This document shows, piece after piece, positions 1-64,000 of a stretch of DNA of 64,000 nt. Where the stretch lies: NCBI RefSeq assembly GCF_002210345.1, contig NZ_MWQI01000003.1:62001-126000 (forward strand). The letters are read 5' to 3'. The notes under the pieces were generated by a model. That model was not told the DNA's origin. It was given only the letters and a program-made list of their open reading frames with translations, and did no database searches. The first letter of the stretch is position 1, and each line of letters begins with the position of its first letter. The position numbers and the translations under genes were made by a program. This stretch comes from Fibrobacter sp. UWB4. Lineage in GTDB: Bacteria; Fibrobacterota; Fibrobacteria; Fibrobacterales; Fibrobacteraceae.

Positions 1-1613
1 TGCCGAAGGGCGGTAGCATAGGGTTTCATGCAGCCCGCAATCCGCGCTCGTCGCATGTGGGGCAGATTGTGCGTGTGCCGCTCAACATGGACGTGACCGA
101 AGTCGAAAAGAAATTCCTGTTCTTCGAGCCGACTTCCATTGGCCTGATGAAGGTTCGAAACTTGTTCGAATATTTGCTCAGGGATCCGTCTGCAGGGCTT
201 GTTGTGCTTGACTTCTCGGGCTATAAGGGCAATATGGCGATTTCTGAAGAGATCAATCGCTATGTCAAGAAAATTAAGGCTCGCGGCGGTCTTGTGATTG
301 CCTACATGGATGATGTGCGTCCATCGGATTTGATGGCGGCTGCAAATGTGGACCGCATCGTTGTCGAACCTTCGGCTCATTTTACCTGGCTTGGGATTGG
401 CGGCGGAATTGTATTCTACAAGGGACTTTTGGATAAATTAGGTGTCAAGGTGGAATTTTTGCGCCATGGGGCCTACAAGTCTGCGGTAGAACCTTATATG
501 GAAGATTCCTTGTCTGTGAATGCACGTAGCAACATGGAATCGCTATATAAGGATCTTTGGGAAATTCTCCGTATGCGGGTTGCTGAGCGGATAAAGACGG
601 GATCTTCGACTGAGAGCCTGAAAATGCTTGATTCGCTTGCGCAAAAGCCGGTCATCACCGCGATTGGGGCGAAAAAGGCTGGGCTGGTAGATACTTTGCT
701 TTACATTGACCAGGTTCCTGCTTACGCCCTAAAAACTTTTTTCGATATGGATGCCCCTCCTCATGTGGGCTTTAGGACGTGGTCTCCGTCGAACATGAAA
801 ATATTTGACGAAAGCTGGAAACATAGGGCTAAGGTTGCGCTCCTGAACATCAATGGAACAATTGATTCGCGCATGGGCGAGGTGGTTCTTGATAATTTGC
901 GCCGTCTCCCCGGAATGGGCGTGAAGGCTTTGCTTGTGCGGATTTCTTCGCCGGGGGGAGATGCGATTGCTTCGGATAAAATCTGGGGCGCGCTCAAGAA
1001 CTTGAAGCGGTTTGACATTCCTATCGTGGCAAGTGTCGGAAACGTTGGTGCTTCGGGCGCCTACTACATTGCCTGCGGTGCGGATAAGATTGTTGCAGAA
1101 CCTTTTGCTATTGTCGGGAGTATTGGAATTTACGGTGGAAAAATTGACGCTTCTGGCTTGATGCAAAAAATCGGGTTAAAAACCGAATCGGTGAAGACGA
1201 ATGATTATGCTGACGCGCGTTCGTTCACTCGCCCGTGGACTGATACCGAAAAGGCTGCGCTCCAGGAATATATGGATGATTTCTATGACCGCTTTACAGG
1301 AGTCGTGTCGCAGGCGACGGGAATTGACCAGGCTGTTGTGGATTCCGCGTATGGTGGCGGTCGCGTGATGGTCGGCTGGAAGGCTAAGGAGGCCGGGCTT
1401 GTGCAAAGCTTGGGCGGATTTGACGATGCCCTTGACGAAGTCCGTGAACTTGCCGGCATCCCGAAGTCTACGGATATCGAACTGATGCAGTTGAATACGG
1501 ATGAGTCCTTTGTTGAATCGTTTGTGAATGCAAAATCAATGGGAGATTTTATCCGCGACATAGAACGCACACAGTTCTGGGCGATAGAACCTGCTTTAGT
1601 TAATGGCTATTAG
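1..1613 (+). CDS. sppA: Signal peptide peptidase SppA, long (67K) type, 5' end cut by the window
   Basis: This is a membrane-associated serine protease of family S49 that degrades signal peptides left in the membrane. The reading frame is open from base 3, so the true start lies outside the window; the first candidate start inside is GTG 57. Two S49 repeats are visible, as in the 67K form. The N-terminal half carries the probable general-base lysine (HGAYKSAVEP, K141 counted from GTG 57). The C-terminal half carries the nucleophile serine (GASGAYYIACGAD, S333). The last codons (LVNGY, stop) are written by a 7-bp repeat array that starts at 1599, so the natural C-terminus may have been remodelled. 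Confidence 0.9.
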   Translation, partial: PKGGSIGFHAARNPRSSHVGQIVRVPLNMDVTEVEKKFLFFEPTSIGLMKVRNLFEYLLRDPSAGLVVLDFSGYKGNMAISEEINRYVKKIKARGGLVIAYMDDVRPSDLMAAANVDRIVVEPSAHFTWLGIGGGIVFYKGLLDKLGVKVEFLRHGAYKSAVEPYMEDSLSVNARSNMESLYKDLWEILRMRVAERIKTGSSTESLKMLDSLAQKPVITAIGAKKAGLVDTLLYIDQVPAYALKTFFDMDAPPHVGFRTWSPSNMKIFDESWKHRAKVALLNINGTIDSRMGEVVLDNLRRLPGMGVKALLVRISSPGGDAIASDKIWGALKNLKRFDIPIVASVGNVGASGAYYIACGADKIVAEPFAIVGSIGIYGGKIDASGLMQKIGLKTESVKTNDYADARSFTRPWTDTEKAALQEYMDDFYDRFTGVVSQATGIDQAVVDSAYGGGRVMVGWKAKEAGLVQSLGGFDDALDEVRELAGIPKSTDIELMQLNTDESFVESFVNAKSMGDFIRDIERTQFWAIEPALVNGY

Positions 1614-1633
1614 TCAATGGTCAGTAGCTATGT
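1599..1633. repeat. Degenerate 7-bp tandem array (5 units)
   Basis: Units are GTTAATG, GCTATTA, GTCAATG, GTCAGTA and GCTATGT. In reverse complement they match the ACTAATG-type units seen at 1763, 3127 and 4629. The array overlaps the last codons and stop of sppA. Confidence 0.7.
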
Positions 1634-1649
1634 TGTTCTCGTGCATTTT

Positions 1650-1744
1650 GTCATCCTGAGCGAAGCCGTTAGGCGAAGTCGAAGGATCTAGTAATTTTTT
1701 AGAGGAATATAACTGGATCCTTCCACTTTCAGTGTCAGGATGAC
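1650..1744. repeat. Dispersed palindromic repeat, GTCATCCTGAGC family
   Basis: The element begins GTCATCCTGAGCGAAGC, continues with GAAGGATC, and ends in the reverse complement TCAGGATGAC, so the whole 95 bp can fold into a long hairpin. It sits in the gap between sppA and the CNNM gene. Confidence 0.75.
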
Positions 1745-1762
1745 GTTGTAAAGAAATTGCTA

Positions 1763-1811
1763 TTAATTAACTATTGACTAATGACTAAATACTAATGACT
1801 ATAGACTAGAT
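1763..1811. repeat. Degenerate 7-bp tandem array (7 units)
   Basis: Units are TTAATTA, ACTATTG, ACTAATG, ACTAAAT, ACTAATG, ACTATAG and ACTAGAT. The array ends one base before the ATG of the next gene and takes up the place where a ribosome binding site should be; no Shine-Dalgarno is visible. Confidence 0.75.
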
Positions 1812-1812
1812 T

Positions 1813-2871
1813 ATGTTTGAAATTGCATTAACTGTTTTTTGTTGTCTTGCGGCTTCGGCGTTCTGCTCTGTGACCGAAGCCTCGTTCTATAGCGTCCCGC
1901 CTTCGACGGTGGAAGTCTTGGAACGCCAGAAGAAGTTTACCGCGCGTTACCTGAAGCACGTGAAGAATAATATCGACCGCTACATCGCATCGGTGCTTGT
2001 GGTGAATACAGTCGCGAATACGGTGGGTGCGTCCCTGGCGACGGCCTTGGCCGTGAAACGATTGACTCCTTCGCAGGCGATGTTGCTCCCTGTGGTGCTT
2101 ACGATTCTCATTTTGCTCTTTGGCGAAATCACTCCCAAGACACTCGGCGTCAAACAGGCGAAAGTTTGTGCGCCGCTTGTGGCCGTGCCGTTCTACTACA
2201 TCACGAAAATCCTCAGCTGGACAGGGATTATCTGGCTTTGCCTCACGCTTACCAAACACTGGACGCACGAAGACAAAGAAAAGAAGGACGTGAGCATTGA
2301 GGACATTAACAGCCTCGTGAGTCTCGGGCTTCGCGAAGATGTGATTGACCGCCAGCAGGCGCTTGTCATCAAGAACATCCTTTCGCTCAAGTCGCTTCCG
2401 GTGCGCCGTGTGATGACGCCGCGACAGGTCGTGTTTACGCTCTCTGCTGACAGTACGATTGGTGAGACTCTTGACGAGCGCGGCAACTGGCCGTTTTCGC
2501 GTGTGCCGCTTTACGATGGTAAAAAGGACAATTGGATTGGGATTGTGCTCCGCCGCGATGCGTACAACCAGCTTGCCGAGGGCCACCGCGATGTGAAACT
2601 CCGCCAGCTCATGCGCCCGATGCAACTCGTGCCCGACAGCCTTATGACCGACAAGTTGTTGCTTAGATTCCTCAAGCAGCGTGGGCATATCGTGGGCGTT
2701 GTCGATGAATGGGGCGCGATTGCGGGCATCGTGAGTCTCGAAGACGTGCTCGAAGAAATCCTCGGCCGTGAAATCGTCGATGAATTCGACGTTGCCGTGA
2801 ACCTCCAGGAAACGGCCCGCCGCAAATCCAAGGCGCTCGCAAGCATGCGCAAAGAGAAAAGTAGACAGTAG
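1813..2871 (+). CDS. CNNM/HlyC-CorC family membrane protein with CBS pair
   Basis: The 352-residue protein has the DUF21 (CNNM) transmembrane domain in about residues 1-150, with the family signature FGEITPKTLG near residue 100, followed by a CBS-domain pair (about 190-320; VMTPRQVVFTL and VVDEWGAIAGIVSLEDVLEEILG). Family members are linked to Mg2+ or Co2+ efflux and are often annotated as hemolysins. The C-terminal CorC/HlyC transporter-associated domain seen in longer relatives is mostly missing. The upstream region is a repeat array without a clear ribosome binding site. Confidence 0.88.
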   Translation: MFEIALTVFCCLAASAFCSVTEASFYSVPPSTVEVLERQKKFTARYLKHVKNNIDRYIASVLVVNTVANTVGASLATALAVKRLTPSQAMLLPVVLTILILLFGEITPKTLGVKQAKVCAPLVAVPFYYITKILSWTGIIWLCLTLTKHWTHEDKEKKDVSIEDINSLVSLGLREDVIDRQQALVIKNILSLKSLPVRRVMTPRQVVFTLSADSTIGETLDERGNWPFSRVPLYDGKKDNWIGIVLRRDAYNQLAEGHRDVKLRQLMRPMQLVPDSLMTDKLLLRFLKQRGHIVGVVDEWGAIAGIVSLEDVLEEILGREIVDEFDVAVNLQETARRKSKALASMRKEKSRQ

Positions 2872-3002
2872 GGGGGGGGGCGAGAGAACGCCCTTCGGGC
2901 TACAGACGACAAATGCATAAGGCGAATGTTGCAGGGCTGCTCGCAGACCTATAACTGAGCCTAGCATTTGGTACTTGTACAGAGACGAAAGGTGCGGAAT
3001 GT

Positions 3003-3120
3003 GTCATCCTGAGCGGAACGTAGTGGAGTCGAAGACAACCTCAAAAGGCGAGTGTCGCAACCATACTCGTATGGGTATGACCGAGCCGAAGAGGTTGGGG
3101 CTACTAGCCCCATCTAGTGA
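3003..3120. repeat. Dispersed compound repeat, GTCATCCTGAGC family, long form
   Basis: About 115 bp: GTCATCCTGAGC, GAAGACAACTC-like, AAGGCGAGTGTCGCAACCAT, GACCGAGCC, GAGGTTGGGGCT, CCCCATC. It is the same order of blocks as at 4397, 28837 and 61157. A 63-codon open frame that crosses it is not a gene. The 2872-3344 gap otherwise holds a short G-run, this repeat, a 7-bp array and the leader of rplM. Confidence 0.75.
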
Positions 3121-3126
3121 CGTATT

Positions 3127-3168
3127 TCTAATGACTATTGCCCAAAGACCATTGGCTAATAACTAAAA
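3127..3168. repeat. Degenerate 7-bp tandem array (6 units)
   Basis: Units are TCTAATG, ACTATTG, CCCAAAG, ACCATTG, GCTAATA and ACTAAAA, in the same orientation and register as the array at 1763. Confidence 0.6.
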
Positions 3169-3301
3169 TTACTATACTAATTAATGTAATTATACCAATT
3201 GATAGAATGCTTAACCCGCTAAAATACTACTTTTTTCAAAAAATTCACCTTTTTACCCTTGAACCCTTGCGGAAAATCATCTAAATTTACTCTGCTTTTC
3301 T

Positions 3302-3319
3302 CGGGGCGCCTGTGCCCCG
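3302..3319 (+). promoter_or_regulatory. Small hairpin in the rplM leader
   Basis: CGGGGC (3302-3307) pairs with GCCCCG (3314-3319) about 25 bases before the rplM start. L13 leaders in other bacteria carry autoregulatory structures. Whether this one does so is inference from position only. Confidence 0.3.
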
Positions 3320-3344
3320 GAATTTCACTCACTAGAGGATTTAC

Positions 3345-3773
3345 ATGAAGACCATTACGGTAAACCCGAAGACTGTCTCCCGCAAGTGGAAGCTTGTGGA
3401 TGCAGCTGACAAGCCGATGGGACGCGTTGCAAGCGAAGTTGCTCGTCTCCTCATGGGCAAGCACAAGGCCATCTATTCCCCGAACGTCGACACTGGCGAC
3501 TTCGTGGTTGTCATCAACGCTGAAAAGGTTGCCGTTTCTGGCAACAAGGCTCTCCAGAAGCAGTATTTCCACCACACTGGCCACATCGCCGGTGAACGTT
3601 GGATCAACTTTGCTGACCTCTTGGCAAAGAACCCGACTGCTCCGCTCGAAGCTGCCATTTGGGGCATGCTCCCGCACAGCGCTCTTGGCCACAAGATGAT
3701 CAAGAAGCTCAAGATTTTTGCAGGTGCCGAACATCCGTTCGCTGCCCAGAAACCCGAAGTCGTAGAACTTTAA
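3345..3773 (+). CDS. rplM: Ribosomal protein L13
   Basis: This 142-residue large-subunit protein has the family length and conserved blocks: KWKLVDAADKPMGRVASEVA at the N-terminus, YSPNVDTGDFVVVINAEKV, KQYFHHTGH, and WGMLPHSALGHKMIKKLKIF. It is followed after 18 bases by rpsI, the usual L13-S9 operon. The ATG at 3345 follows an AGAGGA-type ribosome binding site. Confidence 0.98.
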   Translation: MKTITVNPKTVSRKWKLVDAADKPMGRVASEVARLLMGKHKAIYSPNVDTGDFVVVINAEKVAVSGNKALQKQYFHHTGHIAGERWINFADLLAKNPTAPLEAAIWGMLPHSALGHKMIKKLKIFAGAEHPFAAQKPEVVEL

Positions 3774-3791
3774 TTTAGAACGGAGAAAACT

Positions 3792-4196
3792 ATGGCTACA
3801 GCAAAGAATAAGAAGATCTACCGCGGCACTGGCCGTCGCAAGAACGCCATCGCCGCTGTGATTCTGAAGCCGGGTTCCGGCAAGCGCACTATCAATGGTC
3901 GTGATTTCAAGGAATACTTCCATTCTGAAGTGCAGGACATGATTGCAAATCTTCCGTTCGCCATCCTTGGCAACGCTGAAGAATGGGACGTCGAAGTTAC
4001 CGCTCGTGGCGGTGGCATCGCTGGCCAGATGGGCGCTGTCCGTCTCGGCATCTCCCGCGCACTTGTTGCTAACGATGCAGAAGTGAAGCCGGCTCTCAAG
4101 AAGGAAGGCCTCATGACTCGTGACGCACGTGCCGTTGAACGTAAGAAGTTCGGCCGCAAGAAGGCTCGTAAGCACTTCCAGTTCAGCAAGCGCTAA
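3792..4196 (+). CDS. rpsI: Ribosomal protein S9
   Basis: The 134-residue small-subunit protein begins with YRGTGRRKNAIAAVILKPGSG and ends in the basic tail GRKKARKHFQFSKR, whose last Lys-Arg reaches the P-site tRNA in ribosome structures. It is the second gene of the rplM-rpsI operon, with AGAACGGAG upstream as ribosome binding site. A strong terminator follows 22 bases after the stop. Confidence 0.98.
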   Translation: MATAKNKKIYRGTGRRKNAIAAVILKPGSGKRTINGRDFKEYFHSEVQDMIANLPFAILGNAEEWDVEVTARGGGIAGQMGAVRLGISRALVANDAEVKPALKKEGLMTRDARAVERKKFGRKKARKHFQFSKR

Positions 4197-4217
4197 TCTG
4201 CGATTTTGCTTTTACGG

Positions 4218-4244
4218 AAAACCCTGGCATCTGCCAGGGTTTTT
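4218..4244 (+). terminator. Rho-independent terminator of rplM-rpsI
   Basis: The stem ACCCTGGCA / TGCCAGGGT with a 2-base loop is followed by TTTTTC. It lies directly behind rpsI. Confidence 0.9.
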
Positions 4245-4396
4245 CTGTTATTACAAGACCGTTCGGCTCTTTTGCAAGCACGAGAATGTGATATCGCCTC
4301 ACTCTCGCCTCCACGATTCGTTGATACGAATCGCTTGAGGCTCACGAAGTCTCCGCTCCGCGGAGGCTTTTCTGTATTTTTGCTGTTGTTTCCCAC

Positions 4397-4503
4397 GTCA
4401 TCCTGAGCGTAGCGAAGACAACTCAGAAGGCGAGCGTTGCAAAAATGAGTTTGCTCATTTTTATAACCAAGCCAAAGAGTTGGGGCTTCAGCCCAATCCA
4501 GTT
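4397..4503. repeat. Dispersed compound repeat, long form
   Basis: GTCATCCTGAGCGTAGCGAAG, AAGGCGAGCGTTGCAAAAAT, GAGCCAAAGAGTTGGGGCTT-like blocks ending in CAATCCAGTT. It matches 28837-28955 almost base for base over long stretches. The whole 4245-4690 gap is repeats; no gene is seen. Confidence 0.75.
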
Positions 4504-4519
4504 ATTTTTGTGCTTGAAA

Positions 4520-4604
4520 AAGGAGATGCCCTCCCCATACGCGGATCATGACTACTAAGCAGCATAGCTGCAAGTAGTCAAAGACGTCAGAGCGGGGCAT
4601 GACA
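4520..4604. repeat. AAGGAGAT repeat with an inserted palindromic segment
   Basis: The element starts AAGGAGATGCCC and ends GGGGCATGACA like the short copies at 31282 and 34942, but its loop is expanded by about 55 bp. Bases 4526-4550 are an exact inverted copy of 34896-34920, next to another AAGGAGAT element. Confidence 0.6.
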
Positions 4605-4628
4605 CATGCGGCAAAGCCGCGTCTTTAA

Positions 4629-4684
4629 ACTACTAACTAATGACCAATGACTATTGACTAGTGACTAGTGACCAATAACTAACG
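4629..4684. repeat. Degenerate 7-bp tandem array (8 units)
   Basis: Units are ACTACTA, ACTAATG, ACCAATG, ACTATTG, ACTAGTG, ACTAGTG, ACCAATA and ACTAACG. It is the clearest array in the window and stops 6 bases short of the stop codon of the next, convergent gene. Confidence 0.8.
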
Positions 4685-4690
4685 ACAATC

Positions 4691-5446
4691 CTAAAAGTTA
4701 TCGTCTCTATCGAACATGTGCGTTATGAATTCCACGACGAGTGTTTCGTAGGCGTCATCGCTAAAGATCGGCTTCTGCATCAGGTCAATCGCTTCCTGTG
4801 AAAGTTTGCCTGTCGTTGCGAGTTCGGCGCCGCCCTTGCGGTACTTTTCACGGAGCATGTTCAAGCGGCGCGGCCCGCCACGGTGGTCGAGCGCACGCAT
4901 TTGCGGGCAGGCGATAAGCGTGTAGCCCTCGTGCCCGAGAATGATGTCGAACTGCTTGCGGACCGGTTCGTAGACCACGTCCAGGTCCATCCAGGCGCAA
5001 CTCGAAAGCAGAATGATTTTCTGCCCTTCTTTCTGGAACTGGAGCCCGTGTAGCGGGGTGCCCATGGCGTTTGCGCCGTCTTTAAGCTTCTGGCCCATGT
5101 ACGGGTGGACCATGCCCACGATGCGGTCCATCAGGACCTTCATCTGGCCCGGGACGCCGAACAGGAATAGCGGAAAACTCCAAATGACAATATCCGAGTT
5201 GATGAGCTTTTCGCGGATCATCGGAACATCGTCGTCTTTCATGAAGCACGAACCGTCCTCGCGTCCCCAGCAGCTGAGGCAACCTCGGCACGGCTTGATG
5301 TTCATCTTGTCGATGAAAATATATTCGGTTTCATAGTCGCCATTTTGCTCGATCCCTTCAACAAAAGCCTTTGTCGGGATGAGGGTTCCACTACGTTCCC
5401 TTTTCGGGCTTGCGACCATAACGAGAATTTTCTTTTTTTCTGCCAT
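4691..5446 (-). CDS. Flavodoxin-fold NAD(P)H-dependent oxidoreductase / iron-sulfur flavoprotein family
   Basis: The 251-residue cytoplasmic protein has the FMN-binding N-terminus (ILVMVASPKRERSGT), the cysteine motif CRGCLSCWGREDGSC found in iron-sulfur flavoproteins and related NADPH-dependent FMN reductases, and the second flavin loop SFPLFLFGVPGQMKVLMDR. ATG 5446 was chosen because the flavodoxin fold begins right there; a longer frame to 5695 is low-complexity and crosses the upstream promoter region. Its substrate cannot be told from sequence. Confidence 0.8.
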   Translation of the reverse strand: MAEKKKILVMVASPKRERSGTLIPTKAFVEGIEQNGDYETEYIFIDKMNIKPCRGCLSCWGREDGSCFMKDDDVPMIREKLINSDIVIWSFPLFLFGVPGQMKVLMDRIVGMVHPYMGQKLKDGANAMGTPLHGLQFQKEGQKIILLSSCAWMDLDVVYEPVRKQFDIILGHEGYTLIACPQMRALDHRGGPRRLNMLREKYRKGGAELATTGKLSQEAIDLMQKPIFSDDAYETLVVEFITHMFDRDDNF

Positions 5447-5547
5447 GCGCCCAAATTTAGAAAAAATTAACATCTGGAAAAAGGTGCCGTTATATGGAAT
5501 TGTGCCTATTATATAGTGAAAAAAAAAGCATTTTATTTTACTATTCT

Positions 5548-5562
5548 TATATTTTCTATATT
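5548..5562 (+). promoter_or_regulatory. Candidate -10 region for the polysaccharide locus
   Basis: Two overlapping-phase copies of TATATT occur in the AT-rich 130-bp gap before the first gene of the locus. No clear -35 hexamer is seen. Confidence 0.35.
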
Positions 5563-5573
5563 GCAGGACTGTT

Positions 5574-6572
5574 ATGAATAAGGCGGATGATGTAATGAAA
5601 TTTGATTCTTTTGTCATTTTTGGCGGATGTGGTTTTATAGGTTCGCATGTGGTGGACCTGCTCCGTGAAAAATACCCAGATGCAAAGATATACATTGCTG
5701 ACCTCCTTGCCGATACCGCTCAATCAGATGGTGTGATTTCCTATCAGCGTGTAGATGTGCGTAGCCCCATTGAATTGCAGGGCGATTTTGGCGCAAATAC
5801 CCTCGTGTTTAACTTTGCCGCAATTCACCGCACTCCAGGGCATCCTGATTACGCCTATTTCGAAACAAATATTCGCGGTGCTGAAAATGTCTGCGATTTT
5901 GCCCGCAAGCATGGCATCGAAAATATCGTCTTTACGAGCAGCATTGCTCCGTACGGTGCCGCAGAAGAACTGAAAACGGAAGAAACTCTTCCGACCCCGA
6001 ACACCCCGTATGGAATCTCCAAGCTGGTGGCTGAAAAGATCCATCGTGAGTGGGCTGCTGAAAATGCAAGTCGCAGACTCTCGATCGTACGGCCGGGCAT
6101 TGTATTCGGTAAGGGTGAAAATGGCAATATGACCCGCCTTTATAAGGCTCTGAAAAAGCGCAAGTTTGCATATGCTGGCCGCAAGGACACCATAAAAGCC
6201 TGTATCTATGTGAAGGACCTGGTTCGTGTGATGCTTGCAATGGGCGAAGCTGAAGGCGAAAAAACAAAGCTTTACAACTGCTGTTATTACCCGTCGTTCA
6301 CGATTGAGCAGATTGCCAATACCATGCTCAAGGCGACTGGCATGCGACGTCGGATTCCTTTTATCCCACGTAAACCGATGATGGCCGCTGCGACTCTCTG
6401 TGGCTTGTTTGGCGGCCTTGGCCTGGGCATATGCCCTGCCCGTGTGAAAAAGCTGATGGTGAGCACAAATATCGACGGCCAAAAACTTGCGAAAGATTAT
6501 CCACTTTCCTATTCACTAGAAGACGCTTTCCGTGATTGGTTTAAAGATTGCGGAGAGGAGGAACTGGTGTAG
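5574..6572 (+). CDS. NAD-dependent epimerase/dehydratase (extended SDR)
   Basis: This nucleotide-sugar-modifying enzyme of the UDP-glucose 4-epimerase/dehydratase superfamily is 332 residues long. It has the Rossmann motif GGCGFIGSH, the SDR catalytic Tyr-Lys pair in YGISK, and FVFGKGENGN-like substrate-side sequence. A second ATG at 5595 (MKFDSFVIF) lies closer to the fold and may be the true start. It is the first gene of the polysaccharide locus, followed after one base by a glycosyltransferase. The exact sugar substrate is not known. Confidence 0.82.
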   Translation: MNKADDVMKFDSFVIFGGCGFIGSHVVDLLREKYPDAKIYIADLLADTAQSDGVISYQRVDVRSPIELQGDFGANTLVFNFAAIHRTPGHPDYAYFETNIRGAENVCDFARKHGIENIVFTSSIAPYGAAEELKTEETLPTPNTPYGISKLVAEKIHREWAAENASRRLSIVRPGIVFGKGENGNMTRLYKALKKRKFAYAGRKDTIKACIYVKDLVRVMLAMGEAEGEKTKLYNCCYYPSFTIEQIANTMLKATGMRRRIPFIPRKPMMAAATLCGLFGGLGLGICPARVKKLMVSTNIDGQKLAKDYPLSYSLEDAFRDWFKDCGEEELV

Positions 6573-6573
6573 C

Positions 6574-7419
6574 ATGGGCGCTAAAAAAACGACCTTAGCA
6601 TTTGTCATTCTTACATGGAATTCCGAACGCGTTATAGAACGATGTGTGCGTTCTGTTTTTGCGTTGAAGTCTTTTGATGTCTCTGCGTATGTTGTAGACA
6701 ACGGATCGTCAGATAAGACTGTAGAAATCCTGGATGCCTTGACGCAAGAATATTCTCAGTTGCATGTCATCAAGCGTGCGTTTAATGAAGGAACCACTGT
6801 ACCGCGTAATCTGGCCCTCAAAGAAATTAGTCCTGATACCGATTATATTTGCGTTCTTGATTCCGATACCGAAGTAAATGACGATGCCATTCAGGCGATG
6901 GTAAAAACCTTGGACAACAAGCGTGTTGGTATTGTCGGGCCGGAAATGAGGAATGAAGCGGGCGTTCTGCAGAATAGCGGCCGCAAGATACCGACATTGA
7001 CGATTAAGCTTTCCAAGGTCCTGCCTTTAAAGAAAGCACAGCGCTGGGGCGAGTCGCTTGAGTTTTATAGCTATCCAAGTGACCAGAAGGTTGTCCCTGT
7101 TGGGTACCTGATGAGTGCCTGCTGGATGTTCCGACCGGAGATTTTGGACCAGGTCGGCTATCTGGACGAGAAAATTTTTTATGCGCCTGAAGACGTTGAT
7201 TTCTGCCTACGCTGCTGGTTGGCTGGCTTCGGGGTTGTCCAAAATAAAAATGCCAGGATCCTGCATAGCTGGCAGCGCCTTTCGCGCAAGAAGCTTTTCA
7301 GTAAGCACAACTGGGAACACATAAAAGGGCTGGCGTATTTATTTACGAAACATCGCTATTTGTGGTCTGCACGAAAGATTGAAAAATTGGTGGCTGGATT
7401 TGCTAGAGGAATGCTATGA
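6574..7419 (+). CDS. Family 2 glycosyltransferase
   Basis: The 281-residue GT-A fold enzyme starts with AFVILTWNSERVIERC, has the nucleotide-binding DNGSSDKTVE, the metal-binding DSD of VLDSDTEVND, and the late APEDVDFCLRCWLAGF block typical of rhamnosyltransferase-like GT2 proteins. Start ATG 6574 follows GGAGGAA and comes one base after the previous stop. The last four bases overlap the next gene (ATGA), which suggests coupled translation with tagD. Acceptor and donor are unknown. Confidence 0.88.
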   Translation: MGAKKTTLAFVILTWNSERVIERCVRSVFALKSFDVSAYVVDNGSSDKTVEILDALTQEYSQLHVIKRAFNEGTTVPRNLALKEISPDTDYICVLDSDTEVNDDAIQAMVKTLDNKRVGIVGPEMRNEAGVLQNSGRKIPTLTIKLSKVLPLKKAQRWGESLEFYSYPSDQKVVPVGYLMSACWMFRPEILDQVGYLDEKIFYAPEDVDFCLRCWLAGFGVVQNKNARILHSWQRLSRKKLFSKHNWEHIKGLAYLFTKHRYLWSARKIEKLVAGFARGML

Positions 7420-7817
7420 AACGCGTTATAACATATGGTACATTTGACCTTTTGCATTATGGTCATATTAATCTCCTGAAAAGGGCAAAGGCTCTTGGGG
7501 ATTATCTTATCGTTGTTGTCTCTTCTGATGAATTTAACTGGAATGAAAAACATAAGAAATGCTATTTCTCTTATGAACAGCGAAAGACGCTCGTTGAATC
7601 TATTCGTTATGTTGATCTTGTTATTCCTGAAGAAAGCTGGGAACAGAAAAGAACGGATGTTCACGAATACCATATAGACACTTTTGTTATGGGCGATGAT
7701 TGGGCTGGAAAGTTTGATTTCCTGAAAGAAGAAGGCGTGGAAGTTGTCTATTTGCCAAGGACTCCTGAAATAAGCACGACTCAGATAAAAAAAGACTTGA
7801 ATGTGCAAAAAGCATAG
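7416..7817 (+). CDS. tagD: Glycerol-3-phosphate cytidylyltransferase
   Basis: The enzyme makes CDP-glycerol from CTP and glycerol 3-phosphate. At 133 residues it is the usual TagD length and carries both signatures: the HxGH motif in YGTFDLLHYGHINLL and the ISTT motif in RTPEISTTQIKK. It overlaps the preceding glycosyltransferase by four bases and is followed after 9 bases by a LicD-type transferase. That neighbour suggests CDP-glycerol is used to put glycerol phosphate on the surface glycan. No TagB/TagF polymerase is present in the window. Confidence 0.92.
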   Translation: MKRVITYGTFDLLHYGHINLLKRAKALGDYLIVVVSSDEFNWNEKHKKCYFSYEQRKTLVESIRYVDLVIPEESWEQKRTDVHEYHIDTFVMGDDWAGKFDFLKEEGVEVVYLPRTPEISTTQIKKDLNVQKA

Positions 7818-7826
7818 AAGGGAAAA

Positions 7827-8672
7827 GTGAACGAAGTTTTTGAAAAAAATTTGCGCAAATTGCAGCTTTTGCAATTGGATATCGCTAAAGCCATAAAGGA
7901 ATTGTGTGAATCAAATGGAATTCCGTATTTCTTGATTGGTGGAACTCTTCTCGGTGCCATTCGCCATAAAGGTTTCATTCCCTGGGACGATGACTTTGAT
8001 GTAGGAATGTTGAGGGAAGACTATGAACGGTTTATCAAAATTGCAGAAGAAAAACTGGACAAGAAGAAATTCTTTTTAGAGACTTGGGATACAGAAAAAG
8101 GTTACGGTTTCCCTTTTGCAAAAGTAAAATTGAATGGAACCAGGTATCCAGAACGCAACGCCCCCAAAAATCTCCATCAGGGAATTTTTGTCGATGTTTT
8201 CCCGATCGATACCGCAGCCCCGACAAAAAGAAAAAGACTTTTGCAGCTGGCCGTTTTTCAGGTTACGTATAAATTCTACATTTATAAAAAGGGATATGTT
8301 CCCAGAGTCCTGTACAATAAGAAATCCAATGTTAAATGGATCGTTGCCAAGATAATGGGCGCTGTAGCTCATCTGGTGCCTGATTCTGTATTGAAAAATA
8401 TCATCTCGAAGAGCTTGAAATTTTACAACTTGTCGTCGGGAACGGTTGCCGTAAATTTGCTAGGTGCGTACGGCTATAAGGAAACGTGTTCAAAAGAAGG
8501 ACTCGTTGAAACCATAAAAGTTCCGTTTGAAGATACTGAATTTGCAATACCTAAAGGCTATATAGAATACTTGACGAACATGTACGGCGATTATATGCAG
8601 TTGCCTCCTGTAGAAAAGCGTTACAATCGACACGGAAATTACGATTCTGTTGACTTCGGAGAATACTCGTAA
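7827..8672 (+). CDS. licD: LicD-family phosphotransferase
   Basis: The 281-residue LicD/fukutin-related protein has the conserved catalytic region GIPYFLIGGTLLGAIRHKGFIPWDDDFDVGM, including the DDDFD metal-binding acids. LicD enzymes attach phosphocholine from CDP-choline; the fukutin branch of the family transfers glycerol or ribitol phosphate from CDP donors. Its place directly after tagD makes CDP-glycerol the likelier donor here (inference). Translation starts at GTG 7827 after AAGGGA. It overlaps the next gene by one base (TAATG). Confidence 0.88.
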   Translation: MNEVFEKNLRKLQLLQLDIAKAIKELCESNGIPYFLIGGTLLGAIRHKGFIPWDDDFDVGMLREDYERFIKIAEEKLDKKKFFLETWDTEKGYGFPFAKVKLNGTRYPERNAPKNLHQGIFVDVFPIDTAAPTKRKRLLQLAVFQVTYKFYIYKKGYVPRVLYNKKSNVKWIVAKIMGAVAHLVPDSVLKNIISKSLKFYNLSSGTVAVNLLGAYGYKETCSKEGLVETIKVPFEDTEFAIPKGYIEYLTNMYGDYMQLPPVEKRYNRHGNYDSVDFGEYS

Positions 8673-9676
8673 TGCGAATTGCGTACTTGCTGCCTTATTT
8701 TACAATAGTCAGTGGTTCCTTTGGGGGAATCAAGATGCAGGCTGTTCAGTGGCGCGACATGTTGCAAAAAATGGGGCATGAAGTTGTTGAAATAAATCCC
8801 TGGGAAACATACGACTGGAAAAGTTTTGATGTGATACATTTTTTCTTTTTTGGTTCGTCTTTTTTTTCCCTTTATTCATCTTTAAAACTGCGTGCACCGC
8901 AGGCAAAATTTGTCTGTTCTCCGGTATTAGATCCGCATTATCCGTTGCTTGTATATAAAGTTCTTTCCCGGATTTCATATCCGAAGGCAAAAATCTTTGC
9001 GGATTATTCTGCGTTAAGACGTTATAAATCTGTTTTTGACGTGTTCCTTGCCAGAACACAATATGAACAGAAGTTTTTGTCGGATGCGTTCGGTATTAGC
9101 CCTTCCAAAATACAGCTGGTTCCTTTAAACAGCCGCTTTTCGAAAGTAGATTCTTTGGATCAAAATAAGAAGGAAAACTTCTGCTTGCATGTGTCTCGAA
9201 TTTGCGACTCGACAAAGAATGTGGAACGGCTTGTCGATGCCGCGTTAAAGTATAATTTTGACTTGGTTTTGGCGGGTGCAAGTACTGATGAATTTAACGC
9301 AAAATTAGCGCGTAAAATTGGATCCCGCCAGAATATCCAGAATTTGGGACGCGTATCCGATGAAAAATTAAAGGACCTGTATTCTAGGGCAAAAGTATTT
9401 GCTTTACCTTCGATTCGAGAAGGGGTAGGATTAGTGGCGCTAGAAGCTGCCAGCTATGATTGTGACATTGTGATTACGAATATAGGCGGCCCTAAGGAGT
9501 ACTTTTTACCGAATGCCATTGCCGTCGATCCCTATAGCGTTGATGAAATTGGCTTAGCTGTAAAAAGATTCCTGGATGGCGATACTTGTCAGCCTGCATT
9601 GCGAAAGCTCATTGCTGAAAAGTATTCGGAAACTGTGGTAACCCAGAAATTGCTGGATGCATATTCGAGAATGTAA
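8672..9676 (+). CDS. Family 4-type (GT-B) glycosyltransferase
   Basis: The 334-residue cytoplasmic enzyme has an N-terminal GT-B domain (RIAYLLPYFTIVSGSFGG) and the C-terminal donor-binding domain with FCLHVSRICDSTKNVERLVDA, the E-x7-E-like signature in FALPSIREGVGLVALEAASY, and NIGGPKEYF. It belongs to the run of tightly spaced polysaccharide genes. The sugar donor cannot be told. Confidence 0.85.
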   Translation: MRIAYLLPYFTIVSGSFGGIKMQAVQWRDMLQKMGHEVVEINPWETYDWKSFDVIHFFFFGSSFFSLYSSLKLRAPQAKFVCSPVLDPHYPLLVYKVLSRISYPKAKIFADYSALRRYKSVFDVFLARTQYEQKFLSDAFGISPSKIQLVPLNSRFSKVDSLDQNKKENFCLHVSRICDSTKNVERLVDAALKYNFDLVLAGASTDEFNAKLARKIGSRQNIQNLGRVSDEKLKDLYSRAKVFALPSIREGVGLVALEAASYDCDIVITNIGGPKEYFLPNAIAVDPYSVDEIGLAVKRFLDGDTCQPALRKLIAEKYSETVVTQKLLDAYSRM

Positions 9677-9691
9677 GGGTTGGGAAAGACG

Positions 9692-11014
9692 ATGTCTACG
9701 CATTCCTTGGCAGATAAACTAGTGATTATGGCAATTCTTGCATTGCCGTACGACGCTATACCGCATATATTGCCTTTTGTCTATAGGCCGTTATCGCTGT
9801 ATTTTATTGTCGCCGCCTTTGCCATTTATTTGCTCCAGAATCATGGCCGCTTTAGTTTGCCTAAGCCTGTTATTCAAATTCTCTTTTTTAGTGTTGTTTC
9901 TGTCTCTGTTGGAAGTGTTGTCTTGCTTTACCATACAGGATCTTTTGTTGGCTTAAAATATTATGTTCCTGGCTTGGCGATGGGGATGCTTTCTGTTATT
10001 GTCTTTTCGCAGTTCCTATCTCGCCATAAGGATCCCGATTTTCCCAAGACCGTTTTAAAGTATGTTGGATACGCTTATATTCCGGCGATGTTTTTGGGCA
10101 CTTTGGAAACTTTATCCTGTTACCATATCTTGCCGCACGTATTTAAATCCGTAATCAATACCATCTTTGGGGGCTGGCAGGAATTTCGTCCATGTTTGAC
10201 AAATTCGGAAGCTTCTTATGCCTCCCAGCACATGGTTTTTGCCATTTTCGTTTATGCTTATCTGTATAAAGTTTTCCATTTAAAAAAATGGATGTATTGT
10301 ACGATTGTCGCCGCGATGCTCTTGTTGTTTACGGTTAGCACGAAGGGATATCTTTTGATTATATTGTCGGTGGCCTTTTATGGTGTGTTTTCTAGCATTG
10401 CGAAGGGAAATTTCCAAAAAATGGTCTTGAAATCTATCGCAGTATTGTTTGTGCTTGCTTTGATTTGCTTTGCGATGTATCAGGTTTTATTGCTTGACCC
10501 TGGTACGTATTTTGCCAAAAGAGTATTGGAGTTTAAGAGCATTTCTGAAACAATCGAGTCTGATTCAAGCGCGTTTGTACGACTTGGGCTTCCTATGATT
10601 GCTTTAAAAATGTTTCTCCATAATCCTCTGCTTGGTTTGGGTGCAGGTGGTTGTCATGTTTTTACTTTAGAATATATTCAGAGATTCATGCCTTTCGCAA
10701 TGAATCTCAATGATGTTCTGTATATGAGAAAAACGGGAAATGCGATGTCCTCTGCAATAATTTTTCAAGTGCTGGCTAATTTTGGGGTATATGGCTTCGT
10801 ATTGTTTATCCGTCCACTTGTTGTCATTTGGAAGCGGAATAAAAAAATAGTGGCATCCATAAGATCCTTTGCTTTGCTTTTTTCATTTTTTATTGTACAG
10901 GTTGTTCAAAGTGGCAATTGGGCTTATATGCATATGTGGTTCCTGTTCGCTTTCTTCTCTATAAAACGAAGCGAAAGCTACAGCTCTTTTGCTGGCCCTT
11001 CTAAAAATGGTTGA
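9692..11014 (+). CDS. Wzy-like O-antigen/capsule polymerase or ligase (multi-pass)
   Basis: The protein of about 440 residues is nearly all hydrophobic helices, with a large soluble loop near residues 270-350 containing LGLGAGG, as is usual for O-antigen ligase/polymerase (Wzy/WaaL-like) proteins. These join repeat units or attach the glycan in the outer leaflet of the inner membrane. ATG 9692 is preferred over TTG 9680. Its location between glycosyltransferases and in the same locus as a Wzx flippase supports a polymerase role. Sequence divergence in this family prevents a finer call. Confidence 0.72.
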   Translation: MSTHSLADKLVIMAILALPYDAIPHILPFVYRPLSLYFIVAAFAIYLLQNHGRFSLPKPVIQILFFSVVSVSVGSVVLLYHTGSFVGLKYYVPGLAMGMLSVIVFSQFLSRHKDPDFPKTVLKYVGYAYIPAMFLGTLETLSCYHILPHVFKSVINTIFGGWQEFRPCLTNSEASYASQHMVFAIFVYAYLYKVFHLKKWMYCTIVAAMLLLFTVSTKGYLLIILSVAFYGVFSSIAKGNFQKMVLKSIAVLFVLALICFAMYQVLLLDPGTYFAKRVLEFKSISETIESDSSAFVRLGLPMIALKMFLHNPLLGLGAGGCHVFTLEYIQRFMPFAMNLNDVLYMRKTGNAMSSAIIFQVLANFGVYGFVLFIRPLVVIWKRNKKIVASIRSFALLFSFFIVQVVQSGNWAYMHMWFLFAFFSIKRSESYSSFAGPSKNG

Positions 11015-11017
11015 TTT

Positions 11018-12046
11018 ATGCTAAATAGAACTCAGGAAGAAATTATTCAAAAATGGCCAAAAGATTGGAATACTCCGCTGGTCAGCGTTCGGTGTATTAC
11101 TTATAATCAGCAGTCTTTCATTGCTCAGACTTTGGATGGCTTTTTAAGTCAAGAGACCGATTTCCCATTTGAGGTAATCGTCCATGATGATGCATCTACC
11201 GATAAAACAGCGGATGTCATACGTGAATATGAAAAAAAATATCCTAAGATAATCAAGCCTATTTATGAAACTGAAAATCAGTATTCAAAGAATGATGATT
11301 CTTTGGATAAAATCGTCGATTCTGCATGTAAGGGAAAGTATATAGCTTTTTGTGAAGGTGATGATTATTGGATAGATCCTTTAAAGTTGCAAAAGCAAAT
11401 AAGTTTTCTAGAAAAGAATTTGGATTATGGATATTCTTATACCAATTTCAAAGGCTTTAATCAGCAAAAGCAACAATTTTTTGAAATGAATATCGAGGGA
11501 TTGTCTGGAGATAATTATGCACATGAAATGCTGAATCCGACATCGTCTATATGGACTTTAACATTTTGTTGCCGAAAGGAATTGTATCTCTCTAGACCCA
11601 AGTTAAATAGAAAAGAATATTTTTGTGGGGATAGACTGATATTTTTGCATTTAGCTTCTATTTCTAAGGGGCACTATTTGCCTGAATGTACAAGTGTCTA
11701 TAGAAAACTTTCAGAGTCTGCTTCGCATTTTAAATCGAAGAGAGCAATATTTAAGTTCTGTTTTTTCCATAACAAAACATATCTTTATTTTCTTGATCAT
11801 GCAAGACGTTTTGAAGGTTGGGACAAGGCAAAAAAAAGATTCTCGATTAGACTTCTCCCTTATTGTTTCTTTTCCAGTGATTGGGAGGCTTTTAAGAAAA
11901 TTGAACTTTCACTGTTCCCTGTAAAGTTTGAAAGTTTTTACTGGACGATCAGGTATCTTTTTGTTTTCGCAGTATATAAATTGTGTAGAATAAAGCCGTT
12001 TTTTAAGTGTGGATGTTTTTTGGTGAATCTTTTGGATCGAAAATAA
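11018..12046 (+). CDS. Family 2 glycosyltransferase
   Basis: The 342-residue GT-A enzyme begins PLVSVRCITYNQQSFIAQTL, has the HDDASTDKTADVI nucleotide-binding block and the metal-binding/acceptor region YIAFCEGDDYW, typical of capsule GT2 enzymes. The C-terminal third is basic and aromatic with a hydrophobic stretch that may touch the membrane. Its base composition is more AT-rich than the downstream aminotransferase, a usual sign of exchange inside polysaccharide loci. Confidence 0.86.
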   Translation: MLNRTQEEIIQKWPKDWNTPLVSVRCITYNQQSFIAQTLDGFLSQETDFPFEVIVHDDASTDKTADVIREYEKKYPKIIKPIYETENQYSKNDDSLDKIVDSACKGKYIAFCEGDDYWIDPLKLQKQISFLEKNLDYGYSYTNFKGFNQQKQQFFEMNIEGLSGDNYAHEMLNPTSSIWTLTFCCRKELYLSRPKLNRKEYFCGDRLIFLHLASISKGHYLPECTSVYRKLSESASHFKSKRAIFKFCFFHNKTYLYFLDHARRFEGWDKAKKRFSIRLLPYCFFSSDWEAFKKIELSLFPVKFESFYWTIRYLFVFAVYKLCRIKPFFKCGCFLVNLLDRK

Positions 12047-12062
12047 GTGTATTTTTGCAATT

Positions 12063-12093
12063 TTTACAGTGTAAAAGATCTACCTGTTATATT
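12063..12093 (+). promoter_or_regulatory. Candidate promoter of the aminotransferase operon
   Basis: A TATATT box (12088-12093) lies 22 bases before the next start, with TTTACA (12063-12068) 19 bases further up. The 69-bp gap and the change in codon use after it support a new transcription start. Confidence 0.35.
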
Positions 12094-12115
12094 GTAGAAC
12101 TGTCATGGAGAAATT

Positions 12116-13237
12116 ATGGCAAATAAGCAAATAACCGTCACTTCCCCCCTTCTCCCGTCTTTGGAAGAATTCACGCCGTATCTTAAGGATATTTGGGATC
12201 GCAAGTGGCTTACTAATAATGGCCATTATCATCAGGAGTTGGAACGCGCTCTCGCCGAATATCTTGGAGTTGAATACATTAGCTTGTTTACTAACGGAAC
12301 TCTTCCGCTTATTACGGCGCTCCAGGCAATGCGCATTACGGGCGAAGTGATTACCACCCCGTATAGCTTTGTGGCGACAACGCACTCTATCTGGTGGAAC
12401 GGGCTTACCCCGGTATTTGTCGATGTTGATCCGGCGACGGGCAACCTTGATCCTCAGAAAATTGAGGAAGCGATTACTCCGAAGACAACAGCCATTATGC
12501 CTGTGCATGTGTACGGCAACCCGTGCGATATCGAAGCCATCCAGGAAATCGCGGACAGATACGGCCTTGCCGTCATCTATGATGCCGCCCACGCCTTCAA
12601 CGTGAAGGTCAACGGCCGCACGATTCTTGATGCAGGTGACATGAACACGCTCAGCTTCCATGCGACCAAGACGTACAACACCGTCGAAGGTGGCGCCCTT
12701 ATCTGCCACGATGCACGCACCAAAAAGCGCATCGATTACCTCAAGAACTTCGGTTTTGCGGGCGAAACGACTGTGGTTGCTCCAGGTATCAATAGCAAGA
12801 TGGACGAAATCCGTTCTGCTTACGGCCTCTGCAACCTCAAGCACATTGACAATGCCATTACCGCCCGCAAGAAGGTCGCGCAGAAGTACCGTGCAGCGTT
12901 ATCGAATGTTCCTGGCATCTCCATGTTCAAGGAACGCGATGACGTGACCTACAACTACTCGTACTTCCCGATATTCGTGAACGAAAAGGAATATGGTATC
13001 AGCCGTGACGCTCTTTACGAGAAAATGAAGGAACACAATGTCCTTGGCCGCCGTTATTTCTATCCGCTGATTTCGAGTTTCGCCATTTATCGTGGCTTGC
13101 CGTCTGCAACCAAGGAAAACCTCCCTGTCGCAACCCGCATGGCCGATGAAGTCATCTGCTTGCCGATGCATGCGGGACTTACGGACGAAGATGTGAACAG
13201 GGTGCTGGAACTTGTTTGCAATAAGGGGAATGTATAA
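12116..13237 (+). CDS. DegT/DnrJ/EryC1 family sugar aminotransferase
   Basis: This PLP-dependent enzyme converts a keto-sugar nucleotide into an amino sugar. It is 373 residues, with the family pattern NGTLPLITAL, PYSFVATTHS, YDAAHAFNV, and the PLP-binding lysine in SFHATKTYNTVEGG (K185). It is the first of three tightly linked genes (aminotransferase, ATP-grasp, Gfo/Idh oxidoreductase). The stop overlaps the next start by one base. The product is likely an acylated or aminoacylated amino sugar of the surface glycan (inference). Confidence 0.9.
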   Translation: MANKQITVTSPLLPSLEEFTPYLKDIWDRKWLTNNGHYHQELERALAEYLGVEYISLFTNGTLPLITALQAMRITGEVITTPYSFVATTHSIWWNGLTPVFVDVDPATGNLDPQKIEEAITPKTTAIMPVHVYGNPCDIEAIQEIADRYGLAVIYDAAHAFNVKVNGRTILDAGDMNTLSFHATKTYNTVEGGALICHDARTKKRIDYLKNFGFAGETTVVAPGINSKMDEIRSAYGLCNLKHIDNAITARKKVAQKYRAALSNVPGISMFKERDDVTYNYSYFPIFVNEKEYGISRDALYEKMKEHNVLGRRYFYPLISSFAIYRGLPSATKENLPVATRMADEVICLPMHAGLTDEDVNRVLELVCNKGNV

Positions 13238-14415
13238 TGAAGAAAGCGTTATTGCTGTGCTCGAGCCATAATGACCTGGGCCTGGTTCGTGCACTTCGCA
13301 AGCTTGGGTATTACATTATCGTTACCGGTAACAGGGCTGATTTGCCCGGTCAAAAATGGTGCGACGAATTTATTCTTGCGGATTATTCGGACAAAGAGAA
13401 AATCCTGGAAATTGCACGGAAAAATTCCATAGATGCCATCATTCAGTGTTGTAATGATTTCGGTGTGTACACTGCGGCCTATGTCGCGGAAAAGCTCGGA
13501 TTGCCCGGCTATGATTCGTACGAAACGACCTTGACGCTCCACAACAAGGACTTGTTCAAGGAATTTGCAAAGAAAAACAACATTACCAGTCCGGTATCGA
13601 CTCCGTTCTCTTCTGAGAAAGACGCTCTCCAGCATCTGGATACATGCTCATATCCGATAATAGTAAAGCCGACAGATTGCAGCGCAGGAAATGGAATTCA
13701 CAGGGCTGACAACAAGGCGGAAGGGATTAAGTATGTCCAGGAAGCTTTCTTGAAATCTCGGGCCAAAAGGATTGTTATCGAACCCTATGTGTCTGGCACT
13801 CAGCATGGCTTCTGCACTTTTTTGCGCAATCAGAAAGTATGCGCGATATGCAGCAATAACGAATATTCTTTTTTAAATCCGTACCGTGTTGAAATCGACA
13901 CGTATCCTGCCGACAATTTCGAAATCGTTCAAAACAAGCTTGTAGAGCAGATCGAGAAAATCGCCCATATCCTGAACCTAAAGGATGGCATATTCCATTT
14001 GCAGTACATCTATGATGGAAAAGATGCCCAGATTATCGAAGTCATGCGACGCATTTTAGGCAATATGTACCATGTCCCGGGCAACGCCCTTACAGGTATT
14101 GACTGGGAATATTGGGAAACTCGCGCAAGATGCGGCCTCGACTTGTCGGCATTTCCTTCTGTTGTAAGTCAAGAGGGGTGCTTCGCCTACAAGACTATCT
14201 TGGCCCCCAAAAACGGAAAGATTAAGTCTATCGAAATCCCGTCCAGATACAATAAGCATTTGGACAGCGTGTTTATGCTAAAGCAGAGCGGTGATTTGAT
14301 AGAAAACAATATGTCCGAGCCGGTCGGCTTCATGTTCTTCTGCTTCCCTGATCAGCTCACGATGAAGAAAGAACTTATTGAATCCTATGTTAATGACGCC
14401 GTAACAGTTGAATAG
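13237..14415 (+). CDS. ATP-grasp ligase of the polysaccharide locus
   Basis: The 392-residue ATP-grasp protein has a pre-ATP-grasp Rossmann domain (KALLLCSSHNDLGLVRALRKLGY), the ATP lid YPIIVKPTDCSAGNGIH, and the Mg-binding FHLQYIYDGKDAQIIEVMRRILGN. Such ligases join a carboxylate to an amine with ATP. Beside a sugar aminotransferase, the likely reaction is amide formation on an amino sugar, but this is inference; carbamoyl-phosphate-synthase-like and D-Ala-D-Ala-like relatives share the fold. Confidence 0.82.
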   Translation: MKKALLLCSSHNDLGLVRALRKLGYYIIVTGNRADLPGQKWCDEFILADYSDKEKILEIARKNSIDAIIQCCNDFGVYTAAYVAEKLGLPGYDSYETTLTLHNKDLFKEFAKKNNITSPVSTPFSSEKDALQHLDTCSYPIIVKPTDCSAGNGIHRADNKAEGIKYVQEAFLKSRAKRIVIEPYVSGTQHGFCTFLRNQKVCAICSNNEYSFLNPYRVEIDTYPADNFEIVQNKLVEQIEKIAHILNLKDGIFHLQYIYDGKDAQIIEVMRRILGNMYHVPGNALTGIDWEYWETRARCGLDLSAFPSVVSQEGCFAYKTILAPKNGKIKSIEIPSRYNKHLDSVFMLKQSGDLIENNMSEPVGFMFFCFPDQLTMKKELIESYVNDAVTVE

Positions 14416-14424
14416 GAGGGCTGT

Positions 14425-15606
14425 ATGAATAACCAACACGAACTTTGCATTGGCATGGCCGGCGCAGGTCGAGCGACAGAACTGCATATGGAAGCCCTAA
14501 AGAGATTTAGCGGCATCCCATTATGTTATAAGAGAATTATCGCGAGACGCGAAGACCAGGTCAAAAAGATGCAGGAGCGTTTTGGTTTTTTAGAATACTC
14601 CCTTAAATTCGAGGACCTGTTAAACGACCCTGAAATAGATGTCATTGATGTCTGTACCCCGCCATACGCTCACGCTGATATGGTCGAGCAGGCTTTAAAG
14701 GCTGGGAAGCACGTCATCTGTGAAAAGCCGCTAAGCGGATATTTTGGAGAAGACGGGGATAATACGCCGATTGGTAAATGCGTCTCGAAAGTCAAGATGT
14801 ACGAACGGTTGCTGACCTCTCTTGACCACTTGAAAGATTGCGTAGAGAAATCGAAAAAGAAGTTCTGCTATGCCGAAAATTTCATTTACGCCCCGGCTGT
14901 AACAAAGGCTGCGGAAATCATCACAGCAAAAAAGTCGAAGATCCTTTTTTCAAAAGGCGAGGAATCTTTAAAGGGCTCCAGTTCTCCGGTTGCTGGGGAA
15001 TGGGCTAAGACCGGCGGCGGAACGTTCATAAGGACGGGTGCGCATCCGCTATCTGCAATAATTTGGCTCAAGCAGATTGAGGCCAAGGCAAGAAACGAAA
15101 AAATATCTGTCCAGTCCGTATTTGCCGACATGGCCCAAATAACACCGAGTTTGAACGATTACGAACATCGTCATATTGCGGCAAGGCCAAACGACGTTGA
15201 AGATTTTGGAACGGTGATTATTACGTTCTCTGACGGGACCAAGGCGGTCGTTATGGCGACCGATACTTTGTTAGGTGGAAGCCGTAACTATGTCGAACTG
15301 TACTGTAACGATGCCGTGATCAATTGTAAATTGACCATGTCCGATTTGATGAGCACCTATTTCCTGGACGAAGATGGCCTTGATGATGTCTATATCTCAG
15401 AAATGTTGCCTTCAAAGAAAGGCTGGAACAATCCGTTCCTGGAAGATGTCATCATGCGTGGATATGTCGATGAAATGCGTGATTTTATGGAATCGATTTA
15501 TTATAATCGGGAGCCAAAGTCTGACTATTGGGTCGCGCACGAAACGTTGCGAGTCATTTATGCAGCCTATAAATCTGCTGAATTAGGAAAAGCTGTAGTT
15601 CTTTAA
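14425..15606 (+). CDS. Gfo/Idh/MocA family oxidoreductase
   Basis: The 393-residue NAD(P)-dependent enzyme starts with a Rossmann dinucleotide-binding region (CIGMAGAGRATELHMEAL) and has the family motif EKP in HVICEKPLSGYFG, then a substrate domain with TGGGTFIRTGAHPL. It acts on a sugar or sugar nucleotide. AGGAGGG precedes the start, 10 bases after the ATP-grasp gene. It completes the three-gene sugar-modification module. Confidence 0.87.
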   Translation: MNNQHELCIGMAGAGRATELHMEALKRFSGIPLCYKRIIARREDQVKKMQERFGFLEYSLKFEDLLNDPEIDVIDVCTPPYAHADMVEQALKAGKHVICEKPLSGYFGEDGDNTPIGKCVSKVKMYERLLTSLDHLKDCVEKSKKKFCYAENFIYAPAVTKAAEIITAKKSKILFSKGEESLKGSSSPVAGEWAKTGGGTFIRTGAHPLSAIIWLKQIEAKARNEKISVQSVFADMAQITPSLNDYEHRHIAARPNDVEDFGTVIITFSDGTKAVVMATDTLLGGSRNYVELYCNDAVINCKLTMSDLMSTYFLDEDGLDDVYISEMLPSKKGWNNPFLEDVIMRGYVDEMRDFMESIYYNREPKSDYWVAHETLRVIYAAYKSAELGKAVVL

Positions 15607-15616
15607 TTTTTTACCA

Positions 15617-17083
15617 ATGTCTCTAAAATCATCTGTTATATCCTCGCTATTCTGGAAATATTTTGAACGCCTTGGTACCCAAGGTGTTCAGTTTATTGTT
15701 GCGGTTGTTTTGGCAAGATTGCTATCGCCTGCTGATTTCGGCTTGATAGCTCTTATCATGGTCTTTATTACCATTTCAAATGTATTTGTTCAAAGCGGTT
15801 TAAATACAGCTCTGATTCAAAAGAAAGATGCCGATAATCTTGATTTTACGACCGTCTTTTACTCGTGTTTGCTGTTGGCTTGTGTGTTGTATGCAGGCTT
15901 GTTTTGCGCAGCTCCGTTTATTGCCCAGTTCTATAACAGTCAGAACGAGCTTGTCCCTGTTATTCGAGTCCTTGGACTGATGCTTCCTTTGGGAGCCTTG
16001 AGTTCAATTCAGGAGGCTTATGTTGCTCGGAATATGATGTTCAAGACACTTTTTTATAGAAGTGTTGGAGCGATTATTCCCGCAGGACTAATTGGTGTGC
16101 TGTTTGCCTATTGGGGATATGGCATTTGGTCTCTTGTTATTCAACAATTGACGAATTCGTTGTTGATTTGCATCATAATGTGGTTTACCGTTAAATGGAA
16201 ACCGAGTTTGTCGTTTTCGTTTGCCCGCTGGAAAATGCTGTTCTCGTTTGGCTGGAAATTGTTGTGTTCGTCATTGCTGGATACTTGCTATAATAATTTA
16301 CTGAACCTGATTGTTGGCAAAATGTTTAATCCAACGGCTCTAGGTTATTACAATCGTGGCGATCAATTCCCTAAATTGATTGTGAACAACCTGAATTCAT
16401 CTATCCAGTCGGTGATGCTGCCTTCTTTGTCATCTGTGCAAGATGATAAACCTCGTTTAAAAGTGATGATGCGTCGAGCTATAGTAACAAGTTCATTTTT
16501 TATTTTGCCTTTAATGGCAGGGCTTGCCGCTGTCGCAACACCGCTAACTCTTGTTGTCCTTGGTGAAAAGTGGCTCCCTGCGGTTCCTTTTATACAGATA
16601 TGCTGTGTTATCTATGCTTTTTGGCCGATTCATACGACAAATCTTTCTGCAGTCAATGCGGTTGGACGTAGTGATATCTTTTTAAAACTTGAATTGATAA
16701 AAAAGGGTTATGGCCTGGTCGCTATTGCCATTGCTGTTTTATTTTTCAGGTCGCCAATAGGCATTGCGATGAGCAGTGCTATTACTGCTCCGCTTGGGGC
16801 ATTTGTGAATGCTTATCCAAATAAAAAGTTATTGAATTATGGATACATTGAACAGACGAAGGATATTCTGCCTTCTATGGCGTTATCTGTTTTTATGGGC
16901 GGATGTGTTTATTTTGTATCTTGTTTGTTGTCCGATAAATTTGCGATAAGTCCGATTCTGCAATTGGTTGTCTTGTCTCTTTTGGGCATGACTCTTTATT
17001 TGGGACTCGCTAGGCTGTTGCATTTAGAATGTCTTGATTATTTAATAAAGACTGTAAAGGAATTTCGCAATAGGAAAAAATGA
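15617..17083 (+). CDS. Polysaccharide flippase, MOP/PST family (Wzx-like)
   Basis: The 488-residue inner-membrane protein with about 12-14 hydrophobic helices begins SSVISSLFWKYFERLGTQGVQF and continues ARLLSPADFGLIAL, the classic start of WzxC/polysaccharide transport proteins. GYYNRGDQFPKLIVNN marks the middle of the family. It flips lipid-linked glycan to the periplasm for the Wzy-like protein. Its end overlaps the start of the next gene by four bases. Confidence 0.9.
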   Translation: MSLKSSVISSLFWKYFERLGTQGVQFIVAVVLARLLSPADFGLIALIMVFITISNVFVQSGLNTALIQKKDADNLDFTTVFYSCLLLACVLYAGLFCAAPFIAQFYNSQNELVPVIRVLGLMLPLGALSSIQEAYVARNMMFKTLFYRSVGAIIPAGLIGVLFAYWGYGIWSLVIQQLTNSLLICIIMWFTVKWKPSLSFSFARWKMLFSFGWKLLCSSLLDTCYNNLLNLIVGKMFNPTALGYYNRGDQFPKLIVNNLNSSIQSVMLPSLSSVQDDKPRLKVMMRRAIVTSSFFILPLMAGLAAVATPLTLVVLGEKWLPAVPFIQICCVIYAFWPIHTTNLSAVNAVGRSDIFLKLELIKKGYGLVAIAIAVLFFRSPIGIAMSSAITAPLGAFVNAYPNKKLLNYGYIEQTKDILPSMALSVFMGGCVYFVSCLLSDKFAISPILQLVVLSLLGMTLYLGLARLLHLECLDYLIKTVKEFRNRKK

Positions 17084-18567
17084 TGGAATCTTGCGCAAAA
17101 AGAAGTGTTAATGTCGTAGTTCTAGGGATATTATTCCTTTGCCAGACTTTATTCGCCTCTCCGGTGATTTCTCCGGAGAGGTACAACCTCAAGCTTCTCG
17201 ATACGGCGCCGATGCTGTTCGAATTCCATAGGCTTACAACCACTTCTGCAAAACAGGAATTTCATTATCCACAGAGGGATTCCTCCTGGCGCAGGGATGC
17301 CGCCTATAGAGAAAAAGATGCCTTGCTGAAATTTCAGTCCAATCGGACGTTCCTTGCGACAAGTCTGGTTGGCGGAATAGACTTCCGAGGTGGAAAAGCT
17401 CTTGGCGATACAATCTGGCCCGGGATTGACGGCGGACTTTATTTGAGAGGCTATATAGATTCTCTGGAATTTGTATTGGATGCTCGAATTTATTCAGAAC
17501 GTCATTATTCGAAAAATCCGCAGTCTTACGATGGTGAATACATTGACCTTCAGCTGGAAGAAGTTAATGACGGTCTTGAATATGTCAGTTACGCTCGTTA
17601 TCGAGGCCACTTGTCTTTAAATATGGGCTTTGCCCGATTTGATGTCGGCCGTGATGTAATGCATTGGGGGCCTGGCTACTATAACAACTTGGCCTTGAAT
17701 CAGTTCTCGTTACCTTTTAATTCGATGTCCCTAGATTTGCAGGTTGGGCCGCTTACTGTCCTTACTATTTATGGTGACTTGCGCGTTTTCAAGGGTAATT
17801 CAAACAAAGGTAACAAAGCAGCCCGAAATCTATATGGACATCGATATGAACTGGACTTCGGCAATCTTGTCGTGGGGATGAGTGAACTCCAGGTTGTTCA
17901 TGATGACAATAATGCATGGCTTTTTGTTCCGATCATTCCACTTTTTATGGAAAAGGGGAATTACACAGAAAGCTCCAATAACGGTGCGCTGTCGTTTGAT
18001 TTAAACTATAGATTGTTCAACAAGGCTCGTTTTTATACGGAATTCTTTATGGATGATTTTCAGAGTCCTATAGAACTGATAAAAAATGAGAATATTCAGT
18101 CAAAATGGGCTTGGATGATTGGCGCCCAGGTGGCTCACGATTTCGATTGGAAAAATCATGCATTCGAAGTGGGAACACTTTTTGAATACGCTCGTGTTGA
18201 ACCCTATGTATATACGCATTTTAAGAGCAATACGGCTCAAATGGCTCATCTTGAAGTTCCGCTTGGTAATCAGGGCGGTCCTAATAGCATGACTATTGAC
18301 TGGTTGATGTATTCGCGAATGGATAAGCGATGGGTATTTGGCCTACACCAGAAATGGTTCTGGAAAGGTACGGATACAGGAAGTTCTATAAATGATCCCA
18401 ATCCGCTGAATCACGCTGTTGTAAAAAAGCGTTTTCTGCATGGTGCCAAAATGCAGTATTCCATCACCCCGATTCTCGGTATCGAAGGCCGCTATGTCAA
18501 TTTCGATCTAGAATGGACCCTTCTGGGCGATCGAAAAGTGTATTCCAGAGCTGGGTTCAAGTGGTAG
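17080..18567 (+). CDS. Wzi-like capsule-assembly outer-membrane barrel protein
   Basis: The 495-residue protein has a signal peptide (NVVVLGILFLCQTLFA) and alternating beta-strand pattern ending in the aromatic RAGFKW, as outer-membrane barrels do. HWGPGYYNNLALNQFSLPFN matches the WGPG region typical of the Cap_assemb_Wzi family, which holds capsule at the cell surface. It is the last plus-strand gene of the locus and overlaps the flippase gene. Assignment rests on motif and context; an unrelated barrel is possible. Confidence 0.7.
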   Translation: MMESCAKRSVNVVVLGILFLCQTLFASPVISPERYNLKLLDTAPMLFEFHRLTTTSAKQEFHYPQRDSSWRRDAAYREKDALLKFQSNRTFLATSLVGGIDFRGGKALGDTIWPGIDGGLYLRGYIDSLEFVLDARIYSERHYSKNPQSYDGEYIDLQLEEVNDGLEYVSYARYRGHLSLNMGFARFDVGRDVMHWGPGYYNNLALNQFSLPFNSMSLDLQVGPLTVLTIYGDLRVFKGNSNKGNKAARNLYGHRYELDFGNLVVGMSELQVVHDDNNAWLFVPIIPLFMEKGNYTESSNNGALSFDLNYRLFNKARFYTEFFMDDFQSPIELIKNENIQSKWAWMIGAQVAHDFDWKNHAFEVGTLFEYARVEPYVYTHFKSNTAQMAHLEVPLGNQGGPNSMTIDWLMYSRMDKRWVFGLHQKWFWKGTDTGSSINDPNPLNHAVVKKRFLHGAKMQYSITPILGIEGRYVNFDLEWTLLGDRKVYSRAGFKW

Positions 18568-19803
18568 TTAAAGCGAAGGAACCAGTTTGTCGAGTTCTTT
18601 GATTTTGTTCTGAAGCGCCTTTTTTAGCATTTCAATGGCTTCGTCAAAACTTTTTTCTTCGTCACCTATTTTGTGAGCCGTGATGTTAATGGGCCAAAGC
18701 TTTATGTTCTGTTCGTTTGATTCCTTGACGTAATTTGCAAGAGAGTCAATAAAGGCGTTCATGGAACCGAGCGAATCTTTAATGACTGGCCATCTTTGCT
18801 TAAATGCTTCTTTGAAAGAATCCTTCTCGAAAAATGGCTTAAACAAAGCCGTTTTTTGATTTATAAGCCCTGTCTTGTTTAATTTGAACGTGCTGTAATC
18901 AAAATCCCAAACGGGGCCGGCAGAAAGCTTGCCGTTCTTGTCTTTATGCATGTAGACGCTTTTGGGGTGCATCGGTTCACTGTTTGTCGATAATGCGTAT
19001 ACCGTGAAGTAGTCGATAAAAGAATTCTGATCGACATAGTCAAGATAGGTGGAATCGTCTGCGTCTAGTTGCAAAGTCTTTTCGGTTTCATTGATGTAGT
19101 CTGTTATATAATTGTATTGGATTTTGTCTGGCTCGCTTGGGTATTTTATATTGACGGGAAGGTCATTGTATTCCGTTTTAAATTTGAATTCTTCATCGTA
19201 ACTGGTATCGAATTCAAGTAAATAGGAGTCGTCGTCTAGTTCGAGCCTATTCTTTTTGACTTCGATTTTTTCGCAGATGTAATAGTTGCCTAAAAATTCT
19301 CCGTTTATGATCACATCTGCAAACTTGCCGCTTGGGGTCCAGGCGAGAGATGTTTTACGGGCAAGTTCAAATGCGACGGCGTTTCTAATTAAGGTTCGGT
19401 CTCTATAGTTTGCGAGCATGACCCATTTTTTAGCTTTGGCCATACCCAGTAAGGATTGCTTTGTTTCAAACTTTATTGCGTAGGGCTTTTTGGGATAAAA
19501 GTCCCACGTTGTGTTTCCTCTTCCCTTTATGGTCAAATCCAGGATTTCGCTTTCGGGTTCATACTCGTTCCAGATTTGCATTTTTGCGGGGATTTCTGTT
19601 TCGCGATCCTTTATGGCTTTATGTTTTCTCGTTTCGATCACGATTCTTGGAACACCTGTGTACGGTTGCTCAAAGTCTTCGATTGAGAGTTCTGTGATAG
19701 GTACTCCGCTTGCTGATGCACTATCATCACTACAGGCAGAAAAGAACAAAACTATAAGGGTGGCGATTACGTAAATTGCCATGCTTCTGTTTTTGGGGAA
19801 CAT
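18568..19803 (-). CDS. CotH-kinase family lipoprotein
   Basis: The 411-residue protein has a lipoprotein signal (VLFFSAC, lipid-modified Cys near residue 24), then the CotH fold: IKGRGNTTWDFYPKKPYAIKF, the RTLIRNAVAFELAR block and the active-site-like GPVWDFDYS. CotH proteins are atypical protein kinases; secreted bacterial homologues are common in cellulolytic species and may act on surface proteins. It ends one base after the Wzi-like gene (convergent). Confidence 0.85.
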   Translation of the reverse strand: MFPKNRSMAIYVIATLIVLFFSACSDDSASASGVPITELSIEDFEQPYTGVPRIVIETRKHKAIKDRETEIPAKMQIWNEYEPESEILDLTIKGRGNTTWDFYPKKPYAIKFETKQSLLGMAKAKKWVMLANYRDRTLIRNAVAFELARKTSLAWTPSGKFADVIINGEFLGNYYICEKIEVKKNRLELDDDSYLLEFDTSYDEEFKFKTEYNDLPVNIKYPSEPDKIQYNYITDYINETEKTLQLDADDSTYLDYVDQNSFIDYFTVYALSTNSEPMHPKSVYMHKDKNGKLSAGPVWDFDYSTFKLNKTGLINQKTALFKPFFEKDSFKEAFKQRWPVIKDSLGSMNAFIDSLANYVKESNEQNIKLWPINITAHKIGDEEKSFDEAIEMLKKALQNKIKELDKLVPSL

Positions 19804-19820
19804 AGAATTGGTTTTAATCG

Positions 19821-20897
19821 TTATTTTTCAGTTCCGTAATACGTTGCATACCATTCTGCGAATTTTCTAAGTCCTTCGCGGAGAGGTGTTGCGGGCTTGA
19901 ATCCGAAATCATTCTCCAGGGCGCTTGTGTCGGCATAGGTCACGGGCACGTCGCCGGGCTGCATGGGCACAAGTTCCTTGTGCGCTTCGAAGTCGTAATC
20001 GGCAGGGAGCACTTTCGCACGGACGAGTTCTTCCTGGAGGATCGTTACGAAGTCGAGCAAATTTTCCGGGTGGTTGTTGCCGATGTTGTAGACCTTGTAC
20101 GGCGGGAGCGGGAGACCGTCTTCGCCGTTTTGCTTTTCGGGTGCATGCTGCATCACGCGCACAACGCCTTCGACAATGTCATCGACGTAAGTAAAGTCGC
20201 GCTTGCACTTGCCGTAGTTGAAAATCTGGATCGTCTTGCCGGCCTTAAGCTTGTTTGTAAAGCCGAAGTAGGCCATGTCCGGGCGGCCTGCGGGTCCGTA
20301 GACGGTAAAGAAGCGCAGCCCCGTGCTCGGGATGTTGTAGAGCTTGCTGTAGGCGTGTGCCATGAGCTCGTTGCTCTTCTTGGTGGCGGCGTACAGCGAG
20401 ACCGGGTTATCGACCTTGTCGTCGGTGGAGTACGGGATTTTCTTGTTGCTGCCGTACACGCTGGAGGAACTCGCGTACACGAGGTGCTCGACTTCAAAAT
20501 GTCGGCAGGCTTCCAGGATGTTGTAGAAGCCGATAAGGTTGCTCTGGATGTAGGCATCCGGATTCGTAATGGAATAGCGGACGCCTGCCTGGGCGGCGAG
20601 GTTCACGACAACTGCGAAGTGGTACTTTTCGAACAAGCTGTCGATTGTCGCCTTGTCTGCAAGATTCGCTTTGATGAATGTCCATTTTTTCCCGGTTGAT
20701 GTGGCGAGAGCCTCAATTTCCTTGAGACGCTCGTACTTGATGTTCACGTCATAGTAGTCCGAGATGCTGTCAATGCCGACAATTTCAGCGCAGGCATAAT
20801 CGCTCAGCAGTTTCTTGCAGAGGTTGCAACCGATAAAGCCGGCAGCTCCTGTGACGAGGACTATCTTTCCGTTCAGGTTGACATTCTTATCAAGCAT
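19821..20897 (-). CDS. UDP-glucuronate 4-epimerase-type nucleotide-sugar epimerase
   Basis: The 358-residue extended SDR has VTGAAGFIGCNL, the catalytic S/T and YxxxK (ASSSSVYG, SLYAATKKSNE), and the RFFTVYGPAGRPDMA block characteristic of UDP-glucuronate/galacturonate epimerases (CapI/WbpP-like). It is 9 bases downstream of UDP-glucose dehydrogenase, which makes its expected substrate. Together they give UDP-galacturonate for the surface glycan. Confidence 0.88.
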   Translation of the reverse strand: MLDKNVNLNGKIVLVTGAAGFIGCNLCKKLLSDYACAEIVGIDSISDYYDVNIKYERLKEIEALATSTGKKWTFIKANLADKATIDSLFEKYHFAVVVNLAAQAGVRYSITNPDAYIQSNLIGFYNILEACRHFEVEHLVYASSSSVYGSNKKIPYSTDDKVDNPVSLYAATKKSNELMAHAYSKLYNIPSTGLRFFTVYGPAGRPDMAYFGFTNKLKAGKTIQIFNYGKCKRDFTYVDDIVEGVVRVMQHAPEKQNGEDGLPLPPYKVYNIGNNHPENLLDFVTILQEELVRAKVLPADYDFEAHKELVPMQPGDVPVTYADTSALENDFGFKPATPLREGLRKFAEWYATYYGTEK

Positions 20898-20906
20898 GAT
20901 CTTTCC

Positions 20907-22253
20907 TTAGCAACCGATGGCGCTGTATTCAAATCCTGCGTCGGCGAGTTCCTTTGCATCGTAGATATTGCGGCCGTCGATGATGAGGGCGTTCTTCATG
21001 GACTTCTTCATCACGCCGAAGCTCGGCATACGGAACTGCTTCCATTCGGTCACGAGGAGGAGGGCGTCGGCATCGAGCAATGCTTCGTACATGTCGTTGC
21101 AGTAGACGATCTGTTTTGCGATTGCAGCGGCGTCATCTCGTGCGGCCATTCTGCGCTTGCATTCGTTTATGGCGACCGGGTCGTAGACGCGGACAATGGC
21201 TCCTGCCTTAACAAGCTTGTCGATAAGCACGAGAGCGGTCGCTTCGCGCATGTCATCTGTTTCGGGCTTGAAGGCGAGGCCCCACATGGCGATTGTCTTG
21301 CCCTTGAGGTTTGCTTCGCCGCCGAAACGCTTTGCAAGTTTGTTGAAAAGAACTGTCTTCTGGTATTCGTTGACTTCTTCGACAGCCTTCAAAACGCCCA
21401 TTTTGTAGCCATTCTTTTCGGCGGTCTTGATGAGGGCCTTCACGTCCTTCGGGAAGCAGCTTCCACCGTAGCCGCAGCCCGGGTAGAGGAATTTGCTACC
21501 GATACGGGTATCGCTACCGATGCCCTTTCTCACCATGTTCACATCGGCACCCACAAGTTCGCAGAGGTTTGCGATGTCGTTCATGAAACTGATGCGGGTC
21601 GCGAGCATGGAGTTCGCGGCGTACTTGATCATTTCTGCGCTCGGGATGTCCGTGAAAATCACGCGGAAGTTGTTGAGCATCATCGGGCGGTAGAGGCGGG
21701 TCATGAGTTCCTTCGCCTGTTCGCTTTCCACGCCAACGACAACGCGGTCGGGCTTCATGAAGTCCGTAATAGCGGAACCTTCCTTCAGAAATTCCGGGTT
21801 GCTGGCCACGTCGAACGGAACGTTCACGCCGCGCTTGTCGAGTTCTTCCTGGATGGCCGCCTTGACCTTCTTGGCGGTGCCGACCGGGACTGTAGACTTG
21901 GTCACGAGAACGGTGTACTTCTTGATGTTCTGGCCAAACGTGCGGGCCACGGCGAGCACATACTGCAAGTCGGCGGAGCCGTCTTCATCGGGAGGCGTAC
22001 CCACGGCGCTAAATACCATTTCAACATTGTCGAGAACGCTTGCAAGATCGGTCGTGAATTTGAGGCGGCCTTCGCGCTGGTTCCTGAGCACCATTTCATC
22101 GAGACCCGGTTCGTATATAGGAATTTCACCTTTCTGGAGAGATTCAATCTTGGCCTGGTTCACATCAACGCAAGTCACGTTGACACCCATTTCGGCAAAG
22201 CATGTACCGCTAACAAGTCCAACGTAACCGGTACCGACAATAGCAATATTCAT
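20907..22253 (-). CDS. ugd: UDP-glucose 6-dehydrogenase
   Basis: The enzyme oxidises UDP-glucose to UDP-glucuronate in two NAD-dependent steps. The 448-residue protein has NIAIVGTGYVGLVSGTC at the N-terminus, the SNPEFLKEGSAI block, the catalytic cysteine in GCGYGGSCFPKD (C266), and the C-terminal WGLAFKPETDDMREA. It heads a two-gene minus-strand operon with the epimerase. Confidence 0.96.
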   Translation of the reverse strand: MNIAIVGTGYVGLVSGTCFAEMGVNVTCVDVNQAKIESLQKGEIPIYEPGLDEMVLRNQREGRLKFTTDLASVLDNVEMVFSAVGTPPDEDGSADLQYVLAVARTFGQNIKKYTVLVTKSTVPVGTAKKVKAAIQEELDKRGVNVPFDVASNPEFLKEGSAITDFMKPDRVVVGVESEQAKELMTRLYRPMMLNNFRVIFTDIPSAEMIKYAANSMLATRISFMNDIANLCELVGADVNMVRKGIGSDTRIGSKFLYPGCGYGGSCFPKDVKALIKTAEKNGYKMGVLKAVEEVNEYQKTVLFNKLAKRFGGEANLKGKTIAMWGLAFKPETDDMREATALVLIDKLVKAGAIVRVYDPVAINECKRRMAARDDAAAIAKQIVYCNDMYEALLDADALLLVTEWKQFRMPSFGVMKKSMKNALIIDGRNIYDAKELADAGFEYSAIGC

Positions 22254-22331
22254 AAATAAATCCTTGAAAAATTTTCTTCCTTAATCTTTTTAAAAGAAAT
22301 GTAATAAAAACGTAAGGCTTTGTTTTATAAA

Positions 22332-22359
22332 CGCAAAAACGCTGCCCCGCAGGGCAGCG
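22332..22359 (-). terminator. Rho-independent terminator of the first small secreted gene
   Basis: Read on the minus strand, the stem CGCTGCCC / GGGCAGCG is followed by TTTTTGCG. It lies 18 bases behind the stop at 22377. Confidence 0.85.
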
Positions 22360-22376
22360 TCGTGAGATGCGTGAGC

Positions 22377-22817
22377 TCAGTTCTCTCCATTTCTCATTTC
22401 TGTTTGCTCACGGTCCATCGTGTATGTCAGGTATTCCTTGAAATCGCGGTCAATCTTTGCTACATCGAAATCTTCAATGTCGTCAATGAGAATTCCGACA
22501 TTCGTTGGATTGTCAGGCCAATCGTATAACGGGATTTCATCAAGAATAATGACCTTGTCCTGCGCCTTGGCGACATATTCAACTTTGGATTTTTCGACCC
22601 AGCCCATTCCGCATCGTCCTTTGACGAGAACTTTGGTTTCAGCTTCTTTGACAATCGTCAGTTCGTCATTGAATCCTGCGGTGCAGATAACTTCGCCGCC
22701 ATCTTTTGCATTTGTAACTTCGATGTCGCCGAGTTTTGATTTGACAACACGTGCTGCGAATGATGATGTGACCATAAACGCAAGCATTACTGCGGTTATA
22801 AGTTTTAAAGTTTTCAT
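22377..22817 (-). CDS. Small secreted protein, paralogue of the next gene; function unknown
   Basis: The 146-residue protein has a signal peptide (TAVMLAFMVTSSFAA) and a small beta-rich body (VKSKLGDIEVTNAKDGGEVI, KVLVKGRCGMGWVEKSKVEYV) that looks like a secreted SH3-like fold, with a conserved C-terminus DREQTEMRNGEN. The ribosome binding site AAGGAGGCAATC is shared with the neighbour. It has its own terminator. Not recognised beyond this. Confidence 0.75.
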   Translation of the reverse strand: MKTLKLITAVMLAFMVTSSFAARVVKSKLGDIEVTNAKDGGEVICTAGFNDELTIVKEAETKVLVKGRCGMGWVEKSKVEYVAKAQDKVIILDEIPLYDWPDNPTNVGILIDDIEDFDVAKIDRDFKEYLTYTMDREQTEMRNGEN

Positions 22818-22936
22818 GATTGCCTCCTTGATTATTGTGAGGCGAACAACTGCCTCAATTGTAAACTACAAAGTAACATTGTTGCAGAGTAGTAAATTAA
22901 TGGTTTAATTTGGAATAAAATTTATTAGTTTATAAT

Positions 22937-22963
22937 AAAAGCGCTGCCCCGGAGGACAGCGCT
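22937..22963 (-). terminator. Rho-independent terminator of the second small secreted gene
   Basis: Minus-strand stem AGCGCTGTCC / GGGCAGCGCT followed by TTTTATTAT. It is nearly the same hairpin as at 22332, consistent with duplication of the whole gene unit. Confidence 0.85.
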
Positions 22964-22979
22964 TGGTAGATGTATGAGT

Positions 22980-23423
22980 TTAGTTTTCTCCGTTTCGCAT
23001 TTCCATCTTCTCACGGTCCATCGTGTAAGTCAAGTATTCCTTGAAATCACGATTGATATCCACTCCATCGAAGTCAACATCGTTGCCTTCTAAGACGAAT
23101 ACTGCACTCGGATTATCAATCCAGCCAACGAGAATTTGTTCATCCAAACTAATGGAATTATCTCCCGGGCCTTTTGCAACGTATTCGATCTTGGATTTGT
23201 CAACCCAGCCTTTTCCGCAGTTTCCCTTGACAAGTACTTTCGTATCTGATTCCTTGAGAATTGTGAATTCATCGTTAAAACCAGCTGTGCAGACTACCGT
23301 GCTGCCATCTTTATCGGATGTGAGATCGATATCGCCCAGTTTTGATTTAACAGTTCTTGCGGCAAAAGATGTGCTGACCGTAAGAGCGAGGGCAATAAAC
23401 AGTGCACATTTAATGCGATTCAT
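22980..23423 (-). CDS. Small secreted protein, tandem paralogue; function unknown
   Basis: The 147-residue protein aligns with its neighbour over its full length (KSKLGDIDLTSDKDGSTVVC, KVLVKGNCGKGWVDKSKIEY, ending DREKMEMRNGEN) and has a signal peptide ending SFAA. ATG 23423 was chosen because of AAGGAGGTAATC; a longer frame to 23462 lacks a ribosome binding site. Two conserved cysteines could form a disulfide in the periplasm. Confidence 0.75.
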   Translation of the reverse strand: MNRIKCALFIALALTVSTSFAARTVKSKLGDIDLTSDKDGSTVVCTAGFNDEFTILKESDTKVLVKGNCGKGWVDKSKIEYVAKGPGDNSISLDEQILVGWIDNPSAVFVLEGNDVDFDGVDINRDFKEYLTYTMDREKMEMRNGEN

Positions 23424-23561
23424 GATTACCTCCTTGTGATTGAGACGAACAATCGCCCCCATTGCATAAGCTACAAAGTGGCGTTTGGCAGGAGTAGTTG
23501 AGGAGTATTCCAGATTGGAATAATTATTTTGTATCTTATCAATAAAACTAAGGAAACGAAA

Positions 23562-24380
23562 ATGATTGACTTAAGAAAAAATTGGGCGATGAATATCGCG
23601 ACTTTTGTAGTGTCTGCGGTTCTCGCGGCGGGGGCGTTTAGTAGTGCTTTTGCGAAGAGCACTCCGTCTGCTGACGAAGATATTAAAATCGTTAAAATCA
23701 ACGATGACAATTTCGAAAAGGAAATTCTGCATTCCAAGAAGCCAGTGATTCTCGAGATTTCATCGACAAGTTGCCCGCCGTGCCTTGTCATGATTCCGAC
23801 GCTTATCGGTATTGCGAAAAATTACAGCGATATCAAGATTGCGTCTATCGGGATTGACGAACCGAATATCGAAAAGATCAAGAATACGCTTCCGATTCAG
23901 GCGTTCCCGACGTTCTTTTTCATCAAGGACGGTCGCATTATCAACCAGCGCGTGGGCGTTATCAAGGAGCCTGAACTTCTGAGCGCTTTGGATTACACGC
24001 CGAAACCGAATGCAACGCAAAAGGCGAAGAGCAAACCGAAAAAGAAAAATGCGCACAAGAATCTTGTCTGCAAGGTAGATGGCCAGTTCAATGGACTCAA
24101 GAATCTTGTGACGATTTCGTTTGTGTTCGGCGATTCAGAAATTGAAAATGTCGATATCGTGACGGATGTGTTTGTGCCGCCGGAACAGTTTGACAAGCGC
24201 GACCAGATGATGGATCGTATCCGTGCAAGTGGCAAGGGCGAGGTCGCTCCGACGATGACAGGTTTCCAGATGCATATCGACAATGATTGCCGATTCATGA
24301 AGGCTATGGACATGAAGCGCACTTCGACTTACGGCGAAATGCGCGCTGGGCTTGAGTTGCAGGGATTTACTTGCAAATAG
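23562..24380 (+). CDS. Exported thioredoxin-fold protein with an extra C-terminal domain
   Basis: The 272-residue protein has a signal sequence (FVVSAVLAAGAFSSAFA), a thioredoxin domain at about residues 40-145 with the active-site CPPC in SSTSCPPCLVMIP and cis-Pro in IQAFPTFFFIKDG, then a lysine-rich linker and an approximately 95-residue domain with two further cysteines. ATG 23562 follows AAGGAAAC; an upstream TTG is less likely. It probably acts as a periplasmic thiol-disulfide exchange protein. Confidence 0.8.
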   Translation: MIDLRKNWAMNIATFVVSAVLAAGAFSSAFAKSTPSADEDIKIVKINDDNFEKEILHSKKPVILEISSTSCPPCLVMIPTLIGIAKNYSDIKIASIGIDEPNIEKIKNTLPIQAFPTFFFIKDGRIINQRVGVIKEPELLSALDYTPKPNATQKAKSKPKKKNAHKNLVCKVDGQFNGLKNLVTISFVFGDSEIENVDIVTDVFVPPEQFDKRDQMMDRIRASGKGEVAPTMTGFQMHIDNDCRFMKAMDMKRTSTYGEMRAGLELQGFTCK

Positions 24381-24421
24381 CTTTGTCAATCCGACAATAA
24401 AAAACGCTCAAATTGCTGTGA

Positions 24422-24447
24422 AATACCCCCTTTATGGGGGTATTTTT
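24422..24447 (+). terminator. Rho-independent terminator behind the thioredoxin-like gene
   Basis: Stem AATACCCCC / GGGGGTATT with TTTAT loop and TTTTTTATT tail. Confidence 0.9.
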
Positions 24448-24470
24448 TATTGTGGTAAAAAGGATGTGGT

Positions 24471-26396
24471 ATGAAAAACAAATTTCTCTTTTTATTTTTG
24501 GCGGTTTCTGCTTCTCAGGCCGCGGTGAATCTGGGTGTAAGTCTTGGCGATAGCATCAAGCCGGTGACGCATGTGGCGACGGGCTCGCTTTATGGCCTTA
24601 CTGAGAGTCTTCCGAGCAATATCGAGCGTGATGTCGCCCCGCTCAAGCCGAACGTGTTCCTTTCTCCGGCGCGCAGCGGTAACGGTCGCCAACAGCCGAT
24701 TGGTGGGGCTTTCCTTGTGGCTCCCCGTGTCGAAAGCATTGGTGCGAAAATTCAGATTCGCCTTGCTGACGTTTTACCGGGATGGCCGTACAAGTTCCAG
24801 AATATGGACCACTGGAAAAATGAAGTAAAATCGGTCATCAACGACAAGCTTAAATCAAACAACAAGAATTTTGACGGTTACGAAATCTGGAACGAGCCGA
24901 ATGACACTTGGAAATCGAATATCGACTTCAATTCCGGTCTCTGGAAACAGACTTACGATTTAATTCGGCAGATGGACCCTGGTGCAAAGATTATCGGCCC
25001 TTCGTACTCTTTCTACCACGCTTCGCAAATGGAAGCGTTTATCAAGTATTGTGCACAGAATAACTGCTTGCCCGATGTCGTGAGCTGGCACCAGTGGGGG
25101 AGTGGAGGCTTTGTTGGAGCTGTCGAAACCTACCGCGCGCTTGAAAAAAAGTATAACGTGACTCCGCGTCCGCTGAGCATCAACGAATATTCTTCGACGG
25201 AGCATTCCGAAGAAGGTTGCCCGGGTTTGTCGGTGCCGTTTATTGCAAAGTTTGAACGTCACGGCGTCGAAAGCGCAATGATTTCCTGGTGGTTTGTACC
25301 GCTTCCAGGTCGTTTGGGGAGCCTTCTCACCAAGGACAATGAACGTGGTGGCGGCTGGTGGCTTTATAAGTGGTATGGCGACATGAGTGGTTACATGGCT
25401 AAAGTGACCCCGCCGAACGACAAGAGCGATGGCGTGGACGGTTTTGCCGCTCTCGACAAGAAGAAGGGCTTTGCAAGTATTGTGCTTGGCGGCAACACCA
25501 AGGGCGATGTGAACGTAAATATTTCGGGCATCCCTGCAGAATTTGGCAGTCAGGTAAATGTCTCTGTAGAATATGTTGTATGGGAAAATAAGGACAAGGC
25601 AGTGCCTTCGACCACGACTGTATCAAATAAGGATTACGATGTCAGTGGCGGAAAGATTACGGTGCCTGTAAATATCACGAATACAAAGTATGGCTATCGT
25701 GTGTATATCACGCCGATTATTCCGCAAGCCCCTTACAAGGATACGGCTATGGAGATTCCTGGTAAAGTCGAAGTCGAAAATTACGATGTAGGCGGTTCGG
25801 GCAAGGCTTATCTTGATTTGGATGATGACAACAAGGGTGGTGAATATCGCGAAGACGCTGTTGATATCGTGAAGGCCGGTGATGGCTATGCTGTTGGTTA
25901 CACGCAAGAGGGCGAATGGCTTGAGTACACTGTGAAGGTTGCTGAAAAAGAAGATTACGCGGTTTCAGTCCGCTATGCGACTTCTTCGGAAAATACGGGC
26001 ATGAAGCTGTATGTCGATGGCGAGGTCGCCTTGGACAATGTCGCGTTCCCGCAAGGCGCGGGCTGGGAAACTTATTCGACGGTCGATGCCGGGAAGGTGA
26101 GTCTTTCTGCGGGCGAGCATGTGCTCAAGCTTGAAATTGTCGGAAACTATGTCAATATCGATTGGCTGAACTTTGAAAGCGAAAAGACGATTGCGATTGG
26201 AAAGCCTATGCTGCACGCTGTTCCGCATGAGGCTAGTTATGATGTGTTCGATATGCAAGGTCGCCTTGTTGCAAAATTGAAGGCGTTCGGCTCCGAAAGT
26301 TTGCGCTCAAAAATTTCAGCTACGGTGAAGCGCTCTGGAACCTACATTGCAAAGCCTCAAACGGGCGGAAAAATGTTGCGAATTTCGGTGAAATAG
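24471..26396 (+). CDS. Secreted GH39-like (clan A) glycoside hydrolase with CBM6
   Basis: The 641-residue secreted enzyme has a signal peptide ending ASQAA and a (beta/alpha)8 domain to about residue 370. The acid/base glutamate is in YEIWNEPND (E142) and the nucleophile candidate is in LSINEYSS (E239), the clan A arrangement. A CBM6-type module follows (about 425-565: IPGKVEVENYD, TQEGEWLEYTVKV, NIDWLNF), then a short C-terminal domain ending FDMQGRLVAKL and GKMLRISVK, of the kind found on secreted Fibrobacter proteins. The family number is inferred; the substrate is probably a plant cell-wall polysaccharide. Confidence 0.78.
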   Translation: MKNKFLFLFLAVSASQAAVNLGVSLGDSIKPVTHVATGSLYGLTESLPSNIERDVAPLKPNVFLSPARSGNGRQQPIGGAFLVAPRVESIGAKIQIRLADVLPGWPYKFQNMDHWKNEVKSVINDKLKSNNKNFDGYEIWNEPNDTWKSNIDFNSGLWKQTYDLIRQMDPGAKIIGPSYSFYHASQMEAFIKYCAQNNCLPDVVSWHQWGSGGFVGAVETYRALEKKYNVTPRPLSINEYSSTEHSEEGCPGLSVPFIAKFERHGVESAMISWWFVPLPGRLGSLLTKDNERGGGWWLYKWYGDMSGYMAKVTPPNDKSDGVDGFAALDKKKGFASIVLGGNTKGDVNVNISGIPAEFGSQVNVSVEYVVWENKDKAVPSTTTVSNKDYDVSGGKITVPVNITNTKYGYRVYITPIIPQAPYKDTAMEIPGKVEVENYDVGGSGKAYLDLDDDNKGGEYREDAVDIVKAGDGYAVGYTQEGEWLEYTVKVAEKEDYAVSVRYATSSENTGMKLYVDGEVALDNVAFPQGAGWETYSTVDAGKVSLSAGEHVLKLEIVGNYVNIDWLNFESEKTIAIGKPMLHAVPHEASYDVFDMQGRLVAKLKAFGSESLRSKISATVKRSGTYIAKPQTGGKMLRISVK

Positions 26397-26442
26397 GTAA
26401 AAAAACTTTATTCGCTAAAGTTTGTTTAAAACTTGCGCCAAA

Positions 26443-26475
26443 AAGCCGGTTCCTTATGGAGCCGGCTTCTTTGTA
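26443..26475 (+). terminator. Rho-independent terminator of the glycosidase gene
   Basis: Stem AAGCCGGTTCC / GGAGCCGGCTT with a TTAT loop and a short T-rich tail. It may also serve the convergent phosphatase gene. Confidence 0.8.
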
Positions 26476-26491
26476 GGAGTTTATGAGGAGT

Positions 26492-27034
26492 CTATGAATT
26501 TTTCAAAATGTGCTGTAGCAAGGCGGTACAACCTTCGTTGACGTCTTGCCAGGTGGCTTCGAAATCGCCTGTGTACCAGGGATCAGCGACATCTCGGTTC
26601 TTGCCCGCCCAATCCATGAGAAGTGAAATTTTACCGGCTTGGGAATCGTGCGCATCTTGAATTTGCGCTGATTCTCGATCTTTGTTGTACTGTGCAAGTT
26701 CTTGTTCGTAAATGTCGCGGGGCAAAATCCAGCGGAGATTCCGCAGGTTGTTTTGATCCATGAGCACGATGTAGTCGTAATGATTGTAGTCGGCGACGGT
26801 CATTTGTCTGGCCGTTTTTCCGCTACAGTCGATTCCGTGACGTGCGAGCATGCGCCTTGCGGGCGGGTACACCGGATTTCCGATTTCTTCGGTGCTTGTC
26901 GCTGCTGATGCAATCTCGAAGTCGCTTGCTTGCGGGTTCGAGTCTCGCAAATCGCGGACCAACTTTTTCATTACAAATTCTGCCATCGGGCTACGGCAAA
27001 TGTTCCCGTGACATACGAACAAGATTTTTATCAT
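26492..27034 (-). CDS. Low-molecular-weight protein-tyrosine phosphatase
   Basis: The 180-residue cytoplasmic enzyme starts with the P-loop VCHGNICRS (CX5R with catalytic Cys and Arg) and has the general-acid aspartate in VADPWYTGDF. An insertion of about 20 residues between 120 and 145 makes it a little longer than typical. Its start overlaps the MarR gene (ATGA), so it is the last gene of the peroxidase operon. Confidence 0.93.
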   Translation of the reverse strand: MIKILFVCHGNICRSPMAEFVMKKLVRDLRDSNPQASDFEIASAATSTEEIGNPVYPPARRMLARHGIDCSGKTARQMTVADYNHYDYIVLMDQNNLRNLRWILPRDIYEQELAQYNKDRESAQIQDAHDSQAGKISLLMDWAGKNRDVADPWYTGDFEATWQDVNEGCTALLQHILKNS

Positions 27035-27465
27035 GCGTCTTTCCTAAGGCTTTCCAAGATTTTGTAAAGTGTGCAGTAAAGCGACTTTGCTTCGTCTTCT
27101 GACAAGTTTACACAACTTGCCATGGACTTAGGAACGCTCGCTGCTTTATGCTGCAACATTTCACCTTCGTTGGTCAGGCTTACCGAAAGGCAACGCTCGT
27201 CGCTTGCTTCGCGGGTGCGCGTGATGTAGCCTTTGCTCTCGAGCTTTTTCAGGAGCGGGGTCAGCGTTCCCGAATCGAGGTAGAGTTTCTGCCCGAGTTC
27301 AGTGACGTTACATTTTTTCTCTTCCCACAGCACGAGCATCACAATGTACTGCGTGTAGGTGAGGGCAAGCGGCTCCAGGAATGGCGCGTAACGGCGCGTG
27401 ATTTCCTTGGAGACGGCGTACAACGGAAAGCATAGTTGATTTTCAAGTTTTAGTGAACAGTTCAT
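27031..27465 (-). CDS. ohrR: MarR-family regulator of OhrR type
   Basis: The 144-residue winged-helix regulator contains ENQLCFPLYAVSKEITRRY at the N-terminus, the place of the peroxide-sensing Cys15 of OhrR, and the tyrosines that hydrogen-bond to it. The wing region GTLTPLLKKLESKGYITR and SDERCLSVSLT follows. It probably represses the operon until organic hydroperoxide oxidises the cysteine. It lies between glutathione peroxidase (8 bases away) and the phosphatase (4-base overlap). Confidence 0.88.
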   Translation of the reverse strand: MNCSLKLENQLCFPLYAVSKEITRRYAPFLEPLALTYTQYIVMLVLWEEKKCNVTELGQKLYLDSGTLTPLLKKLESKGYITRTREASDERCLSVSLTNEGEMLQHKAASVPKSMASCVNLSEDEAKSLYCTLYKILESLRKDA

Positions 27466-27473
27466 TGCGCCTC

Positions 27474-28016
27474 CTAAAGTAGCTTTTCAACGCAAGCCCG
27501 TACGTCGTTCATGTCGGCGGTGGGCTCGAATCGCGCGACGACGTTTCCTTCGCGGTCTACTACGAACTTGGTGAAGTTCCACTTGATGTCCGGATTATTC
27601 TTGTAATCCTTGTCGATACTCCTGAGGAGTATGGCCATCGCGGCGGCTTTCACTCCGAACCCGAAACCTTCGAAACCTTTTTGCGATTTCAGATAAGTGT
27701 AGAGCGGGAGTTCGTTTGGACCGTTCACGTCGGACTTTTTCATCTGCGGAAATTCCGTACCGTACTTGAGCGTACAGAATTCGTGGATTTCGTCGTCCGT
27801 GCCGGGCGTTTGTCCTTTGAACTGGTTGCAGGGAATGTCGATGACTTCGAATCCTTTGTCATGAAAGTCGGAGTACATCTTTTCAATCGGCTTGTAATGC
27901 GGGGTGAATCCGCAGCCGGTTGCTGTGTTCACGATGAGCATCACTTTGCCTTTGAAGTTTGCGAGCGGAACATTGTTTCCCTTTCCGTCGATGAGAGTGT
28001 AATCGTAGATGTTCAT
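27474..28016 (-). CDS. Glutathione peroxidase family protein (Cys type)
   Basis: The 180-residue protein has the peroxidatic cysteine in NTATGCGFTPHY, the family glutamine in IPCNQFKGQ and tryptophan in IKWNFTKFVVD. It has Cys rather than Sec, and such enzymes usually use thioredoxin. ATG 28016 follows GGAGAAAC; a longer frame to 28091 runs through the operator region. It is the first gene of a three-gene operon with an OhrR-type regulator. Confidence 0.93.
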   Translation of the reverse strand: MNIYDYTLIDGKGNNVPLANFKGKVMLIVNTATGCGFTPHYKPIEKMYSDFHDKGFEVIDIPCNQFKGQTPGTDDEIHEFCTLKYGTEFPQMKKSDVNGPNELPLYTYLKSQKGFEGFGFGVKAAAMAILLRSIDKDYKNNPDIKWNFTKFVVDREGNVVARFEPTADMNDVRACVEKLL

Positions 28017-28053
28017 ATTGTTTCTCCATATTTGATTGTTTATTTTAATTTTG

Positions 28054-28075
28054 TACAATTCAATTTTATAAAATT
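28054..28075 (-). promoter_or_regulatory. Candidate OhrR operator upstream of the peroxidase operon
   Basis: TACAATT-C-AATTTTA (28054-28068) differs by one base from the TACAATT/AATTGTA inverted repeat known for Bacillus OhrR. A perfect 14-bp palindrome, AATTTTATAAAATT, overlaps it at 28062-28075. It sits 38 bases ahead of the peroxidase start, where a repressor would block transcription. Confidence 0.55.
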
Positions 28076-28184
28076 TAATTAAAAATGGCAATAGCTGGCC
28101 GAAAAAAGTAAGTTATAATTTGGTTTTTATGTGATTTTTAGCAAATGACATGTCATCTTGACTGCTAAGAAAACCTGCATCTTC

Positions 28185-28275
28185 GTCATCCCGAGCGTAG
28201 CGAGAGATCCAGTTAAGTCTAGATAGCGTTTAAATTTTTTACTGGATTCTTCGCCATAAATGGCTCAGAATGACG
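28185..28275. repeat. Dispersed palindromic repeat, GTCATCCCGAGC form
   Basis: Starts GTCATCCCGAGCGTAGCGAG, continues with GATCCAGTTAAGTCTAG, and ends in the near reverse complement GGCTCAGAATGAC. It lies between the peroxidase operon and the NUDIX gene. Confidence 0.7.
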
Positions 28276-28307
28276 CTGTGGACATTGCTTTTTCTACATT
28301 TTACACC

Positions 28308-28685
28308 ATGAAATCTATAGAAGTTGTCGCGGGTGTTATCACGGATGGCGGGCGCATTTTTGCCACGCAGCGTGGGTATGGCGACCAAAAAGATGGCTGG
28401 GAATTTCCGGGCGGCAAGATGGAACCGGGAGAAACGCCCGAACAGGCGCTAGTCCGTGAACTCCAGGAAGAACTTGATGTTAAAGTGATTGTTGGCGAGA
28501 AGATTTGTACGGTGGAATACGATTACCCGAAATTTCACCTGACGATGCATTGCTTTTACTGTACGCTCGCCGCAGGCTGCAAGCCAAAACTCTTGGAACA
28601 CGAAGACGCCAAATGGCTTGACCGCGCAAACTTAAATACCGTCAACTGGCTCCCCGCTGACATCGAAGTCGTAAAACATCTTTAG
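28308..28685 (+). CDS. NUDIX hydrolase, MutT-like
   Basis: The 125-residue enzyme opens with IEVVAGVITDGGRIFATQRG and contains the complete Nudix box (GGKMEPGETPEQALVRELQEE), as in MutT/CTP pyrophosphohydrolases that clean oxidised nucleotides. ATG 28308 was chosen because the family begins there; the frame extends upstream only by reading through the end of a dispersed repeat. No operon partner. Confidence 0.88.
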   Translation: MKSIEVVAGVITDGGRIFATQRGYGDQKDGWEFPGGKMEPGETPEQALVRELQEELDVKVIVGEKICTVEYDYPKFHLTMHCFYCTLAAGCKPKLLEHEDAKWLDRANLNTVNWLPADIEVVKHL

Positions 28686-28689
28686 CATC

Positions 28690-28958
28690 ACCGTCATCTT
28701 GAGCGTGATGGAATCCTACTTCTCCGTCATCCTGACCCGTAGGGAAAGGATCCAGTTAAGTCTAGTATAAGCGAGACAAGATATGACTGGATGTTTCGTA
28801 GCGTTGCTACTCAACATGACGAAGAGTCATTGCGTCTTGTCATTCTGAGCGTAGCGAAAACAAATCAGAAGGCGAGCGTTGCAAAAATGATCTTGCTCAT
28901 TTTTATAACCGAGCCAAAGAGTTGGGGCTTGCCCCATCCAGTTAAGTCTTGTAATGGC
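28690..28958. repeat. Cluster of three dispersed repeat copies
   Basis: The gap holds GTCATCTTGAGCGTGATGG, then GTCATCCTGACCCGTAGGG with GGATCCAGTTAAGTC, closing with CAACATGACG, then a long-form copy (28837-28955) that matches 4397-4503. No gene is seen. Confidence 0.75.
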
Positions 28959-28960
28959 GA

Positions 28961-29881
28961 TTATTTTTGCAATTCTCGCGCGAGTTCGGTCCCTTCGAGG
29001 AGTTCGCCTAAGAACTCGCAGTAGGGAGTCGGAATCCCGTGAGCCTTCCCGAGCTTGCTGATGGTCCCGCAGAAATACGCGTTTTCCGTTTTGCGTCCGG
29101 CCTCGATGTCCTGCAACATGGAACACTTGCCGAGTGGCGTGTAGTTGCATGTGAGTCGCAAGTTCTCTTCGAGGTCTTCGTTCGTGAGCGCAAAGCCTTC
29201 GGCGTTTGCCACCTGAATGACTTCGTTCCCGATTTTACGCACAAGCGATTGCATCACCGGGAAGTTGAAACCCGCAAATGTCGAACGGCAAATGGCTCCG
29301 ATTGAATTGAACACGGTGTTCATCAAAAGCTTTTTCCACATTTCCAGACGGATGTTCTCTGGAATCTTGTGGACGATGTGCGCTGCTTCAAAAAGCTGGT
29401 GGATGGCTTCGACGCGCTCAGATCGGTGGTTGTCTTTTTCGCCAAAGAGGATGATGCCTCGGCCAGCGCAGTCGATATTTCCGTGCTGGTTGATGGACTG
29501 CAAATTGACAATGAATCCGTACAACGTCTTTTCTGCACCGTAAACGCGTTCAATTTCTGTTTCGGAATGCACTCCGTTCAAAAGCGAAAGTAACGCGGTG
29601 TTCGGACCGACCGCATTTTTCGCTTCTTCGAGCGCTTCGTTGAATTGCAAATTCTTGGTTGCAAAAATCACGAGGTCAACGACAGGGACTTCGTCCGGCG
29701 TGACGAAGTTGAAGTCCGCCTTTTTCCCGTTGATGACGATTCCGCTTGCCTGGTAGCGCGCCTTGCGTTCGGCGTCCATCACGCAATAAAGCTTGTTCCC
29801 AAGAACGCTCAAGAGCTGTTCTGCCACAACGGCACCGACAGCCCCGAGACCCACAACTGCAACTGATTTGATCTGCTTCAT
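28961..29881 (-). CDS. Ketopantoate reductase/ApbA-family dehydrogenase
   Basis: The 306-residue NADPH-dependent enzyme has VAVVGLGAVGAVVAEQL, an NGVHSE block like the family NG motif, and the catalytic lysine region LEMWKKLLMNTVFNSIGAI. It could be PanE of pantothenate synthesis, but many paralogues reduce other 2-keto acids, so a gene symbol is withheld. Confidence 0.85.
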   Translation of the reverse strand: MKQIKSVAVVGLGAVGAVVAEQLLSVLGNKLYCVMDAERKARYQASGIVINGKKADFNFVTPDEVPVVDLVIFATKNLQFNEALEEAKNAVGPNTALLSLLNGVHSETEIERVYGAEKTLYGFIVNLQSINQHGNIDCAGRGIILFGEKDNHRSERVEAIHQLFEAAHIVHKIPENIRLEMWKKLLMNTVFNSIGAICRSTFAGFNFPVMQSLVRKIGNEVIQVANAEGFALTNEDLEENLRLTCNYTPLGKCSMLQDIEAGRKTENAYFCGTISKLGKAHGIPTPYCEFLGELLEGTELARELQK

Positions 29882-29944
29882 AGTGAGAAATATATCAAAA
29901 TTCTAGAGTACTTTTTGATGAAAAACATTATGGAGTATTATAGC

Positions 29945-29975
29945 AAGGAGATTCCCGGTCAAGCCGGGAATGACA
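29945..29975. repeat. AAGGAGAT dispersed hairpin repeat
   Basis: AAGGAGATTCCCGG / CCGGGAATGACA forms a short perfect hairpin. The same element occurs at 31282 and 34942. Confidence 0.7.
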
Positions 29976-30110
29976 GGTTTGAGGCGTATGCCAAACATAT
30001 GGCGGGCATGAGAAAAAACGATCGCTTTTAGTTTTTTTTCGGCTACAGCGGTAAACAGGGGGTGCAAAATTTTTTGGCGGTTTCGGGCGCGAGCGATTTA
30101 TATTTATGGT

Positions 30111-31220
30111 ATGAAAAATTTGAAGTTTGCGATTCTTGGGTGCGGTCATATTGCGACAAAGATGGCGGCCGCTGTAAAAACTTTGGAAAATCAGGGGAAG
30201 GGCGTGGAATGCTATGCCGTGGCTTCCCGCAATTTGGAAAAGGCGACCGCTTTTGCCAAGGAATATGGCTTTGAAAAAGCGTATGGAAGTTATGAGGCGC
30301 TGGCTGCGGATTCTGCAATCGGTTTGATTTATATTGCGACACCGCATTCGCACCATCATGAATTTGCGAAACTTTGCATTGAGCATGGCCGGAACATCTT
30401 GGTCGAAAAGGCTTTTACGGCGAACGCGAAGCTTGCCGCCGAAGTGATTTCGCTAGCGCATGACAAGGGCGTTTTCTTGTGCGAGGCGATGTGGACGCGA
30501 TTCCTGCCTGCGCTGGAGACCATTCGCAACTGGATTCGCGATGGCCGCATTGGCCGTGTCGAAACGGTTGAAGCCGATTTTTCGATGAAACTTAGCGATA
30601 GGGGCCGTATGCATGACCCGGCGCTTGCGGGCGGTGCGCTTCTAGATATCGGTATTTACAGCCTCACGTTTGCGGACTTGTTCCTCGGCACGCGCGAAAC
30701 TCCTGATGGCAACATCGTCCGCAATGAAATTGCATCGATGGATTGCAAATGCATCAAGTTCAAGACTGGCGTGGATGCGACCGACTGGATGAATCTCACG
30801 TACGAAAACGGCCAGAAGGCTTATCTCAAGACTTCGATGGTCTCGCCAACGCATAACGAGGGCGTGATTTATGGGACGGCTGGGCAAATTCGTGTGCAGA
30901 ATTTAAATGACATGGTAAAGTTGGAACTGTATGATGACGCTGGGAATGTTGTTGAAACAATTGAGCCTACGCGTCTTTGCAACTGCTACGAATACGAAGT
31001 TCTCGCATGCAAAGAGGCAATTGAAAATCCTGCGCAGTTCCGGCACGAAATTTGCGACGGTTCGATTGACAATTGCTCGAATTCTCGCGCACTCTCGAAT
31101 GTCGCGCACTCTATCGTTTGGGAACGCCCGGAAATGACTCACGCAAAGACGATGGAATTCATGACGCTCATGGATAAAATTCGCGAGCAGTTTGGCGTAC
31201 GTTATCCGTTCGAAGAATAA
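30111..31220 (+). CDS. Gfo/Idh/MocA family oxidoreductase, dihydrodiol dehydrogenase-like
   Basis: The 369-residue NAD(P)-dependent enzyme has the Rossmann start FAILGCGHIATKMAAAV, the EKA variant of the family EKP motif (ILVEKAFTAN), CEAMWTRFLPA and GGALLDIGIYSL, which match the dimeric dihydrodiol dehydrogenase branch. It is a single gene with its own terminator. The substrate is probably a sugar or polyol. Confidence 0.87.
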   Translation: MKNLKFAILGCGHIATKMAAAVKTLENQGKGVECYAVASRNLEKATAFAKEYGFEKAYGSYEALAADSAIGLIYIATPHSHHHEFAKLCIEHGRNILVEKAFTANAKLAAEVISLAHDKGVFLCEAMWTRFLPALETIRNWIRDGRIGRVETVEADFSMKLSDRGRMHDPALAGGALLDIGIYSLTFADLFLGTRETPDGNIVRNEIASMDCKCIKFKTGVDATDWMNLTYENGQKAYLKTSMVSPTHNEGVIYGTAGQIRVQNLNDMVKLELYDDAGNVVETIEPTRLCNCYEYEVLACKEAIENPAQFRHEICDGSIDNCSNSRALSNVAHSIVWERPEMTHAKTMEFMTLMDKIREQFGVRYPFEE

Positions 31221-31232
31221 AAGTGCAAAAAG

Positions 31233-31262
31233 CCCTCGCGAATATTCGCGAGGGACCTTTGC
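31233..31262 (+). terminator. Rho-independent terminator
   Basis: Perfect stem CCCTCGCGA / TCGCGAGGG followed by a short T-rich stretch, 12 bases behind the stop. Confidence 0.8.
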
Positions 31263-31281
31263 TTAATAATTTTTTTTTGAA

Positions 31282-31312
31282 AAGGAGATGCCCGCTTGGA
31301 GCGGGCATGACA
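31282..31312. repeat. AAGGAGAT dispersed hairpin repeat
   Basis: AAGGAGATGCCCGC / GCGGGCATGACA. Relative to 29945 and 34942 both stem arms change together (CCCGG/CCGGG, CCCGC/GCGGG). Confidence 0.7.
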
Positions 31313-31333
31313 AAGAGACTAGAATGACTGCGA

Positions 31334-32089
31334 CTACACGTTCTTCACGCAACGCACGGATATGGCGTCGGATCGATAAACGCCCTCGATGTCAACTGAA
31401 TTGTCGGTGAGGCTCACGCGGAATGCGTTCGTCTTGCCGTATTCATCTTTTGTCCAGAATCGTGCTCGCCTACCGAAGTGGCAGAACGCTCCGTTGTCAA
31501 AACGGTAACCTGCCGGCAGTGCGAAGAATCCAAACGTATCATCACCGGGCTTGTGCCAGAAACATTCGCTGCGCAGTTCTCGTCCGTCTGTTTTGGATTT
31601 TAAGACGCTGAGCAGAGTTTCCCATTCCTTACGGCTTGGAATATGCCATCCTTCTGGGGCGATGCCCTGATAATTCCGTTCTTTAACTTTGTTGTACATT
31701 TCGATGTCATTTGCAGGAGACTGTTCGCTATACTCAGGAGGAATATCGAGAGCCGTTGTCCATGTGTAAAGACGCCCGAATTTTTTTACGTTCGATTCAT
31801 CGTTGTTGGGCGCGTAGCTCCCTGCGGCTTTGAATCGCAAGTTTTCGACCATCCAGATTTGATCTCCGATTTGAACGGTGTGGTAGGTCTCGCCATCACG
31901 CGTGTCCATGAACGCTCCGTAGTTGAACATTCCGATATTTTTGACAAGGCAGTCTTCATGGGAAACAGTGTTTTTGGCATTGGTGGATTCTTGTTCGCTT
32001 ATTTTATTGACGTGTTTTCCCATGCAATAACCTGAAATGCCAACGATTGCAACGGCGAGTATCACGAAGACGATGAATGAAATATGCAT
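31334..32089 (-). CDS. FISUMP-domain surface/periplasmic protein
   Basis: The 251-residue protein has an N-terminal signal anchor (FIVFVILAVAIVGISGYCMG) and the Fibrobacter succinogenes major paralogous (FISUMP, TIGR02145) domain: VQIGDQIWMVENLRF, GRLYTWTTAL, APEGWHIPSRKEWETLL, FFALPAGYRF, and the ending SVRCVKN. Function is unknown. The family is greatly expanded in Fibrobacter and is the best single marker of the source organism. AAAGGAGG precedes the start. Confidence 0.9.
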   Translation of the reverse strand: MHISFIVFVILAVAIVGISGYCMGKHVNKISEQESTNAKNTVSHEDCLVKNIGMFNYGAFMDTRDGETYHTVQIGDQIWMVENLRFKAAGSYAPNNDESNVKKFGRLYTWTTALDIPPEYSEQSPANDIEMYNKVKERNYQGIAPEGWHIPSRKEWETLLSVLKSKTDGRELRSECFWHKPGDDTFGFFALPAGYRFDNGAFCHFGRRARFWTKDEYGKTNAFRVSLTDNSVDIEGVYRSDAISVRCVKNV

Positions 32090-32252
32090 ACGGCCTCCTT
32101 TTTTATACTACAGGAATAACAACTATCCAGAAGGAATCTGAATAATCGGTTTCCCCTTTAAATTTTTTTTGTCTGTCTCAAGTAATGTATAATAAAAAAA
32201 TCAAAAATCCAAATTTTTTTTGAATGTTTTATTGCAAAATGGAATTATTGAT
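32090..32252. other. AT-rich gap, nothing recognised
   Basis: 163 bases between the FISUMP gene and pepT (both minus strand) with long A and T runs. No hairpin with a clean T-tail is seen. Confidence 0.4.
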
Positions 32253-33500
32253 TTATTCTCTTGATTCAGCAATTTTTTTGATGATTTTTACGACAGTTTT
32301 CATGCCTTCGACGGTCACGTGTTCAAATGGCCCGTGGTAACCGTAGCCGCCTGTGCCGAGATTCGGGCAGGGGAGTCCCATAAAGCTGAGCTTTGCTCCA
32401 TCGGTTCCGCCACGAACTGGGTCGCTTACTGCAGGAATGCCCACAGATTCAATGGCGGTTCGAGCGCGTATGAGGACTTTTGGATTTTTTTCGATGATCT
32501 GAAGCATGTTGCTGTAGGAATGCTTCAGTTCTAGTTTAACGGTGCCCTCACCAAATTTTTTATTGAATTTTTCAGCGATTTCTTTTAAAAACTTTTGGCG
32601 GTCCTCAAAGTGGGCTTGATCGTGGTCGCGAACAATGTAGTTGAGAGTCGCTTCGCTCACGTCGCCCTGCATGTCGGTCAGATGGTAAAATCCTTCGTGA
32701 CCTTCGGTTGTCGCTGGCGTTTCGCTTTCTGGAAGTGCCATCGCGATTTCGGCCGCCATGAGGCTTGCGTTTTTCATGATGCCTTTTGCCTCGCCGGGAT
32801 GTACACCCTTGCCGTAAATCTTGAACGTGGCGCTTGCGGCGTTGAAATTTTCGTAAGCGATTTCACCTTCGTAGCCGCCATCGACTGTGTAGGCGTATTT
32901 TGCCTTGAAATAGTCCAGGTCCAGGCGGTCGGCGCCGCGTCCGATTTCTTCGTCCGGCGTGAAGCAGATCCAGATGTCGCCGTGCCCCGAAAGGTTCTCG
33001 TAACCGCGGCTTTCGGCGTGTCGGTCTGTTTTGATGAGTTCTTCCATGGCGGTTACGATTTCTGCGATGCCGGCCTTGTCGTCTGCACCGAGGAGCGTTG
33101 TTCCGTCGGTCGTGATGAGTGTACGACCTTTAAGCCATTTGAGGGTCGGGAAGTCCTCGACCTTGAGCACGGCACCAGAACCTTTGAGCAAGACGTCTTC
33201 GCCATCGTAGTCTTCGATGATTTGCGGTTTGGGGTTCACGCCCGAGAAGTCTGGTGACGTGTCCATGTGGCTGATAAAGCCGATAGGGGTATCGTTTTCT
33301 CGACCTTCGGTAGCGGGCAAAAGTCCGTAGACGTAGCCGTTTTCGTCCATTTTGACTTGCTCAAGTCCGATACTTTCGAGTTCGTTTGCAAGGTATTTTG
33401 CAAGTTCGAGCTGCTGGTGTGTACTTGGGCAACTTTCGCTGGATTCATCAGACGTGGTCGTGAAACTCACGTACTTTAAAAAGCGTTCCTGGATATTCAT
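32253..33500 (-). CDS. pepT: Peptidase T (tripeptide aminopeptidase)
   Basis: This M20 metallopeptidase removes the N-terminal residue of tripeptides. It is 415 residues, with zinc-site motifs IGFISHMDTSPDF, TLLGADDKAGIAEI, CFTPDEEIGRGAD and VRGGTDGAKLSFMGLPCPNLGTGGYGYHGPFE, all as in PepT. ATG 33500 (MNIQERFLKYV) fits the family start. Confidence 0.95.
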   Translation of the reverse strand: MNIQERFLKYVSFTTTSDESSESCPSTHQQLELAKYLANELESIGLEQVKMDENGYVYGLLPATEGRENDTPIGFISHMDTSPDFSGVNPKPQIIEDYDGEDVLLKGSGAVLKVEDFPTLKWLKGRTLITTDGTTLLGADDKAGIAEIVTAMEELIKTDRHAESRGYENLSGHGDIWICFTPDEEIGRGADRLDLDYFKAKYAYTVDGGYEGEIAYENFNAASATFKIYGKGVHPGEAKGIMKNASLMAAEIAMALPESETPATTEGHEGFYHLTDMQGDVSEATLNYIVRDHDQAHFEDRQKFLKEIAEKFNKKFGEGTVKLELKHSYSNMLQIIEKNPKVLIRARTAIESVGIPAVSDPVRGGTDGAKLSFMGLPCPNLGTGGYGYHGPFEHVTVEGMKTVVKIIKKIAESRE

Positions 33501-33573
33501 ATTGCCGTCCCCCAAAATGGATTTGATAAGATATTTTTTTCTCTTTGTACAGATATAATTTATCTTTTTTTTG

Positions 33574-34071
33574 ATGGTTCAGGCGTCTTTAAAGAAAACT
33601 TGTGCAAGAAAACGTAAGTCTTGCCGTAAGCCGATGACCCGCTCGCAGATGATGCAGGCGGTTCATTCTGAAAATACGAAGCCAGAAATGACGGTGCGAA
33701 GGGCTCTTTTTAAGGCGGGAATGCGTTATCGTCTCCACCGTCGGGATTTGCCTGGAACGCCGGATATTTTTGTACAAAAGTATGGGGTTGCAATTTTTGT
33801 GAACGGGTGTTTTTGGCACCAGCACGGTTGCAAGCTCACGAGCCGCCCGAAGTCGAATTCCGCGTTTTGGAACGACAAGTTCGACCGCAACATTGTGCGA
33901 GACATTAAGACGCAACATGAACTTTCGCTGTTGGGGTATCGCGTGGCGATTGTCTGGGAGTGTTCCTTGCGGACGGATGGCGTGGCCGATGCGGAAAATA
34001 TGGGGGCTGCCCTCACGTTGGAGCGCTTAATTGATTTTATCAAGAGCGATGACGAGACGATTGAGCTATAA
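33574..34071 (+). CDS. vsr: Very short patch repair endonuclease (Vsr)
   Basis: Vsr nicks next to T:G mismatches made by deamination of 5-methylcytosine. The 165-residue protein has MTRSQMMQAVHSENTKPE, RRDLPGTPDIF with the catalytic Asp, VAIFVNGCFWHQHGC with zinc ligands, and VAIVWECSLR. No cytosine methyltransferase is found nearby or elsewhere in the window, which is unusual for vsr. ATG 33574 or the TTG just before it could start it. Confidence 0.92.
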   Translation: MVQASLKKTCARKRKSCRKPMTRSQMMQAVHSENTKPEMTVRRALFKAGMRYRLHRRDLPGTPDIFVQKYGVAIFVNGCFWHQHGCKLTSRPKSNSAFWNDKFDRNIVRDIKTQHELSLLGYRVAIVWECSLRTDGVADAENMGAALTLERLIDFIKSDDETIEL

Positions 34072-34122
34072 AATTGTAGTTTAGGATAGGGATTATTGGG
34101 GAGTTCTTGAGAAGGAGGCTTT

Positions 34123-34833
34123 ATGACACTTGAAGAAGCGGTTTTGGCACGACATTCTGTGCGTAGATACACTTCGACGCCGTTGACCAAGGAGCAGGTC
34201 GAAGAACTGCAGTCGCGGATCCGGCGGCTGAATGAAAATTTTGCACTCCACATGCAGCTTGTGCTAAATGACGATGTGGCGTTTAGCGGACGCTTGGCGC
34301 ATTATGGCTCGTTTAGGAATGTGAAAAATTACATCGCAATCGCGGGGCAAAAGTCTGTGGCGGGCTGTGAAGCTTCGCTCGATGAACGCGTGGGGTATGT
34401 GACTGCCGATATTGTGCTTTTGGCGCAAATGATAGGGCTCAATACTTGCGTGGTCGGGCTTACGTTCAAGAAGGCTCCGACGATTGAAATTGACGATGGC
34501 GAAAAGCTGGAACTCGTGATTGCGATTGGCAATGGCGAAACTCAGGGTGTGCAGCACCCGATGAAGCCTGTGACGCGAATTGCGCCGGATTACGATAATG
34601 CTCCCGACTGGTTCAAGAAGGGGATCGACTATGTGATGCTTGCGCCGTCGGCACTGAACCAGTTCAAGGCGAAATTTACTGTTGACGAGGGCGGACACGT
34701 TTTTGCAAAGCCGCGTTTGGGCTATTTTAGCAAGGTCGATCTTGGAATTTTCAAGTATTTCTTTGAAATTGGGGCGGGCAAGGAAATTTTCCGCCGTTCC
34801 ATGCAAACTTTGCGCAGTTCAGACACGATTTAG
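34123..34833 (+). CDS. Nitroreductase-family protein
   Basis: The 236-residue flavoprotein begins with EEAVLARHSVRRYTSTPLTKEQVEELQ, where the RHSVR arginines bind FMN phosphate, and ends with a putative substrate lid. The middle, DIVLLAQMIGLNTCVVGLTF, matches the dimer helix of the family. AAGGAGG precedes the start. The substrate is unknown. Confidence 0.85.
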   Translation: MTLEEAVLARHSVRRYTSTPLTKEQVEELQSRIRRLNENFALHMQLVLNDDVAFSGRLAHYGSFRNVKNYIAIAGQKSVAGCEASLDERVGYVTADIVLLAQMIGLNTCVVGLTFKKAPTIEIDDGEKLELVIAIGNGETQGVQHPMKPVTRIAPDYDNAPDWFKKGIDYVMLAPSALNQFKAKFTVDEGGHVFAKPRLGYFSKVDLGIFKYFFEIGAGKEIFRRSMQTLRSSDTI

Positions 34834-34895
34834 CGCTGTTTTGTCATGCCCGATTTAATCTCTTTGATCACTTAGTGCTTTAGCACTTATGTGAG

Positions 34896-34973
34896 CATGA
34901 TCCGCGTATGGGGAGGGCATCGCCCTCTTGGGCTTGAAAAAAAGGAGATTCCCGCTCGGAGGCGGGAATGACT
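34896..34973. repeat. Inverted copy of a 25-bp segment plus AAGGAGAT hairpin repeat
   Basis: 34896-34920 is the exact reverse complement of 4526-4550. 34942-34973 is an AAGGAGATTCCCGC / GCGGGAATGACT hairpin element. The gap 34834-35003 holds these and the ECF-type promoter; no gene. Confidence 0.65.
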
Positions 34974-35003
34974 GATTATACTCAAATTTTTTTTTAATTT
35001 TAT

Positions 35004-35033
35004 GGTAACACTTTCGAATACCTCCGGTGTTAC
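35004..35033 (+). promoter_or_regulatory. Bipartite ECF-type promoter/operator motif, copy 1 (sigma gene)
   Basis: GGTAACACTTT (35004-35014), 12 bases, GTGTTAC (35027-35033). The same layout with the same 12-base gap recurs at 38754 and 43061. GTAACAC and GTGTTAC are also perfect inverted repeats in this copy. As an ECF promoter it would start transcription at about the GTG start codon of the sigma gene. Confidence 0.65.
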
Positions 35034-35039
35034 ATAAAC

Positions 35040-35543
35040 GTGAAAAGCCTAGAAACCTTAAAAAAAGCAGGATTTGCAAAGATTTACGAGAAGTACGCGC
35101 CTATGGTCTATAGGCGCTGCCTGCAACTCCTTCGCGATGACGCTGAAGCTAGCGACCTTATGCAAGACGTTTTTTTGCGGATTTATTCAGCATCGGAACG
35201 CCTGGATATGGATTCGCCGAGCAGCCTTTTGTGGAATACGGCAACGAGACTTTGCCTTAACCGCATTCGTGACAAGCGCCGTCGTGGACTTGACGTAGAT
35301 TCTTCGAGCCTGCTTTTGAGCATCGCTTGTGCCGAAGACGAGCATGACGATTACGAAACGAAAAATGTGCTGGCAAAGCTCTTTTCGAAGGAACCCGAAT
35401 CTAGCCGCACAATGGCAGTCCTTCATTTTGTCGATGGAATGACGCTCGAAGAGACTGCCCGTGAAGTTGGACTCTCGGTAAGCGGTGTGCGCAAGCGTTT
35501 GCGCGGGTTACAGGCCAAAGTTAAAACTCTGGAGGTTCAGTGA
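35040..35543 (+). CDS. ECF-type RNA polymerase sigma factor
   Basis: The 167-residue sigma-70 family protein has region 2 (FAKIYEKYAPMVYRRC, LMQDVFLRIYSASERL, LLWNTATRLCLNRIRDKRRR) and region 4 (MAVLHFVDGMTLEETAREVG, LSVSGVRKRLRGL) with no regions 1 or 3, as in ECF factors. The start is GTG 35040; a putative promoter ends 7 bases before it, so the mRNA may be leaderless. It overlaps the anti-sigma gene. It probably drives its own operon and two downstream ones. Confidence 0.9.
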   Translation: MKSLETLKKAGFAKIYEKYAPMVYRRCLQLLRDDAEASDLMQDVFLRIYSASERLDMDSPSSLLWNTATRLCLNRIRDKRRRGLDVDSSSLLLSIACAEDEHDDYETKNVLAKLFSKEPESSRTMAVLHFVDGMTLEETAREVGLSVSGVRKRLRGLQAKVKTLEVQ

Positions 35544-36328
35544 TGATTCCCGATTGGAAATTAGAACGATTCCTGACTGGCGACTTGCCGGAAGAAGAAA
35601 TGAATAAGCTTCGCGAGCTTGAAGCGAATGATGCGGTGTTTGCAAATCGCGTGAAAATGCTCCGTGAAGACAACAAGGCAATTTTGAGCAAGTTGCCGTT
35701 TGAAACGTTTGCCGCGAATCTTGGAACGGCAACGGGTACTGCTGCGAAAAATGCGCCGCGCTTTACGCTCGTGAAATTTGCGGTTGCGGCCATGTTCATT
35801 TTCGCGGTTGCCATGGTGGCGTTCTTTGCCCAGCGCGAAACTTCTGTGATGAACGAACGCGTGGGGGCCGATGTTGCATCTGTCGGAGGCTCTCAAAACA
35901 CGCAGGTTGCATTTACTGAAACTCAGTCCGATACGCGAATCAAGGGACTCGACGCCCGTATGGAAGTCTGGAAAAAGACTTCGGCCGGGATTGTCCAGTT
36001 GAACGATCTTGATTCTGTCGGCGAAGGCGATGAGATTCAGTTGCGCTATGCCGTCCCCGAAAAATGCTATGGACTCCTTTTTAGCATGGACGGTAATGGC
36101 GCCTTGACTTTGCACATGGGCGATGGCGTGAAGGCGATTGAACTTGCTCCGGGCAAGATGAATTCGCTCCCGTTTGCGTACAAGCTTGACGATGCTCCGT
36201 ACTTTGAAAAGTTCTTCTTCGTGACTTCTCCCAGGGAATTTGCTGTTGAAGAAAATGATATCGACAAGTTGCTCAAGAGAAGTGATGTGAAGGTGGTTGG
36301 TTTTACTCTCAAGAAGGCGGGTAAATAA
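35543..36328 (+). CDS. Putative anti-sigma factor (single-pass membrane protein)
   Basis: The 261-residue protein has an N-terminal cytoplasmic part of about 75 residues (WKLERFLTGDLPEEEMNKLR, reminiscent of short anti-sigma helices), one membrane segment (VKFAVAAMFIFAVAMVAFFA) and a periplasmic domain of about 165 residues with DUF4384-like GDEIQLRYAVPEKCYGLLFS. The role is inferred from its place right after the ECF sigma gene (TGATG overlap; GGAGG site) and from topology. A single-base overlap couples it to the caspase gene. Confidence 0.72.
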   Translation: MIPDWKLERFLTGDLPEEEMNKLRELEANDAVFANRVKMLREDNKAILSKLPFETFAANLGTATGTAAKNAPRFTLVKFAVAAMFIFAVAMVAFFAQRETSVMNERVGADVASVGGSQNTQVAFTETQSDTRIKGLDARMEVWKKTSAGIVQLNDLDSVGEGDEIQLRYAVPEKCYGLLFSMDGNGALTLHMGDGVKAIELAPGKMNSLPFAYKLDDAPYFEKFFFVTSPREFAVEENDIDKLLKRSDVKVVGFTLKKAGK

Positions 36329-38601
36329 TGTTTATGATTTCGAATAAGTTTTTTGGGGTGTTGTCTGGTTTGTCTTTTGCGCTGCTTTTTGCGTTGCTCT
36401 TGTTGGTTTCAAATGCCAATGCGGCAACAGAATCAGGCCGTATCAATCGCTACGTTGTTGCCGTGAGTGCCAATAACGGTGGCGCTGGCCGCCCGGTGCT
36501 ACGCTATGCGGAAAGCGATGCCCGCTCGTTTGCTAAAGTGCTCAAGGAAATGGGCGGCGTGTTGCCGCAGAACGTGATTCTCGTGAAGGAACCGTCTGTT
36601 GTTGCGCTGCAAAAGGAATTTGCAAATCTCGATGCAAAAATTTTGCAGGATAAAGCATCTAACGGTCGCGATGAAGTGCTCGTCTATTACAGCGGTCATG
36701 CCGATGAAAAGGGACTTCGCTTGGGCGAAGAAACTTACGCCTGGAAAGATTTGCGTAATCGCATTGATGCTCTCAGTGCCGATGTGAAAATTGCTGTGAT
36801 TGATGCTTGCGGTTCTGGTGCGATTACCCGCGTGAAGGGCGGTAAGGCGGTGCCTGCATTTATGGTCGATCAGAGTAGCGATATGAAGGGCTATGCATTC
36901 ATCACAAGCAGTACGCAAGATGAATCCAGCCAGGAAAGCGATAAGCTCAAGGGTTCGTTCTTTACGCACTCGCTTGTGAGCGGGCTCCGTGGCGCAGGCG
37001 ACTTGAGTAGCGATGGAAAGGTGACTTTGTCCGAAGCCTACCAGTTTGCTTTCAATGAGACATTGCAAAAGACGGAAACGACGCTGGGTGGCGCACAGCA
37101 TCCGAGCCGCGACATGAACCTTGCCGGTACGGGTGACGTGGTGATGACGGATTTGCGTGCAACAAGTGCAGGCCTTGATCTGGACGAAAATGTTTCCGGC
37201 CGTTTGTACATCCGTGATGAAAATGACGAACTTGTCGCTGAACTCAATAAAAAGCTTGGACGCGCGATGAGTCTTGGACTCCCGGCAGGCAATTATACAG
37301 TGAAACTTCAGCAGAAGGCTGATTACATGGGCGTTTCGGTGGCGCTTAAAAATGGCAAACGTGAAAAGATATCGATTGTCGATTTTAAGAGTGTTGCTGC
37401 TGAACAGACTGTTTCTCGTGGCGATGTTGGCCGTAATAGAAATTGCTCCAGTGGGGATTCTATTGCCTGCTCGCTTGATTCTTTGGATCATAATGGAAAA
37501 TTCCGTACGACATTTAATTTTGTTGATGTTGAAAATAATCCGCGTAAGGGATTGCAGATTGGCTTTTTTGTAGCTCGTACTGAAGATTATATGTTGGGTT
37601 CGCAGGTGAGCTTGATTGCCAATGTTGCCAAAAGGGAAATGCATGGCTTGCAGGCAACAACGATTGCTAATGTGGCGAGGGACCATTTCGAAGGTGCTCA
37701 GCTTTCTTCTGTGGTTAACTATGCGGGTTCTTTAGATGGCGTTCAGCTAAGCACTGCTTTGAATGTCACGAAGGATAAATCCTCTGGTGTGCAGATCGGT
37801 ATTGTGAACGTCGCGGTTGACACTCTTGATGGTGTGCAGGTTTCTTCAGGCGTGAACTATGCGAAGTATACGGATTTTCAGATCACGGCCGGTGTGAATG
37901 CTGCTGTTTCTTCAAGTGTCCAGGTTGTTGCTGGTATTAACTACGCGACAAATTCTGATGTCCAAGTGGCAGCTGGCATTAATGCAGCTCATGAGAACGA
38001 TCACGTCCAGGTGGGTGTTATCAACTATGCGACAACGGAAAAAGGTCGCCAGTGGGGTATTATCAATATTTGCGGCGAATGCGAAAAGTCTCCGGTCGGC
38101 ATTATAAACATTGTCGGAAACGGTGTGTGGAACGTAACTCCTTACATCAACGAAATGGGTGCACTTGGTGGATCTGTCCATTTGGGTACGGCTTATTTCT
38201 ATACGAATCTTGAATGGGCTGCATTCTTCAAAAAAGGACATGTCTTTAAGGATTTTGAAAAGTTCTATGAACATGGTATTGGTATCGGTACCCAGTTTGG
38301 AAAGTACGGAAGTCACTGGGAACTTGAATACACGTTCTTCAATGTTTACAATAAATTCGGAACAGATAAGGATGACTGGAAATCTGGATACCATCACCGT
38401 GGACGCGTAGGTTACACGTACCAGGTTCTCCCGGGCTTTGGCCTTTCTGTGGGTGGATCGCTGAACTTGACGAGTGTCGGCTATTTGAATAAGCTTTTGC
38501 TCAAGCCTCTTGGCGATTATCATGACGATTTCTGTAGTAAAAAACATAGATCTCGTTGGTGGCCTGGATTTTATGCAGGACTCACGATCGGCAGATTCTA
38601 A
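36328..38601 (+). CDS. Secreted caspase-family (C14) protease fused to surface repeats and a barrel-like C-terminus
   Basis: The 757-residue protein has a signal peptide (FALLFALLLLVSNANAA), then a caspase-like domain (about 38-260) with catalytic His in VLVYYSGHADE (H124) and Cys in AVIDACGSGA (C161). From about 410 to 600 it has repeats of the type GVQLSTALNVTKDKSSGVQI, like LA_2272-type surface repeats. The last 150 residues alternate like outer-membrane strands and end in TIGRF. So the protease probably sits in the periplasm or on the surface, anchored by the C-terminus. Third gene of the ECF operon. Confidence 0.82.
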   Translation: MFMISNKFFGVLSGLSFALLFALLLLVSNANAATESGRINRYVVAVSANNGGAGRPVLRYAESDARSFAKVLKEMGGVLPQNVILVKEPSVVALQKEFANLDAKILQDKASNGRDEVLVYYSGHADEKGLRLGEETYAWKDLRNRIDALSADVKIAVIDACGSGAITRVKGGKAVPAFMVDQSSDMKGYAFITSSTQDESSQESDKLKGSFFTHSLVSGLRGAGDLSSDGKVTLSEAYQFAFNETLQKTETTLGGAQHPSRDMNLAGTGDVVMTDLRATSAGLDLDENVSGRLYIRDENDELVAELNKKLGRAMSLGLPAGNYTVKLQQKADYMGVSVALKNGKREKISIVDFKSVAAEQTVSRGDVGRNRNCSSGDSIACSLDSLDHNGKFRTTFNFVDVENNPRKGLQIGFFVARTEDYMLGSQVSLIANVAKREMHGLQATTIANVARDHFEGAQLSSVVNYAGSLDGVQLSTALNVTKDKSSGVQIGIVNVAVDTLDGVQVSSGVNYAKYTDFQITAGVNAAVSSSVQVVAGINYATNSDVQVAAGINAAHENDHVQVGVINYATTEKGRQWGIINICGECEKSPVGIINIVGNGVWNVTPYINEMGALGGSVHLGTAYFYTNLEWAAFFKKGHVFKDFEKFYEHGIGIGTQFGKYGSHWELEYTFFNVYNKFGTDKDDWKSGYHHRGRVGYTYQVLPGFGLSVGGSLNLTSVGYLNKLLLKPLGDYHDDFCSKKHRSRWWPGFYAGLTIGRF

Positions 38602-38651
38602 GGTCTATTGTCGATATGATACAAGCTAAATGACGTTATGATACGAAGTGG

Positions 38652-38690
38652 CGGAATCCAGTTTTTTTTCGACTGGATTCCGTTTTTGTT
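38652..38690 (+). terminator. Terminator of the sigma/anti-sigma/caspase operon
   Basis: Stem CGGAATCCAGT / ACTGGATTCCG with TTTTTG tail, about 50 bases behind the caspase stop. It separates this operon from the receptor operon. Confidence 0.85.
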
Positions 38691-38753
38691 TAATGACAGG
38701 TAAGATGAATTTGATGAAGTGGTACCATTAAAAAGTTATTTTTTTGAATAAGT

Positions 38754-38783
38754 GGTAACACTTTTTGTACTTTAAAGTGTTCC
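38754..38783 (+). promoter_or_regulatory. Bipartite ECF-type motif, copy 2 (TonB-dependent receptor)
   Basis: GGTAACACTTT (38754-38764), 12 bases, GTGTTCC (38777-38783). A transcript from it would start near 38790 and give a 20-base leader with GGGGAAAGGA before ATG 38809. Confidence 0.68.
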
Positions 38784-38808
38784 ATTGGGGAAAGGAACCG
38801 ATGTAACA

Positions 38809-41265
38809 ATGAAGTTTATGTTTAGGATTTTTGTCTTTGTCTTGATGGCTGTAGCGTTTGCTGCTGCACACGATAGTATTGTCTTTAACGGAATTGTTCA
38901 GGATGATTCGTTTGAATCTGGTGAAAAGCTGAATGTCGAAATTCTCGAAACGGGCGAAGCTTTGCAGACGACCGTGGGGACTCCTTTTAGCGTGGTTCTC
39001 CCTGCCGATACGCTTTGGAATGTGTGCGTCACGAACTCCGATACGGCAGGGGCTGCAAAGGAAAAGTGCTATGAACTTTTGTATTTCGGAAACGATAGCA
39101 CTTTCAGCAAGACGCTTGGCCCCGACGCTGTCACAGTTGACGAGTCTAATGTGCCTGCGCAAGCGTCTGATAGTGTCATCCTGAGCGAAGCGCAAGCGGA
39201 GTCGAAGGATCCAGTGAAGTCTTCGTCGGATTCCTCCGACGTTGATGTTGAAAAGCTTCTCGCTTCGGGTAGCGCAAATTCCAAAGTGACCGAACTCAAG
39301 AAAGTCGTGGTGCAGCTGCGTCGCCGCCCCAAGCGTAAGCCGGGTGAATCCGTGGTGAGCGCTAAATCCATCAAGCGTATGCCGGGCCTTGCCGAAGCGG
39401 ATGTCATCAAGAGCATCCAGGCGCTTCCGGGCGTTGTTGCGAGTTCCGATTTCAGCTCCAAGATTTATGTGCGCGGTGGCGCTGCCGACCAGAACCTATT
39501 CCTGTTTGACAATGCGGTCGTCTATTCGCCGGTGCATTTCTTTGGGCTTTTCAGCACATTCCTCGTCGAAGGCATTGACGATGTGCAGTTCTACAAGAGC
39601 GGATTCCCGGCGCAGTACGGCAATCGCTTGAGCTCCGTGCTCAAGATGGATGGACGTGCGGGCGGTCAGGATTCCGTGGAAGAATGGTTCAGCAAGTCGA
39701 GCATCAAGGTCAGTACATTTGCGGCACAGCTCCATACCGAAGGCCATAAGGGACCTGCGCGTTGGGTGCTTGCGGGACGTACGACTTACATTGGCTATGT
39801 CCTTGATTTGTGCAATGCGATTGGGCTTTTGGACCTCGATCTCGATTACGAATTTACGGACTTGCAGGGAACCTTCATGTACGACTTTTCTAAAGATACG
39901 CGCATGAAACTCAGCTTCTATATCGGCAAGGACCGCTTGGAATTTGACCCGCTTTATATGGACTGGGGAAACATCGCTATCCCGCTTGGATTCTACCACC
40001 GCATCAATGGCAACTGGGACTACAATGCGACTCTTGCTTACAGCAAGTTCTACCAGACGATGAAGGTGAGCGACCTTATGTCAATTGAAATGCTCCTTTA
40101 TACATTTGCTGGTAAGCAGTGGCTTAATTACCGTGGTATCGAAAACCATACGATAACTTTGGGCTACGAACTGGAATATGACTATGAACGGTATCAGGAG
40201 GCGATGGCCTCGATCTCGGTTGCTGATATTGAAAAGCCGTTCCATCATGTGGCTTACGTGCAGGATGCCTGGAAGATTTCGCCAGATTACTTGCTGCAAT
40301 ACGGTTTGCGATTCAATTACCAGACGGCATCAAAGCACTTTGGTGTAGAACCGCGAGCTTCGCTGAACATCACTCTTGACGATACGAAGTCGTTGGAACT
40401 TTATGGCGGTTACTATTTGCAGTATATGAATTCGATTGTGTATACCGACCAGGAAACGCTAAACGAATTCTATTACCCGGCAACGACAACGACGGATGGC
40501 AAACATATCAAGCCGGCTTCTTCATGGCTGCTTGCGGCGGAGTATAGCCATCGCGATCTGTTTGACGGTTACGATTTTACGGCCGGAGTTTATTACAAGA
40601 CGCAGAATAACTTGAATACATTTGCGATGAAACAGGATAGTAGTGATGGATCGTCTTCTAAAAAACTAGTGCTCGCCGACAATTTTGGAACGGCTGATGG
40701 ATATTCCTTTGGTTACGAACTTTCGCTCCGTAAAGATAAAGGTTGGTGGTTCGGTGGAATCAACTGGAGCCAGAGTATCAGCGCCGCGCGCTCCAATGAC
40801 GGGACCAAGGCGTATTATCCGAGTTGGCATCAACCGTATGCGCTAAAGATGGATTTGGGCATCAACTGGAAAGGCGATGAAGACGCCCTCTGGAAGCATA
40901 AGAAAAAAGGCCGTTATTTGCGCTCTTCCTTGGCGCTCAAGTATTCGTCGGGAATGCCGATTAGCGAATACAAGGGATATTACCTGCAACAGGAAATCGG
41001 GACGCAAAGATATTCAGACGATATCGTTGTGCTTCCGGGAAGCCGCAATGCTGGCCGCCAGACGGACTATTTCAGGATTGACTTGAAGGCAATTGACATG
41101 GGGCGCGAAGGCAAGTGGAATTTTAGCTGGACCATTATCAACTTGACGAATCACGACAACATGTTCTACACATTCTACGATACGCGCAAGACTCCGCCGA
41201 AGAAAACAGAAATTACTCAGTTCCCCTTTTTACCGATTATGTTGAATTATGAATACTACTTTTAG
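38809..41265 (+). CDS. TonB-dependent outer-membrane receptor
   Basis: The 818-residue protein has a signal peptide (FVFVLMAVAFAAA), a short N-terminal beta domain (about 20-100), a linker, the plug (about 185-290: SIKRMPGLAEADVIKSIQAL, KIYVRGGAADQNLFLFD, YGNRLSSVLKMDGRAG) and a long barrel ending MLNYEYYF. ATG 38809 follows GGGGAAAGGA. Part of the linker (SVILSEAQAESKDPVKS) is encoded by a dispersed repeat inserted in frame at 39174. The DUF4249-type lipoprotein gene follows. Its ligand is unknown. Confidence 0.88.
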   Translation: MKFMFRIFVFVLMAVAFAAAHDSIVFNGIVQDDSFESGEKLNVEILETGEALQTTVGTPFSVVLPADTLWNVCVTNSDTAGAAKEKCYELLYFGNDSTFSKTLGPDAVTVDESNVPAQASDSVILSEAQAESKDPVKSSSDSSDVDVEKLLASGSANSKVTELKKVVVQLRRRPKRKPGESVVSAKSIKRMPGLAEADVIKSIQALPGVVASSDFSSKIYVRGGAADQNLFLFDNAVVYSPVHFFGLFSTFLVEGIDDVQFYKSGFPAQYGNRLSSVLKMDGRAGGQDSVEEWFSKSSIKVSTFAAQLHTEGHKGPARWVLAGRTTYIGYVLDLCNAIGLLDLDLDYEFTDLQGTFMYDFSKDTRMKLSFYIGKDRLEFDPLYMDWGNIAIPLGFYHRINGNWDYNATLAYSKFYQTMKVSDLMSIEMLLYTFAGKQWLNYRGIENHTITLGYELEYDYERYQEAMASISVADIEKPFHHVAYVQDAWKISPDYLLQYGLRFNYQTASKHFGVEPRASLNITLDDTKSLELYGGYYLQYMNSIVYTDQETLNEFYYPATTTTDGKHIKPASSWLLAAEYSHRDLFDGYDFTAGVYYKTQNNLNTFAMKQDSSDGSSSKKLVLADNFGTADGYSFGYELSLRKDKGWWFGGINWSQSISAARSNDGTKAYYPSWHQPYALKMDLGINWKGDEDALWKHKKKGRYLRSSLALKYSSGMPISEYKGYYLQQEIGTQRYSDDIVVLPGSRNAGRQTDYFRIDLKAIDMGREGKWNFSWTIINLTNHDNMFYTFYDTRKTPPKKTEITQFPFLPIMLNYEYYF
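39174..39221. repeat. GTCATCCTGAGC repeat inside the receptor coding sequence
   Basis: GTCATCCTGAGCGAAGCGC, GGAGTCGAAGGATCCAGTGA and AGTC follow the intergenic consensus and are translated in frame as VILSEAQAESKDPVKS in the linker between the N-terminal domain and the plug. No stop or frameshift results. Confidence 0.8.
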
Positions 41266-41299
41266 TTGCTGGTTAATAGTTTGTAGTTAATAGTCAAGA
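41265..41299. repeat. Degenerate 7-bp tandem array (5 units)
   Basis: GTTGCTG, GTTAATA, GTTTGTA, GTTAATA, GTCAAGA directly behind the receptor stop codon; the orientation is as at 1599. Confidence 0.65.
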
Positions 41300-41308
41300 A
41301 GGTTTGTT

Positions 41309-43036
41309 ATGAATGTTTTTTTTGAATGTAAGAATGTAGGCGTCATTGCGAGTCACGGTAGTGGCGAAGCAATCTATAATGTTTTTTGTAGGCGATTCCT
41401 CTCGTCTCTCGTCTGGATTCTCTCGTCTGTTTTTCTCGTTGCTTGCGATTTTCATGGTCCGTGGGAATACTATCCCGAAGAACGCGAAGTCTATACGGGC
41501 ATTTATACGTACGGCTATGTCATGGCGCGCGAAAATCCTTATGTGTGCTTCTCGAAAGTTTACCAGCTTGATGAAGCGTCATCGCAAAATTTTGCGTTTT
41601 ACGATAGCGCAAGTGTCGTTATTGTTGGTCGCTTTGTGTCCGGTGAAAATTTTGAAAGAATCGATACGACTGCGGTTCTCGAACCGGAATCATCAAGGCC
41701 GAACTGTTTTTATACCCCTTATTTATTTCATGGCATTTATGGCGAATCGTATGAGTTGAACGCCTCCTTTAAATGGGATAGTGCTGGCCATATGGTAAAA
41801 TCGACTTATAAAGCTGTTGCGACGATTCCAAATCAGGTTCATGTTAAGGGAATGAGCAAACCTCAGCAAAATGGGGATTATGTTTGGCAGAATAATACAG
41901 GCGAATATGATTTGTTCTATGTGGATTTTCTGGAATTCCCGATGGATATGGAATTTGTGAAAGTCGCTCTAGATTATGATCAGTCTGTGCGGGGTGTTCT
42001 TTCGATTATGAATTACGACATTAGGAATGGTGAATCGCAGAATACAACGATGAACCAGATGTTTAAGGGAATGACCGATGCTGATGAAACGGGATATAGG
42101 GGAGTCGCTATGCATGATCCTCTGGAAGAACAGCAAAATCTTGGTTTTTCATCGAATCGCACTGTCGCTGGGAACAAAAATCTAGACACGCTTTACCTGA
42201 TGAATATGATGCTTCCGATTGGGAAAATTACGGTAGACCTTTATTCGACCGATGACGCCTATATTGATTATATGGATAAAGTAAAACAATCTGTTTCGGA
42301 TTCACGTTTTGTCCCGGAATCGAATATCCAGAATGGAATGGGCGTGTTTAGCGGAATGGCAAAAAAGACAATTACTGTAGAAGTTAGTGGTGATGCTGTA
42401 GGCTTTTCTCATATCGCTTGGGCGAATTGCAAAGACACTAAAGGAGACAATTCTGATAGCTGGGATTCCCGTGGGTGTAGGCTTTATCAAGATATCGCTT
42501 GCTCCGGAATGAACAATGAGGATGTTTATTTAGACGGACTGCAAAAAGCTAATGAAAAAGCTTCGTTGCTTTATAGAGATTCCGTTTATAATAGGCATGT
42601 AAAGTCTTGTTTTGCATCAAATGTGAAGGCGGCGATGATGCTTGATACGACGAAGTGGTCACAGTTCTTGCCGGATACGATAAATGCCGAAGACAAGGCG
42701 AATGCCTATGCTGATGGCTTGAAACGCTATTGTGTGGCGAACAATTTTGAAAGTAACCACATTGCAGATTGTTCTGCACTAAAACGGGATTGCTTGGAGG
42801 ATCCTGAACAAAATTACTGCAAGGAATATCTGTGGCTCTGGTGCGCTGACCGTGGCTGGAATTTGAAGGATTACGAACAGTGTCGTTCGGCTTTTGTGAG
42901 CCGCTATTATCTCCAGGAATTAAAATCTAGTGTTTTGAAACGCGAAGTCGAGAATGTGTGTTATGGCTTGGGTGCAGAACCTAAAATTTGCGAAAACTGG
43001 TGCCGTATCAAGGATGGTCATATAGAATGTCAGTAA
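41309..43036 (+). CDS. DUF4249-like surface lipoprotein, partner of the TonB-dependent receptor
   Basis: The 575-residue protein has a lipoprotein signal (WILSSVFLVAC), beta-rich DUF4249-type sequence and the typical late block SNIQNGMGVFSGMAKK. About 200 residues follow that are rich in cysteine (from ASWAN-like IAWANCKDTKG to the ending CRIKDGHIECQ), beyond the usual family length. DUF4249 lipoproteins are usually found beside TonB receptors in Bacteroidota. The first 30 residues include a translated GTCATTGCGAG repeat (41342-41381). It lies 43 bases behind the receptor in the same transcription unit. Confidence 0.72.
   Translation: MNVFFECKNVGVIASHGSGEAIYNVFCRRFLSSLVWILSSVFLVACDFHGPWEYYPEEREVYTGIYTYGYVMARENPYVCFSKVYQLDEASSQNFAFYDSASVVIVGRFVSGENFERIDTTAVLEPESSRPNCFYTPYLFHGIYGESYELNASFKWDSAGHMVKSTYKAVATIPNQVHVKGMSKPQQNGDYVWQNNTGEYDLFYVDFLEFPMDMEFVKVALDYDQSVRGVLSIMNYDIRNGESQNTTMNQMFKGMTDADETGYRGVAMHDPLEEQQNLGFSSNRTVAGNKNLDTLYLMNMMLPIGKITVDLYSTDDAYIDYMDKVKQSVSDSRFVPESNIQNGMGVFSGMAKKTITVEVSGDAVGFSHIAWANCKDTKGDNSDSWDSRGCRLYQDIACSGMNNEDVYLDGLQKANEKASLLYRDSVYNRHVKSCFASNVKAAMMLDTTKWSQFLPDTINAEDKANAYADGLKRYCVANNFESNHIADCSALKRDCLEDPEQNYCKEYLWLWCADRGWNLKDYEQCRSAFVSRYYLQELKSSVLKREVENVCYGLGAEPKICENWCRIKDGHIECQ
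41342..41381. repeat. GTCATTGCGAG repeat inside a coding sequence
   Basis: GTCATTGCGAGTCACGGTAG then GGCGAAGCAATCTA. It encodes part of the n-region of the lipoprotein signal peptide (VIASHGSGEAIYN). The same family is at 45624 and 46350. Confidence 0.75.
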
Positions 43037-43060
43037 TTCTTGAAATTTTTTATCAAACAC

Positions 43061-43090
43061 GGTGACACTTTTGATGGGTCCAGGTGTTTA
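43061..43090 (+). promoter_or_regulatory. Bipartite ECF-type motif, copy 3 (TonB2 energising operon)
   Basis: GGTGACACTTT (43061-43071), 12 bases, GTGTTTA (43084-43090), about 37 bases before the first gene of the operon. The right half departs from the inverted-repeat form, which favours a promoter over a dimer operator. Confidence 0.6.
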
Positions 43091-43127
43091 AATAATGTAA
43101 TTTAGAGACAACCTATTTGGAATAGTT

Positions 43128-43964
43128 ATGAAACGATTGAATATATTGCCTTTTGCGGTCCTTGTTTTCTCGCTTTCGGGTCTAGCCTTTGCTGACTACG
43201 AGTCCGAAATTCGCGACCTGAAAATGCAAAAGGAAAAGCTGAATTTTGAAATTCAAAACTTGAATACTCGAATTGCATCGACGGATTCGATGCTCCGTGC
43301 AGACGTGTCCCACCGCCAGTTGCTTGAACAGCGCTACAAGGCCGATGTGGAACGACGCAATCTGGAAATCGACAGCCTGAACGCGAAAATCAAGAAGGTG
43401 GCTGCAAGCCTCCAGCAGGAGCGCAACAAACAGGCTCGCGCAAAGAACAAGAGCGATAACGTGGCCGCCAAACGCCGTGCCTTGCGCGGTGAACTTGCCA
43501 AAATTTGCAAACAGCTCGAAGTCCAAATTGCGCAGACGCTCCCGTGGGAACGCGACAAGCGCCTTGACCGTGCTAAATCCTTGACGCGCGAAATCGAAAG
43601 CGGGAACGTGACCGAAGAAGAAGCTTTTTCTCGCATGAAATCGCTCGTGAATGAAGAAATCAAGTTCGGTGATGAAGTTTCCGTGGTCAATAGCCCGCTC
43701 ACTCGCAAGAATGGCGAAATTGTAAACGCGACGATTCTCCGCATAGGGAACCAGTGGATGGTCTATGTCGATGAAAACGGAGCCTCTTACGGTCGCCTGG
43801 AACGTAAGCTGGAAAACGATAAAGTTGTTTACGAATGGAACGAAGAATTGAATCTGGAAGAACGCGCTGCTGTGAAACTTGCTATTGACGTGAAACAGGC
43901 GAAAAAGCCGCCTCAGATTGTGAATTTGCCTGTAAGTTTGTCTGTTGTGGGAGGCGTGAGATGA
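43128..43964 (+). CDS. DUF3450-like periplasmic coiled-coil protein
   Basis: The 278-residue protein has a signal peptide (FAVLVFSLSGLAFA), a long coiled coil at about 22-120 (SEIRDLKMQKEKLNFEIQNL and further heptads), then an alpha/beta C-terminus with GNQWMVYVDENGASYGRLE. This matches the DUF3450 protein that heads TonB2 operons (DUF3450-TtpC-ExbB-ExbD-TonB-TPR) in marine gammaproteobacteria. Its last four bases overlap the next frame (ATGA). Confidence 0.78.
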   Translation: MKRLNILPFAVLVFSLSGLAFADYESEIRDLKMQKEKLNFEIQNLNTRIASTDSMLRADVSHRQLLEQRYKADVERRNLEIDSLNAKIKKVAASLQQERNKQARAKNKSDNVAAKRRALRGELAKICKQLEVQIAQTLPWERDKRLDRAKSLTREIESGNVTEEEAFSRMKSLVNEEIKFGDEVSVVNSPLTRKNGEIVNATILRIGNQWMVYVDENGASYGRLERKLENDKVVYEWNEELNLEERAAVKLAIDVKQAKKPPQIVNLPVSLSVVGGVR

Positions 43965-44035
43965 TTTTAGACGAAAGAACGGGCATGGCCCTACAGACGA
44001 GAGACGAAAGCGGTTCGACGAACTCACCGACCGAG

Positions 44036-44075
44036 TGTCATTCTGAGCGAAACGAAGTGAAGTCGAATAATCCTG
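44036..44075. repeat. GTCATTCTGAGC repeat at the start of the TtpC-like gene
   Basis: GTCATTCTGAGCGAAACGAA, GTGAAGTCGAATAATCCTGTG. It is read in a different codon phase from the copy at 39174, and its last GTG is the likely start codon of the gene. Confidence 0.7.
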
Positions 44076-45619
44076 TGAAATTCCTTGCCGTCATCCTGTT
44101 GCTCGCCTCTTCTGCTTTTGCATGGCCGTGGTCGAACGATAAGAAAAGTGCCGAAGACGAAGCCCGCATTAAGGATTCCTTGTTGCAAGTCGAAGTGCGC
44201 AATTTGCAGCGCGAAGTCGAAACGCTTACCCGCATCCGCATGCAAAAGGCCGATTCCCTTGAAAAGCTTGATGCCAAGCATTGGAGCAACCGCTATGCCG
44301 AATCGCAGTTGACCGAAGAACACCAGAATAAAACGCGTGAACTGGACGGTCGCTATTCCAAGCTTTCGACAGATCTTGGCCGCGTCACCGAAGAAGTGAT
44401 GGCGAACAAGAACGTCACCGAAGAAGCCGAAGAAAAATCAAAGAGCGAAGAAATTGCATTCGATGCGCTCAATACGCAAGTGAAACTCTCGATTGAAAAG
44501 ACGCTTGGCGATGTCGCTGGCGATTATCCGGTCGGGATGAACAAGCGCCTTTTGAACTTGAAACGCGCTAGCGCCGAAGCTGAAAAGAAGGTGCCGAATA
44601 CGATTGCGGCGGTGCAGGGCTACATGGCTGATTTGCTTGCCCGTCACGAAGTCACTTACACGCAGTCTTACGGTGCTGAACTTTCGCAGGTCGGTACGCG
44701 CCCGGACGTGAACGTGAATCGTTTGCGCTTGGGAACGGTGTTTCTCGGCGAAGTGGCAAACGACAATGGCGATGTGCAGGCGTTGTTGCGCTCTGGTGCT
44801 TTGCAAGGCAAGGTCTTTGAATGGAATGCGAATCTGCCCACGGAAATGGCCGCAAATATCAAGGCTGCCGTGAACCAGGCGGGATCGGTGACGGGTGCCA
44901 CAACGGACGCGCTGTCTGCAACTATCGCGATTCCACTGGATGTGCTACAGAACAAGGCTATCAAAAATTCCATCACCGATGCAAAGGAACTCACCTGGAC
45001 CGAAGAATTCAAGGCGTTCTTCAAGAAGGGCGGTATCGTGATGTATCCGCTTTCGCTTGTGGCGATCATTGCGTTCCTTCTGTTCCTTGAACGGTTCATC
45101 ATGCTTTCTTACCGTGGTCATCTCGGTCGCCGCTTTACCAAGAAAATGGATGCGCTTGTTGCCGAGAAAAAGTACGAAGATGCTGCCAATCTTTGCCTCA
45201 AGAAAGAGACGAGCCTTGCGATGGTGCTGTTTGCCGTGCTCAACAAGGTGAACGACACGCGTGAAAATGCGGAACGCTCACTGCAAGAAGCATTGCTCCG
45301 TGAACAGCCGAAACTTGAACGCCGCATGGGCCTTTTGGCTGCGATGGGTACGATTGCTCCGCTCTTGGGCTTGCTTGGAACGGTGACGGGTATCATCACG
45401 CTCTTTACCGTGATTACCGAAGTTGGAACGAATGACGCTCGCGTGCTTGCAGGTGGTATTTCTGAAGCGCTAGTCACGACTGAAATGGGCCTTGTCATTG
45501 CAATTCCGGTGATGATTTTGCATGGCCTTTTGAGCGAAAAGATTGAAAAAATCACCAGCGAACTCTACGTGCAAAGCACCTCGCTTATGAATAAAGTCTT
45601 TGGAAAGGAAAGTAAGTAA
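44075..45619 (+). CDS. TtpC-like MotA/TolQ/ExbB proton-channel protein with large periplasmic domain
   Basis: From GTG 44075 the 514-residue protein has a signal peptide (FLAVILLLASSAFA), a coiled-coil periplasmic domain of about 280 residues and a C-terminal ExbB domain with three membrane segments (GIVMYPLSLVAIIAFLLF, APLLGLLGTVTGIITLF, LVIAIPVMILHGLL). Vibrio TtpC has this design and bridges ExbB to the periplasm. A longer frame from ATG 43961 overlaps the previous stop but runs through a dispersed repeat and would hide the signal peptide. Confidence 0.85.
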   Translation: MKFLAVILLLASSAFAWPWSNDKKSAEDEARIKDSLLQVEVRNLQREVETLTRIRMQKADSLEKLDAKHWSNRYAESQLTEEHQNKTRELDGRYSKLSTDLGRVTEEVMANKNVTEEAEEKSKSEEIAFDALNTQVKLSIEKTLGDVAGDYPVGMNKRLLNLKRASAEAEKKVPNTIAAVQGYMADLLARHEVTYTQSYGAELSQVGTRPDVNVNRLRLGTVFLGEVANDNGDVQALLRSGALQGKVFEWNANLPTEMAANIKAAVNQAGSVTGATTDALSATIAIPLDVLQNKAIKNSITDAKELTWTEEFKAFFKKGGIVMYPLSLVAIIAFLLFLERFIMLSYRGHLGRRFTKKMDALVAEKKYEDAANLCLKKETSLAMVLFAVLNKVNDTRENAERSLQEALLREQPKLERRMGLLAAMGTIAPLLGLLGTVTGIITLFTVITEVGTNDARVLAGGISEALVTTEMGLVIAIPVMILHGLLSEKIEKITSELYVQSTSLMNKVFGKESK

Positions 45620-45623
45620 AATA

Positions 45624-45656
45624 CGTCATTGCGAGCCGAAGGCGAAGCAATCTAAT
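45624..45656. repeat. GTCATTGCGAG repeat
   Basis: CGTCATTGCGAGCCGAAGG then CGAAGCAATCTA fills the gap between the TtpC-like and ExbB genes, leaving no ribosome binding site for exbB. Confidence 0.75.
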
Positions 45657-45664
45657 CATGAATT

Positions 45665-46369
45665 ATGACTGATTTTCATTACATATTCATAGAATCCCTG
45701 CGGAATACGTACGAGGCGGGTGGCGTGGTAATGCTACCCATCCTATTGTCGGGCGTTGTCGGATTCTATTTCCTTTTCTCGAGCTGGTTTCGCATAGGTA
45801 GCGATTTTTTCAGGAAGGATATCACCAAAGTTGTGAGGCGTATGCAGCGCGGTTTGACTGGCGAAAGAGCTATTGCTGGGGCCGAGTCTTTTACTGATGA
45901 ACAGCGTGTGCAAACGACTTTGACAGACCTTCGCAAACGCGGTGGATTTCTTTCGAGAGAACTTTCTTACGCGATTGAAATTGCGCAAAAGAATTATGAC
46001 GAATTTCGCGACTACATGCAAGTGCGCATGATGAAAAGTGTGCGTTACATGGAACAAGGGAACCACATCGTTATGGTGATGGCCGCTGCCGCTCCGCTCC
46101 TGGGCTTGCTCGGAACGGTCACGGGCATGGTCTCTACTTTCGAAGTGATCACGTTGTATGGAAATCAGAACCCGGTGCTGATGGCGGATGGAATTTCTGA
46201 AGCATTGATTTCAACGCAAAGCGGACTCTTGATAGCGTTCCCGCTGACGCTTTTAAAGCAACGTTTGGACGAACGCATTGAAATCTTAAAGCAAGAAATG
46301 GAACTTGGCGCAACGGTAATCGACAATTATTTTGCAACTCGCGCTGGACAACGTCATTGCGAGCCGTAG
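45665..46369 (+). CDS. exbB: ExbB-type proton-channel subunit
   Basis: The 234-residue inner-membrane protein has three hydrophobic segments: VVMLPILLSGVVGFYFLF, MVMAAAAPLLGLLGTVTGM and ISTQSGLLIAFPLTLL. With ExbD it forms the proton channel that energises TonB. The final residues (GQRHCEP) and the stop are written by a GTCATTGCGAG repeat, so the C-terminus has been altered by repeat insertion. It lies 45 bases behind the TtpC-like gene. Confidence 0.9.
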   Translation: MTDFHYIFIESLRNTYEAGGVVMLPILLSGVVGFYFLFSSWFRIGSDFFRKDITKVVRRMQRGLTGERAIAGAESFTDEQRVQTTLTDLRKRGGFLSRELSYAIEIAQKNYDEFRDYMQVRMMKSVRYMEQGNHIVMVMAAAAPLLGLLGTVTGMVSTFEVITLYGNQNPVLMADGISEALISTQSGLLIAFPLTLLKQRLDERIEILKQEMELGATVIDNYFATRAGQRHCEP

Positions 46370-46384
46370 GCGAAGCAATCTAAA
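46350..46384. repeat. GTCATTGCGAG repeat that supplies a stop codon
   Basis: CGTCATTGCGAGCCGTAGG then CGAAGCAATCTA. The TAG in GCCGTAGGC ends exbB. Confidence 0.75.
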
Positions 46385-46393
46385 GGATTTGTT

Positions 46394-46798
46394 ATGGAAT
46401 TTAACTTACCGAGAAGAAAACAGAAAGACGTGGGTATTGAAATGGGCCCGCTGATGGATATCGTGTTCATCTTGCTCATCTTTTTTGTGGTGACGTCGTC
46501 ATTCACTCGCGAAACGGGTGTGGATGTGACTAAGCCGCAGGCGCAATCGGCTAGCCAACTTGAAAAAGAAAACTTGCTCATTGCTATCACGCGTGAAGGA
46601 ACGATTCACATGAACGAACGCCAAGTGGATTTGGCGAGCCTGCAGGACATCCTGAAACAGTCTCTCGCCAAAGCGCCCGACCGCGAAGCCGTCGTGATTG
46701 CCGACAAGGAATCCGAAACCGGCGTTCTCGTCCAGGTCATCGATATGTGCAATTTGGCTGGTGTCAAAAAAGTCTCCATCGCCGCCCAAGCAGAGTAA
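46394..46798 (+). CDS. exbD: ExbD-type proton-channel subunit
   Basis: The 134-residue protein has one N-terminal membrane helix with the essential aspartate in GPLMDIVFILLIFFVVTSSF and a periplasmic domain (LLIAITREGTIHMNERQVDL, VVIADKESETGVLVQVIDMC) typical of ExbD. AAAGGA precedes the start. Third energising gene of the operon. Confidence 0.93.
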   Translation: MEFNLPRRKQKDVGIEMGPLMDIVFILLIFFVVTSSFTRETGVDVTKPQAQSASQLEKENLLIAITREGTIHMNERQVDLASLQDILKQSLAKAPDREAVVIADKESETGVLVQVIDMCNLAGVKKVSIAAQAE

Positions 46799-46838
46799 AC
46801 GTGATTGATGTGGAACGGGCTTTCAAAAAAGTAATTGC

Positions 46839-46883
46839 GTCATTCTGAGGACCGTAGGGACGAAGAATCCAGTTAAGTCTTGT
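46839..46883. repeat. GTCATTCTGAGG repeat
   Basis: GTCATTCTGAGGACCGTAGG then CGAAGAATCCAGTTAAGTCT. It fills the gap between exbD and tonB. Confidence 0.7.
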
Positions 46884-46896
46884 ATTTGAGTGAATA

Positions 46897-47544
46897 ATGC
46901 AAAAGTTTATAAAAAAGTTTTTAAAGCGTTTTTCAATCCTTCTCGCGGCGATTCTTGCGAGCATGCTTCTCGTATTCTCCGTGACGATGGCGAATTTGTT
47001 CTTGACGGGTAAGATTTTCCACGAAAAGAAATTCGTCAAGACCGAAGTCTCCGTGAAAAAAGTTGAAGAAGTCGAAAAGAAGATTGAGAAAAAACGCACG
47101 GCACGCAAGCCGAACCGCCAAAAGTCCAATTCGCGCTCGCCCAAAGCGGGACCGCGTTTTGCCATGGCTCTTGGCGCTGTTTCAGGAACTGCGGGTGCAG
47201 CCATCAACAGCGAACTCGTTGCCGATTTTCGAGGTGGTGCTCTGTCCACTGAAAAAGGCGATGTCGATAAAAAGCCGGAAAGCCGCTCCATGCCGAATTT
47301 CCAGGTGCCGCCGCAAATCCGTGACCGCGAAATAGATGCCATGCTCCGCCTCAGTTTCTGTGTGGATGTTGGCGGTCGTGCGTACGACATCAAAGTCATC
47401 GAAGAATCTCCTGCAGGCTCTGGACTTGCGCAAGCGGGGAAGGATGCTATCGCCCGTATGACTTTTGCTCCCGCCGAAAAAGATGGCAAAGCTGTCGCTT
47501 TCTGCGGAATGGAACAACCCTTCGAAGTGAAATTTAGGGATTAG
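46897..47544 (+). CDS. tonB: TonB-family energy transducer
   Basis: The 215-residue protein has a basic N-terminus and one membrane helix (FSILLAAILASMLLVFSVTM), a Lys/Glu/Arg-rich stretch instead of the Pro-rich spacer of E. coli TonB, and a C-terminal TonB domain with LRLSFCVDVGGRAYDIKVIE and AIARMTFAPAEKDGKAV. Two cysteines in that domain could form a disulfide. It carries force to the receptor encoded upstream (inference). Confidence 0.88.
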   Translation: MQKFIKKFLKRFSILLAAILASMLLVFSVTMANLFLTGKIFHEKKFVKTEVSVKKVEEVEKKIEKKRTARKPNRQKSNSRSPKAGPRFAMALGAVSGTAGAAINSELVADFRGGALSTEKGDVDKKPESRSMPNFQVPPQIRDREIDAMLRLSFCVDVGGRAYDIKVIEESPAGSGLAQAGKDAIARMTFAPAEKDGKAVAFCGMEQPFEVKFRD

Positions 47545-47564
47545 TAGTTAGTAGGAAGTAGAAT
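47544..47564. repeat. Degenerate 7-bp tandem array (3 units)
   Basis: GTAGTTA, GTAGGAA, GTAGAAT at the tonB stop codon; in reverse complement it resembles the coding array at 47735. Confidence 0.5.
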
Positions 47565-47591
47565 GTGTATTCTAGAAGGTGATGTTTCGTA

Positions 47592-47620
47592 TCATTCCCG
47601 CGAAGGCGAAAATCTCCTTT
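47592..47620. repeat. AAGGAGAT hairpin repeat, inverted orientation
   Basis: TCATTCCCGCGAAGGCGAAA then ATCTCCTT is the reverse complement of the AAGGAGAT family. The frame is open through it, so an upstream start (47563) for the TPR gene looks possible but is repeat-derived. Confidence 0.55.
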
Positions 47621-47679
47621 TCAGACTCGCAAGAGGAAATGCTTGTTCTGGGACGGGCATGACAAATAAGGAAAATTTT

Positions 47680-48777
47680 ATGAGCATAAATAAGTTTGTG
47701 AATGTTATTTGTAAATTGCGGAAGTTTTCGAATCACTGTCTACTTCCTACTTCCTACTGTCTACTCATTTCCCTTTTCCTAGCGCTTCCGGCGTTCTCTG
47801 CTCAGTCTTCCTTTGACTTGATGGATCGCGCAAACGCCCTTTATCGCAGTGGAAAATTCAAGCAAGCTATCCTCTTGTACCGCAAGGCCGAAGACCGCGG
47901 CGCCGATCCCGTTGCCGTGAGTTTCAACATCGCCAATAGCTATTACCAGATGGACAAATATCCCGAGGCGGCCGCCGCCTACCGCAAGGCTGTGGACTAT
48001 TCCGAAGGCAATTTTGCACCCGCACTTTTCAATATGGCTAGCGTCTACTTCCGCTTAAAACAATTCCCGGAATGCATTGCCGTTTACCACCGTGCGCTCA
48101 AACTCGACCCCGATAACATTTCCGGCTGGCTTTACCTCGGTGAGGCTTACTCCAAAACCGGCGACAAAGTCGGAGCCCTCCGCGCCATCGAAAATGCTTA
48201 CCGCCTCGACAAAAATGACATCAGCATCGTTTACCAGCTCTCCGAAGCGAACATTGCTCTGAATGACTTTGACCGAGCCGTTGCCGTAATTCGCGAAGGC
48301 TACACGCTCCATCCCGAAGAATCCGATTTCTTAGTTTATCTTGGTGATGTTTACCGCCTGAACAAGAATTTTGAAGAAAGCGCCAACGCCTACCGCGAAG
48401 CCCTCAGCGTGAAAATTGACGACACGCAAATTATGTACAAGCTTGCCGATGTCCTTGCCGAAGACAAAAAGCCCTACATCGCCATGGAAATCTTAAATAA
48501 CATTTTGCAAATCAAGCCCGTTTTTTCCGATGCCGCCATCTTCATGGGAAACCTCGCATACGATGCCAAGTTCTATGATCGCGCCGAATATGCCTACGAG
48601 CTTGCTGCTAAAAACGGGAATGCCGAAGCCGTCTTTGGTTTCAAGAATATGGCCTACGATGTCCACGCGCAAAAACGCACAGAAGAATCCGTGCGCCTCT
48701 TGAATGTCGCTTTAAAATATTTCCCTGACGACGCCACTCTCACGGCGGACTTGCTCGAAATTCAGTCCGGAAAGTGA
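47680..48777 (+). CDS. TPR-repeat protein of the TonB2 operon
   Basis: The 365-residue exported protein has a signal sequence (CLLISLFLALPAFSA) and about eight tetratricopeptide repeats from residue 48 on (FDLMDRANALYRSGKFKQAI, NIANSYYQMDKYPEAAAAYR, GWLYLGEAYSKTGDKVGALR). A TPR protein closes the DUF3450-TtpC-ExbBD-TonB2 operon in other bacteria too. Part of the signal sequence (LLPTSYCLL) is written by a 7-bp array. The last 17 bases, including the stop, are the left repeat of the following island. Confidence 0.88.
   Translation: MSINKFVNVICKLRKFSNHCLLPTSYCLLISLFLALPAFSAQSSFDLMDRANALYRSGKFKQAILLYRKAEDRGADPVAVSFNIANSYYQMDKYPEAAAAYRKAVDYSEGNFAPALFNMASVYFRLKQFPECIAVYHRALKLDPDNISGWLYLGEAYSKTGDKVGALRAIENAYRLDKNDISIVYQLSEANIALNDFDRAVAVIREGYTLHPEESDFLVYLGDVYRLNKNFEESANAYREALSVKIDDTQIMYKLADVLAEDKKPYIAMEILNNILQIKPVFSDAAIFMGNLAYDAKFYDRAEYAYELAAKNGNAEAVFGFKNMAYDVHAQKRTEESVRLLNVALKYFPDDATLTADLLEIQSGK
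47735..47769. repeat. 7-bp tandem array inside a coding sequence
   Basis: ACTGTCT, ACTTCCT, ACTTCCT, ACTGTCT, ACTCATT within the signal peptide region of the TPR gene, so three units make seven codons. Confidence 0.65.
48761..48777. repeat. Left 17-bp direct repeat of the accessory island
   Basis: TTCAGTCCGGAAAGTGA forms the last codons and stop of the TPR gene; an exact copy lies at 58118-58134. The 9.3 kb between them has a different gene content and composition. Confidence 0.8.
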
Positions 48778-48791
48778 ATGGCCGCAGTGGA

Positions 48792-49589
48792 TTATTTTAG
48801 CAGTTTATTTTCTCCGATAGATTCTAGCACGGTCATCTGCGAAATCGCAATCTGATTCAGTTTTTGCAACCGCTCTGGTTGTGGCAAGCCTTCCTTGATC
48901 AGAACTGAATTTAACGACTCCATGTTCGAAAGGCAAATTAGCTGGTTTACTGTTGCATAATCGCGGACGTTGCCTTGCAAATCGTCATGCGCATTGCGCC
49001 ATTCTTTAGCAGTAAATCCAAATAAAGCAACATTTAAAACATCTGCTTCATTAGCGTAAACCATATTCACTTGCTGTTTTGTGAGTGTTGCCGGGATCAA
49101 ATTCTGTTTGATGGTGTCCGTATGAATGTGGTAGTTGATTTTAGAGAGCTCACGGCGTACAGACCAGCCGAACTTGGCTTGTTCAGCTTCTTTGAGGCGT
49201 TGGTATTCGCGAACCAATAATAGTTGAAATCTGGGGCTAATCCACATTCCGAAATGATACGCTATATCTCTATGTGCAAAAGTTCCGCCATATCGTCCTG
49301 TTTTGGCTACAATTCCTTGAGCATTTGTTGAGAGTATCCATTGCTTAGCCGAAAGAACAAAATTGTTGCTTCCTGCAGCATTTTTAATTGTACCGAATTC
49401 GGTATAATTAAAATTCGGGTTGTACAAAGACTCCCATTCTCCTAGATATTCAATGGTGTTTTTATTGCTCAGCCATTTGAATATGATGTGTTCTTGCATT
49501 TGACTATGGGCCATGTCGGTCAACGAAATGTAGTCGTCATTGCCGATTCTCTGTACGGAAATTTCTGCATCCATAACCTTTATTTTCAT
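48792..49589 (-). CDS. KilA-N domain protein
   Basis: The 265-residue protein opens with a KilA-N DNA-binding domain (DDYISLTDMAHSQMQEHII, WESLYNPNFNYTEFGTIKN, FVLSAKQWILSTNAQGIVAK, GRYGGTFAHRDIAYHFGMWI) and a C-terminal part with NMESLNSVLIKEGLPQPERL. KilA-N proteins come from phages and mobile elements and are frequent in gut bacteria. ATG 49589 follows GGGAGGCG. First gene inside the island. Confidence 0.85.
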   Translation of the reverse strand: MKIKVMDAEISVQRIGNDDYISLTDMAHSQMQEHIIFKWLSNKNTIEYLGEWESLYNPNFNYTEFGTIKNAAGSNNFVLSAKQWILSTNAQGIVAKTGRYGGTFAHRDIAYHFGMWISPRFQLLLVREYQRLKEAEQAKFGWSVRRELSKINYHIHTDTIKQNLIPATLTKQQVNMVYANEADVLNVALFGFTAKEWRNAHDDLQGNVRDYATVNQLICLSNMESLNSVLIKEGLPQPERLQKLNQIAISQMTVLESIGENKLLK

Positions 49590-49714
49590 CGTCGCCTCCC
49601 TGCGGACAAACATAAAAACCACAGTGTTTGAAAAATTTGAGCACTAGAACATTTGTTCACTAATGAATGTAATCCTTTTAGAGATGGTTGTCAAGATTTT
49701 TCTGAAAATGTTCG

Positions 49715-49742
49715 CAAAAAAAAACGGCGGTTTTGCCGCCGT
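49715..49742 (-). terminator. Rho-independent terminator on the minus strand
   Basis: CACGGCGGCAAAACCGCCG followed by TTTTTTTT on the minus strand. The gene it served is now only the KilA-N remnant at 49764. Confidence 0.8.
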
Positions 49743-49763
49743 GAATGTTCGAAATTTTTAACT

Positions 49764-49909
49764 CTACTCTTTTATGTTCTCTTTGCAGAACGGGCGAGTT
49801 TTTTTGGGTGGCGACAAAGTAAAGGCGTAGAGTCCGTCTTCCTTTCTAAACCACTCGGATTCGAGTGGTTTAAAATTGGGATTATACAGCTTTTCCCAAA
49901 GCCATAGGA
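49764..49909 (-). pseudogene. Remnant of a second KilA-N domain protein
   Basis: About 47 codons on the minus strand (WEKLYNPNFKPLESEWFRKE, GLYAFTLSPPKK) match the middle of KilA-N proteins (compare WESLYNPNFNYTEF in the neighbour). There is no start, and the usual rest of the domain is missing at both ends. Its upstream end stops near the 35-bp repeat at 49919. Confidence 0.55.
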
Positions 49910-49918
49910 ATTACTAAA

Positions 49919-49953
49919 GTTTTAACTTCGCTCAAAAAGAGCCACTATAAGAC
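49919..49953. repeat. Inner 35-bp direct repeat, left copy
   Basis: GTTTTAACTTCGCTC then AAAAAGAGCCACTATAAGAC; 33 of 35 bases match 56916-56950 next to the tRNA. It joins a KilA-N remnant on one side and a 5'-truncated phage-like gene on the other. Confidence 0.7.
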
Positions 49954-49970
49954 AGAAAGCTCTCGCCGAA

Positions 49971-51080
49971 GTGGAACGCCTCATCGACTGGGAAACGGAA
50001 CTTGGCCGCGTGGACTCCATCAAGATATTCCTCAAGAACCACCCCAAGTCCGCAGTCCTCAAGAAGCTCACGACCGAAATGGACGCGCTTATCGCCAAGG
50101 GCGACAACGCCGCGAAAACGGAAATCAAGGAACTGCTCAAGAAAGCGGAAACGAGAAGGAAGGAAATCGAATACAAGGAAGGACTCGAACGCCTCAAGAA
50201 AATCAAGGCTGGCATCAAGTCCGGCTCAAGCGTCCCGTTCTCGACAAACATCAGCATCGACGACCTTCGCGCCCTCAAGGGCGACAAGTTGCCTCCCACG
50301 CTCGGACACCTTGATACAGCCATCGAGAAATATAAGAAGGGACATTACTACGGCTCGGCGACAAAGAAACACGCCGCAGAAATCGAGGCGACGATGCGCG
50401 AGCTGTTCCAGAAGCACGACTTGGGGATGCACATAGAAGACGACCTGCTTGAAAAGGTTTTCAACAGCCATTTCAAAAACACCTTCGAGACAGGAAGCTC
50501 CGGCGGGTATAGCGGCCCGTCGCTAAACGCGGACGGTTCAATCAAGCAGAGCCATTTGAGACTATCCGCAGCACACAAGCTCTTTGACCTGGGTTCAACG
50601 GAAAAGGCGAACCAGCTCAATATCTCGCAGTACGAAAAGTACGGCAACCTTCTCGACCATGACAAGCTACGTGAGGCGACGACGCACAACCGCGCCACCC
50701 AATACGGAAATGTCGCGGTACGTTTCAAGAAGGACAAAGTGACCTGCACATGGACGGCTGGCGACAGCCTAAGCGAAAGATACCAGCCCAGTCTCGTCAC
50801 CGACCCGAAAGCGGTTTCCTACGACGACATGTATGAAAGCAAGCTGCCAGTGAAGGGAACGCAGACGAACGACATGACGAAATTCCGCAGCGACAACATC
50901 AGCAGCTATCTTGAACTGCAATTTCACGGCGATGTGACGGTCGATTGCGTGGAGTCGCTGACGTTCCCTTACGACCTAACAGAAAAGGCGAAGTCCAAGT
51001 ATCTAGGCTTCGCCCAAAAGTGGAAATCCATCGGAACAGAGGTTTTTTACATAAAAAACGGCAAGCTGGAGAAGCTCTAG
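49971..51080 (+). CDS. 5'-truncated phage-like protein, possibly from a head-morphogenesis/toxin gene
   Basis: Coding sequence is open right up to the 35-bp repeat (stop at 49947), and the first residues read like the inside of a helical domain, so the gene seems cut; GTG 49971 is the first possible start. Residues 1-100 are charged helices. The C-terminus has YLELQFHGDVTVDCVESLTF, which resembles the E-x-Q-x-H-G region of phage head proteins fused to ADP-ribosyltransferase-like domains. That assignment is tentative. Confidence 0.5.
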   Translation: MERLIDWETELGRVDSIKIFLKNHPKSAVLKKLTTEMDALIAKGDNAAKTEIKELLKKAETRRKEIEYKEGLERLKKIKAGIKSGSSVPFSTNISIDDLRALKGDKLPPTLGHLDTAIEKYKKGHYYGSATKKHAAEIEATMRELFQKHDLGMHIEDDLLEKVFNSHFKNTFETGSSGGYSGPSLNADGSIKQSHLRLSAAHKLFDLGSTEKANQLNISQYEKYGNLLDHDKLREATTHNRATQYGNVAVRFKKDKVTCTWTAGDSLSERYQPSLVTDPKAVSYDDMYESKLPVKGTQTNDMTKFRSDNISSYLELQFHGDVTVDCVESLTFPYDLTEKAKSKYLGFAQKWKSIGTEVFYIKNGKLEKL

Positions 51081-51087
51081 TTGCAGA

Positions 51088-51906
51088 TTATTGTCTTTGC
51101 TTAGACAAGTATTCATTCAAGGCTTTATTGCAAGACCCATAGCTGGTATAACGCAATGAGCTAACTTGATTTGCTGGATTTTTAGTTCCTTCGAGCACGA
51201 CTCTGTAATCCCCATAAAGTTCTATGCACTCGTATGCAACAGGAGTCTTTTTGCCATTTAAGTAATTATCCAAATCGCGATTGCAGGATTTATAGTTTGA
51301 GTAGCGTTTCGAGCTAACTTGATTTGCCGGATTTTTAGTTCCCGCAAGCACGACTCTAAAATCTCCATAAAGTTCTATGCACTCGTATTCAACGGGAGTC
51401 TTTTTGCCATTTAAGTAATTATCCAAATCGCGATTGCAGGATTTATAGTTTGAATAACGTTTTGAACTAACTTGATTTGCCGGATTTTTAGTTCCCGCAA
51501 GCACAACTCTAAAATCCCCGTAAAGTTCTATGCACTCATATTCAACGGGAGTCTTTTTACCATTTAGGTAATTATCCAAATCGCGATTGCAGGATTTATA
51601 GCTTGAGTAGCGTTTTGAGCTAACTTGATTTGCTGGATTTTTAGTTCCTTCGAGCACGACTCTGTAATCCCCATAAAGTTCTATGCACTCGTATGCGATA
51701 GGAGTCTTTTTACCATTTAGGTAATTTTCCAAATCACGATTGCAGGATTTATAGCTTGAATAACGTTTTGTACTGACTTGATTCGCTGTATTTTTAGTCC
51801 CTTCAATTACAACTCTATAATCTCCATAAAGCTCTATGCACTCATAATCCGTTGCATAAAGACAAGCAGATAAAAGGAGATACACTGAAAGAAATTTCTT
51901 TAGCAT
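51088..51906 (-). CDS. Secreted protein of five tandem 51-residue repeats; function unknown
   Basis: The 272-residue protein has a signal peptide (FLSVYLLLSACLYA) and five near-identical 51-residue units starting YECIELYGDYRVV and ending LNGKKTP. Each unit has two cysteines (unit positions 3 and 35) and the motif GTKNPANQVSS. Units 2-4 are closest in sequence, a mark of recent expansion; the underlying DNA repeats with a 153-bp period. The family is not recognised. It lies convergent to the truncated phage-like gene. Confidence 0.75.
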   Translation of the reverse strand: MLKKFLSVYLLLSACLYATDYECIELYGDYRVVIEGTKNTANQVSTKRYSSYKSCNRDLENYLNGKKTPIAYECIELYGDYRVVLEGTKNPANQVSSKRYSSYKSCNRDLDNYLNGKKTPVEYECIELYGDFRVVLAGTKNPANQVSSKRYSNYKSCNRDLDNYLNGKKTPVEYECIELYGDFRVVLAGTKNPANQVSSKRYSNYKSCNRDLDNYLNGKKTPVAYECIELYGDYRVVLEGTKNPANQVSSLRYTSYGSCNKALNEYLSKQRQ

Positions 51907-51931
51907 AAAGGGCCTTTATGACATTCAAGAT

Positions 51932-52087
51932 TTAATCTTTGTCCCAATGGGGAAAACCAGCCGGGTCAACATAATCGCAGTCAATGACTTTATCTTGAGG
52001 ATTCAAGTCTAAAGTTTGCTTTTTGACTTTCTTGACTTTGCATGGAACGTTATATTTTTCCATGAGCTTTTCCAAGTCTTTATCCAT
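51932..52087 (-). CDS. Small hypothetical protein (51 residues)
   Basis: MDKDLEKLMEKYNVPCKVKK begins a short charged frame ending YVDPAGFPHWDKD, 25 bases upstream of the repeat-protein gene and on the same strand. Its 5' end touches the methyltransferase fragment, so it may be the truncated end of a longer gene rather than a whole one. Function unknown. Confidence 0.4.
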   Translation of the reverse strand: MDKDLEKLMEKYNVPCKVKKVKKQTLDLNPQDKVIDCDYVDPAGFPHWDKD

Positions 52088-52460
52088 ATATACCTTGTAT
52101 GGAACGATGATAATAAATCTGCTCTTTCGGTTGCCCTTCAATCGCTATATCATAGTAACTGTGCGGTGTCATATATTTTTCAGTCAACGTGACAAAACAA
52201 GGGTGTTGCGTTGCAAAGACAAAAATTCCGCTTTCCTGCAACAGTTCATAAACAGCCATAAGAAGTGGTTCAATGTCCGTAATATCCATAATTGCCATAT
52301 TAGAAACTGCTTTCGTAAAGGCTCGATTTCTTTTTAATTCTAATATACTTTTTCTATCGGTCGCATCCGCCACACAAAATTCAATTTGTTTTGCATATTG
52401 TGATTGCCGTCTTTTAGCCAATTCTATCATTTTTTTGCTGTAATCAAAAGCGACAACCGA
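52080..52460 (-). pseudogene. Fragment of a SAM-dependent methyltransferase
   Basis: VVAFDYSKKMIELAKRR to HPCFVTLTEKYMTPHSYYDI matches the middle of class I methyltransferases of Firmicutes, but the first motif (GxGxG) is missing at one end and the C-terminus stops after YHRSIQGIYG. Both ends look cut by recombination. Confidence 0.65.
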
Positions 52461-52527
52461 AGGGCGTGTCCGCACAGGGACATCTTGAAATTGAAGGTAC
52501 TACACCAGCCGATTGAGGGATGAAACG

Positions 52528-52570
52528 AAAAATCCGAGGCAGAGAGATATTCTCTTCCTCGGATTTTTTT
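52528..52570 (-). terminator. Hairpin with T-runs, possible bidirectional terminator
   Basis: AAAAATCCGAGG pairs with CCTCGGATTTTT across a 17-base loop, with T-runs on both strands. It sits among gene debris. Confidence 0.6.
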
Positions 52571-52840
52571 ATTTCAATAGACTCTCCGCCTCGAACTTGG
52601 TATATTGTGTTGCTGAGAAATGCGGTGCCATACACCACACATGGTTCGGAAAGTATGCTGTGAAAAAATTGCATCTTTTTTAATGCTGTCAGCGGTCTTT
52701 CCCTCTTTTCTCTTGTACGCATTGTATCGTCAGAGGCGTGGTTCAGAGCTTCCTTGTAACCCAGAGAGCAACGACCTGTATGTTTGGCTTCAGGAAGCCG
52801 CCCGCATCGACGAAGAAGAATATTCCTTCCATGGCATCCA

Positions 52841-52900
52841 TACTGTCGATTTTCCAGTTCCCGGAGGGCCTGTAATTACAATAATTCTTCCTCGCTCCAT
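52841..52900 (-). pseudogene. N-terminal fragment of a P-loop kinase/ATPase
   Basis: From ATG 52900 the minus strand reads MERGRIIVITGPPGTGKSTV, a Walker A start, and then runs into unrelated frame and a stop within 18 codons. The rest of the gene is lost. Bases 52571-52840 hold no recognisable gene. Confidence 0.5.
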
Positions 52901-52938
52901 TTTCGCCCTTCCTTCAACTTCGTGCTCTGTTCACCTTT

Positions 52939-53301
52939 TCACAACGATTCAATAGGCAAATTATGCTGCTTCAGAAAAGACAGCTTATCCCAATATCCTC
53001 TCTGAAACAGAATTTTACCATTCACAACATGGAAGAAGCCGCATCCCCGCAGTCCCAGAGGGTCCTTCCATTCTAAAATCGCCCACTGTCCATCTTCAAA
53101 GATATTCTCTACAATGGCAGTCATATCGGCAGTGGCAAATTCTGCTGTAAACATTTCACGGATTGCATCTATCCCAATCACGGGATCATTGGTCACCTGA
53201 TGATTGGTTGCGTTATCATGGTACAAGCTCATAATTGCCTCTACATCATGGTTGTTAAAGGCATCTACCCATTTACATACTATTTCTTTTGGCCGTAACA
53301 T
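52939..53301 (-). CDS. SnoaL/NTF2-like small protein
   Basis: The 120-residue cone-fold protein (VCKWVDAFNNHDVEAIMSLY, VIGIDAIREMFTAEF, WAILEWKDPLGLRGCGFFHV, QRGYWDKLSFL) matches nuclear-transport-factor-2-like/SnoaL domain proteins, which bind or isomerise small hydrophobic compounds. ATG 53301 follows AGGAGGAAAT. Sequence style is that of Firmicutes. Confidence 0.8.
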   Translation of the reverse strand: MLRPKEIVCKWVDAFNNHDVEAIMSLYHDNATNHQVTNDPVIGIDAIREMFTAEFATADMTAIVENIFEDGQWAILEWKDPLGLRGCGFFHVVNGKILFQRGYWDKLSFLKQHNLPIESL

Positions 53302-53359
53302 AAATATTTCCTCCATATATCGTTAGCTGCTGTTTTCAAGATACACGATTCATGTAACA

Positions 53360-54145
53360 TCACAATTCCCGCCGTTTCCACTGATCCAGGGCAGCTGCGA
53401 CACAAATACCTGCCACAACGATCGTTAAGACGAGATAGGGAAGGTGGAAACCGTGCAGTGCTACCTCGTACACATCAAAATAACGCAATGGGGTCAGGTA
53501 GTCCAGGAAATGATTTCCTGTGTACTCGGCAGTAAAGGCCAACCCATAGGCAGCCAGCATGGAAATTGTTCCTGTCCGCACCGCAGCCTTATAGGATCGA
53601 AGCACACTGGAAAACAGCAGACCCAGGGCAAAAAAGAGAGTCTGGGTAAAGAACATTCCCATCGTTGTGGAAAGCACCGCTCCCGGCTGATCCAGACCGC
53701 CCAAAGGAAGAACGATCGTGAAATAATTACACACGCCGCTGAACAGGGCGAACACCAGCAGGTTCACTGCCGAAACGATCACCTTCGCCAGAACAATGGT
53801 TTTCCGCTTCACAGGCTTTGTGAACAGGTATTCCGATGTTCCGAATTTCTTTTCCCTTGCCACACAGGACAGTCCCAAAGACATGGCATAAGGAAACGCC
53901 AGCAGTCCCTCCCAGAAATAGATGCACACATACCAGCCGGTGGATGTCGTCAAGTCGCCTTTGACTCCGAACATGATCATGATCAGTCTCGGAAATTGGC
54001 TGACCATCGCTGCCATTTCATCCAGACTGTCCCGTAGGGACAGAAGCTCAAAATAGCAGAAACCGCACAGAAGCAGCATGATTCCCAGCCAGATCAGCAA
54101 AAGTCTTCTGGTTTGGCGGAATTCATTTTTAATCAATGTTTTCAT
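53360..54145 (-). CDS. ABC-2 type transporter permease
   Basis: The 261-residue protein has six membrane segments, with SCVAREKKFGTSEYLFTKPVKRKTIV in the second cytoplasmic loop, the common block of bacitracin/drug-export permeases of Firmicutes. ATG 54145 follows AAGGAGGTGTG. It is the last gene of the tetR-ABC operon and a distant paralogue of the preceding permease. Confidence 0.87.
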   Translation of the reverse strand: MKTLIKNEFRQTRRLLLIWLGIMLLLCGFCYFELLSLRDSLDEMAAMVSQFPRLIMIMFGVKGDLTTSTGWYVCIYFWEGLLAFPYAMSLGLSCVAREKKFGTSEYLFTKPVKRKTIVLAKVIVSAVNLLVFALFSGVCNYFTIVLPLGGLDQPGAVLSTTMGMFFTQTLFFALGLLFSSVLRSYKAAVRTGTISMLAAYGLAFTAEYTGNHFLDYLTPLRYFDVYEVALHGFHLPYLVLTIVVAGICVAAALDQWKRREL

Positions 54146-54157
54146 GTTCACACCTCC

Positions 54158-54952
54158 TTAGCTGCGGAACTGAATGTCTTTTTTCAGAAAGACACCGTAA
54201 GAAAGCACCAAAAACAAGGCAAACAGCAGCACGCACCACCCAAGATACCGGAGGTCATAGAAGCCGGCTTTGGAGATCTCGGCGGCTCCGAAGAACGAGT
54301 AGGGAGACAGAAAACTGATAGCCCGGTTACTGACGATGTTGGAGAAGCTGGTAATGCAATACTCAACGAACACAACCAAACCGGCAGTCAGCAGCGGACT
54401 GCGGTTGCGGGAAAACAAAACTCCCACCATCAGCCCCATTGCAGCGAAGAACAGCGTCACAAGGGTCAGGGACAGGGCAATCAGGAAAAACTCTCCCCAA
54501 GGAGTTCCGGAACGGAATGTTGCCATGGCGAAAAGGGAAGCCAGCAGATACGCCGCACCCACGATCGCCACGCCGACAAACACCGTCCATGCCTTTGCCC
54601 AATAAATTGCTTTCCGGGGAAAGGGCTTTGTAAACAGGTATTCCGAGGTTCCTTCCGTACATTCTCTGGTGTGAATGGAAATGCCGAAGTGCATCCCGAA
54701 AACGCCGGAGGCAATCATGAAAAAGCTGGTCAGGAACCCGTAAATACCCAGCGGAGAGGTCAGGTATTCCATCGATACGCCGACGCTCCTGTAAAAGTCC
54801 GTGGTGCCCATGGTTTCAAAGAGTTCCACGGAGGCCGCATCCAGAAAGCTGTAATAAGTCGGTGTCATGAAAAAGATGCACGCAGCCAAGGCGATGGCCC
54901 AGCCCAGGATATAGGTTCGATGCCTTCTCAGTTCATATTTCAAAATGACCAT
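54158..54952 (-). CDS. ABC-2 type transporter permease
   Basis: The 264-residue protein has six membrane segments and the loop TRECTEGTSEYLFTKPFPRK, shared with the next gene. ATG 54952 follows AAGGAGGTGT right behind the ATPase stop; a longer frame to 55147 runs into the ATPase gene. The two permeases probably pair as a heterodimer. Confidence 0.88.
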   Translation of the reverse strand: MVILKYELRRHRTYILGWAIALAACIFFMTPTYYSFLDAASVELFETMGTTDFYRSVGVSMEYLTSPLGIYGFLTSFFMIASGVFGMHFGISIHTRECTEGTSEYLFTKPFPRKAIYWAKAWTVFVGVAIVGAAYLLASLFAMATFRSGTPWGEFFLIALSLTLVTLFFAAMGLMVGVLFSRNRSPLLTAGLVVFVEYCITSFSNIVSNRAISFLSPYSFFGAAEISKAGFYDLRYLGWCVLLFALFLVLSYGVFLKKDIQFRS

Positions 54953-54965
54953 GCCTGACACCTCC

Positions 54966-55853
54966 TTACGCATAGTAGTGCAGGAAGATCTCCTCCAAAG
55001 AGGGTTCTTCCAAAAGCACATCGTCCAAATGCAGCAGGTGAAGCTTGTCAATGATCGCCGTGATATTGCCGTTATACACAAAGGAAACAGAGGTCTTGTC
55101 AGGACTCTCGGTGTAGTTGGCAATGCCGGGCAGGCCCCAGAACTCACGGGGGATGGCCGTTTCAGCGGTAAGGCTGACCTTTTTATAGCCGCTTTCCCGC
55201 AGCTCTCGGATGGACTGAATGCCCACGAGCTTGCCCTCTTTTAAGATCGCCACCCGGTCACACAGCTTCTGCACCTCACTGAGGACATGGGAGGAGAAGA
55301 AAATGGTGGTTCCCCGGCTGTTCTCCTCCTTCAGAATATCGTAGAAAGCCTGCTGGATCAACGGGTCTAAGCCGCTGGTGGGTTCGTCCATGATCAGCAG
55401 CTTGGGCGAGGTCATGACGGCAGACACGATCCCCACCTTCTTCTTGTTGCCCAGAGACAGGTCTGCGATTTTCCGGGTCAGATCCAGATTGAGGCGCTCG
55501 GAGAGCTCATACATTTTCGTTTCGCAATTCATGCCGTACAGGTCTGCGCTGTATTGCAGCAGTTCCCGCACCTTCATGTTTTCATAATAGCTGTTTTCGC
55601 TGGGAAGATAGCCCACATCTCTGGCAATGACACTGGCCTTGGTCTGGCAGTCCAGGCCGAAAATAGATGCGCTGCCGCCGCTGGGATGGATCAGGCCCAT
55701 CAGGGTGCGGATGGTGGTGGATTTTCCCGCACCGTTTGGGCCAATGAAGCCGAAAAACTCGCCCTGGTCAACAGAGAAGCTAAGTCCGTCAATTCCCCGA
55801 TGTTTCCCATAGTGCTTGGTCAGCTTTTCCAAAACAATGATTGGCTCGCTCAT
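54966..55853 (-). CDS. ABC transporter ATP-binding protein
   Basis: The 295-residue ATPase has Walker A GPNGAGKST, Q-loop GYLPSENSYYENM, signature LSLGNKKKVGI (an unusual LSLGN form), Walker B LLIMDEPTSGLD and the switch His in FFSSHVLSE, followed by a C-terminal accessory domain of about 70 residues. It overlaps tetR by four bases. It belongs to the drug/bacteriocin-export type of ABC-2 ATPases. Confidence 0.95.
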   Translation of the reverse strand: MSEPIIVLEKLTKHYGKHRGIDGLSFSVDQGEFFGFIGPNGAGKSTTIRTLMGLIHPSGGSASIFGLDCQTKASVIARDVGYLPSENSYYENMKVRELLQYSADLYGMNCETKMYELSERLNLDLTRKIADLSLGNKKKVGIVSAVMTSPKLLIMDEPTSGLDPLIQQAFYDILKEENSRGTTIFFSSHVLSEVQKLCDRVAILKEGKLVGIQSIRELRESGYKKVSLTAETAIPREFWGLPGIANYTESPDKTSVSFVYNGNITAIIDKLHLLHLDDVLLEEPSLEEIFLHYYA

Positions 55854-56467
55854 TTCAGATACTCCTCCTTATAAAAATTTTTCCGCAGAATTGCGATGTT
55901 CTTCTCAAAATCATCCATGACGGTCTCAAAGTCAAAAGCATTTGCCCCACGGTACCGGGCCGCATATCCCTCGCCCATCAGAAGCAGCATCTGAAATACC
56001 GGCCGGGCATCCTCCGGGTTTTTGAATTTCAAAGCGTCCTCCTCCCGAAGAACCATATCGTTTCTGAAGCTGCAGGCTTCCTCTGTCAGAATCACCAGCG
56101 CATCGGCTACTTCGGGAGAAGTTTCTTCCCAGACGCTGGTAATAAACTGCAGGGTGAAGGGCTGATTTTGGAAGCTCTCCATTTCCATGCGGCTGGATGC
56201 CAGGATCCTGTCGAACAAATCCGTTTTGGAATCCAGATGTGCTTTTTCAAATATTTCTTCAATGACCTTTTTACAGTATTCCAGCAGATAAATATAGAGC
56301 TGTTTTTTGCTTCCGAAATACTGAAACATGGATGCCTTGGAGATATGAGCAGCCACTGCAATATCATTGACGGATGCTTTTTCATAACCAAATTTTCCGA
56401 AGCACTGAAGTGCTGCGTTCAGGATCGTCATTTTCTTTTCTTCCGTCAGCGCCAAAAATTTTTCCAC
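55850..56467 (-). CDS. TetR-family regulator of the ABC operon
   Basis: The 205-residue repressor has the TetR helix-turn-helix ILNAALQCFGKFGYEKASVN, DIAVAAHISKASMFQYFGSK and a ligand-binding C-terminus. GTG 56467 is the start. It is the first gene of the four-gene operon, and two copies of a palindrome overlap its promoter, so it probably represses the whole operon and itself. Confidence 0.93.
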   Translation of the reverse strand: MEKFLALTEEKKMTILNAALQCFGKFGYEKASVNDIAVAAHISKASMFQYFGSKKQLYIYLLEYCKKVIEEIFEKAHLDSKTDLFDRILASSRMEMESFQNQPFTLQFITSVWEETSPEVADALVILTEEACSFRNDMVLREEDALKFKNPEDARPVFQMLLLMGEGYAARYRGANAFDFETVMDDFEKNIAILRKNFYKEEYLK

Positions 56468-56489
56468 TTTGATCCCTGCCTTTCAACGA

Positions 56490-56541
56490 AATAACCGAAT
56501 CGGTTATTTATAATATAACACCAATAACCGATTCGGTCAAC
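56490..56541 (-). promoter_or_regulatory. Promoter and TetR operators of the ABC operon
   Basis: On the minus strand, TTGACC (56540-56535), 17 bases, then TATATT (56517-56512) makes a near-ideal promoter. AATAACCGAATCGGTTATT (56490-56508) is a palindrome with one central base; a second, less perfect copy (56523-56541) covers the -35 box. This is the usual TetR layout. Confidence 0.85.
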
Positions 56542-56550
56542 CCTAAAGAT

Positions 56551-56588
56551 AAACAAAAAGAGGGTGAGTTTTCCAACTCATCCTCTTT
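56551..56588 (-). terminator. Rho-independent terminator of the tRNA gene
   Basis: Minus-strand stem AAAGAGGATGAGTT / AACTCACCCTCTTT with a GGAA loop and TTGTTT tail, directly behind the tRNA 3' end. Confidence 0.8.
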
Positions 56589-56590
56589 CG

Positions 56591-56901
56591 TGGAGCCTCC
56601 CGGACTTGAACCGGGAACCAACGGGTTTACGTTTGTGATGCTTTCGCACCTCCGTGGACTATGTCTTCGCCATGCCCTTGCGGGTTTAGACGTGGGAGGC
56701 TTGTGCGGTCATTAAGCAGGCTCTACTGCTCCGCTAGTCTCTACACCTTCCAGGAGTGTACCCCTGGCTCGGCTCGGCGTTGCCGTGCAGCGTTTCCGCT
56801 GGTTAGGTTTCACCGATTTCTTCCCATTCGCATCCAGCTCTTTCAAGCTGGTGCCACAATTTTTATGAGTCCGACGCTCTAACCGATTGAGCTAAGGCTC
56901 C
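56591..56901 (-). tRNA. tRNA with anticodon CAU, probably tRNA-Ile2, interrupted by a group I intron
   Basis: The 5' part (56901-56865) gives acceptor GGAGCCT, D-arm GCTC-AATCGGTTA-GAGC, and anticodon loop CTCAT. The 3' part (to 56591) gives T-arm CCCGG-TTCAAGT-CCGGG and acceptor AGGCTCC plus A73; all seven acceptor pairs form. CCA is not encoded. CTCATAA and the body resemble tRNA-Ile(CAU), which needs lysidine, but Met is not excluded. If the 3' exon starts at 56627, the anticodon stem keeps three G-C pairs, with A31/C39 and U27/U43 unpaired, so the 3' junction is uncertain. Confidence 0.8.
56628..56864 (-). ncRNA. Group I intron (IC3-like) in the tRNA anticodon loop
   Basis: The insertion of about 237 bases after the anticodon CAU has the conserved core of tRNA group I introns. 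GTGAAACCTAA and ACGGCAACGCCGAGCC (P4-P6 region, 56771-56784), AAGGTGTAGAGACTA (5' P7, 56735-56749) and ACATAGTCCA (3' P7, 56655-56664) occur in that order. GUG near the 5' end can pair with exon CAU as in the Azoarcus tRNA-Ile intron. There is no homing endonuclease gene. Exact ends are uncertain by a few bases. Confidence 0.85.
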
Positions 56902-56915
56902 GAGCGCAAAGATAG

Positions 56916-56950
56916 GTTTTAACTCCGCTCAAAAAGAGCCCCTATAAGAC
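56916..56950. repeat. Inner 35-bp direct repeat, right copy
   Basis: GTTTTAACTCCGCTC then AAAAAGAGCCCCTATAAGAC, 14 bases upstream of the tRNA 5' end; 33 of 35 bases match 49919-49953. The following 256 bases to the next gene are AT-rich with nothing recognised; an 81-codon minus-strand frame there is not convincing. Confidence 0.7.
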
Positions 56951-57206
56951 CTGCTTCTGAATATACCTTATTTTATGCGGCTTCGCAAACGATTTTGCTT
57001 TGGAAAAATCAGAAAAATTGAATAGATTCTTGTATTTTGGGCCAATTTTGGGGAGGCTTTGTACTTTTTTGCTAGTGAAGTGTTGAAATCCATAGTTGAC
57101 AAAATAAACGATTTTGCTAACGGTTGTTTGCAAAATTTGCAAAGTTTCGCTTTTTGAAAATTCTCTATTGTAGATTAGAACCTCCAAACTTAATGGAGGT
57201 GTAATT

Positions 57207-58115
57207 ATGAATCAATCTATTCCTGAAAAGCTAAAAGGCAAAACCTACATCGACCCGAGAACCGATACCGGATTCAAGAGCCTGTTCGCTAGCAAGGATG
57301 CCATCAAGGACTTCGTTGATGGAATCTTGCACCTGAAAGGCGACGACCAAATCAAGAATCTGAATTACTCGTTTGAACATACGTTAAGATTTATGATTCC
57401 CGAAGAGCGGAAAGTCATTTTGGATGCTTTCGCGACTACGGGTTCTAAGCGTTTCCTTAATATTGAAATGCAGAAGGCAGACCACAGTTTCTTTATCGAC
57501 CGAACCATATTGTACAAAGCGTTCTTGATTATAAAAGGCAAGCATGAAATGGATAAATCAGAAGAATTTAAAACGCTCACAAAAGAAGAAAAGGAATACC
57601 GGCGTTATGAAATTCCCGAAACAATATCCATTTGGATTTGTGATTTTGAATTGCCGTACTGCATGGAAAAATACATTGATGAATGGGCTATTTATAGCAA
57701 GGAAGTGTTGAATGGAGGAGTCGTCGAGACGTTATTCCCCAAAAATAAGTATATTATTGTAAGTCTGCCGAAGTTTAATAAAACCGCAGACGAGGTAAAA
57801 GATCCTGTTGACGCTTGGCTCTATGTGCTCAAACACGCGCATGAGGGCGAACCGCTTCCTGACTTTGGGAATGGAATCGTCAACGACGCCTTGAACCGCA
57901 TCAAAATTGAAAACTTGGACAAAACCACTCTGAACGAACTGGAGCGAGAAATGATTGCAAAAGAAGAAATAGAATGTCGTTTGGCTGGTGCCAAGATTGA
58001 GACTCGATTTGAAATGGTCGATGCGATGCTTGCTAATGATATTCCTATTGAAAAAATCGCTATTATTTCCGGTATTTCTCTGGACGAAATTAAAAAGCGC
58101 AGAGCGCAGCGCTGA
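57207..58115 (+). CDS. Rpn-family PD-(D/E)XK nuclease/transposase-like protein
   Basis: The 302-residue protein begins YIDPRTDTGFKSLFASKDA and has the nuclease core KRFLNIEMQKADHSFFIDRT (E-x-Q type PD-(D/E)XK), as in recombination-promoting nucleases often labelled PDDEXK family transposases. The C-terminus has the helix-turn-helix-like ANDIPIEKIAIISGISLDEI. GGAGGTG precedes ATG 57207. Last gene inside the island, directly before the right repeat. Confidence 0.9.
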   Translation: MNQSIPEKLKGKTYIDPRTDTGFKSLFASKDAIKDFVDGILHLKGDDQIKNLNYSFEHTLRFMIPEERKVILDAFATTGSKRFLNIEMQKADHSFFIDRTILYKAFLIIKGKHEMDKSEEFKTLTKEEKEYRRYEIPETISIWICDFELPYCMEKYIDEWAIYSKEVLNGGVVETLFPKNKYIIVSLPKFNKTADEVKDPVDAWLYVLKHAHEGEPLPDFGNGIVNDALNRIKIENLDKTTLNELEREMIAKEEIECRLAGAKIETRFEMVDAMLANDIPIEKIAIISGISLDEIKKRRAQR

Positions 58116-58117
58116 TG

Positions 58118-58134
58118 TTCAGTCCGGAAAGTGA
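58118..58134. repeat. Right 17-bp direct repeat of the accessory island
   Basis: TTCAGTCCGGAAAGTGA, an exact copy of the TPR gene 3' end at 48761. Beyond it the host-like Rrf2 gene resumes. Confidence 0.8.
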
Positions 58135-58149
58135 CTAGATTTCACTTTT

Positions 58150-58590
58150 TTATTTTTCATTGCAGAGCGGGCGCGCAATTTTGGGGGCTTTGCGGGCCAA
58201 TTGCTCGATCGTAATGCCCGTGAAGTAGTCCTTGATGATTTTGGCCAAGTCCTTCCACATTGGGAGTGTCGGGCAGACGTCTGCACGGTCGCAACCGTTT
58301 TTCCCGTCAGCAACGCATTCCACCGGGCTAATGGAAGTCTCAATGACACTCAGGATTTCCCAAACCGTGAGTTCAGCCGCTGGCTTTGCAAGCTTGTAGC
58401 CACCGCCCTTGCCGCGTGCGCCTTCGAGCACGTTGTTCTTTACGAGGACTCCAAGAATCGCTTCGAGATATTTTTCGGAAAGTCCCTGACGTTCCGCCAG
58501 GTTGTGTAGCGGGTGGAATTCGGCTTCGCCGTTTTCTGCCATATCAATAATAACGCGAATGGCGTATCGACTTTTCGTAGATACTCTCAT
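58150..58590 (-). CDS. Rrf2-family transcription regulator
   Basis: The 146-residue regulator has a winged helix (RVSTKSRYAIRVIIDMAENG, GLSEKYLEAILGVLVKNNVL, GARGKGGGYKLAKPAAELTV) and three cysteines in VECVADGKNGCDRADVC, spaced like the [2Fe-2S] ligands of IscR. So it may sense iron-sulfur or redox state. It is divergent from the NfnAB-type operon and could control it (inference). ATG 58590 follows AAGGAG. Confidence 0.9.
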   Translation of the reverse strand: MRVSTKSRYAIRVIIDMAENGEAEFHPLHNLAERQGLSEKYLEAILGVLVKNNVLEGARGKGGGYKLAKPAAELTVWEILSVIETSISPVECVADGKNGCDRADVCPTLPMWKDLAKIIKDYFTGITIEQLARKAPKIARPLCNEK

Positions 58591-58610
58591 GATTCATGAC
58601 TCCTTTAGAC

Positions 58611-58640
58611 TACAATATAATTATAATTACAATTATTGTA
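58611..58640 (-). promoter_or_regulatory. Candidate Rrf2 operator in the divergent gap
   Basis: TACAATA (58611-58617) and TATTGTA (58634-58640) form an inverted repeat 16 bases apart, about 20 bases upstream of the Rrf2 start, in a very AT-rich stretch. AT richness makes chance dyads common. Confidence 0.35.
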
Positions 58641-58729
58641 AAATTTTTCCTACAACTTTAGTTGGCTTTTTTCAGCTCTACAGCCTCCCTTTACATATTT
58701 TTTTACTATCAGTGGTCAAAAAAAATTTC

Positions 58730-58735
58730 TATATT
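58730..58735 (+). promoter_or_regulatory. Candidate -10 box of the NfnAB-type operon
   Basis: TATATT lies 11 bases before the ATG, with no Shine-Dalgarno in between; a transcript from it would be leaderless or nearly so. No clear -35. Confidence 0.35.
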
Positions 58736-58745
58736 GCCTCGCATT

Positions 58746-59633
58746 ATGGCAAAAATTCTCTTTAAAAAGCAGTTATCTCCCGCGGTATTCCAATTCCGCG
58801 TCCACGCCCCGCTGATCGCGCAAGAACGTAAGGCAGGACAATTTATCATCCTCCAGACGAACAAGGACAATGGTGAACGCGTTCCGCTCACCATCGCTGA
58901 CGCCGATACGAATGAAGGTTCTATCACCCTCATTTTCCAGACGGTTGGCAAGACGACGACCGAACTCTCCAAGTTCGAAGTCGGTGACGATATCCCGGTC
59001 TTGGTTGGCCCGCTCGGTTCTCCGACCCATATCGAAAACTTTGGTCACGTGGTCTGCGTTTGCGGTGGTGTCGGTATTGCCCCGATGCACCCGATCGTTC
59101 AGGCTCTCAAGGCTGCTGGCAACAAGGTGACTATCATCATGGGTGCCCGTAACGAAAGCCTCTTCCTCATGAAGGAAGAAATGACCGCTCTCGCTGACGA
59201 CATCATTTTCATGACCGACGACGGTTCTTATGGCCGCAAGGGTCTCGTGACTGAACCGCTTAAGGAACTCTGCGAAGACACCAAGGGCAAGCCGGACATG
59301 GTCATCGCTATCGGTCCTCCGATCATGATGAAGTTCTGCGCCCTTACCACCAAGCCGTATGGCGTGAAGACTGTCGTTAGCCTCAACAGCATCATGGTCG
59401 ATGGTACTGGCATGTGCGGTGGTTGCCGCGTCACTATCGGCGGCAAGACGAAGTTCGTCTGCGTCGATGGTCCGGAATTCGACGGCCACGAAGTCGACTG
59501 GAACAACATGCTCCAGCGTATGGGTGCATTCAAGCCCCAGGAACAGGAAGCTTTGCATCGCTTCGGTGCAAATGACGGCCACAAGTGCAATATCGACAAG
59601 ATGGCAGATGCCAAGGCTAAGGAGAGCAAATAA
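58746..59633 (+). CDS. Ferredoxin-NADP+ reductase alpha subunit (NfnA/SudB-type)
   Basis: The 295-residue flavoprotein has the FAD site (RVPLTIADADTNEGSITLIF), the NAD(P) site (HVVCVCGGVGIAPMHPIVQA) and the [2Fe-2S] cluster cysteines in GTGMCGGCRVTIGGKTKFVC. With the next gene it forms an NfnAB-type enzyme that couples NADH, NADPH and ferredoxin. The frame extends upstream only through AT-rich spacer, so ATG 58746 is chosen. It overlaps the next start by one base. Confidence 0.9.
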   Translation: MAKILFKKQLSPAVFQFRVHAPLIAQERKAGQFIILQTNKDNGERVPLTIADADTNEGSITLIFQTVGKTTTELSKFEVGDDIPVLVGPLGSPTHIENFGHVVCVCGGVGIAPMHPIVQALKAAGNKVTIIMGARNESLFLMKEEMTALADDIIFMTDDGSYGRKGLVTEPLKELCEDTKGKPDMVIAIGPPIMMKFCALTTKPYGVKTVVSLNSIMVDGTGMCGGCRVTIGGKTKFVCVDGPEFDGHEVDWNNMLQRMGAFKPQEQEALHRFGANDGHKCNIDKMADAKAKESK

Positions 59634-61132
59634 TGTCTGAACATATGACTCGCGAACAGTTGGACGCCGCCGCCAAGGTGGAACTTGAAAAGATTAATGC
59701 CCTTCCGAAGCCGCTCAAGCCGAAGGACAAGACTGCTATTCCGGCTCAGCCGATGCCGCAGCTCGAACCGTCCTATCGCGCACGCGTGATGGAAGAAGTG
59801 GCTCAGGGTTATACCGAAGCTCAGGCTATCGTCGAAGCTAACCGCTGCCTTAACTGCAAGAAGCCGTTCTGCGTCGAAAGCTGCCCGGTGCACATCGACA
59901 TTCCGGCCTTCATCGCAAAGATTGCTGAAGGCGACTTCAAGGCTGCTATTGCAAAGATTAAGGAAACGAGCTTGCTTCCGGCAATCTGCGGCCGCGTTTG
60001 CCCGCAGGAACGCCAGTGCCAGATGAACTGCACGATGGGCAAGATGCACAAGGATGTGAACCAGGCTGTCGCAATCGGTCGTTTGGAACGCTTTGCTGCT
60101 GACTATGAACGCAACAACGGTGGTGCTACGGTTCCGGCCGTTAAGCCTGCTACGGGCAAGAAGGTGGCTGTGATCGGTTCCGGTCCTGCCGGCTTGGTTG
60201 TCGCTGCTGACGTCCGCCGCGAAGGCCACGACGTGACCATCTTCGAAGCTTTCCACAAGCTCGGTGGCGTGGTCCGTTATGGTATTCCTGAATTCCGTCT
60301 TCCGAAGAAGATTGTGGACAAGGAAATTGAATCTCTCGCCGCTATGGGCGTGAAGTTCGAAACGAACTTTGTGATTGGTCGTACCCGCAAGCTCAAGGAC
60401 CTCATCGAAAAGGATGGCTTTGACGCTGTGTTCGTCGGTACCGGTGCTGGTCTTCCGTTGTTCATGAACATCGAAGGTGAAAACCTCGTCGGTGTGTTCG
60501 CAGCTAACGAATACCTCACCCGCGCAAACCTCATGCGCGCCTACGACAAGGAAAATGCCGATACGCCGATGTGGCCGGGCAAGAACGTTGTCGTCCTCGG
60601 TGGTGGTAACGTCGCTATGGACGCTGCCCGTATGGCTCTCCGCCTCGGTGCAGAAAAGGTCCGCATCATTTACCGTCGTAGCATGAACGAACTTCCGGCC
60701 CGTAAGGAAGAAGTTCTCCACGCTCAGGAAGAAGGTGTCGAATTCTGCGTCTTGCAGAACCCGGCCAAGATTCTTGGCGACGAAGCCGGTCACGTCCGTG
60801 GCATGCTCGTTGACAAGTACGAACTCGGCGAACCCGATGAAAAGGGCCGTCCGCGTCCGGTCAAGGTCGAAGGCGCAAGCTTCGAAATTGAATGCGACAC
60901 CGTGCTCGTTGCTATCGGTAACGGTTCCAACCCGCTTATCAGCAACACCACTCCGGAACTCTCCGTTGACAAGAAGGGTCACATCCTTCTCGAAGATGCA
61001 ACCGCCAACAAGACTTTCATGGAAAAGGTCTATGCCGGTGGCGACATCGTGCTCGGCGCTGCAACCGTGATCCTCGCCATGGGCGAAGGTCGTCGTGCTG
61101 CTGCAGGCATCAACGAATTCCTCAAGAAGTAA
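59633..61132 (+). CDS. NADPH-dependent glutamate synthase small-chain-like / NfnB subunit
   Basis: The 499-residue protein has N-terminal [4Fe-4S] ligands (CLNCKKPFCVESCPVHIDIP, CGRVCPQERQCQMNC), an FAD site (VAVIGSGPAGLVVAADVRRE), an NADPH site (VVVLGGGNVAMDAARMALRL) and the final AGGDIVLGAATVILAMGEGR. No large glutamate synthase subunit is nearby; the preceding NfnA-like gene makes the bifurcating transhydrogenase role more likely. Confidence 0.9.
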   Translation: MSEHMTREQLDAAAKVELEKINALPKPLKPKDKTAIPAQPMPQLEPSYRARVMEEVAQGYTEAQAIVEANRCLNCKKPFCVESCPVHIDIPAFIAKIAEGDFKAAIAKIKETSLLPAICGRVCPQERQCQMNCTMGKMHKDVNQAVAIGRLERFAADYERNNGGATVPAVKPATGKKVAVIGSGPAGLVVAADVRREGHDVTIFEAFHKLGGVVRYGIPEFRLPKKIVDKEIESLAAMGVKFETNFVIGRTRKLKDLIEKDGFDAVFVGTGAGLPLFMNIEGENLVGVFAANEYLTRANLMRAYDKENADTPMWPGKNVVVLGGGNVAMDAARMALRLGAEKVRIIYRRSMNELPARKEEVLHAQEEGVEFCVLQNPAKILGDEAGHVRGMLVDKYELGEPDEKGRPRPVKVEGASFEIECDTVLVAIGNGSNPLISNTTPELSVDKKGHILLEDATANKTFMEKVYAGGDIVLGAATVILAMGEGRRAAAGINEFLKK

Positions 61133-61156
61133 TTGGTGATATCCTTCGCGAGTCTC

Positions 61157-61266
61157 GTCATCCTGAGCAAAGCGAAGACAACTCAGAAGGCGAGCGTCGC
61201 GACCATGCTTGCATGGGCATGACCGAGCCAAGGAGTTGGGGCTTGCCCCATCCAGTTAAATCTTGA
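61157..61266. repeat. Dispersed compound repeat, long form
   Basis: GTCATCCTGAGCAAAGCGAA, AAGGCGAGCGTCGCGACCAT, GAGTTGGGGCTTGCCCCATC, CAGTTAAATCTTG: the same block order as at 3003, 4397 and 28837. Confidence 0.75.
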
Positions 61267-61280
61267 ATCGCATTATGCAA

Positions 61281-61311
61281 AAAGAGGACGGTTTCATAAC
61301 CGTCCTTTTTG
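61281..61311 (+). terminator. Rho-independent terminator behind the NfnAB-type operon
   Basis: Stem GGACGGTT / AACCGTCC with TCAT loop and TTTTTG tail. Confidence 0.88.
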
Positions 61312-61372
61312 TCATTTTACTGTCAAGAATTAAATGTATATTTGAGAGAGATAGTAGGAACGGAAATCATTT

Positions 61373-62209
61373 ATGGCGAAGAAGAATCAATCGGGACGTT
61401 TGACTGACCAGCATAAAGATTCCAAAGGTGCTGTTGGCATTTTTGGAGATGAAGCTAAGTATCATGATATGGATGTTTCTGATTTATCCCTTATCGCAAT
61501 GCAGCTTCTAGAAAAGGATTATCCGCAACTTCTTTTCCGGTATCGAAAGAGTATTTCTAAAAAGGAAATAAACGAAGCTCTTCAAAAAATTGATAGTGAA
61601 TTAGGTCAAACTCTTTTTGTTGAAGATTCTAGCATTAAACCTGATGGTGGTATTATTGAAGTTAAGGATGATAATGGAAAATGGCGTGTCGTTTTGGTTT
61701 CTGAGGCAAAACGTCAAGGAAAAGATATTGAGAATATAAAACAAGGTAAATTAGTAGGTACGAAAAATGATCAAGATATAATGAATGCGGGGAATGCGAT
61801 TGAACGTGCTCATAAGAATATATCTGAAATTGCAAATTATATGTTGGACGAAGCGTATTTCCCATATGTTCTATTTTTGGAGGGGTCTAACTTTTTAACA
61901 CAGGATGTTGTTGTGACTAGACCTGATGGAAGGTCTGTTACCTTGACTTACAATTCGGGTGCTATTAATAGGCTTGATCGTTTGACCGCTGCGAATTATG
62001 GAATGCCTATCAATAAAAATCTTTGTAAAAATAAAATGATTCAAATTGGTGATGCTTGTGTTATGCTTCAGACTGCATCTCTCTTCACTCAAGGTGATGG
62101 TCGACGTTGGAGCATCAAAGATGAAATTAAGATTATGCTTGATGTTGCGAAAACATCTTTGAAAATGCTTGGACGAGACTTGTTTAATCAATTGACGAAA
62201 TCGAATTAG
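61373..62209 (+). CDS. EcoRI-type restriction endonuclease (predicted G^AATTC)
   Basis: The 278-residue enzyme aligns with EcoRI from end to end without gaps in the core. The catalytic residues keep EcoRI numbering: P90-D91 in SIKPDGGIIEVK, E111 and K113 in VSEAKRQGKD. The recognition segment AGNAIERAHKNISEIAN and NRLDRLTAANYGMPIN are nearly unchanged. It should cut GAATTC. The gene is more AT-rich than its neighbours, which suggests transfer. It lies 10 bases before its methyltransferase. Confidence 0.95.
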   Translation: MAKKNQSGRLTDQHKDSKGAVGIFGDEAKYHDMDVSDLSLIAMQLLEKDYPQLLFRYRKSISKKEINEALQKIDSELGQTLFVEDSSIKPDGGIIEVKDDNGKWRVVLVSEAKRQGKDIENIKQGKLVGTKNDQDIMNAGNAIERAHKNISEIANYMLDEAYFPYVLFLEGSNFLTQDVVVTRPDGRSVTLTYNSGAINRLDRLTAANYGMPINKNLCKNKMIQIGDACVMLQTASLFTQGDGRRWSIKDEIKIMLDVAKTSLKMLGRDLFNQLTKSN

Positions 62210-62219
62210 AGGGTTCTGT

Positions 62220-63176
62220 ATGGTTCGAAAAATTGATCATTCCTTGTTGGATAAAGCTAAGATTAACAAAAAAGATGAATTCTATACTCAACTTTCAGAT
62301 ATTGAGAGGGAATTGCAGTATTATAAGAAGCATTTTAAGAATAAAACTGTTTTTTGCAATTGTGATGATGCTCGAATTAGTAATTTTTACAAATATTTTG
62401 TAGAAAATTTTAAATCATTGGGCCTGAAAAAGGTTATTTGTGCGTGTTACAAAAAAGTCGATTTCGAAGAATCTTTGAAATCGAAATCCGCATTTTACTA
62501 TGAATATACGGGGATAGAAAAAAAACGTCCATCATTGAAAGATGTGACTTATTTTGAAGGTGATGGTGATTTTCGTAGTAAAGAAAGTATAGATCTTTTA
62601 AAAAAATCGGATATTGTCGTTACAAATCCTCCATTTTCGTTGTTTAGGGACTTTATTTCACAGTTAGATAAATTCAAAAAAAAGTTTTTGGTTATTAGTA
62701 ATATCAATGCGATTACCTATAAAGAGGTTTTTGCTTTGATAAAGGAAAATAAGGTTTGGATGGGTGTAAACATGGGACGAGGTATATCTGGTTTTATCGT
62801 TCCCAAACATTATGAACTCTATGGTCTTGAAACGAAAATAAATGATTTAGGTGAAAGAATCGTATCTCCCAATAACTGTATGTGGCTTACAAATCTCGAT
62901 AATGCGCAAAGACATGAGTTTATTCCATTGACTAAGGAATACAACGGTAATGAACGCGATTATCCTCGTTTTGACAATTATGATGCGATTAATGTGAATA
63001 AAACACAAGATATCCCTGTGGATTATAAGGGAATTATGGGCGTTCCCATAACATTCCTTCATAAATTCAATCCAAACCAATTCAAAATCATCAAGTTCCG
63101 CAAGGGGGATGATGATCGGGATTTGGCTATTAACGGTAAACCGACTTATTTTAGAATTTTGATTCAGGGCTGCTGA
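62220..63176 (+). CDS. EcoRI-type adenine-N6 methyltransferase
   Basis: The 318-residue enzyme resembles M.EcoRI over its length: KKDEFYTQLSDIERELQYY, FCNCDDARISNF, the catalytic NPPF in VVTNPPFSLF (N136-F139), GISGFIVPKHYELYG and YDNYDAINVNKTQDIP. It should methylate the second A of GAATTC and protect the host. One GAATTC lies inside its own gene (62277). It is AT-rich like the nuclease gene; GAGGGTT precedes the start. Confidence 0.95.
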   Translation: MVRKIDHSLLDKAKINKKDEFYTQLSDIERELQYYKKHFKNKTVFCNCDDARISNFYKYFVENFKSLGLKKVICACYKKVDFEESLKSKSAFYYEYTGIEKKRPSLKDVTYFEGDGDFRSKESIDLLKKSDIVVTNPPFSLFRDFISQLDKFKKKFLVISNINAITYKEVFALIKENKVWMGVNMGRGISGFIVPKHYELYGLETKINDLGERIVSPNNCMWLTNLDNAQRHEFIPLTKEYNGNERDYPRFDNYDAINVNKTQDIPVDYKGIMGVPITFLHKFNPNQFKIIKFRKGDDDRDLAINGKPTYFRILIQGC

Positions 63177-63299
63177 ATATTTGAATTTTTCCTGTATTTT
63201 CTACCTCCATTCCTTTTTGTCAATTCTTCCTTTTTTGTGACATCGCCTTTTTGCGAATCTTTTGATTATATTCATAGTGGGGGTATTTAAGGAGATGTT

Positions 63300-64000
63300 A
63301 TGGTTCAATCAAAATTTTTTGGAATTGCCTGTGGCGTAGCGATGCTTGCAGGTGCAGTTTCTGCAGCGACTCTTCCGACCGCAAAGGATGTTCAGGCCAA
63401 GATGGGCATGGGCTTCAATATCGGTAACTCGATGGAAGTGCCGAACAACCCGACCTTGTGGGGCAACCCTTACCCGACTCAGGCTTTGCTGGATTCCGTG
63501 AAGGCGGCGGGCTTCAATACGGTGCGCATTCCTTGCGCTTGGGATAGCCATACGAGTGGCGGCAAGGTCACCGAGACTTGGCTCGATTCCGTGAAGACGG
63601 TTGTCGATTACGCCATGCGCGCTGGTCTCTACACGATTTTGAATATCCACCATGAAGGTGAAGGCGGCTGGTTCCAGAGCAACATCGGCACGAGCGTTGA
63701 TAACACTATCGACAACAAGATGAAAACTTACTGGACGCAGATTGCGAACAAGTTTAAAAACTACAACGAACGCTTGCTCTTCGCCGGCGCAAACGAACCT
63801 GGCCCGAATGTGAATACGTGGACCTCGCAGCATGTGTCTACGCTTATGCATTACTATCAGACGTTCATTGATGCTGTCCGCGCTACGGGCGGCAACAACG
63901 AAACCCGAACCTTGATTATCCAGGGCCTCAATACTGACATCGACAAGTCCGTCGCAAGCGCTCCGGTAAGCACCTTCCCGAAGGATAAGGTCGAAGGTCG
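63300..64000 (+). CDS. Secreted GH5-type cellulase/endoglucanase, 3' end cut by the window
   Basis: The first 233 residues of a secreted glycoside hydrolase are present: a signal peptide (IACGVAMLAGAVSAA), then the GH5 start MGMGFNIGNSMEVPNNPTLW, TVRIPCAWDSH, the IHHEGEGGWF block and the acid/base glutamate in LLFAGANEPG (E166). The nucleophile and any binding modules lie beyond the window. AAGGAGATG precedes ATG 63300. It belongs to plant-fibre breakdown, the main way of life of Fibrobacter. Confidence 0.9.
   Translation, partial: MVQSKFFGIACGVAMLAGAVSAATLPTAKDVQAKMGMGFNIGNSMEVPNNPTLWGNPYPTQALLDSVKAAGFNTVRIPCAWDSHTSGGKVTETWLDSVKTVVDYAMRAGLYTILNIHHEGEGGWFQSNIGTSVDNTIDNKMKTYWTQIANKFKNYNERLLFAGANEPGPNVNTWTSQHVSTLMHYYQTFIDAVRATGGNNETRTLIIQGLNTDIDKSVASAPVSTFPKDKVEG

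Follow-up and report, generated by a model that had tools for sequence, protein, structure and literature searches.

The gene analysed here encodes a secreted caspase that is very probably built from a secretion signal, a caspase domain, a solenoid and an outer-membrane barrel, and that in all likelihood belongs to a regulon driven by an ECF sigma factor. It lies in a 64,000-nucleotide stretch of Fibrobacter sp. UWB4 (contig NZ_MWQI01000003.1, positions 62,001 to 126,000 of the forward strand), called here the window, whose host we take to be a rumen bacterium; all coordinates are those of the window. To our knowledge, caspase homologues are widespread in bacteria, most of them with no known job, and those that have one are cytoplasmic. 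A large group of secreted bacterial caspases, single-copy and conserved, now gains a predicted location, a controlling sigma factor and a predicted promoter and regulon, and their candidate substrates are reduced to a shortlist in which one has a single invariant residue, such that the role of these proteins becomes testable in Fibrobacter or Myxococcus. The features of the caspase gene are the following:

36328..38601, + strand: caspase, predicted to be outer-membrane-anchored, ORF of 757 aa (Pfam, AlphaFold2 models)
36328..36423, + strand: signal peptide, residues 1-32, ANA↓A (read from the sequence)
36433..37158, + strand: caspase/metacaspase domain, residues 36-277 (Pfam C14; structural matches to metacaspase-4 and caspase-3/-7)
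36697-36699 and 36808-36810, + strand: catalytic dyad, H124 and C161
36826..36843, + strand: T-R-V-K-G-G loop, residues 167-172, beside the catalytic Cys
37492..38124, + strand: predicted beta-solenoid arm of ~15-aa GVQ....N-A repeats, residues ~389-599 (LA_2272_repeat, model)
38116..38598, + strand: predicted 8-stranded outer-membrane beta-barrel, residues ~597-757, with a C-terminal Phe (structural matches)

The first-pass annotation had reported an intact His124/Cys161 dyad and a signal peptide, and both are borne out. The dyad is invariant in the aligned caspases (106/106), the S-G-H and D-x-C-x-S-G motifs of the C14 family signature are present, and Pfam Peptidase_C14 (PF00656) matches above its cut-off with an E-value of 5.9e-11, no other Pfam family being matched on the protein. 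Inspection of the N-terminus reveals K7, a hydrophobic stretch and A-N-A(32)↓A, the pattern of signal peptidase I, and no lipobox Cys in the signal peptide. The full-length AlphaFold2 model has a mean pLDDT of 79.7; in structural comparison, residues 36-277 match Arabidopsis metacaspase-4 (Z 20.0, 2.7 A over 206 residues), and the domain matches caspase-3/-7 with Z ~19. A phmmer search of the full-length protein against PDB sequences gave no match, and matching it to metacaspases required profile alignment.

The same annotation had described the C-terminal half as repeats and outer-membrane-like strands. Both are there, but the repeats do not form part of the barrel: they model as a solenoid, the barrel comprises residues ~597-757 only, and a barrel built from repeats is ruled out. 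The NCBIfam model LA_2272_repeat (NF047436) matches the caspase with E 3.7e-6 and 26.6 bits against a cut-off of 25, and it also matches 39 of 50 relatives; the LA_2272/VC2662 surface-repeat family shares this repeat with the caspase arm, whereas its named families are not caspase fusions. Residues 387-757, modelled alone by AlphaFold2 with 50 homologues, reached a mean pLDDT of 90.4, and a barrel was predicted rather than a soluble C-terminus. Among known structures, the best counterparts of residues ~596-757 are 8-stranded transmembrane barrels (Z 12-15), namely the designed TMB 6x9z (Z 14.8 at 1.7 A), OprF (Z 14.4), OmpA (Z 13.6), and OmpW and NspA (~13). The ~210 residues before the barrel match beta-solenoids, with Z ~12 but an rmsd of ~9 for GlmU/LpxD, and with Z 10.8 at 3.4 A for tapirin, from which we regard the model of the arm as a beta-solenoid with moderate confidence. 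Many outer-membrane proteins end in Phe, as do this caspase and 38 of 50 relatives. The earlier proposal that the caspase is fixed to the outer membrane is thus supported by the predicted 8-strand OmpA-type barrel. Both ends of OmpA-type barrels are periplasmic, so the caspase domain probably sits on the periplasmic side of the outer membrane, where the solenoid arm is predicted to space it from the barrel.

Upstream of the caspase gene are a sigma factor gene and a middle gene, and the three are flanked by a predicted promoter and a terminator-like hairpin:

35005..35031, + strand: predicted ECF promoter of the sigma/anti-sigma/caspase operon, GTAACACTTT-N11-GGTGTT, 0 mismatches
35040..35543, + strand: ECF sigma factor, 167 aa (Sigma70_r2 E 9.3e-15; NCBIfam sigma70-ECF E 9.2e-23)
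35543..36328, + strand: putative anti-sigma factor, 261 aa from ATG (homology and position)
~35771-35839, + strand: single TM segment of the anti-sigma factor (by inspection)
35936..35947, + strand: R-I-K-G in the juxtamembrane linker of the anti-sigma factor, candidate cleavage site
38650..38684, + strand: rho-independent terminator-like hairpin of 14 pairs, operon end

The sigma factor has regions 2 and 4 only, as in the ECF type (r4_2 at 26 bits against a cut-off of 25.7; TIGR02937 above cut-off). By homology and position, the middle gene probably encodes a membrane anti-sigma factor, an assignment made because its product combines a helical N-terminal cytoplasmic domain, one TM segment and a DUF4384-type periplasmic domain. 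The N-terminal domain is a zinc-less relative of zf-HC2; the protein of this locus has neither a Pfam match nor zinc ligands, and among 19 aligned orthologues DUF4384 was matched in 13 and zf-HC2 in 3, which are distant ones. FecR was not matched by Pfam in the family. The genetic tie of the caspase to the sigma/anti-sigma pair, already proposed in the first-pass annotation, is strengthened by ORF overlaps of 1 nt at each of the two junctions and by the shared, terminator-bounded operon. The triad was found at nearly every Fibrobacterota locus examined and also in Myxococcota. Operons of sigma-70 and metacaspase genes were reported in 2012 in Myxococcus, Anaeromyxobacter, Haliangium, Sorangium, Ralstonia and Fibrobacter (Asplund-Samuelsson et al., PMC3501461), and ours is of the same kind. 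The available excerpts of that report make no mention of an anti-sigma factor or DUF4384, barrel, solenoid, promoter motif, regulon or split operons; relative to those excerpts, the sigma-caspase operon is already known, and the barrel anchor, the anti-sigma factor and the regulon are new. In the open-licence literature, we found no case in which a caspase is joined to an outer-membrane barrel and also belongs to a defined ECF regulon.

Between the predicted promoter and the start codon of the sigma gene are 8 nt, and almost all sigma orthologues in Fibrobacter have the motif at the corresponding upstream position. Its consensus, GTRACACTTT-N11-RGTGTT, consists of a -35-like GTAACA/GTGACA, a spacer of ~16 nt and a -10-like GTGTT. 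If the motif is the promoter, the sigma transcript and the transcripts of detached caspase genes would probably be nearly leaderless. An operator palindrome (AACAC...GTGTT) is disfavoured, given that in the frequent GTGACAC variant the symmetry is lost with no change in the right half, and that the 8-nt distance to the sigma start is constant in most Fibrobacter loci.

At some loci the operon is split. In Fibrimonadaceae/Fibrimonadales (L123-L133), the caspase gene stands alone among unrelated genes. A profile search found the anti-sigma gene in 4 of 7 genomes of these groups, each time directly 3' of a sigma gene, such that the sigma/anti-sigma pairing persists where the operon is split; it was not found by this search in three caspase-bearing Fibrimonadaceae genomes, which are MAGs and possibly incomplete. 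Detached sigma genes and detached caspase genes carry the same motif near the start codon: it precedes all nine stand-alone caspase genes with 0-1 mismatches, against none of 2000 shuffled 300-nt windows. At another locus (L139), the three genes are together and an extra motif copy lies between the anti-sigma and caspase genes, an apparent intermediate toward the split operon. We regard retention of the motif at both pieces of the split operon as a strong argument for control of the caspase gene by the sigma factor.

Further copies of the motif in the window lie downstream of the operon:

38755..38781, + strand: second motif copy, upstream of the TonB receptor gene, 0 mismatches
38785..41265, + strand: TonB-dependent receptor, predicted to be co-regulated (Plug E 6.1e-7; motif before orthologues genus-wide)
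41309..43036, + strand: DUF4249-like protein, 3' of the receptor gene (DUF4249 E 1.4e-4, below the curated cut-off)
43062..43088, + strand: third motif copy, 1 mismatch
43128..48777, + strand: DUF3450 - ExbB - ExbB - ExbD - TonB - TPR genes, predicted to be co-regulated

On the receptor, Pfam matched Plug alone, with no STN signalling domain. The motif also stands before relatives of the DUF4249-like gene at three other loci (L221, L229 and L286) and before orthologues of the DUF3450 operon in many Fibrobacter and in Ca. Fibrimonas. A search of the genome allowing at most one mismatch placed it, besides the three copies listed above for the window, before two FMN_red/flavodoxin-type reductase genes (L163 and L164). 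Across 38 Fibrobacter genomes there were 106 motif sites, as opposed to 9 for a reversed-pattern control. Away from the sigma gene, the sites precede TonB receptors (15), FMN reductases (14), DUF3450 operons (13) and DUF4249 genes (2), counted as sites and not as independent events because a few of the retrieved stretches overlap, and six more have no clear gene. In Ca. Fibrimonas termitidis, the motif is kept upstream of four genes that lie on as many different contigs, namely those for the caspase, the TonB receptor, the DUF4249-like protein and DUF3450. The TonB receptor is ruled out as a fixed operon partner, its adjacency not being constant.

As to specificity, metacaspases cleave after Arg/Lys, and D95, S156 and D211 of TbMCA2 are part of the putative S1 site (PMC4357240). 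Profile alignment to metacaspases gives D64, S122 and D159 as their counterparts in our protein, conserved in 106/106, 105/106 and 106/106 sequences, respectively, from which we infer that it would cut after Arg/Lys in the manner of C14B enzymes. It shares with metacaspases and orthocaspases (C14B) the caspase fold, the H-C dyad and the S1-site acids, and as in them no acidic-P1 pocket is expected; unlike them, it is secreted and fused to a solenoid and an outer-membrane barrel.

The best explanation that we can offer for the whole, which we judge nearly as probable as not, is that the caspase acts in the periplasm as an Arg/Lys-specific protease that feeds back on its own ECF pathway. The anti-sigma factor could be the likeliest substrate, a proposal that we make tentatively. 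All 95 of 95 orthologues have its Lys134 (counting from the ATG at 35543), which ranks second in conservation among the positions of the protein, and 93 of 95 have Gly135 next to it, in a linker that is otherwise among the most variable parts. In the caspase, the TRxKGG loop beside the Cys conserves its K in 105/106 sequences and its first G in 106/106, such that R-x-K-G is common to the anti-sigma linker and to the loop directly after the catalytic Cys, which suggests R-x-K↓G as a caspase recognition sequence. The link to the anti-sigma factor is plausible because of this invariant Lys-Gly in the linker and of a co-regulation that has outlasted operon splitting. The motif was rejected as proof of cleavage: K-G is also found in a sigma/DUF4384 pair with no caspase nearby (L257), several distant pairs lack the Arg, and the pairing of the anti-sigma and caspase motifs follows phylogeny. 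Given L257, the role of K-G may be in the DUF4384 domain itself.

In its full form, a possible but somewhat doubtful one, the feedback reading makes the outer-membrane caspase a site-1 protease whose solenoid arm would span the periplasm, which would cut at R-x-K↓G and which would also be the main product of the sigma factor that it frees, a closed loop in Fibrobacterota and Myxococcota. An autoregulated ECF sigma factor would be held by the membrane anti-sigma factor with its DUF4384 periplasmic domain, and the caspase would be its most conserved output. A signal at the outer-membrane arm, or zymogen activation, would make the caspase active; it would then cut the anti-sigma factor after the Lys of R-x-K↓G in the linker, a site-1-type step, and the sigma factor, once released, would raise production of the caspase and, with it, of the TonB receptor, the ExbB/ExbD/TonB energiser and the flavin reductases. 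If this cleavage is true, a further type of protease would enter envelope signalling. Known site-1 proteases, e.g., DegS, are usually outside the regulon that they trigger, a pattern that counts against a caspase acting as such inside its own. TonB uptake and flavin reductases in the regulon would equally fit a protease acting on uptake proteins.

An alternative that is likewise possible if doubtful makes the caspase an effector within the regulon, which matures, clips or turns over co-regulated envelope proteins (the TonB receptor, DUF4249, TonB/ExbD) or imported substrates, the anti-sigma factor being otherwise controlled and R-x-K-G belonging to the structure of the DUF4384 domain. As an effector would have it, the motif is found upstream of the genes for the caspase, the TonB receptor, DUF4249 and ExbB/D-TonB even where these are scattered, the caspase is kept in genomes where the anti-sigma search found none, and the K-G of L257 has no adjacent caspase. 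However, an effector leaves unexplained both the invariant Lys in a variable linker and the core of sigma, anti-sigma and caspase, of which the TonB genes are not always neighbours.

Other sites and purposes of action fare worse. The first-pass annotation had envisaged a periplasmic or surface substrate; for the caspase domain, the periplasmic side is favoured over the surface because the anchor is an 8-strand OmpA-type barrel with its N-terminal side in the periplasm. An autotransporter-like caspase shown on the cell surface, with extracellular or host/competitor substrates, would agree with the order of N-terminal domain, beta-solenoid and C-terminal barrel and with the name 'surface repeat' of the repeat family; it is unlikely, though, with a barrel that matches 8-stranded OmpA/OprF/OmpW types, which are too narrow for a folded or hairpin passenger and whose N-termini point into the periplasm. 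Autotransporter barrels have 12 strands, and the autotransporter Hbp domain matched the caspase tail only weakly, the best matches being 8-strand barrels. Least probable is an envelope-stress-induced outer-membrane protease for protection (from cationic peptides or misfolded envelope proteins) or for cell death or fratricide, OmpT-like in function by its predicted Arg/Lys specificity and location and in line with the fratricide suggested for extracellular metacaspases in the available text of PMC3501461, but at odds with a regulon of uptake machinery and flavin reductases instead of typical envelope-stress factors, with the lack of a match to PADLOC models at E 0.1, and with the conservation of one gene copy across almost the whole of Fibrobacter, where 36 of 37 genomes, its own included, have a match, unlike an accessory weapon. 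A cytoplasmic defence caspase is ruled out by the signal peptide, the barrel and the absent PADLOC match. The only other C14 protein of the genome (G000:C4:149425, L314) is cytoplasmic, with neither signal peptide nor KGG loop.

The feedback reading has a precedent in logic in Craspase of type III-E CRISPR, in which Csx29 (TPR-CHAT) cuts Csx30 and frees the ECF-type CASP-sigma (PMC10028731), i.e., a caspase-like protease cleaves the inhibitor of an ECF-type sigma factor. Craspase differs in being cytoplasmic and RNA-guided, with a CHAT domain and a soluble Csx30, and its architecture and location are non-homologous; no Cas7-11 gene was found among the neighbouring ORFs examined. The locus also resembles RseA/DegS and FecI-FecR-FecA in its putative membrane anti-sigma factor with a periplasmic domain and in a sigma factor that would control a TonB receptor, but it has neither a DegS/PDZ protease nor FecR, and its candidate protease is the co-regulated outer-membrane caspase. 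In ECF54, with CHAT, subtilase and carboxypeptidase neighbours, proteolytic sigma control was proposed from the gene neighbourhood and the group was described without an anti-sigma factor (PMC8999054), whereas at the locus studied here a putative anti-sigma factor is present.

Distant secreted caspases (loci L065-L070 and L288-L290) are 520-560 aa long and retain the sigma partner; they lack the solenoid, most of them finishing with a short beta-rich tail whose final residue is F, and the fusion of the barrel to the caspase may predate the repeat arm. At locus L139 (G068:C92), the sigma, anti-sigma and caspase genes adjoin and the caspase has a separate copy of the promoter motif, an arrangement that appears to be an evolutionary intermediate, like a stage preceding operon splitting.

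The motif copy before the TonB-receptor gene (window 38755-38783) is almost palindromic. Both strands match, with 0 and 1 mismatch, and therefore it could be read divergently. The promoter-like motif of the ECF/caspase regulon is also present, genus-wide, at both flavin reductases listed here; the last entry is a separate item, a repeat protein of the window:

L163:3213-3800, FMN_red/flavodoxin-type reductase with a Cys-rich segment; promoter-like motif present
L164:11014-12210, FMN_red/flavodoxin-type reductase with a Cys-rich segment; promoter-like motif present
Window 51088-51906, - strand, secreted protein built from five near-identical ~50-aa repeats (YECIELYGDYRVVLEGTKNPANQVSSKRYSSYKSCNRDLDNYLNGKKTP)

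The sole further C14-caspase encoded by the genome is a 431-aa protein (L314; G000:C4, ~149425-150087) without the KGG loop, apparently cytoplasmic. A CoiA-like zinc-finger protein is encoded close to its gene, which may be a defence gene.

Follow-up and report, generated by a model that had tools for sequence, protein, structure and literature searches.

The locus raises two questions: whether two adjacent open reading frames on a Fibrobacter chromosome encode an equivalent of EcoRI and its methyltransferase, and how such a pair came to lie beside a cellulase gene. The window, meaning the whole 64-kb stretch of DNA that was analyzed, was found to hold what is almost certainly a complete type IIP restriction-modification pair of the EcoRI family, which would cut and protect GAATTC and would have arrived here as a solitary cassette. 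The first frame (61373..62209, + strand) encodes an EcoRI-family type II restriction endonuclease (R) of 278 aa. Residues 1-276 were aligned to the solved EcoRI structure 2oxv (phmmer, E = 4.1e-122), and PF02963 (EcoRI) was covered from end to end (Pfam, positions 1-257 of 257, 2e-132). The second frame (62220..63176, + strand) encodes an M.EcoRI-family adenine-specific DNA methyltransferase (M) of 318 aa, which matched positions 2-305 of 345 in PF13651 (EcoRI_methylase; Pfam, 6.1e-121). Chance ORFs as the origin of both frames were ruled out by these phmmer and Pfam matches. The proteins matched no NCBIfam family at E 0.001, and the methyltransferase no PDB relative by sequence at the same threshold; PADLOC likewise classed the two as type II R and M. 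The reading frames of both genes are open and apparently intact, with 10 nt between the R stop and the M start on the same strand. The preliminary description had proposed an EcoRI-type pair in the EcoRI order, nuclease before methyltransferase, and its coordinates, frames and gene order were all borne out. The EcoRI pair of an E. coli plasmid (NZ_CP103650.1, L110) is of the same family and shares the R-then-M order, the close spacing, and the catalytic and recognition residues, with identities of ~67% for R and ~65% for M. That pair is plasmid-borne, whereas the Fibrobacter pair is chromosomal and solitary, and the Fibrobacter methyltransferase is 8 residues shorter than its 326-aa plasmid counterpart.

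Catalytic D91, E111 and K113 of the endonuclease are numbered as in EcoRI in the alignment to 2oxv, and with Q115 were invariant in 22/22 aligned homologous nuclease rows, as were the residues of GAATTC recognition and contact (M137, G140, N141, A142, E144, R145 and K148). R200 and R203 were invariant in all 20 rows that reach these positions (alignment n = 22). Catalytic residues at identical positions had been claimed for both proteins; this held for the three nuclease residues but not for the NPPF motif of the methyltransferase, which stands at residue 136 and aligns with residue 140 of the E. coli plasmid enzyme. M137, N141, R145 and R200 are named for EcoRI recognition, and P90, D91, E111 and K113 for its catalysis, in PMC11755562. 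EcoRI residues H114, A138, E192, I197 and L198 are replaced by R114, N138, T192, A197 and I198 in the Fibrobacter enzyme. The substitution E192K relaxes EcoRI specificity, and no conclusion here rests on it. As the recognition residues are invariant and positions 114 and 138 differ from EcoRI, GAATTC specificity is expected and fidelity could differ. On these alignments the endonuclease is most likely to cut unmethylated GAATTC (G/AATTC), its cleavage fidelity could differ from that of EcoRI through R114 and N138, and the methyltransferase is most likely to methylate an adenine in GAATTC.

Two readings of the pair's function compete with this prediction. In one, the enzyme has some other site in place of GAATTC, or its cleavage at GAATTC is markedly relaxed in specificity: R114 and N138 were found together in 4/4 Fibrobacteraceae nuclease rows and 0/18 others (alignment n = 22), and in EcoRI itself star activity is raised in the A138T mutant and H114 has a part in both recognition and catalysis (PMC11755562). 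The direct recognition residues are all unchanged, however, and positions 114 (H, F, V, Y or R, with Y114 in 3 rows) and 138 (A, V, N, P or S, with V138 in 4 rows) vary freely among natural homologues; altered specificity is judged very improbable. In the other, the window genome retains the methyltransferase as an orphan, with its nuclease inactive. A parallel is offered by a further member of the Fibrobacteraceae, G018, in which the nuclease lacks ~340 nt internally and the methyltransferase is open. Moreover, the PF13651 family occurs in 28/111 genomes of the family, so that most of those methyltransferases are either partners in other systems or orphans, against 5/150 relatives with the EcoRI nuclease family, the genome of the window (G000) counted (full length in G000, G035 and G088, shortened in G018, fragments only in G067). 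The window nuclease, in contrast, is full length, has its catalytic and recognition residues intact and shows low pN, which leaves an orphan methyltransferase very improbable here.

Several GAATTC sites had been noted in the window, and 32 were counted against 33.9 expected. Avoidance of GAATTC in the window, sought as a sign of long residence, was therefore not seen, and no genomic trace of prolonged pressure from restriction is evident, which is in keeping with a recent arrival and does not prove activity. The whole genome (3.58 Mb) contains 1866 such sites, so that an active nuclease would kill the host unless the methyltransferase were active too. By analogy with the known EcoRI mechanism, it can soundly be inferred that host GAATTC is methylated, provided that the nuclease is both produced and active. 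Phage or plasmid DNA entering the cell would then be cut at unmethylated GAATTC, and the host's own sites would be protected by the methyltransferase.

The two genes probably form one transcription unit, which would be transcribed from a conserved leader a short distance 5' of the endonuclease gene (TTTTTGTCATTT ... AAATGTATATTT, 61306..61350, + strand). The leader is common to 4/4 Fibrobacteraceae cassettes, at four different loci, and we infer that it is probably the promoter of the pair. A consensus promoter scan gave 7 matches against 7.0 in shuffles. E. coli EcoRI is described as having intragenic M promoters and antisense promoters inside R (PMC3874152).

The pair had been described as AT-rich and as lying between a terminator and a GH5 gene, and both observations were upheld. 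GC was 0.28-0.36 in the pair region against 0.53-0.57 to its left, and third-position GC was 0.27 for R and 0.31 for M against 0.64 and 0.65 for the two flanking genes. The left flank of the insertion spot is an NAD(P)-dependent oxidoreductase resembling the glutamate synthase small subunit (59633..61132, + strand; Pfam Fer4_20, Pyr_redox_2), followed by an intrinsic-terminator-like hairpin (61281..61310, + strand; 13 pairs, 4-nt loop, T run), for which position is the main support, as terminator-like sites were about equally frequent in shuffles. The right flank is a GH5 cellulase gene cut by the window end (63300..64000, + strand; Pfam Cellulase, 1.3e-45). Between the oxidoreductase gene and the hairpin, at 61150-61270, is a dispersed repeat of ~110 bp that has many copies in the genome and in those of its genus mates.

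The left flank was searched in 80 genomes of the genus and matched in 80, some through the dispersed repeat only; the right flank was searched in the same number and matched in 72, many via other GH5 genes. Both flanks together were found in 13 Fibrobacter genomes, own genome included. In 9/13 (G013, G046, G044, G005, G072, G074, G052, G062 and G043) the matched flanks are separated by 47-263 bp alone, and these empty sites include those of G013 and G046, whose flanks come closest to the window's in identity (97% in the upstream gene). Because close relatives lack the insert, the residence of the pair at the window locus looks recent. Other inserts of ~2.3-3.7 kb occupy the oxidoreductase-GH5 gap in 3/13 (G076, L095; G001, L096; G050, L097), with lipoprotein-like genes and a DUF4423 protein as cargo, and a PDDEXK_2 protein in G076. 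As its contents differ among Fibrobacter genomes, the gap is a variable spot. Carriage of the pair by a plasmid or prophage at the window locus was ruled out, the empty-site comparison showing that the insert is the pair only.

The insert is bounded by two copies of a 12-bp direct repeat, TCCTTTTTGTCA, on the + strand at 61303..61314 and 63211..63222, which stand 1908 nt apart. The 12-mer has 3 copies in the 3.58-Mb genome, 2 of which flank the insert, and its reversed control pattern has 2; the third copy lies at G000:C9:122150-122161. A copy of TCCTTTTTGTCA is found at the matching place in relatives' empty sites, e.g. G043, G013 and G046, and in G043 this single copy stands 3' of that site's own terminator-like hairpin. 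A solitary cassette of ~1.9 kb without a mobility gene probably reached the gap between the terminator and the GH5 promoter region, with a short shared sequence, TCCTTTTTGTCA, as the likely point of entry. Restriction systems moving into genomes with target duplications are established (PMC3031569).

The distribution of empty sites could also be read as a single ancestral gain at the oxidoreductase-GH5 spot, with the pair lost by most descendants and the empty sites left as deletions. A more distant congener, G067 (L092, G067:C26), retains only a disrupted nuclease fragment, residues 160-217 in two frames, ~300 nt after the same upstream gene and in the same orientation as the window pair. To account for it at the same spot, a cassette must have been gained there twice, or gained once and then lost several times; the fragment is a complication and speaks against one simple, recent gain in the lineage of the window genome. 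The direct repeat does not by itself distinguish gain from loss, because one copy would remain after a deletion between the pair of 12-bp repeats. Against ancestral gain, the intervals in G013 and G046 are short, clean and free of remnants, 7 further genomes are likewise short, and a spot that takes other cargo in 3/13 makes repeated independent gain plausible. Ancestral gain followed by losses is accordingly held to be rather unlikely, and a recent arrival of the cassette at this spot is preferred.

Homologous cassettes were found in three further Fibrobacteraceae (G035, G018 and G088), each beside different genes, and the sequence common to the window copy and these three extends only from TTTTTGTCATTT through the methyltransferase stop codon. 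Empty counterparts were found for three cassette loci, those of the window, G035 and G018: in relatives of G035 ~2.0 kb is replaced by 75 bp (G008) and 61 bp (G053), and in relatives of G018 ~1.6 kb by 48 bp (G046) and 188 bp (G043). No copy of TCCTTTTTGTCA was seen in the stretches examined of the right flanks of G035, G018 and G088, which excluded the direct repeat as a constant feature of the cassette; a microhomology or repeat route is supported at the window locus only.

The pairs of Fibrobacter intestinalis ATCC 43854 (L007; G088) and of G035 are 86% (R) and 85-86% (M) identical to the window pair and share its leader and its R114 and N138, but each lies at a different chromosomal locus and synonymous sites are saturated relative to the window copy. 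Between the window copy and G035, G088 and, for M only, G018, pS was 0.75-0.87 per site (saturated) and pN 0.07-0.08 for R and M. Between G035 and G088, dN/dS was 0.026 for R and 0.036 for M. Both genes are under purifying selection and the proteins have been kept. Because synonymous differences from G035 and G088 are saturated, the cassette is old within the Fibrobacteraceae, and only its residence at the window spot looks recent. The recent arrival put forward in the preliminary description can thus be retained at the level of the locus, where 9/13 sites are empty, but not for the cassette, which is not new to the family.

For the phylogeny, the full R tree comprised 20/22 R rows, L020 and L103 having been dropped as partial, and the full M tree 12/12, and restricted R and M trees were built from the 11 loci at which both genes are present. 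The Fibrobacteraceae pairs form one group in both the R and the M tree. Their neighbor in both 11-locus trees is the roe-deer reticulum MAG L008; no neighbor of the group was resolved in the full R tree of 20 rows. Within the R tree, G035 and F. intestinalis G088, which belong to different genera, group together to the exclusion of the window genome (support 97/96), which is as expected under intergenus transfer. The trees are congruent and R and M travel together, and no partner mismatch was seen in the cognate pair, the two 11-locus trees agreeing on the Fibrobacteraceae group and its neighbor. Among plasmid records (n = 72,556), 19 matched the nuclease and 77 the methyltransferase; among phage records (n = 50,697), the nuclease was found in 1 (partial) and the methyltransferase in 13.

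The pair is ordinary in kind, and EcoRI-like genes in Fibrobacter have been in print since 2018, when Fibrobacter R and M were placed among EcoRI-like enzymes in trees (PMC5896346). The same source describes LraI of Lactococcus raffinolactis and its EcoRI-like group, a GAATTC isoschizomer family like the window pair. The Fibrobacter R and M were put in different branches there, whereas the trees for the window's cognate pair agree; it is possible that the discordance is due to a different PF13651 protein having been used in that study. A search for literature on a Fibrobacter succinogenes restriction endonuclease and DNA modification found none.

A Fibrobacter strain with the pair could be expected to destroy any DNA carrying GAATTC in unmethylated form, a practical point for the transformation of these fiber degraders. 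With empty sites at three loci, the cassettes also offer a natural example of a restriction-modification pair arriving alone and not on a recognizable mobile element, and a stepwise example of decay, from the damaged nuclease of G018 to the lone fragment of G067. We tentatively suggest, as a possibility that is still doubtful, that the Fibrobacteraceae EcoRI pair is a minimal mobile unit of ~1.9 kb (leader and two genes, no transposase or integrase), which enters different intergenic gaps, at least once via a short shared sequence, decays nuclease-first, and carries lineage-specific R114 and N138 at positions that tune EcoRI fidelity.

Outside these cassettes, EcoRI-family nucleases were also seen beside a methyltransferase not of the M.EcoRI family, at L009:5857-6837, L010:5846-6817, L014:497-1462, L018:4026-4979, L021:4058-5023 and L113:1417-2352. 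The partner in L010 was assigned to Pfam N6_N4_Mtase, and those at the other five loci are similar by eye. With a partner of another family at six loci, the nuclease has undergone at least one switch of partner.
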